From: Kiritimatiellia bacterium
GTDB taxonomy: Bacteria; Verrucomicrobiota; Kiritimatiellia; B70-G9
DNA: 37,402 nt
Assembly (NCBI GenBank): GCA_029934055.1
Contig: JAOZMZ010000012.1
Span: 1 to 37,402 of the forward strand
Direction of reading: 5' to 3'
Shown: positions 1 to 37,402 of the stretch, one piece after another
How the letters are laid out: each line of letters begins with the position of its first letter
Numbering within the stretch: the stretch's first letter is position 1
The notes under the pieces: generated by a model
Told to the model about the DNA's origin: nothing
Databases searched by the model: none
What the model saw: the letters and a program-made list of their open reading frames with translations, nothing else
Position numbers and translations under genes: made by a program

Positions 1-323
1 AGGGTTTTTCGGTCGCTGATCTGGAGACGCCGGTTACGAAGGGCACCAGTGGGATCGTCGTTCTTACTGCAGCCGAACTGCGCGGAGGCGAGGAGACCGC
101 GTGTGTCCGTTGCGGGCGTTGTGTGGATGTGTGTCCGCTCAATTTGGTGCCGACCAAAATCGCCATGGCTTCCCGGCACGAGGACTGGGAACTGGCACAG
201 AAGTATGACATAAACGCGTGCATGGAATGCGGGTGTTGCGCCTACACCTGTCCGGCCCGGATCCCGCTGGTACAGTTGATACGCATGGGCAAGGCGCGGA
301 TTGCGGCCATGCACGCGAAGTAG
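1..323 (+). CDS. rnfC: Electron transport complex subunit RnfC, C-terminal fragment (truncated by window start)
   Basis: Two 4Fe-4S motifs (CVRCGRCVDVCP, CMECGCCAYTCP) in the C-terminal part; followed immediately by rnfD. Confidence 0.88.
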   Translation, partial: GFSVADLETPVTKGTSGIVVLTAAELRGGEETACVRCGRCVDVCPLNLVPTKIAMASRHEDWELAQKYDINACMECGCCAYTCPARIPLVQLIRMGKARIAAMHAK

Positions 324-339
324 AGGCGGCAAGGTGGTC

Positions 340-1341
340 ATGACGGATACAGCGAAAGACAAGAAGGACGGCGGCGGCGAGTGGAGTCGCTTGAATGTTG
401 CGCCGTCGCCGCACATTGCCGCGCCGGTCAGTACGCGGCGTATGATGGTTGATGTGCTCCTGGCGCTGTTGCCGGTGCTGGGAGTGTCGTTCTATGTGTT
501 TGGATGGTTCAGTGTGTTTCAGGCCCTGCTGGCCACGGCGACATGCGTTGTAGTCGAGGCCGTGAGCATGCTGATATTGAGGCGGCCGGTGAGGATAACG
601 GACGGCTCGGCGGTGGTGACGGGGTTGATACTGGCGATGTCCCTGCCGGGCACGGCGCCGTGGTACGTGACCGTGATCGGAGCTTCTGCGGGGATTTTCC
701 TGGGGAAGGTGGTCTTCGGTGGATTGGGGCAGAACATTTTTAATCCGGCCATGGTGGGGCGCGCTTTCGTGATGATTGCCTTTCCGGCGGCGATGGGGGC
801 TGCGGGGTACGTTGATGCGCATTCCCCGGTACAGGCTGTGACCCAGGCGACGCCCTTGACGGCCCTCAAGCAGATGGGGCAAGGCACGCCGCTGACTGCG
901 TTGCTGCTGGGCAATACCAACGGTTCTCTCGGTGAGACGAGCGCGTTGGCATGTTTGCTGGGCGGGATGTATCTGGTCATCCGCAGGACGGCATCGTGGG
1001 AGATACCGGCGGGGATCCTGGCGGCGGCGGGGTTGATCAGTGCGGCGGTGAACCATTTCGGCCCGGGGACGCCGTGGGACGTGTGGCATCATCTTGCCGG
1101 CGGTGCGCTGCTTTTCGGTGCTTTCTACATCGCGACCGATCCGGTGACGAGTCCCTTGACGTCGCGCGGAAAATGGATATTCGGAGTAGGTATCGGGGTA
1201 CTGGTGATGATTTTGCGTTACCTGAGCGGTTACCCGGAAGGGGTGATGTTTTCGATTCTGTTGATGAATGCGGCGGTGCCGCTCATAAATCGTCTCACCG
1301 TTCCGGAACCGGTGGGCGGACACGTCCGCAAGGCACGATGA
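340..1341 (+). CDS. rnfD: Rnf complex subunit RnfD
   Basis: Polytopic membrane protein with GGLGQNIFNPAMVGRAF and TDPVTSP motifs; ATG at 340 chosen over the ORF-track start at 301 because 301 overlaps rnfC. Confidence 0.93.
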   Translation: MTDTAKDKKDGGGEWSRLNVAPSPHIAAPVSTRRMMVDVLLALLPVLGVSFYVFGWFSVFQALLATATCVVVEAVSMLILRRPVRITDGSAVVTGLILAMSLPGTAPWYVTVIGASAGIFLGKVVFGGLGQNIFNPAMVGRAFVMIAFPAAMGAAGYVDAHSPVQAVTQATPLTALKQMGQGTPLTALLLGNTNGSLGETSALACLLGGMYLVIRRTASWEIPAGILAAAGLISAAVNHFGPGTPWDVWHHLAGGALLFGAFYIATDPVTSPLTSRGKWIFGVGIGVLVMILRYLSGYPEGVMFSILLMNAAVPLINRLTVPEPVGGHVRKAR

Positions 1342-1357
1342 GGATTGGGAAAAGGAT

Positions 1358-1963
1358 GTGAGCGTGGAGAAGGACAGTCAGACCAGCAGCATGAAGGCCG
1401 GGGCAGGGAACTATTTTGTGCAGGCCTGGCTGGTGATCGTGTTGGCGCTGCTTTTCGGGCTGGCGCTGGCGGGGGTCCACAGTGCGCTTTCGCCGCGGAT
1501 TGCGGCCAACAAGTTGCAGGAGACGCTTGCCGAGGTGCCGCGGCTGGTGCCGGGTGCGGTCAAGGCCGAGCGGGAGACGGTGGGCGGGATACCGGTCTAT
1601 CGTGCCTTGGACAAGGACGGCGCGGTGGCCGGCTGGGTTCTGCCGGCCAGCGGGCAGGGCTTCTCGGACCGGATTGAACTCCTGGTCGGGCTGGATGCGA
1701 CGGCCGGGCGTATTACCGGTCTCTACGTACTGGATCAGAAAGAGACGCCCGGGTTGGGCAATCGCATTTCGGAGGAGGGATGGCGCGCCCAGTTCAGGGG
1801 CAAGAGCACCGGGAAACCGCTCGTGGTGACCAAGGGCGGCGCCGGCGGCGAGAGTGAGATTCAGGCCGTGACCGGGGCTACGATTTCATCGGAGAGCGTG
1901 GTGGGAATAGTGAACCGGGCCGTGACGGCTTTTCGCGCGGCGTTGAAGGCATCCGGGGAGTGA
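1358..1963 (+). CDS. rnfG: Rnf complex subunit RnfG (FMN-binding)
   Basis: N-terminal TM, QKETPGLGNRI and flavinylation-type motif VTGATISS; GTG start. Confidence 0.93.
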   Translation: MSVEKDSQTSSMKAGAGNYFVQAWLVIVLALLFGLALAGVHSALSPRIAANKLQETLAEVPRLVPGAVKAERETVGGIPVYRALDKDGAVAGWVLPASGQGFSDRIELLVGLDATAGRITGLYVLDQKETPGLGNRISEEGWRAQFRGKSTGKPLVVTKGGAGGESEIQAVTGATISSESVVGIVNRAVTAFRAALKASGE

Positions 1964-1970
1964 CGAGTTG

Positions 1971-2594
1971 ATGAGGACAGAAGACGGACCAACTCCGCTT
2001 GAAAGGTTCATCCGCGGCATCCTGCCGGAGAACCCGGTATTCCGGCAGATGTTGGGATTGTGTCCGACGCTGGCGGTGACCAACAACGTCAAGGCGGCCC
2101 TGACGATGTCGGCCGCGGTGCTTTTCGTTCTCTTCAGTGCGAACGTCATTGTCAGCCTGATCCGCGGGTTGCTGAAGCCGCACCTGCGGATCTTGGTGTT
2201 CACTTTGACGATCGCCACATTCGTGACCATCGCCGATCGGGTGATAGCGGCTTTCATGTTCGGAATGAGCAAGCAGCTCGGGCCGTACGTTCCGCTGATC
2301 ATCGTCAATTGCATCATAATAGCGCGCTGTGAGGTATGTGCTTCGCGGCAGTCGGTATGGCATGCGGCCGCGGATGCGGTCGGTCAGGCGCTGGGATTCA
2401 CGCTGGCGCTTTTGAGCATTGCGAGCATCCGCGAGGTGCTGGGCAGCGGAACCTGGCTGGGGATGCGGGTGATGCCGGGAGTCTGGCCGGATTGGGTGAT
2501 CATGGTGTTGCCGCCCGGGGCGTTCCTCACGCTGGGGCTGCTCCTGGGACTGGTGAACTGGCTGGGGACGCTGCGGCGCCGCCCGGCTTCGTGA
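1971..2594 (+). CDS. rnfE: Rnf complex subunit RnfE
   Basis: [27 protein letters not shown], typical RnfE/NqrD; TTG at 1968 is an alternative start. Confidence 0.93.
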
Positions 2595-2604
2595 GGAGAC
2601 GCAG

Positions 2605-3375
2605 ATGGATTATGCAGTATCATTGTTGCTGATAGCGGTCGGGGCGGCCCTGATCAACAATTTCGTCCTGCATTACTTCGTGGGGTTGTGTCCTTTCCTG
2701 GGGGTATCCCGTCGTTTGGACACGGCTTTCGGCATGGGCAGTGCGGTGACGTTCGTTATTTCCATTGCGGCCTTCCTGAGCTGGACGCTGACCTATTTCA
2801 TATTGCGTCCGGGCGCGCCGCTGACGACCTTGATCGCCGGACGGCCGCTTGACCTGAGTATCCTGAATTACATCCTATACATTTTCGTGATTGCATCCTC
2901 GGTGCAGTTCGTCGAGATGTACGTCCGCAAGTTTTTCCCGCATCTCTATCGGGCTTTCGGGGTGTATCTGCCGCTGATAACGACCAACTGCGCGATTCTC
3001 TTTGCGTGTCTCGAAATCATGAAGCACGTTTCCGGCGTGGATGATCCCTCCAAGGTGTGGGGGCTGGGGCAATCGCTTGTGCTGGCGTTTTTTGCGGGGA
3101 TCGGGTTCACCGTGGCGATATCCCTGATGGCGGGTATCCGTGAGGACCTGGACCTGTGCGATGTTCCGGCGGCCCTGCGGGGGGCGGGGATCACCTTCAT
3201 CGTGGCCGGCATCATGGCGCTGGGATTTATGGGATTTACGGGTGTTGATCGGGGCCTGGAGAAGGCCTTGCGGAAGGACGGACATTCCCGGGCGCCCCGG
3301 CGGGAGGCGGTTGTTCATCAGCAGACGGGGACGGGCGCGCTTGGAGGAGAGGGGGCGGCGGGAGGCAGGAGTTGA
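2605..3375 (+). CDS. rnfA: Rnf complex subunit RnfA with hydrophilic C-terminal tail
   Basis: [39 protein letters not shown]; typical RnfA/NqrE. Confidence 0.92.
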
Positions 3376-3376
3376 G

Positions 3377-4291
3377 ATGAATCCGGTGATGATAGCCATG
3401 GCGGGGGGAACGATGCTGGCGCTGGCGCTGGTCATGGCATGGATACTGGGCTGGGCAAACCGCAAGTTCCATGTCGAGACGGACGCACGGGTGGCGGCGA
3501 TCGAGGCGGTTCTTCCGGGGGCGAACTGCGGTGGTTGTGGTTACGTCGGCTGCAGCGAATACGCCGAGGCGGTCGTGCGCGGCGAGGCGGCGCCGGACCT
3601 GTGCACGGTGGGCGGTGAGGCCACGGCACGCGAGGTGGCCGCGATAATGGGGGTGGAAGTCGAGCAGCGCTGGGCGTATCGGCCGGCGGTCCACTGCGGG
3701 GCGACGTATGATGACCGCCTGCAGCGGAGTGAATATCACGGCGAACAGACGTGTGCGGCGGCGAACCTGGTTGCGGGGGTGCAGGGTTGCACGTACGGCT
3801 GTCTGGGGTTCGGGGATTGTGTGCGGGCGTGTGATTTCGATGCGATCCACATCATAGACGGGCTAGCGGTGGTGGACTACGAGAAGTGCGTGGGTTGCGG
3901 GGCGTGTGCGCGGGCGTGTCCGCGGAACATCATTTCGATGATACCTTTCAAGTCCGAGCGGATGTTGATCGTCGCCTGTTCCAACAAGGACAGCGGCAAG
4001 GATGTTCGGGCGGTCTGCAAGGTGGGCTGCATCGGCTGTGGGGTATGTCACCGCACCGCGGCGGATCTTTTCAGCGTCAAGGATCATCTTTCGCAGATTG
4101 ATTATGACCAGTATGATCCCGAGAAGATGGATGCCGCCAAGCTGGCCGTGCGCAAGTGTCCGATGCGGCGGCTGGTATTCGTGGGCAAGCCGAGCGAGAA
4201 GGACATTGCCGAGACGGCCGGCGAGGAGGCCCCGGCGGTAGCAACTGCAGACTTCAAGACGACCGTAGACCGGACCGGGTGGCGCGGGTGA
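3377..4291 (+). CDS. rnfB: Rnf complex subunit RnfB (multi-cluster ferredoxin)
   Basis: N-terminal TM, LPGANCGGCGYVGCSEYAEAV, CTYGCLGFGDCVRACDF, CVGCGACARACP and a further CKVGCIGCGVC...CP motif; ATG 3377. Confidence 0.93.
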   Translation: MNPVMIAMAGGTMLALALVMAWILGWANRKFHVETDARVAAIEAVLPGANCGGCGYVGCSEYAEAVVRGEAAPDLCTVGGEATAREVAAIMGVEVEQRWAYRPAVHCGATYDDRLQRSEYHGEQTCAAANLVAGVQGCTYGCLGFGDCVRACDFDAIHIIDGLAVVDYEKCVGCGACARACPRNIISMIPFKSERMLIVACSNKDSGKDVRAVCKVGCIGCGVCHRTAADLFSVKDHLSQIDYDQYDPEKMDAAKLAVRKCPMRRLVFVGKPSEKDIAETAGEEAPAVATADFKTTVDRTGWRG

Positions 4292-4389
4292 GGGCGAGCG
4301 GCTGGAAAGCCGGGGTTTCTCCGGGGCGGGCGCCGATACTTGGACGGGCGAGAGGGCCGTCTGGCCCATACATCCGGCAGGAGTAAAGA

Positions 4390-5229
4390 ATGCGGCTGGC
4401 AGCCGACACGCATGTGCACATATACCCCGAGTACAATCTCGAGGACGTGTTCCGCTATGCCCTGCGCAATTTAGAGAAAGCGGCCGGGAATGCTTCGGGG
4501 GGTGCAAGTGCGCGGGCGATATTTCTGGTGGAGCGCAGCGGCTTCAATTTCTTCGATGATTTGCGGGAGGGAAAAATGTCGCCGGGTGTGGAGTTCAGGG
4601 TGGAGGAGTCGCCGGAGGAGGAGTGCCTCAAGATCACAAGGCGGCATGAGGGTGCGGACCCTCTTTACGTCATAGCGGGGAGGCAGTTGACCACCTATGA
4701 AGGTCTGGAAGTGCTGGCGCTGGCGGGTCGGCCGGCCACTGAGGATGGACATGCGGTCGGTACGATCATCGAGGCGGTCCTCGGCTATGGAGCGGTTGCG
4801 GTGCTCAACTGGGCCCCCGGCAAGTGGCTTTTTCAGCGGGGACGAATCGTGCGGCGCCTGATAGAGCAATCCGTCCCCGGAGAAATATGCCTGGCGGACA
4901 GTGCCCTGCGTCCGTGGGGGGTTCCGATTTCGGCCCTTATGAGGATGGGAATCAAGGAAGGGTTGCACCTGTTGCTCGGCACCGATCCGTTTCCTTTCGC
5001 CGGAGAGGAGAGGACGATCGGCACCTGCGGGGTGCTTATAGAGGAGGGGTTCGATCCGCAGGAGCCGGTGAGTTCGGTGCGGCGCCTCTTGCGAGACCCG
5101 CGGGTCGTAGTGCGGCGCGTGGGGAGACGTCCCCCGGCATGGCGGGTGGCGGCAAAGTTGTGGCGATGGCACAGAATGGCGCGGGTGCTGAGTCAGCCGG
5201 TTCACGGCCGGGTTGGAGGGCGGAGATGA
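4390..5229 (+). CDS. PHP-domain-like metal-dependent hydrolase, uncharacterised
   Basis: N-terminal ADTHVHIYPEYN; later TEDGH, NWAPGKW and GTDPFPF as candidate metal/active-site positions. Confidence 0.6.
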   Translation: MRLAADTHVHIYPEYNLEDVFRYALRNLEKAAGNASGGASARAIFLVERSGFNFFDDLREGKMSPGVEFRVEESPEEECLKITRRHEGADPLYVIAGRQLTTYEGLEVLALAGRPATEDGHAVGTIIEAVLGYGAVAVLNWAPGKWLFQRGRIVRRLIEQSVPGEICLADSALRPWGVPISALMRMGIKEGLHLLLGTDPFPFAGEERTIGTCGVLIEEGFDPQEPVSSVRRLLRDPRVVVRRVGRRPPAWRVAAKLWRWHRMARVLSQPVHGRVGGRR

Positions 5230-6449
5230 TTTCAAGGATTGCCTTGCTGGGATCATCCTCGGGGCGCAACGCGGGAGATGCGGCCCTGATGGCCGGGATC
5301 ATGGAGGCCGTGGATCATGAATGCGGGACGGGCATGCAGTACCTGGTGCCGACAATCCGGCCGGAGTACATCCGCGCGCATTACCGATCCGATGCGCGCC
5401 CGCTGCCGACCCTTCCCTGGAACCTGGCGCTGAAAATGCTGGGACGCCCGACCTGGCGGGCGGTGGTCGAATCGGATTTAACCCTGCTTTTCGACGCGAT
5501 CCTTTTCGACCGGGCTTTGTTCAATCCGCTCTTCAATTTCATGTCGTCGCTCTATCTGATACTTCCCCGGGCCAAGCGGCGCGGTAAGGTGATGGGGTGT
5601 TATGACGTCGGGGTGGGTCCGGTGAACACGCGCGCGGGGCGTGGGATGCTCAAGAGGCTCGCCGAGTTGATGGATTTCATAACCGTGCGGGATGAGGCTT
5701 CGCGGCTTATCCTGGAGGAGGTCGGTGTTGAAAATCCGCATATCCTCGTGGGCGCGGACGCGGCCCTGGACGTGACGGCCGCGAGTGAGGAACGCGTGGA
5801 CGCGATTCTTGCAGGACTCGGACTGGACCCCCACAGGCCGTTTCTGGCGGTTAACATCAATGCCTACGTGGATACCTGGGCCGCAACGCGAGGGGCCCCG
5901 CTCGGGAAACGACGCTTCCTGGAAACCTACGCGGGAGCGTTGCATGATTTCTTGCGGCGGGAATCGGTGCCGGTGTTGTTTGTCTGTACGCAGCACATGG
6001 ATATCGCGATCACGCGCGAACTGATGGCGATGGTCAGGGTGCCGGAAGGGCAGGCGTTGTTTGCGAACCGTGAATACGACCACTATGATGTGAAGGGAGT
6101 ACTCGGGCGCGCGGCGCTGGTATGTGGCATGCGTCTGCATTGCACCATCATGGCGGCCGGCGAGCTGACGCCCGTGGTGGCTCTTGAATACCAGCCCAAG
6201 TTGGCGCACTTTTTCGCTTCCCTGGGCATGCCCGGGGAGTGCCTGAGTTTCAAGGACTTCTCGCGGGAACGCCTGGGGGAACTGATGCTCGAGGGGTGGC
6301 GGCGGCGTGACGAGCTGCGGGGCAGGCTGGAGGCGCGTGTACCGGTACTCAAGCGCCGGGCACGGGCGCCGGCCGAGATCATAGCGGGACTGCATAGGGG
6401 CGAAGACCTGGAAGTGGTTTTCAGGAGAGTGGCGGAGACCCTGGAGTAA
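5226..6449 (+). CDS. Polysaccharide pyruvyl transferase family protein
   Basis: ISRIALLGSSSGRNAGDAALMAGIM start, internal VGADAALDV, and GVLGRAALVCGMRLHCTIMAAGELTPVVALEYQPK; ATG 5226 overlaps the preceding stop (ATGA). Confidence 0.8.
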   Translation: MISRIALLGSSSGRNAGDAALMAGIMEAVDHECGTGMQYLVPTIRPEYIRAHYRSDARPLPTLPWNLALKMLGRPTWRAVVESDLTLLFDAILFDRALFNPLFNFMSSLYLILPRAKRRGKVMGCYDVGVGPVNTRAGRGMLKRLAELMDFITVRDEASRLILEEVGVENPHILVGADAALDVTAASEERVDAILAGLGLDPHRPFLAVNINAYVDTWAATRGAPLGKRRFLETYAGALHDFLRRESVPVLFVCTQHMDIAITRELMAMVRVPEGQALFANREYDHYDVKGVLGRAALVCGMRLHCTIMAAGELTPVVALEYQPKLAHFFASLGMPGECLSFKDFSRERLGELMLEGWRRRDELRGRLEARVPVLKRRARAPAEIIAGLHRGEDLEVVFRRVAETLE

Positions 6450-6473
6450 AAGGCGGGAAAGGTGGTTGGCAAC

Positions 6474-7472
6474 ATGGCGTCGGACAAGGCAATCGAATTG
6501 GTAAGTGGGGCATCCGGTTTTGTGGGTGGGCACCTGGTGAAGTTGCTGTCGCGAGAGGGGCGGCGGGTGCGGGCCATGGTGCGCAATCCTGACAAGGCCG
6601 TGGATTTGCAGCAGTTGCCGGGAGTGGAGATCGTGGTGGGCGACCTGCGTGACCCGAAAAGTTTGCAGCGCGCGGTTTCCGGTGTGAGGCGCGTATACCA
6701 CATCGCCGCACTATTCAGACAGGCGGGGTTTCCCGACGAGGTTTTCTACGACGTCAACCGGGAGGGAACCCGGCGCATGCTGGAGGCGGCGATTGCGGCG
6801 GGGGTGGAACGTTTCGTGCATTGTTCCACGGTGGGCGTGTTGGGACACATAGCCGAGCCGCCGGCGGATGAGAACACGCCGTACAATCCCGGAGACGTAT
6901 ACCAGCGCAGCAAGATGGAGGGGGAAAAGGTTGCCCTGGAATATTTCCGTGAGGGCCGCATGCGCGGGGTGGTTATCCGTCCGGCGATGATTTACGGTCC
7001 GGGTGACATGCGCACGCTGAAGCTCTTCCGGATGGTGGCGCGGCGGCGTTTTTTCTATGTCGGGGCGGGTACCGCGCACGTTCATTTCATAGACGTGCGT
7101 GACCTGGTGAGGGCCTTCATGGCGGCGATGGACCGCGGCCACCTGAATGGAGAGATATACATTATCGCGGGGGAGCGCGCCCTGCCCCTGAAGGAAATGG
7201 TGGAGATGATCGCTGCCAGACTGGGAGTGCCGCCGCCGCGGCTGCATCTGCCGGTGAAGCCGATGCAGTGGGCCGGTTCTTTGTGCGAGGCGGTATGCAC
7301 ACCGTTGGGGATCGAGCCGCCGCTTTTCCGGCGGAGGGTGGATTTTTTCACCAAGAGCCGCTGGTTCGATGCTTCCAAGGCGCGGCGTGACCTCGATTTT
7401 CGGCCCTCCAGAACCTTTGAGGAGGAACTGGACGATATCATCGGGTGGTATCGGGAACACGGCTACCTGTGA
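6474..7472 (+). CDS. NAD-dependent epimerase/dehydratase (extended SDR)
   Basis: SGASGFVGGHLVKLL Rossmann motif, YQRSKMEGEKVALE (YxxxK) and VVIRPAMIYGPGD. Confidence 0.88.
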   Translation: MASDKAIELVSGASGFVGGHLVKLLSREGRRVRAMVRNPDKAVDLQQLPGVEIVVGDLRDPKSLQRAVSGVRRVYHIAALFRQAGFPDEVFYDVNREGTRRMLEAAIAAGVERFVHCSTVGVLGHIAEPPADENTPYNPGDVYQRSKMEGEKVALEYFREGRMRGVVIRPAMIYGPGDMRTLKLFRMVARRRFFYVGAGTAHVHFIDVRDLVRAFMAAMDRGHLNGEIYIIAGERALPLKEMVEMIAARLGVPPPRLHLPVKPMQWAGSLCEAVCTPLGIEPPLFRRRVDFFTKSRWFDASKARRDLDFRPSRTFEEELDDIIGWYREHGYL

Positions 7473-7560
7473 GGCTGCGGCGCTGACCGGCTTTGGCGGC
7501 CGGGGCGTGCAGCCGTGTGGGGGAAAGGGGGCTGTTGCAGCGGGTGGAGAAGAGTCGGAT

Positions 7561-8076
7561 TCAGCTCCAGCGTTCGTAGCGGACGATTTCGGGCAGGGGT
7601 TTGCGGGATTTCCGCGCGGGGGGTGAATCCGTTGGGTAGCCCAGGGGCGTCATAACGACCGGCGATACGTGTGCGGGCAGTCCGAGGGCTTCGCTGAGGG
7701 TGACGGGGTCGAAGGCGGCGATCCAGCAGGTTCCGAGCCCGAGATCGGCGGCGCAGAGAGTGATGTGATCCATGGCGATGGCGGCGTCTACCTCGGAGTA
7801 ATTCTTGCCGTCGCGCCGCACCCAGGCGGCGGAAGGTTCGCTGCAGACGACGATGATGACGGGGGCCGAGCGGAACCAGTCGCGGGGATAGGCGCGGGCG
7901 ACGGCGCGGCGGGCATCTTCGCCGCGCACGACGATGAAATACCACGGCTGCGCGTTGTTGGCCGAGGGGGCGAGACGCGCGGCCTCGAGGATGGTATTGA
8001 GGTCGTCTTCGGCGACGGGGCGTGCGGCGTAGCTGCGCACGCTGTAACGGGTGCGTGCGAGGTCAATGAATTTCAT
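7561..8076 (-). CDS. Nitroreductase family protein
   Basis: MKFIDLARTRYSVRSYAARPV, AARLAPSANNAQPWYFIVV, DLGLGTCWIAAF. Confidence 0.9.
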   Translation of the reverse strand: MKFIDLARTRYSVRSYAARPVAEDDLNTILEAARLAPSANNAQPWYFIVVRGEDARRAVARAYPRDWFRSAPVIIVVCSEPSAAWVRRDGKNYSEVDAAIAMDHITLCAADLGLGTCWIAAFDPVTLSEALGLPAHVSPVVMTPLGYPTDSPPARKSRKPLPEIVRYERWS

Positions 8077-10549
8077 CTTCTGCCTCCTGTTTGTGGTTGT
8101 CTTGATTGCGTGCCTCTCCGGGCGGCGGCACTGCGATGGACTGCCTGAAGAACGCATTGGTCAACAGTTCGGCGCGGGATGCGGCCAGCAGGCCGTCCAC
8201 GAAGAGTTCGCCGCGGCCCTTGAACTCGATACGGAATTCGGCGGGTGCCGGCAACGGGTCTGAGCCGATGAGGACGGCGGCATAGTCGGCGGTAGGTATG
8301 CCGGCACGGGACACGGGTATCGCCCGAAGAAGCCGCCCGCCGTGGTACCAGGCGTAGCGGATTGAGTCTCCGGGTTCAAGGGTGCCACGGAGGCGTGCTC
8401 CGCAGATGAGGGGCGAATGATTGGTGGGTATGGGGACGGCGATGTATCCTGCGACGGGACGGCGGAGATGTTTGCCGGGACGCTTGAAGGTACGTACGAG
8501 CAGGCCGCGGGCAAGGGCGTCGTCCCAGATGCGGGTGTGGCGGCTGTTGATGCGGCTGGTTTCAGCCGGCAGCCAGATGTCGTCACGCAGGGCGTAGAGT
8601 CGGAGGGCAAACGGCCTTTTCTCGGCGGCCGGGGAGATATGCCAGGTGAAGCGGCGTTTCTGAAGGGGCAGGACTTCCACGCGGCGGGCGGCGGTGAAGA
8701 CGGGCGTACCGCTGCCGCAGTTACTGAAAAGCAGAAACAGGGTTGACTGGGGCGTATGCGGGTCGGGATTGTGGATAGCGATCTGCAGGGAGGGCGAATC
8801 GTAGGAGGAGTCTGCGGATGGGGCGGCGGTTATTTCCAGCGGGGCCAGATCAAGGGCGTAGAAAAGGAAGGTCTGGCCGCAGACATCCGGCCGGTCTAGG
8901 AGAACCGCATGGCGCATCAGGCGCGGGAAACGCCGCCGGTAGAAGCGGTTGTAGCCGTGGTGTTCGAGGGTGATCAGGTGGGTCACTCCGGCTGTCGGCA
9001 TGGTATGCAGGTTGAGTCCGTAGCCGGTTACCTTGAGGGCGCGATAGCGGTTGGCGACGACGGTGAAGAGGGGGGATTCACCGGCGATGGTGAGGTCGCG
9101 GTAGCGGCGGCCGAGCAGCCGGCTGAATCCGGCCAAGGTATAGTGGGGGTGATGATGCCATTTCCACCAGGGCTTGAGGTTGATGTTCAGATAGGCGGCC
9201 GCGAGCAGCGTGGCGGCGGTGGTCAAGGCTGTGATGCGTAGGCGGAGGGGGGTGCGCAGAAGCATTGCGTACGACCGGCGTGCCGACTTCACGGCCACCC
9301 AGAGCAGGATGGTCGCAGCCACGGCGGCGGTGGCCAGTTCCCAGATGCGGGCGAGATGTTCGCTCTTGAACCAGGGATTGAGTTTCGAGTGGATGGGACC
9401 GAGGTAGAGCACGTAGGTGGTCAGCGCCCAGACGCCAACGGTTCTTGCGGGGGACCACCTCGACGGGGAGGGGGGCGGGTTATGAAGCCGGCGGTAGATG
9501 AGAATGGTGGCGGTGGTTGCCAGGATGGCGGCAAGCGGCACGAGGGGGACCCAGTAGCGTTCCGGCCGGTAATGGGAGAAGGAGAGGACCTGGCTGAGGA
9601 TGATGAAGTCGAAGGCGATGAAGGCCAGCGGGGCGATGTTTTTCCGGCGGCCGGGTTGTCCCGCCGCCGGAAGGACCACCACCAGCGCGAGCAAACCAGC
9701 GGCGATGAGCCACTTGGCGTACGGCATAAAGGCGAAGGTGGGTTGATGCAGCCAGTTGGCGATAAGTCCGCCGTGGGCGATGATTTTGTGCCGGAACTCA
9801 TGTTCCATCAATTGGAAGGCGTGGCGGTTGAGATGTATGAAAGGCCCCAGGTAGAGTGCCACGGGGAGGGCGCAGCCGGCGACGGCCAGGGGAATCAGGG
9901 CGCGGCGACGCGGTGGAAACACGCAGACCGTGACGATGAGGGCCAGCAGTACGGTTATGCCCCAGGCTTTTGAGAAGAGGGCGTAGCCGGCTGCCAATGT
10001 CGCCAGGAGCATCCACCGGGCGGCGAGTCTGGGCCTGTCCTCTTCTGCGTGGCGATAGGCGCGTACCAGGGTCCAGGCGGTGAGCATGGTGAACATTTCC
10101 TCAAGGGGTTCGAGGAGGCCGGAGCGCCCGTAGATCAGGAAGACGCAGGTAAACTGGGTAAGCATCATGGCCAGCAGGCCGGCGGCCCAGCCGAGAGTTT
10201 CCCGCACGACGAGGAAAGTGAGGAGGAGCGTGACCAGCGATACGGCGACATCGAGGAGACGAATGCGTGCCGGGCCGATACCGGTGAGGCGGAAGACGGC
10301 GGCCTGGGCGAGGTTGTAGATCGGGCTGTGGAGGTACGGGGTCCAGTCGTCGGTGATCCAGCGACCGAAGAGAATGCGGTTGCGGGCGTTGTGGCACTTT
10401 GAGGGCGGGTCGAAATTGAGGCCGGGATTGGTGCTGAGATGGATCGGGCCGTCGGCGGCCAAGTGGCCGGCGAGCATCCAGGCGGCGACCGTGAGCAGGA
10501 GGGCGACGGCGATCTTCCTTTTCAGAGACACGTGCACGCGACTCCCCAC
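8063..10549 (-). CDS. GT-C membrane glycosyltransferase (GT39/ArnT-like) with long soluble C-terminal region
   Basis: 828 aa; many TM segments in the N-terminal half, DDWTPYLHSPIYNLAQAAVFRLTGIG and VLSFSHYRPERYWVPLVPLAAIL; C-terminal half non-membrane and beta-rich in appearance. Confidence 0.75.
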   Translation of the reverse strand: MGSRVHVSLKRKIAVALLLTVAAWMLAGHLAADGPIHLSTNPGLNFDPPSKCHNARNRILFGRWITDDWTPYLHSPIYNLAQAAVFRLTGIGPARIRLLDVAVSLVTLLLTFLVVRETLGWAAGLLAMMLTQFTCVFLIYGRSGLLEPLEEMFTMLTAWTLVRAYRHAEEDRPRLAARWMLLATLAAGYALFSKAWGITVLLALIVTVCVFPPRRRALIPLAVAGCALPVALYLGPFIHLNRHAFQLMEHEFRHKIIAHGGLIANWLHQPTFAFMPYAKWLIAAGLLALVVVLPAAGQPGRRKNIAPLAFIAFDFIILSQVLSFSHYRPERYWVPLVPLAAILATTATILIYRRLHNPPPSPSRWSPARTVGVWALTTYVLYLGPIHSKLNPWFKSEHLARIWELATAAVAATILLWVAVKSARRSYAMLLRTPLRLRITALTTAATLLAAAYLNINLKPWWKWHHHPHYTLAGFSRLLGRRYRDLTIAGESPLFTVVANRYRALKVTGYGLNLHTMPTAGVTHLITLEHHGYNRFYRRRFPRLMRHAVLLDRPDVCGQTFLFYALDLAPLEITAAPSADSSYDSPSLQIAIHNPDPHTPQSTLFLLFSNCGSGTPVFTAARRVEVLPLQKRRFTWHISPAAEKRPFALRLYALRDDIWLPAETSRINSRHTRIWDDALARGLLVRTFKRPGKHLRRPVAGYIAVPIPTNHSPLICGARLRGTLEPGDSIRYAWYHGGRLLRAIPVSRAGIPTADYAAVLIGSDPLPAPAEFRIEFKGRGELFVDGLLAASRAELLTNAFFRQSIAVPPPGEARNQDNHKQEAEDEIH

Positions 10550-10617
10550 GTTGTCCAGCTACTCGGTCTTCCCGGAGGCAGGCGGCGCCGTACTTTTCCC
10601 CGAGTGCCCCAGGCGCC

Positions 10618-11052
10618 TCAGCCGGTCGCGCGGTGAAGATCAACGATTTGCATCGGGGGAGTCGGCTCACCTGCTTCGGGAGTCCAGAGAAAATCCATTA
10701 TCTGCACGTGCTCGGTGGTGGCGGCGCCGCGGTGAGTGGTCCAGGTTTCTCCGTCCGAGGCGTCGGTGAGGACCATGTCGCCGTCGTTGGAGATGCGCCC
10801 GGTGAAGTGCTGGGCGGGTGGAGAGGTTTTATCGGTGTTGATGACCACCGCATCGCCTTCCTGCTGTATTTCGGCGTGGATGGCGACGCGTTTGGAGCTG
10901 TTTTCGCGGTAGTAGACGCCTTCCCACTGGCCGCTGATATCGGGGCCCACGGGAGCGGGGCCGCTGTCACCGCCGCTGTCATTGCAGGCGGCGAAACCGA
11001 AGCAGACGGCGGAAAGGAATACCGTTTTGAGGACCGGGACACTTTTTTTCAT
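10618..11052 (-). CDS. Small putative lipoprotein
   Basis: MKKSVPVLKTVFLSAVCFGFAAC signal peptide with lipobox-like FAAC; GQWEGVYY start of mature domain. Confidence 0.65.
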   Translation of the reverse strand: MKKSVPVLKTVFLSAVCFGFAACNDSGGDSGPAPVGPDISGQWEGVYYRENSSKRVAIHAEIQQEGDAVVINTDKTSPPAQHFTGRISNDGDMVLTDASDGETWTTHRGAATTEHVQIMDFLWTPEAGEPTPPMQIVDLHRATG

Positions 11053-11123
11053 CTGACTGCGATTCCTTTTCGAGAGTGTCTTTTCTCCATCAGAGAAACC
11101 ACGTTTTGCAAAAAAGCAGAAGA

Positions 11124-11153
11124 AACATATCGCATTCCATGGAAGCGGTTCAA
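11124..11153 (-). promoter_or_regulatory. Putative promoter of the lipoprotein gene with palindrome in the spacer
   Basis: Minus strand TTGAAC-N18-TATGTT; spacer contains TTCCATGGAA (perfect 10-bp palindrome). Confidence 0.4.
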
Positions 11154-11226
11154 CACAATAAACGTCGGATGGTTTTGGTTGGGCTGAGGGAATGGAAGGG
11201 GATCCTGGGTGGTTGAAGATGGGTTT

Positions 11227-12393
11227 TCAGTGCAGGAAGAGGGCGGCGATCGCGGCGGCGAGCAAGAGGAGGAAGCCGGCCAGGTAGAGATAGAACAGGT
11301 CGGGCCGGCCGGGATGGGGGCGGGGGCCCGGGGGGGATTGCGCCCGGCGGCGGAAGACGGGGAGGAGGAGCAGAAGGAGAGCCAGGGCTCCGAGGGAGTA
11401 ACCGTAGGCTTGGGTGAAGAGGTGATGGGAAATGCTGGTTACTTCGGCGAAGTGGCGGGGAAATCCGAGCAGTCGGAAGACGAGTGCCCACGCCCCCTCG
11501 TAGGCCCCGAAGCCGGCGATGCCGGATACGGGTGTACTGGCGGCCAGTTCGGAGGCGCACAGTCCGATGAAGACCCTGGCGACGCTCAATTGTTTGAGGG
11601 CGTAGCCCATGGGGCGGGCGAGGGCGTAGAGGAAGAAGTAGAGTGCGCCGTACTTGCCGACACGTACGAGCACCGAGAGAATAAACATGCGCAGGTAGAT
11701 TCCCGCGCGGCGGGCGCGGATGATGTCTTCTTCGGCGCGCGCCCAGGCGTCCCGCCAGGTTGCGAAGCGTCCGTGGGTGAGGCGCACGAGGCGTTCGAGG
11801 GTCCAACGCACGAGGTGGAAGAGGCGCGGCAGAGCGATGAGCACCATCAGGGTGAGCACGGCCAGGAGGCTCCCGGCGGCCAGGAGCATTCCGGGCGACA
11901 GTTCGTTCGAGGCGGCGACGCCGAGGGCGGCCAGGGCGATCATGGGAGCCAGGGCGATGAAGTCGAAGAGGACCGCCAAGGCGTAACTGGAGGTTGCGGC
12001 GCTGAAGGGTATGCCGAGCCGCGAGACGGTTATATAAATATAGATCAATGTTCCCAGGCGGGCCGGCAGCAGGTCGGAGAAGAAATTGCGGACGAGCACG
12101 ACCAGGAACAGGGCGGTGACCGGCGGACGTTGGCCGGCGACCTGGAGGACGAGCAGGTAACGCCACGTGCGGAAGACGCTCATGGCCATTGAGAGGATGA
12201 TGAACATGGCGATGCCGCGGCGGTCGGCGCTGCGCAGGATGCGCGCGATTTCGGAGAGGGGGACGTGGGACAGGAGGTAGGTGAACACGCCGACGGTGAC
12301 CGCGGCGCTGAATGTGAAATATGCCGCCTGCCGGATGGCTCCTTTGTATGACCTGTTCACGGGTTCCTCCTCGGGCGGGGAAGAGCATAGCAC
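11227..12393 (-). CDS. UPF0104 / lysylphosphatidylglycerol synthase TM-region family flippase-like membrane protein
   Basis: Polytopic; VAGQRPPVTALFLVVLVRNFFSDLLPARLGTLIYIYI and ELAASTPVSGIAGFGAYEGAWALVF. Confidence 0.8.
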   Translation of the reverse strand: MLCSSPPEEEPVNRSYKGAIRQAAYFTFSAAVTVGVFTYLLSHVPLSEIARILRSADRRGIAMFIILSMAMSVFRTWRYLLVLQVAGQRPPVTALFLVVLVRNFFSDLLPARLGTLIYIYITVSRLGIPFSAATSSYALAVLFDFIALAPMIALAALGVAASNELSPGMLLAAGSLLAVLTLMVLIALPRLFHLVRWTLERLVRLTHGRFATWRDAWARAEEDIIRARRAGIYLRMFILSVLVRVGKYGALYFFLYALARPMGYALKQLSVARVFIGLCASELAASTPVSGIAGFGAYEGAWALVFRLLGFPRHFAEVTSISHHLFTQAYGYSLGALALLLLLLPVFRRRAQSPPGPRPHPGRPDLFYLYLAGFLLLLAAAIAALFLH

Positions 12394-12444
12394 TCCGGAG
12401 TCCGCCGATGAAAGGGTATCACGATGGTAGAGGGGTCGAAGAAG

Positions 12445-12473
12445 TTGACAAGCGCGGAATATTCGCGTACATG
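12445..12473 (+). promoter_or_regulatory. Putative sigma70-type promoter for the SIS gene
   Basis: TTGACA-N17-TACATG; spacer contains CGCG-GAATATT-CGCG; predicted start site lies at or next to the ATG at 12481. Confidence 0.5.
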
Positions 12474-12480
12474 ACGGGCC

Positions 12481-13095
12481 ATGTCATTTGCGAGCGATTT
12501 TTTCAAGGAAGTCGCTGAGGTGGCCGAGCGGTTGCCTGCGGCGGATGTCGAGGCGATCGTCGAGCGTCTGGCTCGCGCACGTCGGGAAGGGGGACGCGTT
12601 TTCGTGCTGGGAGTCGGGGGAAGTGCGGCGGCGGCCTCACATCTGGTCAACGACCTGCGCAAACTCTGCGGCCTGGAAGCCTATGCGCCCACGGACAACG
12701 TATCTGAACTTACCGCGCGCGTGAACGACGAGGGCTGGGAGAGTTGTTTCCGGGAATGGCTGAAGGGCTCCCGGTTGGCGGCGGGCGACGTGGTTTTTGT
12801 TTTTTCGGTGGGGGGAGGGAACATGGAGAGGAACATCAGCGCCAACCTCGTGCGGGCCCTGGAACTGGCCCGCGAGGTGGGGGCCGGGATCGTAGGAGTG
12901 GTCGGCCGCGACGGCGGTTACACCGCGCGCGTGGCGGAAGCCTGCGTGGTGGTGCCGACGGTCAATCCGGAGCACGTGACGCCGCTGACGGAGTCCTTTC
13001 ATGCCGTCGTCGGCCATGCCCTGGTGGCCCATCCGGCTCTGCAGACGAGGGCTGCCAAGTGGGAATCGGAGAGTCAAGGTGACGCGGGCGGGTGA
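12481..13095 (+). CDS. SIS-domain phosphosugar isomerase (GmhA/phosphoheptose isomerase-like)
   Basis: VFVLGVGGSAAAASHLVNDLRKLCG, VVFVFSVGGGNMERNISANLVRAL, GVVGRDGGYTARVAEACVVVP. Confidence 0.85.
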   Translation: MSFASDFFKEVAEVAERLPAADVEAIVERLARARREGGRVFVLGVGGSAAAASHLVNDLRKLCGLEAYAPTDNVSELTARVNDEGWESCFREWLKGSRLAAGDVVFVFSVGGGNMERNISANLVRALELAREVGAGIVGVVGRDGGYTARVAEACVVVPTVNPEHVTPLTESFHAVVGHALVAHPALQTRAAKWESESQGDAGG

Positions 13096-13130
13096 GGTCC
13101 GGCGCGGAGAGCAGGGAGCGGGAAGTGCTG

Positions 13131-13310
13131 TTGAAAACTTCCAATGTTTGGAAAAACTTGAACCGAAAACTTCCAATGTTTGGAAATTTTGACCTGAAAA
13201 CTTCCAATGTTTGGAAATTCTGAACCGAAAACTTCCAATGTTTGGAAATTTTGGACCAGAAACTTCCAATGTTTGGAAATTCTGAACCGAAAACTTCCAA
13301 TGTTTGGAAA
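13131..13310. repeat. Tandem array of six identical palindrome-containing repeats, ~31-bp period
   Basis: TTCCAATGTTTGGAA at 13139, 13171, 13202, 13233, 13264 and 13295 (steps 32,31,31,31,31); invariant block AAACTTCCAATGTTTGGAAA in all six copies, variable linkers. Confidence 0.97.
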
Positions 13311-13403
13311 TTTGCGATCTGAAGACTTCGAAGTCCCGCCGTGGCGGCGGAAGTTTTGCGATGGAATGATTGTTGAACGGGTTGGAGGGTTGGAAGCGAA
13401 GCA

Positions 13404-14171
13404 ATGACGGCATCCGGAAGAGCAGGCGGTGAGGGACGGACGGAGAACGGCGCGGTCCCGGCGCTGGCGGATATGAGGATCAAGGTATTCGCCGACGGTG
13501 CGGACTTGGATTCCATCATCGAGGCCTACCGCGGCGGGTTGGTCAAGGGGTTCACGACCAATCCGACGCTGATGTCGAAGGCGGGGATCACCAATTACAT
13601 GGCGTTCGCGGCGGAGGTGCTGCGGGTGGTGACGGACCTGCCGGTTTCCTTTGAAGTCTTCTCGGATGATTTCGAGGGTATGCGCGAACAGGCGCGCAAG
13701 CTTGCCTCTCTGGCGGAGAACGTCTACGTGAAGATTCCGATTACGAATACGCAGGGACGATCTTCGTGTGCCTTGATTCGCGACCTGGCGGGGGAAGGGT
13801 TGAAGCTCAATATCACGGCGATGATGACGCTTGAGCAGGTACGCGATGTGGCGGGTGCGTTGAATGCGGACGTGCCGGCGATAGTTTCGGTGTTCGCCGG
13901 ACGGATTGCGGACACGGGACGCGACCCGGTGCCCTTGATGGCGGAGGCGCTGGAGATTCTCAAGCCCTTGCCGAAGGCGGAGTTGTTGTGGGCCAGTCCG
14001 CGGGAGGCGTTGAACATCGTTCAGGCCGAGCAGGTGGGATGCCATATCATCACCGTGACGCCGGCGGTGTTGGCCAAGGCGCGGCTTTTCGGCAAGGACC
14101 TGGCCGAGTTTTCGCTGGAGACGGTGAAGATGTTCTACAACGATGCTCTCAAGAGCGGTTTTCACATATGA
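13404..14171 (+). CDS. Transaldolase / fructose-6-phosphate aldolase-like (TalC type)
   Basis: IKVFADGADLDSIIEAYRGGLVKGFTTNPTLMSKAGI, VYVKIPITNTQG, LNITAMMTLEQV, VSVFAGRIADTGRDP; true start may be 13473 (MRIKVFADG). Confidence 0.9.
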   Translation: MTASGRAGGEGRTENGAVPALADMRIKVFADGADLDSIIEAYRGGLVKGFTTNPTLMSKAGITNYMAFAAEVLRVVTDLPVSFEVFSDDFEGMREQARKLASLAENVYVKIPITNTQGRSSCALIRDLAGEGLKLNITAMMTLEQVRDVAGALNADVPAIVSVFAGRIADTGRDPVPLMAEALEILKPLPKAELLWASPREALNIVQAEQVGCHIITVTPAVLAKARLFGKDLAEFSLETVKMFYNDALKSGFHI

Positions 14172-14240
14172 ACATGCTGGGACGGCGGGCCGGCGGCGGC
14201 AATGCCGGCTCTCTCTGACCACTTTGGCGGAGGATGGAAG

Positions 14241-15281
14241 ATGATCATAACGAGGACTCCGTTTCGAATCACGCTCGGTGGAGGGGGGACGGACCTGCCC
14301 TCCTTCTACGAGGAACACGGCGGGTTCATTTTTGCGATGAGCATCAACAAGTACATGTACCTGATGCTCAACCGGCGCTCGGTCGCCGATCGCAAGATCG
14401 TGATTCGTTACAGCCGGGTGGAAACGGTGGACGACATAGAGGAGATCGAGCATCCCCTGGCGCGCGAGGTTCTGCGCATGCACGACGTGCGCGAGAACAT
14501 CGAGCTGACGAGCATCGCCGACATGCCGGCCCGTACCGGGCTGGGCTCGTCGGGATCCTATCTGGTGGGTCTGCTGACGGCGGTAAGGGCCTACAAGTCG
14601 GAACCGGCGGCGGCGGTTGCGGTTGCGGAGGAGGCCTGTCGCATCGAGATGGAGATTCTGCAGGAGCCGGTAGGAAAGCAGGACCAGTACATGGCCGCCC
14701 TGGGTGGATTCCGCGTGCTCGAGATTGGGCGCGACGGACGGGTGGAACAGCGGCGGGTGCCGGTGGATTTCATGACGGCGACGGAGCTGGTATCGAAGGC
14801 GCGGGTGTACTACACGGGGGTCCAGCGTTCGGCGACGGCGGTGCTGAAGGAGCAGGACGAAGCCGCGCGGCGGCGCGACCGCGAGGATCACGCCCGGGTG
14901 GTGGAGAGCCTCCTGAAGATAAAGGAGATCGGCCGCGACATATTGAAGGCTTTCGAGGGAGGCGACCTGGACGCCTTCGGGCGCCTTCTGGATGAGCACT
15001 GGAAGTACAAGAAGCGCATGTCCGCGCAGATCAGCCTGAGCGTGATGGACCGCTTGTACGACGAGGTCAAGAAGCGTTTCGGGGTGTTGGGGGGCAAGAT
15101 CATCGGGGCGGGCGGCGGTGGATTTTTCATGCTGTACTGTCCTGAACGCGGGCGGGAGCTGGATGAATTCATGGCGGGGCACGACATGCCGCGGGTGGAC
15201 TATTTTCCGGCCTTGCAGGGTTCGCGGGTCGTCAGCGATATGACGGCTTTCGATGATTTCGGATGGGCGGCGCGGCCCTAG
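14241..15281 (+). CDS. GHMP-family sugar kinase (HddA-like heptose kinase)
   Basis: MIITRTPFRITLGGGGTDLPSFYEEHGGFIFAMSINKYMYL, GLGSSGSYLVGLLTA, EPVGKQDQYMAALGGF, GGKIIGAGGGGFFMLYC. Confidence 0.9.
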   Translation: MIITRTPFRITLGGGGTDLPSFYEEHGGFIFAMSINKYMYLMLNRRSVADRKIVIRYSRVETVDDIEEIEHPLAREVLRMHDVRENIELTSIADMPARTGLGSSGSYLVGLLTAVRAYKSEPAAAVAVAEEACRIEMEILQEPVGKQDQYMAALGGFRVLEIGRDGRVEQRRVPVDFMTATELVSKARVYYTGVQRSATAVLKEQDEAARRRDREDHARVVESLLKIKEIGRDILKAFEGGDLDAFGRLLDEHWKYKKRMSAQISLSVMDRLYDEVKKRFGVLGGKIIGAGGGGFFMLYCPERGRELDEFMAGHDMPRVDYFPALQGSRVVSDMTAFDDFGWAARP

Positions 15282-15440
15282 GGTGCCTCCGGGAGGCGGT
15301 GGTGGAGCAATGTTGTCGGGCGGGGATCGGCGAGGGCCCGTTCGGCGGCCGGTTTCAGGGGTGCCGAAGCGCGCGGCGGCGGGTTTGCCGCGCCGCGGCT
15401 GAGCAGCGGGCGGCCGGGGGGATTTTGGGTTACAAGACGG

Positions 15441-15469
15441 TTGTCAAAGTGCCTCGGGCGATTTATGTT
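15441..15469 (+). promoter_or_regulatory. Putative sigma70-type promoter for nifJ
   Basis: TTGTCA (15441-15446)-N17-TATGTT (15464-15469). Confidence 0.55.
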
Positions 15470-15496
15470 AACGTGATGTAAACCTGACTGCGAGGC

Positions 15497-15517
15497 AGAC
15501 CAAAGGGGTCTTTTTTT
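15497..15517 (+). terminator. Terminator-like hairpin in the nifJ leader (possible attenuator)
   Basis: AGACC-AAAGG-GGTCT followed by a T tract, downstream of the predicted promoter and upstream of the nifJ start. Confidence 0.45.
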
Positions 15518-15550
15518 GCCGAAAGACCCTGCGAAGACGAGGTGTTCAAG

Positions 15551-19111
<3,561 letters not shown>

Positions 19112-19150
19112 CCGGCCGCGCAGCGCCGGAGAGATTTCTTTGCGCCCGAC

Positions 19151-19178
19151 TTGCAAAAAGCGGGTGGCTGTGTAGTAT
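19151..19178 (+). promoter_or_regulatory. Putative promoter for the ferredoxin gene
   Basis: TTGCAA-N16-TAGTAT upstream of the ferredoxin ORF. Confidence 0.4.
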
Positions 19179-19253
19179 ACAGTGCCTTCCGCCGGGCGGA
19201 GAGCATGGCGGGGACGGAAAGAGAACGGGAAGCGAGAGGTAAGGAGTACTGAT

Positions 19254-19442
19254 ATGAAGGTGAAGATCGATGCGGATTCCTGCACGGCATGCGGGCTGTG
19301 TTGCGACACCTGCCCGGACGTATTCGAGATGGAAGACGTGGCCGTCGTCAAGGTGGACGTAGTGCCTGAGGATTCCGAGGACTGCGTGCGCGAAGCGGCG
19401 CAGACCTGTCCGGTTGAATGTATAACCGTTATCGAGGAGTAA
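19254..19442 (+). CDS. Single-cluster ferredoxin
   Basis: MKVKIDADSCTACGLCCDTCPDVFEM...CPVECITVIEE, 62 aa. Confidence 0.93.
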   Translation: MKVKIDADSCTACGLCCDTCPDVFEMEDVAVVKVDVVPEDSEDCVREAAQTCPVECITVIEE

Positions 19443-19467
19443 GGCTTTTTGTGGTTTGGGGATTCAG

Positions 19468-19501
19468 GCCCCGTATCCGGGAGGGTACGGGGCTTTTTTT
19501 C
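19468..19501 (+). terminator. Intrinsic terminator after ferredoxin
   Basis: GCCCCGTA-(10 nt)-TACGGGGC 8-bp stem followed by TTTTTTT. Confidence 0.88.
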
Positions 19502-19576
19502 GGCCCGGGGATGGGGTTGGGCGCACGCGGAAGATGCGGAGCCTTGCAGGCGGAAGATTTTCGCCGGTGTGCAGGC

Positions 19577-19605
19577 TTGATTGCCGGCGGGGAGTCGGGT
19601 AGCCT
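19577..19605 (+). promoter_or_regulatory. Putative promoter for the tandem NDK gene
   Basis: TTGATT-N17-TAGCCT. Confidence 0.35.
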
Positions 19606-19659
19606 GCCGGGAAACGGTGGAGACTCGGGAAGACGACTTCCGGAGAAGCAGGAGGCCGG

Positions 19660-20838
19660 ATGATGGCGGAGGAACTGGCATACGTACTGATCACACCCTA
19701 CACGATCGGCAAGTCGCGGACCGGCGGGGTGATCGGGAGAATTATCGGCCGGACGGGGCTCGATCTGGTGGCGGCGCGCATGTTCGGACCCAGCCGGAAA
19801 CTGGTGGAGGAATACGCCGAGCTGGTGCGTAACGACCAGGAAAGCGCAGCGGAAGAGCGCGATATCCTGGCGGACTACATTTTGCGGGCCCTGGCTCCGG
19901 ACGAGGCCAGCGGCCGTCCGCGGCGCGTGTTGATGCTGCTTTTTTGGGGCGAGGATGCAATTCGGAAGGTGCGGGAAGTGACCGGCAGTGCTCGTTACAG
20001 CATGGATTCGGCCAGGACCGTGCGCGAGATTTACGGGGACTTCATCACCGGCGGTGGGGGAGAGGTCTTGTATATCGAGCCCGCCGTACTGATCGGAAAC
20101 GGTCCCCAGTCGGTGGCCGCCGGGCTGCGGTTGTGGTCGCGTTACAGCACGCCGGACGGCGGCATAATCATGCAGGGGGTGGATGTGCCTGAAGATGAGG
20201 GGGTCGAGCGGACGTTGGTGATCATCAAGCCGGACAATTTCCGGGTGCCGAGCGTGAGGCCCGGAAGCATCATTGATACCTTTTCCGGGTCGGGCCTGCG
20301 GATCGTGGGCGCCAAGGTGCATCGTATGAGCGTGGCCGAGGCGGAGGAGTTCTACGGTCCGGTGCGCGGGGTCCTGCGCGAAAAATTGCGCGGTCGGGTG
20401 GCCGAGTTGGCCGGAAAGGCATTGCGAAGCGAACTGGGTTGTGAGATTCCGGCGGATTTGCAGGAGAAGATCGGCGAGATGCTTGCGCCGGTGTACGGCG
20501 ACCATCAATTCAACGAGATCGTACAGTTTATGACGGGATACTGGCCGCCGGACTGCGCTCCCGCGGAAAAACAGAAGCCGGGACGCGAACGCTGCCTGGC
20601 GCTGGTATATGCGGGGCCCGACGCAGTCAGGAAGATCCGGGAAATTTTGGGCCCGACCGATCCCCGCAAGGCGCAGCCCGGATCCGTCCGCCGGGAATTC
20701 GGGCGGGACGTGATGGTGAACGCCGCGCATGCCTCGGATTCGCCGGAGAACGCCGTCAGGGAGATGCGGATACTGCGGGTGGATGAGGACACGATCACTC
20801 CTTGGGTGGAAAAGATGGAACTTGTGGAGGGTTCTTAA
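19660..20838 (+). CDS. Tandem nucleoside diphosphate kinase-domain protein (degenerate N-terminal half, canonical-looking C-terminal half)
   Basis: C-terminal half: ERTLVIIKPDNF, VRKIREILGPTDPRKAQPGSVRREFGRDVMVNAAHASDSPENAVREM (catalytic His context). N-terminal half: LAYVLITPYTIGKSRTGGVIGRII and IRKVREVTG without the NxxHxSDS motif. Confidence 0.82.
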   Translation: MMAEELAYVLITPYTIGKSRTGGVIGRIIGRTGLDLVAARMFGPSRKLVEEYAELVRNDQESAAEERDILADYILRALAPDEASGRPRRVLMLLFWGEDAIRKVREVTGSARYSMDSARTVREIYGDFITGGGGEVLYIEPAVLIGNGPQSVAAGLRLWSRYSTPDGGIIMQGVDVPEDEGVERTLVIIKPDNFRVPSVRPGSIIDTFSGSGLRIVGAKVHRMSVAEAEEFYGPVRGVLREKLRGRVAELAGKALRSELGCEIPADLQEKIGEMLAPVYGDHQFNEIVQFMTGYWPPDCAPAEKQKPGRERCLALVYAGPDAVRKIREILGPTDPRKAQPGSVRREFGRDVMVNAAHASDSPENAVREMRILRVDEDTITPWVEKMELVEGS

Positions 20839-20858
20839 AGGTGAAAGGCGAAAGCGGT

Positions 20859-22043
20859 ATGGGGCGCGTGGAAAACGGGGGGCGGCGTTTGAATACCCGC
20901 ATGCGGGGAGTCAGTCCCTCGGCTACAATGACGATAACTTCGGAAGCCGCCCGCCTGCGGCGTAGGGGTGAGAATGTCGTCAACTTGGCGGCGGGTGAGC
21001 CGGATTTCGACACGCCGGACTATATCAAGGAGGCGGCCGTCAAGGCTCTCAGGGAGGGCCGGACGAAATACGGGCCGGCCGCCGGCCTGCTGGAACTGCG
21101 GGAGGCCGTGGCCGCCAAGTTGCAGCGGGAGAATTCCCTCGAATATTCGCCCGAACAGATCGTAGTCAGCAACGGTGCCAAGCAGGCGCTGTTCAATGTG
21201 ATCCAGGTATTGTGCGACAAGGGTGACAGGGTGCTGATTCCGGCGCCGTACTGGGTCAGTTATCCGGAGATGGTGCGCATGGCCGGGGCGGTTCCGGTGG
21301 GAGTGCCGGCGGACTACGAAAAGGGTTACCGGATCACCGTGGCGGATCTGGAAAGGTCGGCTGTCGAAGGGGCCAGAGTCTTGCTGCTCAATTCGCCCTG
21401 CAATCCGAGCGGAGTGGTATATACCCGCCGGGAGATAGAGGAGTTCGTCGCCTTTGCGTTGGAGCGTGGGATGGTGATCATATCGGACGAGGTCTACGAG
21501 CACATCCTTTTCGATGGGGTGGAGCACGTCAGTCCGGGGTCACTTTCGCGGGAAGCGCTGGATGCGACGATAACCATCAACGGGTTCAGCAAGACATACG
21601 CGATGACGGGGTGGCGCTTGGGTTACGCGGCGATGCCGCGCTGGCTGGCGCGGAATGTCGCGGCCATGCAGAGCCACAGCAGTTCCGGTCCGAATACCTT
21701 TGCGCAGTACGGCGCGCTGGCGGCGCTGAAGGGTTCCGGCTCGGAGATTCAGGATATGGTGCGGGCCTACCGTGAGCGGCGGGACCATATGTTAAAGAAT
21801 CTGGGGGGCCTGACGAACATGCAGTTGTTGAAGCCGCAGGGCACGTTCTACATGCTGGGAGACATTTCCGCGATGGGGATAGATTCTTTCGCGTTTGCCG
21901 AACGCTTGCTGGCGGTGGAGCGGGTGGCGGTGATCCCGGGCAAGCCTTTCGGCGTGCCGGGGCACGTCAGGCTGTCGTATGCATGCAGCCTGGAAGACCT
22001 TGAGGAAGGGACGCGGCGCCTGGTACACTTTTTGAGGCACTGA
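20859..22043 (+). CDS. Pyridoxal phosphate-dependent aminotransferase (aspartate aminotransferase, class I)
   Basis: NLAAGEPDFDTPDYIKEAA, NSPCNPSGVVYTR, ISDEVYEHILFDG, INGFSKTYAMTGWRLGYAA; GTG 20841 is an alternative start. Confidence 0.93.
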   Translation: MGRVENGGRRLNTRMRGVSPSATMTITSEAARLRRRGENVVNLAAGEPDFDTPDYIKEAAVKALREGRTKYGPAAGLLELREAVAAKLQRENSLEYSPEQIVVSNGAKQALFNVIQVLCDKGDRVLIPAPYWVSYPEMVRMAGAVPVGVPADYEKGYRITVADLERSAVEGARVLLLNSPCNPSGVVYTRREIEEFVAFALERGMVIISDEVYEHILFDGVEHVSPGSLSREALDATITINGFSKTYAMTGWRLGYAAMPRWLARNVAAMQSHSSSGPNTFAQYGALAALKGSGSEIQDMVRAYRERRDHMLKNLGGLTNMQLLKPQGTFYMLGDISAMGIDSFAFAERLLAVERVAVIPGKPFGVPGHVRLSYACSLEDLEEGTRRLVHFLRH

Positions 22044-22077
22044 GTGAAGACGGGGAACGATTTCCGCGTATTGGGGG

Positions 22078-22106
22078 TTGCAGTTTGCCGGGGGATGGGT
22101 TATTTA
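22078..22106 (+). promoter_or_regulatory. Putative tRNA-Lys promoter
   Basis: TTGCAG-N17-TATTTA just upstream of the tRNA. Confidence 0.6.
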
Positions 22107-22112
22107 TGCGCC

Positions 22113-22188
22113 GGACGCTTAGCTCAGTTGGCAGAGCAGCGGACTCTTAATCCGCGGGTCCAGGGTTCGAGCCCCTGAGCGTCCACCA
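22113..22188 (+). tRNA. tRNA-Lys (anticodon CTT), CCA encoded
   Basis: Full cloverleaf: acceptor GGACGCT, anticodon stem GCGGA/TCCGC with loop CTCTTAA, GGTTCGAGCCCC T-arm, ends CCA. Confidence 0.96.
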
Positions 22189-22192
22189 GTCG

Positions 22193-22217
22193 CGCCGCCT
22201 GACGGCGTCTTTTTTTG
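22193..22217 (+). terminator. Intrinsic terminator after tRNA-Lys
   Basis: CGCCG-CCTGA-CGGCG followed by TCTTTTTTT. Confidence 0.7.
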
Positions 22218-22375
22218 TGAGGAAGTATTCCCCGCCGACGCTTGGGATGCGGGCTGTCATCAGGCGCGACGTTGTGCCGCATCTCGGCGCTGACTGTTGG
22301 TGCTGAATTTCACCTTTTTCGGCCGGCTGGCTGTCCCGTGGGGGGCTGTATTCCGGATTGGATCAGCGGGGCAGC

Positions 22376-22404
22376 TTGAAGGCGCGGACTTTTTCCTTCA
22401 TAGT
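22376..22404 (+). promoter_or_regulatory. Putative tRNA-Leu promoter
   Basis: TTGAAG-N17-CATAGT. Confidence 0.6.
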
Positions 22405-22421
22405 TCCGTTGCATCATGGCA

Positions 22422-22510
22422 GGGCGAGTGGTGAAACTGGCAGACACGCAGGACTTAGGATCCTGTTCCCCTTTGCGGGATTGCGGGTTCGAATCCCGCC
22501 TCGCCCACCA
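22422..22510 (+). tRNA. tRNA-Leu (anticodon TAG), CCA encoded
   Basis: Acceptor GGGCGAG/CTCGCCC, anticodon stem CAGGA/TCCTG with loop CTTAGGA, long variable arm, ends ACCA. Confidence 0.96.
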
Positions 22511-22612
22511 CCGCGATGCTGCTTGAGATCACCGTGCTGCGGCGAAGGGGCGGTATTGCGTCTGCACGGAAAAGGATTGTCGTCGCCGGTGCTTGCCGTG
22601 GCGGATAAAAAA

Positions 22613-22687
22613 TGGAGCGAGCGATGGGATTCGAACCCACGACATCCACCTTGGCAAGGTGGAGCTCTACCACTGAGCTACGCTCGC
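22613..22687 (-). tRNA. tRNA-Gly (anticodon GCC), CCA encoded
   Basis: Minus strand GCGAGCG TA GCTC...CCACC TTGCCAA GGTGG...GGGTTCGAATCCC...CGCTCGC T CCA. Confidence 0.96.
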
Positions 22688-22705
22688 TCTTGCAGATCGG
22701 TTCTT

Positions 22706-22734
22706 ACTATGCATGATCAGTACACGGATTGCAA
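22706..22734 (-). promoter_or_regulatory. Putative tRNA-Gly promoter
   Basis: Minus strand TTGCAA-N17-CATAGT. Confidence 0.6.
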
Positions 22735-22764
22735 GTTTGGAGAATGAGATGAAGGAGGCGAGTG

Positions 22765-24771
22765 ATGATCGCTCCGGGCGGCGGTGAAAGCGGTGATGGG
22801 ATTTGCCGCCTGACGCGCGGATTTTTCGAGGGAGGTGGGTTGGAGCAGGCTTTTCTGTCGGAGGGTGGGGGGTACGAGATTCGTCCTGAACAGAGGGAGA
22901 TGGCCGCGGCGGTGGCATCGGCGCTGGATGCCAAGGAACATCTGGCGGTCGAAGCCGGAACGGGGGTCGGCAAGAGCTTCGCATATCTGGTTCCGATGAT
23001 CTTTGCGGCGCGGGAAGGTGGGCTTCCCGCGGTGGTTTCGACGTACACCATCAGCCTGCAGGAACAATTGATTCGGAAGGACATACCCTTCCTGAAAAGG
23101 GCGCTGGGAATAGATTTCCGCGCGGTACTGGCGAAAGGGCGCGGTAACTATCTATGTCGGCGCCGGCTGGCGCGGGCGTTGCGTGCCTCACGCGATATGT
23201 TCAACGCCGACGAAGAGAGGGATTTGGCGGGGATCGCGCGTTGGGCGTCCGAGGCGCAGGAGGGAAGCATGCAGGAGATGGGCAAGGTCCCTTCGCCGTC
23301 GGTCTGGAGCACGGTATGTGCGGAGGAGGGCAACTGTCTCGGTCAGAAATGTCCCGAATTCCGCGACTGCTTTTTCATGCGTGCCAGGCGGCGGATTTTC
23401 GAGGCTGATCTGGTGGTGGTCAACCATCATCTTTTTTTCGCCGAGTTGGCGTTGCGGGCCCAGGGGGTGAGTTTTTTACCGCGGTATGAGGCGGTGGTAC
23501 TGGATGAGGCCCACCAGATCGAGAATGTCGCCAGCGAGCACTTCGGCATACGCCTTTCGCGCTTTGCTTTCGAACACTGGTTGCGCCGCCTGTACGTACC
23601 GGAGTCCCGCAAGGGGATTTTGGCGCTGCTGCGGGCCGGTGAGCTGGCCAAGGAGGTCACCGACCTGTGGGACGAGGTGGCGGCGATGTTTCAGTGGATC
23701 GACACCTGGGCGGGGTTCGAGCAGGGGGGCACGCAGAGGGTGGTCGGCGAGCGCCTGGCGACCGGCGAAGGGGTATTGGGCGGGATGGCCCGGATCTGCA
23801 ACGGGTTGAAGCTCTTGGGTGAGGGGCGGGTGGATGAAGACATCGCCGTGGAGATTGAGGCCGTGCGCCGCCGCGGACTTGAGATGAGCACGGCCTTGGA
23901 TGCGTTTCTTGGACAGACTCTGGGGGACCATGTCTACTGGGTGGAGCGGGAAGGGGCGACGTGGAAACGACTGGTGCTGTACGCCGCGCCTGTTGAAGTG
24001 GCTCCATTGTTGCGGGAGACTTTGTTCGCTCAGGTGCCGACGGTGGTGATGACCAGTGCGACGTTGGCGGTAAGCGGGAGCATGGAATATTTCCTGCAGC
24101 GCACAGGGGCGGAGGGCAGCCGCACTTTGATGGTCGGCTCGCCCTTCGACTATGCGCGGCAGATGCGGATCCTGATTCCGAAGGGCATGCCTGACCCCAA
24201 TGATGATGAACGCTTTGAACCTGCCGTCGCGGAAGCCGTTCTTCATTTCGTGCGCAGATCCCGGGGGAGGGCATTCGTCTTGTTTACCAGTGCGCGGCTG
24301 ATGCGGCGGATAGCCGAGCGGGTGCGCGGGGAAGTCGAGGCGGCGGGTTTCCCTTTGTACGTGCAGGGCGAGGGCCTTTCCCGGGGGGCAATGGTGGAGC
24401 GTTTCCGGGAAGACGGCAATGCGGTTTTGTTCGGGCTGGACAGCTTTTGGATGGGAGTAGATGTGCGCGGGGAGGCTCTGGCCAACGTCATCATTACGCG
24501 TTTGCCGTTCGCGGTCCCGGATCAGCCCTTGGCCAAGGCGCGGATGGAAAGGATTCGCGAGCGGGGCGGTGATCCTTTTCGGGAGTATTCATTGCCGGAA
24601 GCCGTGTTGAAGTTCAGGCAGGGGGTGGGCAGGCTGATCCGTACGGGGGCGGATGAGGGGATCGTGGTGGTATTGGACGGGCGGATCCTGCGGAAGTGGT
24701 ATGGAAGAATTTTTCTCGCGTCGCTGCCGGAATGCCCGGTGGAGACCCTGGAAGGAGAATGGCGGCGCTGA
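22765..24771 (+). CDS. ATP-dependent DNA helicase, DinG/XPD-type with Fe-S cluster cysteines
   Basis: EAGTGVGKSFAYLVP Walker A; LDEAH; FeS cysteines GNYLC...NCLGQKCPEFRDCFF; GRLIR motif VI; GAAGGAGG ribosome-binding site upstream. Confidence 0.92.
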   Translation: MIAPGGGESGDGICRLTRGFFEGGGLEQAFLSEGGGYEIRPEQREMAAAVASALDAKEHLAVEAGTGVGKSFAYLVPMIFAAREGGLPAVVSTYTISLQEQLIRKDIPFLKRALGIDFRAVLAKGRGNYLCRRRLARALRASRDMFNADEERDLAGIARWASEAQEGSMQEMGKVPSPSVWSTVCAEEGNCLGQKCPEFRDCFFMRARRRIFEADLVVVNHHLFFAELALRAQGVSFLPRYEAVVLDEAHQIENVASEHFGIRLSRFAFEHWLRRLYVPESRKGILALLRAGELAKEVTDLWDEVAAMFQWIDTWAGFEQGGTQRVVGERLATGEGVLGGMARICNGLKLLGEGRVDEDIAVEIEAVRRRGLEMSTALDAFLGQTLGDHVYWVEREGATWKRLVLYAAPVEVAPLLRETLFAQVPTVVMTSATLAVSGSMEYFLQRTGAEGSRTLMVGSPFDYARQMRILIPKGMPDPNDDERFEPAVAEAVLHFVRRSRGRAFVLFTSARLMRRIAERVRGEVEAAGFPLYVQGEGLSRGAMVERFREDGNAVLFGLDSFWMGVDVRGEALANVIITRLPFAVPDQPLAKARMERIRERGGDPFREYSLPEAVLKFRQGVGRLIRTGADEGIVVVLDGRILRKWYGRIFLASLPECPVETLEGEWRR

Positions 24772-24784
24772 TTTCCCGAATAGG

Positions 24785-24813
24785 TTGACGGAGAGAGGAG
24801 CGCTTCCTATACT
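24785..24813 (+). promoter_or_regulatory. Strong putative sigma70-type promoter for the pilus-like cluster
   Basis: TTGACG-N17-TATACT. Confidence 0.7.
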
Positions 24814-24822
24814 GGGCGCAAC

Positions 24823-25455
24823 ATGTCAGCCCTGTTTTCGCAACAATATGGTATAGGGGGTCGTGATATGAGGCTAGTCATTGCAAGGCTGGGCGGGGTT
24901 GTCGTTGTGGTGATGCTGGCGGGGGTGTTATCGGCTTCGGCTCAGCGGCAGGATACCATGGCAAAACGCATCCTGCGGATAAGGAACGTGGCCGGGAGCA
25001 AGGTGCGCACGCCGGAGTACAAGCTGGTGGGGGGCACCGCCCAGGGCGTCAAGCGGATCTGGTTCGAGGTACTGGTTGACTACGAGACGACGCCGGAATG
25101 GATCGATGAACTGGATTTCACCTATTACGTTCTCATGCGCAGCCGCCGGGGTAAGAAACGCTATGTTCTTTTTCGGGGTGATGTCTCGTACGTGAATATC
25201 GCCCGCGGCCGGCACAGAAGTGTCGTATACGTACACCCGAGCACATTGGAACGCTATGGTGACGTCGATCGGGTAGCGGTATTGATCAAGAGTCAGGGAC
25301 GCCTGGTCGGGGTCGGCGGGCGGCCTGCACCGACGAAGCGTTGGTGGGAACAGCTCACGCCGGTGAAGGGATATATACTCACCAGAATGCAGACACCCTT
25401 TGCAATGATAAGGTTCGACGACTACGAGGCGATCAAGGCGAATACGCCACGTTGA
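24823..25455 (+). CDS. Amuc_1102-like pilus-like protein (secreted, uncharacterised)
   Basis: Signal-peptide-like MRLVIARLGGVVVVVMLAGVLSASAQ (ATG 24868 may be the real start); first in order before a PilM-like gene. Confidence 0.6.
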   Translation: MSALFSQQYGIGGRDMRLVIARLGGVVVVVMLAGVLSASAQRQDTMAKRILRIRNVAGSKVRTPEYKLVGGTAQGVKRIWFEVLVDYETTPEWIDELDFTYYVLMRSRRGKKRYVLFRGDVSYVNIARGRHRSVVYVHPSTLERYGDVDRVAVLIKSQGRLVGVGGRPAPTKRWWEQLTPVKGYILTRMQTPFAMIRFDDYEAIKANTPR

Positions 25456-25483
25456 CGGTCACCTCGGCGGAAAGAAACCGGAG

Positions 25484-27154
25484 ATGTTTGCGTCAGATCG
25501 AGTCTTAGCCCTCGACGTAGGGGCGTTCAGCCTGAAGATGGCCGAGTTCGTCGGCCTCAAGTCGGGCGGCATTCAGCTGGTCAAGTTTGCGATCGGTACA
25601 CTCGAGTACGGGGACGAGGGAGAGTCTGACCGCCTGACCTATATTGTTACCACGATCCGCGAGTTGATGCGCGAGCAGGGGATCAAGCCGGGGCCGGTGG
25701 TCATGTCGGTATCCGGCCAGTCGGTTTTTTCACGTTTCGTCAAGTTGCCGCCGGTGGACAGCGACAAGGTCTACAAGATCATCCTTTACGAAGCCCAGCA
25801 GAATGTGCCCTTCCCGATGGAAGAGGTGGTGTGGGACTACCAGTTGATCGGTGGGGGGGAAGGCGAGCTGGACGTAATGCTGGCGGCGATCAAGGCCGAA
25901 ATCATCGAGAATCTGACCGATTCGGTAACCGCGGGCGGCTTGGACCCTGATCTTGTGGACGTTGCGCCGACGGCCTTGTACAACGCCGTGCGCTACAACT
26001 ACGAGGAGATCGAAGGGTGCACATTGATCGTGGATATCGGGGCGCGCTCGACGGACCTCATATTTCTCGAAGACGGTCATATCTGTATTCGCTGCATACC
26101 GGTGGCCGGCAATGCGATCACGCAGCAGATCATGCGGGAGTTCAAGTTGTCTTTCGAGGACGCCGAGGAAATGAAGAGGGCGCACGCTTACGTGGCCTTC
26201 GGAGGTGCTTATGAAGGGCCGCCGAGCGAGGTGGCGGACCGGGTTTCGAAGAGCGTACGCACGGTCATGACCCGGATGCACGCCGAGATAAATCGCTCGA
26301 TCAACTTCTACCGCAGCCAGCAGGGGGGATCTGCGCCGAAGACGATTTTGCTTACGGGGGGGACATCGGTCATCCCGTACACGGACACCTTTTTGAGAGA
26401 CAAGTTGAAAGTGCCGGTGGACTATCTCAATCCCTTCCGGAATGTCGCCGTTTCCGAAGAAATATCGGCCGAGGAGATAGCCCATCACGTACATCTGCTG
26501 GGGGAGGTGGTCGGTCTGGGACTGCGGCGCGTGCTTTCGTGTCCGATAGAGCTGAATCTCTTGCCCCCGAAAATACGGGCGCGCAAGGCGTTGAGGAAGA
26601 AGGTCCCGTACTTTGCGGCTTCAGCAGTCGGGCTGGTGCTGCTCTTGGGTATCTGGAGCGGTTTTCTTTACAAGATGGGGACTCTGGCGCGGCAGAATCT
26701 TGAAGGGGTCCGTGGACGCGTGGAGGAACTCGGCCGGGTGGAGGCGCAACTGATAGAAGCAGAGCACAACCTGAGATCCGTGCGTGAGAAGGTGGATTTC
26801 CTTCTCGATCTGGGCGACAAGCGCACTCGCTGGTTGGAAATCCTGGACGGGATCCATGCGGTCATACCCGACGGGATGTGGCTGGTTGCCCTGGTGCCGC
26901 ATGTCGAAAACGCCGGCGATTCCACGTCGGGAGGGGAAAAGCACGAAGTCATTCGCAGGATCGAAATAACCGGTAGGGCTTATCTCGATAAGGTGCGGCG
27001 AGGAGAACCGATTCGTGAGTTCAGAGACCGTCTGCGGGCGAGTCCTTTTTTCACGGACGAGACGGACATAATGTGGCAGCCGTCTCCGGGACCGGAAGAC
27101 TACGTGCGTCAATTCAAGATTGTGCTGGTGTTGCAGGAGCCTTTTGAACCGTGA
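25484..27154 (+). CDS. PilM-like (Amuc_1101-like) pilus complex protein fused to a PilN-like membrane domain
   Basis: VLALDVGAFSLKMAEF, PPVDSDKVYKIILYEAQQNVPFPMEEVVWDYQ, LIVDIGARSTDLIFLE, ILLTGGTSVIP; then TM (YFAASAVGLVLLLGIWSGFLY), coiled-coil and PilN-like region. Confidence 0.87.
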   Translation: MFASDRVLALDVGAFSLKMAEFVGLKSGGIQLVKFAIGTLEYGDEGESDRLTYIVTTIRELMREQGIKPGPVVMSVSGQSVFSRFVKLPPVDSDKVYKIILYEAQQNVPFPMEEVVWDYQLIGGGEGELDVMLAAIKAEIIENLTDSVTAGGLDPDLVDVAPTALYNAVRYNYEEIEGCTLIVDIGARSTDLIFLEDGHICIRCIPVAGNAITQQIMREFKLSFEDAEEMKRAHAYVAFGGAYEGPPSEVADRVSKSVRTVMTRMHAEINRSINFYRSQQGGSAPKTILLTGGTSVIPYTDTFLRDKLKVPVDYLNPFRNVAVSEEISAEEIAHHVHLLGEVVGLGLRRVLSCPIELNLLPPKIRARKALRKKVPYFAASAVGLVLLLGIWSGFLYKMGTLARQNLEGVRGRVEELGRVEAQLIEAEHNLRSVREKVDFLLDLGDKRTRWLEILDGIHAVIPDGMWLVALVPHVENAGDSTSGGEKHEVIRRIEITGRAYLDKVRRGEPIREFRDRLRASPFFTDETDIMWQPSPGPEDYVRQFKIVLVLQEPFEP

Positions 27155-28149
27155 GAGGCGACAAGATAGCTTCGCTGGTGGGGGGCGTCATTTTGGCGCT
27201 GGCCATGGCTGTGGCCGCAGTAGTCCTGGTGCAAATCTTTCGCGGATATCGGACGGTTGAGCGGGAGCTGGCGATACAGCGCCAAAAACTGGAAGCGTTG
27301 AATCGGCGTGATCCGTTTCCATCGATCGAGAACGTGAAGATGGAGAGAAACAACGTGGCGCTGATGAAGGGGCTCCTTGACGATTTAATCGCGCGCTTGT
27401 CGAAGGAACAGGCCAAGCCGTTGAACATTGAACCGGCGGACTTTTCTCCACTGCTGGAAAGGACTGTGAACGAACTGGGCGACAAGGCGGGTATGGCCAA
27501 GGTTGTACTGCCGGAGCGTTTTGCGTTCGGATTCGATCGCTATTTTGCCGGTGCGCTTCCGAGGAGTGAGGATATTCCCCGGTTGACGATCCAGTTGGAG
27601 GAGATCCGGCGTATTTGCATGATGATGTTTGAGTCGCAGATTGCAGAGATACTTTCCGTCAAGCGGGAAGAATTTGAGCCGCACGTGGGTGCGAGTGGGG
27701 TTGCCCAGGCCGGGATATGGCGGGGTCGGCGGGCGCCGGAATCGCGCGAGGAATCGCCTGAACGCAGAAGCGAGGGCGCAAGCGGACACTTGCTTATGGG
27801 AGGGCTGGTGGCCAGGGAAAGGTTTGAGGTCACTTTCAAGAGTCGGGAGAGCGCCTTATGGGATTTGCTGGACCGTCTGGTACGCAGCGGGATGTTCGTA
27901 GTGGCGGTCGTCCCGGAGATGCGCAACGAGAAGATCGTCGAATCCGGTGCGGGACTTACCCGGGTGAAGGCGGCGGGTGGACGGAGACGTTTCCCGTGGG
28001 AAAAACGCGGGGAGTCTGAGGGGCGGAGCAAGACCGGCGTATTGAGTCGTGACGAACGTATCGTGGCCGGACGGGAAGAAGTGGTCACCAGGCTGGTGCT
28101 GGACGTCTACCGGTTCAGTACCGACAAGCAGGATGCGGGAGGATCGTGA
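27151..28149 (+). CDS. Amuc_1100-like / PilO-like membrane-anchored protein
   Basis: Single N-terminal TM then coiled coil (GYRTVERELAIQRQKLEALNRRDPFPSIENVKMERNNVALMKGLLDDLIARLSKEQ); position after the PilM-N fusion; GTG start overlapping the stop. Confidence 0.65.
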   Translation: MRGDKIASLVGGVILALAMAVAAVVLVQIFRGYRTVERELAIQRQKLEALNRRDPFPSIENVKMERNNVALMKGLLDDLIARLSKEQAKPLNIEPADFSPLLERTVNELGDKAGMAKVVLPERFAFGFDRYFAGALPRSEDIPRLTIQLEEIRRICMMMFESQIAEILSVKREEFEPHVGASGVAQAGIWRGRRAPESREESPERRSEGASGHLLMGGLVARERFEVTFKSRESALWDLLDRLVRSGMFVVAVVPEMRNEKIVESGAGLTRVKAAGGRRRFPWEKRGESEGRSKTGVLSRDERIVAGREEVVTRLVLDVYRFSTDKQDAGGS

Positions 28150-29285
28150 TGGGGGTGTCGCGGGAACAGGGCAGTTGGCTGGGCCAGCATTACGAGAAGG
28201 TGATTCTGGTGTTGGTACTGGGAGCGTTGTGTTTCTCGGCGATTTATCTTGTGCTGAGGATCGAGAATATCCGTCAGCAGGTGCTGGCAGAAGATTGGAC
28301 GATGCCGCCCCGGGCTCCGCGGGAGGCGAAGCTTCTTGAGTTGGGAACATACAGTCAGGCGCTTCAGCGCCTGGAGCATCCCTTTCAGAGCGGTAGTTAT
28401 TCCAACCAGATGATGGTCAGTGAACTGCGGGTGGCATGCGTCTACGAGGACTGTGGTAAACCCATACCTTACCACGCGAGTGTCTGCCCTTTCTGCGGCC
28501 GCCGGCAGCCGGAGGCCATAAATCCGAATCAGGTTGACAGTGACGGTGACGGGATGCCGGACAAGTATGAGACGGTGCACGGTCTCAATCCATTTGATCC
28601 GGCTGACGCGCGGCAGGACAAGGACGGTGACGGGTTCATGAATATTGAGGAGTTCCAATCGCGCACCGCCCCGGAGGATGCCCAGAGTTATCCGCCTTTG
28701 GTGGCCAAGCTGCGCTTGGTGAAAATTGTGTCGCATCCTTTCAAGCTGCGTTTCCAGGGCGTTCAGAAACTGGCCAACGGATCCGTGCGTTTCTTGTTGA
28801 ATTTGAGAACGCTTCAGAAGTCGTATTTCGTGAAGATGGGACAGGTCGTGGAACAGTACAAGGTCCTGAAATACCATCCCCGAGTAGTCACCAATGAATT
28901 CGGGCGGAAGGTGGATTTGTCAGTTCTGACGCTGCAGAAAGGGAGCGAGACGATTGATTTGGTCAAGAACAGGGCTCTGACCAAGTACGAGAAGACCGCC
29001 TTGATCATACTTCTTACCGATGGGTCACGATATCGCAAACGCATCGGTGACCAGATTGAGATCAAGGGCCGTAAGTACAAAGTCGTTGACATAAGGCAGG
29101 GTGGCGTATTAATACGCGACATGCAGACCGGATCCGAGTCGCTGGTCGGGCGACTTTCTCAGGAGGAGTGGGATCAGTTCCAGGCGATCCGGCGTGGAGG
29201 TCGCGTGGAGGCGGGTCGCCCGTCACGGCTAGGGAACAGTCGGGGTGCCGTATCGTCATCCGAGACGCGGTCGGTGAGTTTTTGA
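28149..29285 (+). CDS. Amuc_1099-like pilus system protein with zinc-ribbon and TSP3/EF-hand-like calcium loops, PilP-like tail
   Basis: TM VILVLVLGALCFSAIYLVL; CVYEDCGKPIPYHASVCPFC; DSDGDGMPDKYE and DKDGDGFMNIEEF; GDQIEIKGRKYKVVDIRQGGVLIRD. Confidence 0.7.
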   Translation: MGVSREQGSWLGQHYEKVILVLVLGALCFSAIYLVLRIENIRQQVLAEDWTMPPRAPREAKLLELGTYSQALQRLEHPFQSGSYSNQMMVSELRVACVYEDCGKPIPYHASVCPFCGRRQPEAINPNQVDSDGDGMPDKYETVHGLNPFDPADARQDKDGDGFMNIEEFQSRTAPEDAQSYPPLVAKLRLVKIVSHPFKLRFQGVQKLANGSVRFLLNLRTLQKSYFVKMGQVVEQYKVLKYHPRVVTNEFGRKVDLSVLTLQKGSETIDLVKNRALTKYEKTALIILLTDGSRYRKRIGDQIEIKGRKYKVVDIRQGGVLIRDMQTGSESLVGRLSQEEWDQFQAIRRGGRVEAGRPSRLGNSRGAVSSSETRSVSF

Positions 29286-29351
29286 AGGTTATTCAGTGGT
29301 GAAAAGTAATTCAGTACGAGCGAATGATGAAACCCTAGGAGGATGGCGCCC

Positions 29352-32300
29352 ATGATACTCGTGAGGACGTGCATTACGACCGTTCTGGTATTGTTTCTGT
29401 GGAGTGTACCCGGAGCGCTGGTTTTTGCCCAAGACGAGCAGGATCAGGGCCTGGAATCCCTTCTTCAGGATCTGACGACGACCGGGGCCGAGGAAGAGGG
29501 TGTGACCGAGAGCGTAACACCTGAGGAGCCGGCAGGTGGCGCGGCCATTGCCGAGGAAGCGCCCGTTGCTGAAGTTTTCCCGGCGGTCGAGGAGGAAGAA
29601 TCCGAGGAACTGCCGGCGTCAAGCCCGGCCGGTACAGGCACAGCTGCCGTGGCTCATGAGGGAGAGGAAAGCGAAGGTGCCGCGCAGGTTGAGGTCGAGA
29701 CCGGCGAGACGGGTGCAGGTGCTGAGGTGACTGCTCTGCCGGTTGAGGCCGCTGGCGGGGCTGCGGAAGAAGCGGAATCGCTCGTAAGCGAGGAAGGCGG
29801 GGGTGTGGCCACCGCCGAGGAAGCGGAAGTCGCGATGGATGAGGCCGGACGTGAGGCGCCTGAAGCGGTTGGGGAAGTGGCCGCTGAAGGCACGGGGGCG
29901 GCTGCCGAGACGGAGGCAGTGGCGGAGGAAGAGGCGGTCGCAGCCGAGCCGGGTGGCGAAGAGGTTGCCGCTGCAACTGAAGGCGTGACCGACGAGGCGC
30001 ATCGTCTGGCAATCCAGGAGGAAATAAGGCGGCAAGCCTTGGAAGTGAAGGGGTTGAAGAGTCTGGAGGAAGGGTACCGTGACTTGGAGTTGGGAAAATT
30101 TGCCGATGCGCTCAAGGCGTTTGAAAGTGCCCTCGAGAACATTCCCGAGCGACCGATGACGCGGCCGGATTTGGCAAGGGCTCATCGTGGGCATGCGGAG
30201 GCGGATTACCGAATTGCCCTGGAGATTTACCGGTCCAAGGGGGATATGAAAGAGGCGCACATGCATGCTGAACGGGCGCTGGAGCATGCTCCGGACTATC
30301 GGGCGGCTACGCTGTTGTTGCAGAAGATTGAGGCCCGGCAGAAAAAGCTTGAGGAACTCGCGAAAAAACCGATTCCCATACGGAAGCGTCCGGAAGTGGT
30401 CAAGCGCAAGAGGTCCGTCAAGGAACTGCTTAGGGAAGGGCGCCAGTACTACGAAGTCGGTGACTATGACTCGGCGGAAGCTCTCTTTGACCAAGTTCTC
30501 ATCCGAGACGAGTACAACACCGATGCGATGCGGTTCCTGAAAAAGATCGAAGAACGCCGTACGCAGGCGGCGACCTATCACCGTGAGACGACCGTTCAGA
30601 AGGCGGTCCGCAAGGTACGCGACAGCTGGAATCCTCCGGTTACCAAGGAGGTGGAATTACCGCCGCAAATGGCGCGGAGAGAGGTCGTGGAGACCAAGAC
30701 CGCCACCCAGCGCCTGCAGGAGAAAATGGCCAAGATCATCATCCCCTCGATCGAATTCAGGCAGGCCAACATCAGGGACGTCGTCAATTTTCTGGTGGAA
30801 GCCAGTGTTGCCGGCGATCCACAGGGTGAGGGGGTCAACATCATACTGAACATACCCCAGCCGGCGGGAGCCGGAACCGGTGGGGCGGGAGGTCAGGGTG
30901 GCCAATCAATTTCGCCCGAAGAGGAGGCGGGCCTGGGTGATTTCGGGTTCCCCGAGGAACAGGTAAGCGAGCCGGTGCCATCCGAGGGCTCGATAAACAT
31001 TCCCACGGTCACCCTCAATCTGCGGCGGATATCATTGTTGGACGCATTGAAGATAATTACCGAGGTGGCGGGACTGCGCTATCGCCTGGAGGGCAACGTT
31101 GTGATCATTACGCCGGTGGGGTATGCCGCCGGCCCGATCGTCACCCGGATGTATCCGGTGCAGCCCTCGATCCTGGACGTGGTCATCGAGAAGAAAGAAA
31201 AAATCAGCACTGAGGAACGCTCGGGCGAGTTTATTCCGATGGAAAGCACGCAGACCAAGATGCGCCGCAGCGACGTGAAAGACTTTTTTGAGAAGGCGGG
31301 CGTGCCGTTCCCGGTGGGGACTTCGATAACTTACAATCCGGCAATCAGTCAGTTGATTGTGGCGAATACGCCGGAGAACCTGGAGATCTTCGAGCGTATT
31401 CTGGGACAGCTGAACGTTATTCCCAAGCAGGTGGAGATCGAAGCGAAGTTTGTCGAACTGGGTGAACGCCAGCTTGAGGAGATGGGTCTGGAGTGGATCT
31501 TGACCGACAACTGGGAATTGGCCACGAAGAAGAACGGCGCTCCGGTTTCCGGGCGGGAGCGGATCCAGGTGGACAAGGATACCCAGGGTTTCACCAAGGG
31601 GTTGCGTTTCTTCGGGTTTGACCGTGCCACTGCGGCGATCGAGCCGGTGAGTGCCGCGACGCGTGGAGTCGGGCAGACGGTGCTGGGCAATATCCTGTCG
31701 ATATCCACGGTTTTGACCAATCCGGAAGTACAGATGATCGTGCACGCCCTGTCTCAGCGGGGCGGAATTGATCTGCTTTCGGCGCCGCGTGTGACTACGC
31801 GCAGCGGCGTCAATGCCCAGATACAGGTCGTCAAGGAGATTATCTATCCGACGGAGTTCGAGGTTACTCAGCCGACGATTCAGAGTGAGGGCAACCTTGT
31901 GACGCCGCCGACCGTGACCCCGGGCGGGTTCGAAACACGGGAGACGGGAGTGATTCTGAACGTGACTCCTACTGTGGGGCCTGACGGTTATACCATAGAT
32001 CTGACTCTGGCCCCGGAGGTTTCGGAATTGGTGGGATGGATCCAGTATGGATCGGAAGTCACCCTGCCGATGGGAGATCAAGGCAGCGACCGGACATTTG
32101 TATTCAACATACCCCAGCCGGTCTTCAGCAGCCGCAATGTGACGACCAGTATTGTCATCTGGGACGGGCAAACGGTGGTCATGGGGGGCTTGATCCGGGA
32201 AGACATGGTCACCGTGAACGACAAGGTTCCGATCCTGGGCGATATCCCGTTGCTCGGCTATCTTTTCCGGAGCAAGGGACATAGAAGCGAGAAACGCAAC

Positions 32301-32423
32301 CTGCTGATATTTGTAACAGCCAGGCTGGTGGATCCGGCCGGCCGCCCGATTCACAAGGTTGAAAGTGTGCCACTGCCCGGCGCGGGGACTGCGGCTCCGG
32401 CCGAACAGACGGTTGCGAAGTAG
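29352..32423 (+). CDS. Secretin (PilQ/GspD-type, Amuc_1098-like type IV pilus outer-membrane protein)
   Basis: Signal peptide; Glu/Ala-rich segment; TPR-like repeats; secretin domain (LLSAPRVTTRSGVNAQIQVVKE, GVILNVTPTVGPDGYTIDLTLAPEVSE, GGLIREDMVTVNDKVPILGDIPLLGYLFRS); TAGGAGG ribosome-binding site 9 nt before ATG 29352. Confidence 0.92.
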   Translation: MILVRTCITTVLVLFLWSVPGALVFAQDEQDQGLESLLQDLTTTGAEEEGVTESVTPEEPAGGAAIAEEAPVAEVFPAVEEEESEELPASSPAGTGTAAVAHEGEESEGAAQVEVETGETGAGAEVTALPVEAAGGAAEEAESLVSEEGGGVATAEEAEVAMDEAGREAPEAVGEVAAEGTGAAAETEAVAEEEAVAAEPGGEEVAAATEGVTDEAHRLAIQEEIRRQALEVKGLKSLEEGYRDLELGKFADALKAFESALENIPERPMTRPDLARAHRGHAEADYRIALEIYRSKGDMKEAHMHAERALEHAPDYRAATLLLQKIEARQKKLEELAKKPIPIRKRPEVVKRKRSVKELLREGRQYYEVGDYDSAEALFDQVLIRDEYNTDAMRFLKKIEERRTQAATYHRETTVQKAVRKVRDSWNPPVTKEVELPPQMARREVVETKTATQRLQEKMAKIIIPSIEFRQANIRDVVNFLVEASVAGDPQGEGVNIILNIPQPAGAGTGGAGGQGGQSISPEEEAGLGDFGFPEEQVSEPVPSEGSINIPTVTLNLRRISLLDALKIITEVAGLRYRLEGNVVIITPVGYAAGPIVTRMYPVQPSILDVVIEKKEKISTEERSGEFIPMESTQTKMRRSDVKDFFEKAGVPFPVGTSITYNPAISQLIVANTPENLEIFERILGQLNVIPKQVEIEAKFVELGERQLEEMGLEWILTDNWELATKKNGAPVSGRERIQVDKDTQGFTKGLRFFGFDRATAAIEPVSAATRGVGQTVLGNILSISTVLTNPEVQMIVHALSQRGGIDLLSAPRVTTRSGVNAQIQVVKEIIYPTEFEVTQPTIQSEGNLVTPPTVTPGGFETRETGVILNVTPTVGPDGYTIDLTLAPEVSELVGWIQYGSEVTLPMGDQGSDRTFVFNIPQPVFSSRNVTTSIVIWDGQTVVMGGLIREDMVTVNDKVPILGDIPLLGYLFRSKGHRSEKRNLLIFVTARLVDPAGRPIHKVESVPLPGAGTAAPAEQTVAK

Positions 32424-32535
32424 TAGGCAGCGGCCGTGCTGCGAGATTGGGCCGCCGATTGGGGGGGGCGGTTGAGGGCAGCTTCTTCACGAGGTGAGTG
32501 CCCGGCGTGGCAGTGCAGTGGTCACGGGAAACGAT

Positions 32536-33387
32536 ATGGGATCAGAGAGACTGCTCCTCATCGACGGTACCGCAGTAGCGTATCGTTCGTTTTATGCGAT
32601 TCAGAACCTGTCTACCTCCGGCGGGCAGGCGACGAACGCCCTGTTCGGGTTTATCAGGACTTTACAGCAACAGAGGCGGATGTGGGAGCCGACTCACATG
32701 GCGGTTGTTTTCGATGGAGGCTTGCCCGTTGAACGGACGACCCGCCTGGAGAGTTACAAGGCACAGCGCGAGGCAATGCCCTCCGACTTGGTCGCTCAGA
32801 TGGATGCGATTGAAGAATACCTGAAATGTGCGCATGTGCCGGCTGTGCGCATGGAGGGCGAGGAGGCGGATGACGTCATGGCGACCATTGCGATGCGTGC
32901 GGTGGAGACAGGCATGGAGGTGCTGTTGGCCAGCAGTGACAAGGACATGCTGCAAATCGTCAGTGACGAAGTCAATGTAGTCGAACCCTTGAAGTCAGGA
33001 CGGAGGATGGGGCCGGACGAGGTGCGTGGGAAGCTGGGCGTGGAACCGAGACAGGTGGCCGATTGGCTGGCGCTGGTGGGTGATGCGGTGGATAACATCC
33101 CCGGAGTACCGGGAGTCGGTCCCAAAACCGCCGCGCGCCTTCTGCAGGCCTATGGGTCCATTGACGGCATTTGGCGTCATCTGGCGGAGATTCGCCCGGA
33201 GCGTATACGACAGCGGCTTGCTGAAAACCGATCCGCGGTTGAGCGCAATCTGGAATTGGTGCGTTTGCGCACGAACTTGAAAATGCCCTTTCCGTTGGAT
33301 TCTTTGAAAGTGCGCGAGGAGGATCAGTCTCTAACAGCTCCATTCTATGAAAAGTACGAACTTAGAAGTTTTTTGGCGTCTCGTTGA
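32536..33387 (+). CDS. Stand-alone 5'-3' exonuclease / flap endonuclease (Pol I N-terminal domain type)
   Basis: LLLIDGTAVAYRSFYAI, VVFDGGLPVERTTRLESYKAQR, EGEEADDVMATIA, SSDKDMLQIV, VGDAVDNIPGVPGVGPKTAARLL; no polymerase domain follows. Confidence 0.92.
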   Translation: MGSERLLLIDGTAVAYRSFYAIQNLSTSGGQATNALFGFIRTLQQQRRMWEPTHMAVVFDGGLPVERTTRLESYKAQREAMPSDLVAQMDAIEEYLKCAHVPAVRMEGEEADDVMATIAMRAVETGMEVLLASSDKDMLQIVSDEVNVVEPLKSGRRMGPDEVRGKLGVEPRQVADWLALVGDAVDNIPGVPGVGPKTAARLLQAYGSIDGIWRHLAEIRPERIRQRLAENRSAVERNLELVRLRTNLKMPFPLDSLKVREEDQSLTAPFYEKYELRSFLASR

Positions 33388-33469
33388 GGTGGACTGAGCG
33401 AGCGATTGTTTGAACTGAGTGGGGGCGCAGAGAATCTGGCCGGTTGAGGTTCACCATTCCTTCGTCGGT

Positions 33470-33512
33470 ACGTATGTCCGGCCCGGTGACGGTGGTAACC
33501 GGACGTTTACGT
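33470..33512. repeat. Imperfect inverted repeat in the intergenic region
   Basis: ACGTA t GTCCGG -(17 nt)- CCGGAC gtt TACGT. Confidence 0.6.
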
Positions 33513-33537
33513 GTTGCAGGGCTGACCGCTGACAGGC

Positions 33538-35547
33538 ATGAAAAAGACTCGACTAGTTCGTTACGCACTCGCGGTGGCGGGGTTGACGATATTATTCGAT
33601 CTCGGGTACGGCGTGCGCCGTGCAGTCTTCGAGGCCCAGTCAACGGCGCTGGGCGGGAGAGTTCCTTTCACCTTGGAGAGCGCAGTCGAATACTATCTGG
33701 CACGGCGGGTATACGATGAGGGCAGGCTCCCCGTGCGCGACGAAAATATCGAGTATCCGGGCGGGGTCAACCTGAGAAGAACCTACACCCTGGGGGCGGA
33801 GTACGTTTATGCGGGCTTGGCGCATCTTATGGGCGAAGGGCTGGATTTGGAGGAAAGGTTTCGGATCATTGAGAGGGGATGGTTCTGCATGGGGATTCCA
33901 TTGTTGGCCTTGTGGATTTGGTGGCTGACGGGTTCGGTGTCCGGCAGTGCACTGGGGGGCACGCTATATGCAGTAGCCCTGGCGGCAGTGATCCGCTCAA
34001 CGGGTCAGGAGATCTCACGTGAGAATTTCGCGATACCGTTGCTGATCGCGCATCTTGCTCTTCAGGCTGGTGCCGAGCGGCGAGGGCCGCGCTTCCGGCT
34101 CCTGGAGATCCTGTCGGCGGTGTGTTTGGCGCTAGCGGCCGCCACGTGGGATCTGGTCCAGTTCTATTTGATTTTATGGGGCACATTCGGGCTGTGGCAC
34201 ATGATTGTGGGGGAACGCTGGGAGGGGTCTCGCAGCTGGTGTGTGCAGTGGATCGTGTTGACGGGGATGTGCTTGCTCAATCCTTACATGCGCGCGCATG
34301 GTGTTGTTTTTTCTCCGGGCATGTTGGCGGCACATGCGGGAGGTGTGCTATGGGCGCTTGAACGAAAAAGGTTGGGGCTGACTAAAGGGCGGCGGGCCAT
34401 GATCGTCGTGCTTCTGGTGATGTTGGGTTGGATTGTGGGGCGGGGGGTGTACCAGGACAGTTATGGGCATTTCATGTCTTTGCTGTGGGCCAAGCTCAGG
34501 TTCCTGAATCATAAGCCGCTGGACCCGTCACGGCTGAATTTTGAACAGAGGATATTGTGGGTGCCGGCGTTGGAATCCGGTGGTTGGAGGTTGACATTTA
34601 CCCTGATGCCGGTCATGTTATTGATGTCGCTGTGGTCGGCCGCGGGAATATTGCGGCCTGCGGTGACTCAGAGACTGGTCAGCCGGTTGAGGCTTCTGTT
34701 CTTCTTTTGCTCTTCACTGGTTGCATTTGTTTTTTTCGTAAGACTACACGTATTCCTGGCGATATTCGGCGCGGTCCTGATCGGAACCTGGGCGTCGGTG
34801 GCCGGTGCGAGAGCGTGGTGGCGCCGACTGGTGTTTATGGTTTTGCTGGCCGTGGGGAGTACGGTTGAGGCATGCCACACGCTGGGCGATCCCTTGCGTT
34901 GGGGACGTCCGGACACATATTACAAGGAGCTTGATGAGTTGACCGCGTGGCTGCGCGGTCATGCCGCGGGTTCGCCGGTCTTGGCGAATTTTGGAGTCAG
35001 CGGTTCGATTTTGGCATACGGAGCGTGTCCAATAATTTTGCATCCGAAATTTGAGAGTCCGGAGATCCGCAGGAGGGTGAGGCGCTACGGAGAGAGGTTG
35101 TTTGGAGGCAGCGAGAGAGCCTTCAGAGAGTGGGCCGGAAAATACGGTGCACGTTATTATGTTTATTGCATAGGTGAGTTTTCCGATGTGCAGCCGGACA
35201 GGCAGATGCGTTACTGCGTCGGCAAGTTGCGACCGCCGAAGTGGTCAGCGGCGCGGAAGTTTGAGTTTCATCCCGAGACATGTCGTTTTTTCGTAAAGCT
35301 GTGGGAGAATCGGAAGTACCGCGTGTTCCGGATAATCAGCCACTATGATCAGGAGGTGGCCGTACGTAAGGTGCGGATGGCCTGGGACGCCTTGGAGCGC
35401 GGGGACCTTCTGCATGCGGATGAACTGGCACAGGAGGCCCTGGGACTGGATCCTTTCAACCGGGATGGCATGAATATTCTGCGGCATGTGGATGGGCTCA
35501 GGCAGAAAGGGTTTTCCTATCGTCCTCCGGGGACGGGCGGGGAGTGA
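33538..35547 (+). CDS. STT3/oligosaccharyltransferase-like GT-C membrane protein with C-terminal soluble domain
   Basis: ESAVEYYLARRVYDEGRLPVRDENIEYPGGVNLRRTYTLGAEYVYAGLAHLM, SRENFAIPLLIAH, many TM segments, ANFGVSGSILAYGACPIILHPKFES; TPR-like C-terminal tail. Confidence 0.6.
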   Translation: MKKTRLVRYALAVAGLTILFDLGYGVRRAVFEAQSTALGGRVPFTLESAVEYYLARRVYDEGRLPVRDENIEYPGGVNLRRTYTLGAEYVYAGLAHLMGEGLDLEERFRIIERGWFCMGIPLLALWIWWLTGSVSGSALGGTLYAVALAAVIRSTGQEISRENFAIPLLIAHLALQAGAERRGPRFRLLEILSAVCLALAAATWDLVQFYLILWGTFGLWHMIVGERWEGSRSWCVQWIVLTGMCLLNPYMRAHGVVFSPGMLAAHAGGVLWALERKRLGLTKGRRAMIVVLLVMLGWIVGRGVYQDSYGHFMSLLWAKLRFLNHKPLDPSRLNFEQRILWVPALESGGWRLTFTLMPVMLLMSLWSAAGILRPAVTQRLVSRLRLLFFFCSSLVAFVFFVRLHVFLAIFGAVLIGTWASVAGARAWWRRLVFMVLLAVGSTVEACHTLGDPLRWGRPDTYYKELDELTAWLRGHAAGSPVLANFGVSGSILAYGACPIILHPKFESPEIRRRVRRYGERLFGGSERAFREWAGKYGARYYVYCIGEFSDVQPDRQMRYCVGKLRPPKWSAARKFEFHPETCRFFVKLWENRKYRVFRIISHYDQEVAVRKVRMAWDALERGDLLHADELAQEALGLDPFNRDGMNILRHVDGLRQKGFSYRPPGTGGE

Positions 35548-35548
35548 T

Positions 35549-36196
35549 ATGCAACTGGAGCCATTCGTGTTGGGGATTACGGGCGGGATAGGGTGCGGTA
35601 AGAGCACAGTAGGTCAAATGATGCGCGAAATGGGTGTGGATGTTTTGGATGCGGACGATGTCGCCCACGCGGTGATCGAGCCCGACGGCCGTGCGTATTC
35701 AGCCGTGGTTGACCGCTTCGGCCGCGAAATCTTGGATTCTACAGGCCACATTGATCGCGGCCGGCTGGCCGGGATCGTGTTTCGGGATCCGGAAAAGCTG
35801 GCGATGCTGAACGACTTGATTCATCCGTATGTCCGCCATGCTTGGCGGAGCTGGGTGTCCGAGCGACGCCGGCAGGGGCGTGCGGCCGCCGTGATTATTC
35901 CGTTGTTGTTTGAGATCGGCGAAGTGGATATCTGGGATGCGATCGTGTGCATACGCGCACCGCTTGAAGAGGTGTACGCACGGCTGGCGGCAAGGGGGTT
36001 GGCGCGTGAGGATGTTGAGGTGCGGATGGCAGCCCAGTTGCCGGTGGCGGAGAAATGCCGGCGGGCGGACTACGTCATCGACAACAGCGGGGACATGAGT
36101 GGGTTGCGGGGACAGGTTGAGCGAATTTTGGCAGAGGTTTCGTTTCGGACGCGTAAACAAGGAGCAAGACAACAACGAGGAGAAGAAAAGACATGA
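35549..36196 (+). CDS. coaE: Dephospho-CoA kinase
   Basis: [41 protein letters not shown]; start at 35549 immediately after the previous stop. Confidence 0.93.
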
Positions 36197-37402
36197 GCAG
36201 CATGCAAGGAAGGAGAGGCAGGAAGGGATCACGCAATCGGAATTCTGGGGGAGGTGTGGCGGTGGCGGGAGATGCCGCCGGCAATGTGCGTGAGGCAAAT
36301 GGAAACAGCGGCGGGCGCCGTAACGCCGCGGCCGCGAAAGGCGCGAATGGAAGCGCTAAGGAGACGGCGACCGGTCCCGGTATCAGGATCGATCTGGCGG
36401 AATTGCAACGGGCGGACATACCGGAATTGTTCAAATTTGCAGAGGAGCTAGGCCTGCGTGATCTCGGGCCCCTCCGGAAGCATGAGCTGATATTCGAGAT
36501 TCTCAAGGCCAACGCGCGTCGCGGGGGGGTGATGCACGGAAAGGGTGTATTGGAGATACTGCCGGACGGGTTCGGGTTCCTGCGTTCACCGCAATACAAC
36601 TATCTGCCGTGTCCGGAGGACATTTACGTTTCTCCCTCCCAGATAAGACGTTTCGCCTTGCGTACTGGTGATCTTGTCGCCGGAGATATCCGCCCGCCGA
36701 AAGAGAAGGAGCGCTTCTTCGCGCTGCTGAAGGTTGATCAAATCAATGACGATGACCCCGACAAGGCGCGTTCCAGGATTTCGTTCGAAAACCTTACGCC
36801 GCTTTTTCCGGATGAACGGCTGACGCTTGAGCGGGAACCGAACGAGATATCCATGCGGGTAATGGACTTGCTGACACCGATCGGCAAGGGGCAGCGTGGA
36901 TTGATCGTGGCCCCGCCGAGGACCGGTAAGACGGTGCTGCTGCAGAAGATCGCCAACAGCATTTCGGCCAATCATCCCGAGGTGAAGTTGATCATTCTGC
37001 TGATAGACGAACGCCCGGAGGAAGTCACGGATATGATCCGCAACACCAAGGCGCAGGTCTTGAGCTCGACATTCGATGAGCCGCCTGAAAGACATACCCA
37101 GGTGGCGGAGATTGTCATCGAGATGGCCAAGCGCATGACGGAATGCGGTCAGGACGTGGTGATCCTTTTGGATAGTATTACGCGCTTGGCACGTGCTTAT
37201 AACACACTTCAGCCGCATAGCGGCAAGATTCTTTCCGGTGGTGTCGACGCCAATGCCCTTCATAAGCCGAAGCGTTTTTTCGGTGCGGCCCGCAATATCG
37301 AGCACGGTGGCAGCCTCACCATCATTGCGACGGCGTTGATAGATACCGGCAGCCGGATGGACGAGGTGATCTTCGAGGAGTTCAAGGGAACCGGCAACAT
37401 GG
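36193..37402 (+). CDS. rho: Transcription termination factor Rho, N-terminal and central part (truncated by window end)
   Basis: Hand translation (absent from the ORF track because no stop in window): [98 protein letters not shown] overlap with coaE. Confidence 0.95.

What the first reader, a model, noticed from the sequence alone, without database searches (positions are those of the whole stretch)
13131..13310. Six-copy palindrome array phased at ~31 bp between SIS isomerase and transaldolase genes
TTCCAA-TGT-TTGGAA recurs six times at 13139, 13171, 13202, 13233, 13264 and 13295. A 20-bp block AAACTTCCAATGTTTGGAAA is identical in all copies while the linkers drift, suggesting the block rather than the whole unit is constrained. 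The linkers alternate: AAACTTGAACCGAAAAC, ATTTTGACCTGAAAAC, ATTCTGAACCGAAAAC, ATTTTGGACCAGAAAC, ATTCTGAACCGAAAAC. That is a B'-A-B-A'-B order, consistent with growth by ~62-bp dimers. A 31-bp step is close to three turns of B-DNA, so a dimeric protein could bind every palindrome on one face. In RNA each unit could fold as TTCCAA/TTGGAA plus AAA/TTT hairpins. The block is AT-rich inside a GC-rich region. It matches no standard mobile element, CRISPR or terminator that I recognise.
Basis: partly seen in the sequence, partly recalled or inferred. Interest (0 to 1): 0.78.

Follow-up and report, generated by a model that had tools for sequence, protein, structure and literature searches.

The report
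Helix-phased palindrome arrays across Kiritimatiellia genomes
The six-copy palindrome array is one of about a hundred copies in this bacterium of a 15-base DNA site that recurs up to more than a thousand times per genome in one class of bacteria, with copies spaced by whole turns of the double helix, so it looks like a genome-wide landing pattern for an unidentified DNA-binding protein.

Summary
The array is real and exact (six copies, steps 32,31,31,31,31). It is part of 111 copies of TTCCAA-NNN-TTGGAA in its own 2.2-Mb genome, against 0 for the reversed control pattern. The class is Kiritimatiellia: 68 of 193 class genomes hold phased pairs (up to 1523). Outside the class I found one genome in roughly 190. 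Pooled over many genomes, neighbouring sites sit at whole helical turns (2, 3, 4, 5, 7, 8...) and almost never at half turns (123 versus 3, multiples of three turns set aside). The centre base is nearly always G or C. Linkers and outer flanks are mostly unconserved, yet an orthologous array kept its palindromes and phase while its linkers diverged. Arrays favour intergenic DNA near stop codons. Some lie over conserved coding sequence without any indel (IDI-2, GluRS), others as in-frame inserts. The array here is a lineage-specific insertion in a conserved SIS-transaldolase-kinase operon. RNA-hairpin, terminator, CRISPR and RAYT/REP readings fail tests. Best reading: paired operator sites for a dimeric DNA-binding protein acting on one helix face, probably chromosome-scale (nucleoid-protein-like). 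A DNA-uptake-signal role is the main rival. The binder is unknown. No paper in the held library contains the sequence.

The parts
13139..13153 (.). palindrome copy 1, TTCCAATGTTTGGAA
13171..13185 (.). palindrome copy 2
   Evidence: step 32
13202..13216 (.). palindrome copy 3
   Evidence: step 31
13233..13247 (.). palindrome copy 4
   Evidence: step 31
13264..13278 (.). palindrome copy 5
   Evidence: step 31
13295..13309 (.). palindrome copy 6
   Evidence: step 31
13132..13313 (.). whole phased array (31-bp and 62-bp periods)
13325..13355 (.). GC-rich companion palindrome around CCCGCCGTGGCGG; similar ones lie 34-40 bp from TTCCAA palindromes at two other loci of this genome
12481..13095 (+). 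SIS-domain (sugar isomerase-like) gene upstream of the array
13404..14171 (+). transaldolase/F6P aldolase family gene downstream of the array
14202..15281 (+). GHMP kinase gene, third member of the conserved operon

Best explanation
The array is one locus of a genome-wide set of operator-like DNA sites. SHOWN: a 12-bp dyad (TTCCAA/TTGGAA) with a G/C centre recurs about 100 to over 1000 times per genome in many Kiritimatiellia; sites come mostly in twos to sevens at whole helical turns; palindrome and phase stay fixed while linkers and flanks drift; sites lie mostly in intergenic DNA near stop codons but also over coding sequence. INFERRED: a symmetric (dimeric) protein binds each palindrome, and two or more dimers touch each other on one face of the helix, bending, wrapping or bridging DNA. 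Because sites are so numerous, are sparser in divergent promoter gaps and are not conserved in position, I think the protein acts on the chromosome as a whole (nucleoid-associated, domain-forming or insulating) rather than switching particular operons. Sites appear to arise both by copying of array blocks (clear in this genome, 62/63-bp units) and without insertion within existing sequence, and are then kept by selection on binding.
For: 111 sites in the own genome, control 0. 68 of 193 class genomes have phased pairs, control 0. Spacing of sites with up to 1 mismatch, each exact site counted with its partners: whole turns 2,4,5,7,8,10 = 35,5,39,9,24,11; half turns 2.5 to 10.5 = 0,0,0,0,0,1,2,0,0; adjacent steps 21/22, 31/32, 42, 52, 73-75. 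Core near 2 bits per base against about 0.1 in linkers; centre base G or C in about 98%. Orthologous 3-copy arrays L125/L114 keep palindromes and phase with diverged linkers. Outer flanks unconserved in 52 pairs of G088. Arrays overlie IDI-2 and GluRS coding sequence without indel against PDB homologues. Density in divergent gaps half that of tandem or convergent gaps, and nearer stops than starts, 70 of 104.
Against: No binder identified and no binding shown. Some array-poor genomes sit in the same genus as array-rich ones (G025 against G036; G058 against G038 and G078), unusual for an essential nucleoid protein. Part of the pattern, the in-frame inserts in trpF and an NTP transferase and the operon insertion here, looks like mobile palindromes. 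Linkers keep some composition bias, so not all constraint is in the palindrome. Many loci were fetched because they hold 31/32 steps, so only the other steps are unselected. Single sites without partners dominate in G040.
Confidence: 0.5

Rival explanations
1. DNA-uptake (self-recognition) signal: the palindrome pair is recognised by a natural-transformation receptor, and uptake plus recombination drives its accumulation, as with DUS/USS.
For: Hundreds to over 1000 copies, mostly intergenic but also over coding sequence without insertion, patchy and lineage-specific accumulation. ComEC and DprA are almost universal in the class. Among genomes with a listed ComEC reading frame, those with at least 5 phased pairs have the long form 43 to 5 against 40 to 57 for the rest (Fisher 1.2e-8). 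In family f7 the genomes lacking a ComEC hit have far fewer pairs (69, 1, 1) than those with it (502, 233, 279). Neisserial DUS: about 2000 copies, most intergenic (PMC2397512).
Against: DUS need neither palindrome symmetry nor helical phasing; one DUS suffices (PMC2397512). The ComEC link is confounded by ancestry; G058 has an intact-looking ComEC but 1 pair, and whole families with long ComEC (f2, f18) lack arrays. The extended ComEC C-terminus gave no Pfam lactamase match.
Confidence: 0.2
2. Selfish or mobile palindromic element (REP/BIME, MITE, or Rickettsia-palindromic-element-like) that inserts between and into genes.
For: Lineage-specific insertion in the SIS-transaldolase gap and a roughly 110-bp insert between two operon genes; in-frame inserts in an NTP transferase and in trpF; shared linker blocks between arrays of the own genome. 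RPEs also insert in frame (PMC10969869).
Against: RAYT/Y1 transposase is absent from array-rich G000, G001, G034 and G045. No element ends: 30-bp flanks of 52 G088 pairs are unconserved. Whole-turn spacing and gap-free overlay on IDI-2 and GluRS are not explained.
Confidence: 0.18
3. Sites of the class-wide single-copy Lrp/AsnC regulator, which wraps DNA over sites three turns apart.
For: Archaeal BarR (Lrp family) binds 15-bp semipalindromes with 15-17-bp spacers (PMC10201364), the same geometry. All 55 genomes with at least 5 pairs carry the family; of 29 lacking it, 28 have no pair and one has 1.
Against: Lrp sites have an AT-rich centre, here the centre is G/C. Most Lrp-bearing genomes have few or no arrays. 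In 20 lrp neighbourhoods read, no consistent site is seen. Strong ancestry confounding.
Confidence: 0.07
4. RNA-level element: hairpins acting as terminators or mRNA stabilisers.
For: Each palindrome could form a 6-bp stem; arrays sit close behind stop codons.
Against: Sense-strand substitutions T>C 19 and G>A 1 (pair-breaking) against A>G 12 and C>T 0 (G-U tolerated); neighbour centres not complementary beyond what identical centres show; no terminator or Rfam match; whole-turn phasing is a property of DNA.
Confidence: 0.04

Closest known systems
DNA uptake sequences (DUS/USS) of Neisseriaceae and Pasteurellaceae
   Same: short, stringently kept motif, hundreds to thousands of copies, mostly intergenic but also in genes, lineage-specific
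   Different: not palindromic as single units, no helical phasing between copies; uptake role not tested here
REP/BIME sequences with RAYT transposases
   Same: dispersed palindromes, intergenic, near gene ends, sparser in divergent promoter gaps
   Different: no RAYT in several array-rich genomes; whole-turn spacing; overlay on coding sequence
Lrp/AsnC-family multi-site operators (e.g. BarR)
   Same: 15-bp dyad sites with 15-17-bp spacers, two- or three-turn alignment
   Different: those occur at a few regulated promoters and have AT-rich centres; here hundreds of sites with G/C centre
Rickettsia palindromic elements and MITEs
   Same: some copies inserted in frame inside unrelated genes
   Different: no constant element body or ends; the conserved part is only the phased 15-mers
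HIP1, Noc-binding sites, matS, SlmA sites (from general knowledge, not tested)
   Same: short palindromic motifs repeated around a chromosome, some for chromosome-organising proteins
   Different: not in phased tandem arrays; copy number mostly lower

Membership tests
REP/BIME with RAYT | RAYT (Y1_Tnp, PF01797) gene in the host genome | tested here: not met
   0 hits in array-rich G000, G001, G034, G045
REP/BIME with RAYT | dispersed intergenic palindromes near gene ends | tested here: met
MITE / insertion element | constant element ends, terminal repeats or target duplications | tested here: not met
   no conserved outer flank in 52 pairs of G088
MITE / insertion element | lineage-specific insertion against an empty site | tested here: met
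   SIS-TAL gap and L131 locus; but IDI-2 and GluRS arrays are not insertions
DUS/USS | strong genome-wide over-representation | tested here: met
   111 against 0 control in G000; up to 1339 sites
DUS/USS | promotes uptake of DNA in transformation | not testable with these tools
   needs a competent relative
DUS/USS | host encodes competence machinery | tested here: inconclusive
   ComEC and DprA near-universal in class; long ComEC associated but confounded
Lrp/AsnC multi-site operator | 15-bp dyads at two or three helical turns | tested here: met
   PMC10201364
Lrp/AsnC multi-site operator | AT-rich centre of the site | tested here: not met
   centre base G or C in about 98%
CRISPR array | unique spacers and cas genes | tested here: not met
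   16-17-bp linkers, linker blocks shared between arrays; no match in phages or plasmids; cas genes not searched
Intrinsic terminator | GC stem followed by T run | tested here: not met
   0 found

The most novel reading that the evidence does not exclude
Kiritimatiellia carry a chromosome-wide architecture code: hundreds to over a thousand helix-phased palindrome clusters, renewed by point changes and by insertion, even inside conserved genes, that seed a class-specific filament- or bridge-forming DNA-binding protein. It would be a bacterial chromatin system unrelated to the known nucleoid proteins.
Probability: 0.3. Interest if true: 0.9.

Novelty: new variant of a known kind. Interest (0 to 1): 0.72.

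Why it matters
It is an abundant sequence system found in a third of the sampled genomes of an environmentally common, mostly uncultured bacterial class, and no paper in the held library contains the motif. The whole-turn spacing is a strong, directly testable sign of protein acting on DNA shape at chromosome scale. A site strong enough to be written into conserved genes makes an ordinary pull-down likely to identify the protein quickly. It also warns annotators: the stop-free strand of the array yields spurious proteins rich in FQTLE, SKHWK and PNIG repeats.

Tried and rejected
RNA hairpin/terminator: sense-strand wobble test, centre complementarity and terminator scan all negative. RAYT/REP: transposase absent in array-rich genomes. 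CRISPR: linkers shared between arrays. Phage or plasmid origin: no match; only 3 viral contigs hold the pair pattern. Regulation of this operon: array absent from the same operon in relatives. Auto-regulated binder gene in genomes with very few sites: the isolated sites flank unrelated genes or lie inside genes. Lrp autoregulation: no sites at most lrp genes. A different palindrome in site-poor genomes: none found in G005 and G006; G006 instead uses a shorter core TCCAANNNTTGGA. A periodicity count using 2-4-mismatch partners was dropped because shifted self-matches and excluded windows contaminate it. The ComEC gene tree was poorly resolved and several of its rows were probably wrong reading frames, so it does not settle the ancestry question.

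Full report
OBSERVATION. The window holds six exact TTCCAATGTTTGGAA copies at the stated places, steps 32,31,31,31,31. A 20-bp block is identical in all six. Shuffles give 0.9 loose matches against 7.

IT IS GENOME-WIDE. The own genome (2.2 Mb, 115 contigs) has 111 sites of TTCCAANNNTTGGAA and none of the reversed control. They fall in many arrays, often with alternating 31/32 steps. Among 57 relatives of the class, counts run from 0 to 1339. With the phased-pair pattern 68 of 193 class genomes are positive, with counts up to 1523 and controls of 0. Across the phylum only one genome outside the class has a match, 2 pairs. Named relatives are mostly MAGs labelled Kiritimatiellae, Lentisphaerae or Verrucomicrobia. 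No paper in the library holds the letters, and no paper on the group describes palindromic arrays that I could find.

HELICAL PHASE. Pooled adjacent steps: 31 and 32 dominate, then 21/22, 42, 52, 62-65 and 73-75. For sites with at most one mismatch, whole-turn distances other than multiples of three turns total 123 and half-turn distances total 3 (each exact site is counted with its partners, so a pair can count twice, and longer distances are partly sums of shorter ones). Some loci were fetched with a 31/32 pattern; the other steps were not selected for. Genomes differ in favoured step: 32 in G088, 30/31 and 22 in G065/G085. This is the main reason to read the arrays as protein sites on one face of DNA.

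SITE ANATOMY. The core is TTCCAA-NSN-TTGGAA; the centre base is G or C in about 98% of sites. Flanks extend the dyad differently by genome: AAAAC...GTTTT here, TTTTCCAA...TTGGAAAA in G008/G035. Neighbouring centres are not biased to be complementary. Substitutions in sense orientation do not favour G-U-tolerated changes. No Rfam, promoter or terminator match.

SELECTION. In L125 and L114 the same intergenic place holds a three-copy array in both genomes; palindromes and steps are kept while linkers differ throughout. In G088, 52 pairs have unconserved 30-bp outer flanks and linkers with only a weak AT-edge, GC-centre pattern.

PLACEMENT. With home-made gene calls, arrays of two or more sites are denser in tandem and convergent gaps (about 1.0 per kb) than in divergent gaps (0.5 per kb), and lie nearer the upstream stop than the downstream start in 70 of 104 tandem gaps. 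About 25 of 263 lie deep in genes. In IDI-2 and glutamyl-tRNA synthetase the array overlies the coding sequence with no insertion against solved homologues. In an NTP transferase a six-copy array is an in-frame insert of about 60 residues, and in trpF of G151 the pair lies within the gene. G040 has 71 sites, mostly single, many inside genes.

THIS LOCUS. SIS, transaldolase and GHMP kinase genes are neighbours in most class genomes read, but only this genome has an array between SIS and transaldolase; the gap is short elsewhere. So the array is not a conserved operator of this operon.

CANDIDATE BINDERS AND ROLES. RAYT is absent in four array-rich genomes. Lrp/AsnC is present in all 55 genomes with at least 5 pairs, but also in most array-free genomes, has no sites at its own gene in most cases and prefers AT centres in known members. 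ComEC and DprA are near-universal; a longer ComEC goes with arrays (43:5 against 40:57, Fisher 1.2e-8), and lack of a ComEC hit in family f7 goes with fewer arrays, but ancestry confounds this and there are exceptions. I therefore keep DNA uptake as the first rival. The comEC tree did not settle the question.

CONCLUSION. Shown: a class-specific, genome-wide, helix-phased palindrome system under constraint at DNA level. Inferred: a dimeric, contact-forming DNA-binding protein with a chromosome-scale role. Not shown: the protein, its binding and its effect.

Noticed in passing
window 13325-13355; L141:7974, L147:9546 and 9619: A GC-rich companion palindrome (CTTC..CCCGCCNNGGCGG..GAAG) lies 34-40 bp from TTCCAA palindromes; 4 of 11 copies sampled in this genome are within 150 bp, about 0.3 expected.
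   Followed up: partly
L136:1521-2498, L140:48-2594, L144:10269-10834, L151:76-456: Arrays of the own genome sit in longer intergenic islands that share repeated blocks in shuffled order (about 70-98% identity).
   Followed up: partly
window 13074-15182 (-): One strand of the array is free of stops in all frames, giving a spurious 702-aa ORF with FQTLE/SKHWK/PNIG repeats; such proteins may pollute databases.
   Followed up: no
L338:360-2834 (comEC of G088): The C-terminal end of ComEC in the most array-rich genome itself contains the repeat peptide (DLFQSLEAIAAGISNHWK).
   Followed up: no
G013 (2 contigs, 3.1 Mb): ComEC and a Y1 transposase match carry in-frame TAG codons (3 and 1), which could mean TAG recoding or decay.
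   Followed up: no
window 19660-20838: A 392-aa protein with the nucleoside diphosphate kinase domain matched in two separate stretches, suggesting a large insertion in the domain.
   Followed up: no
G030: 63 Y1 transposase matches in one genome, far more than its relatives.
   Followed up: no
G227 (outside the class): The only other-class genome with the phased pair pattern (2 matches); could be transfer or contamination.
   Followed up: no
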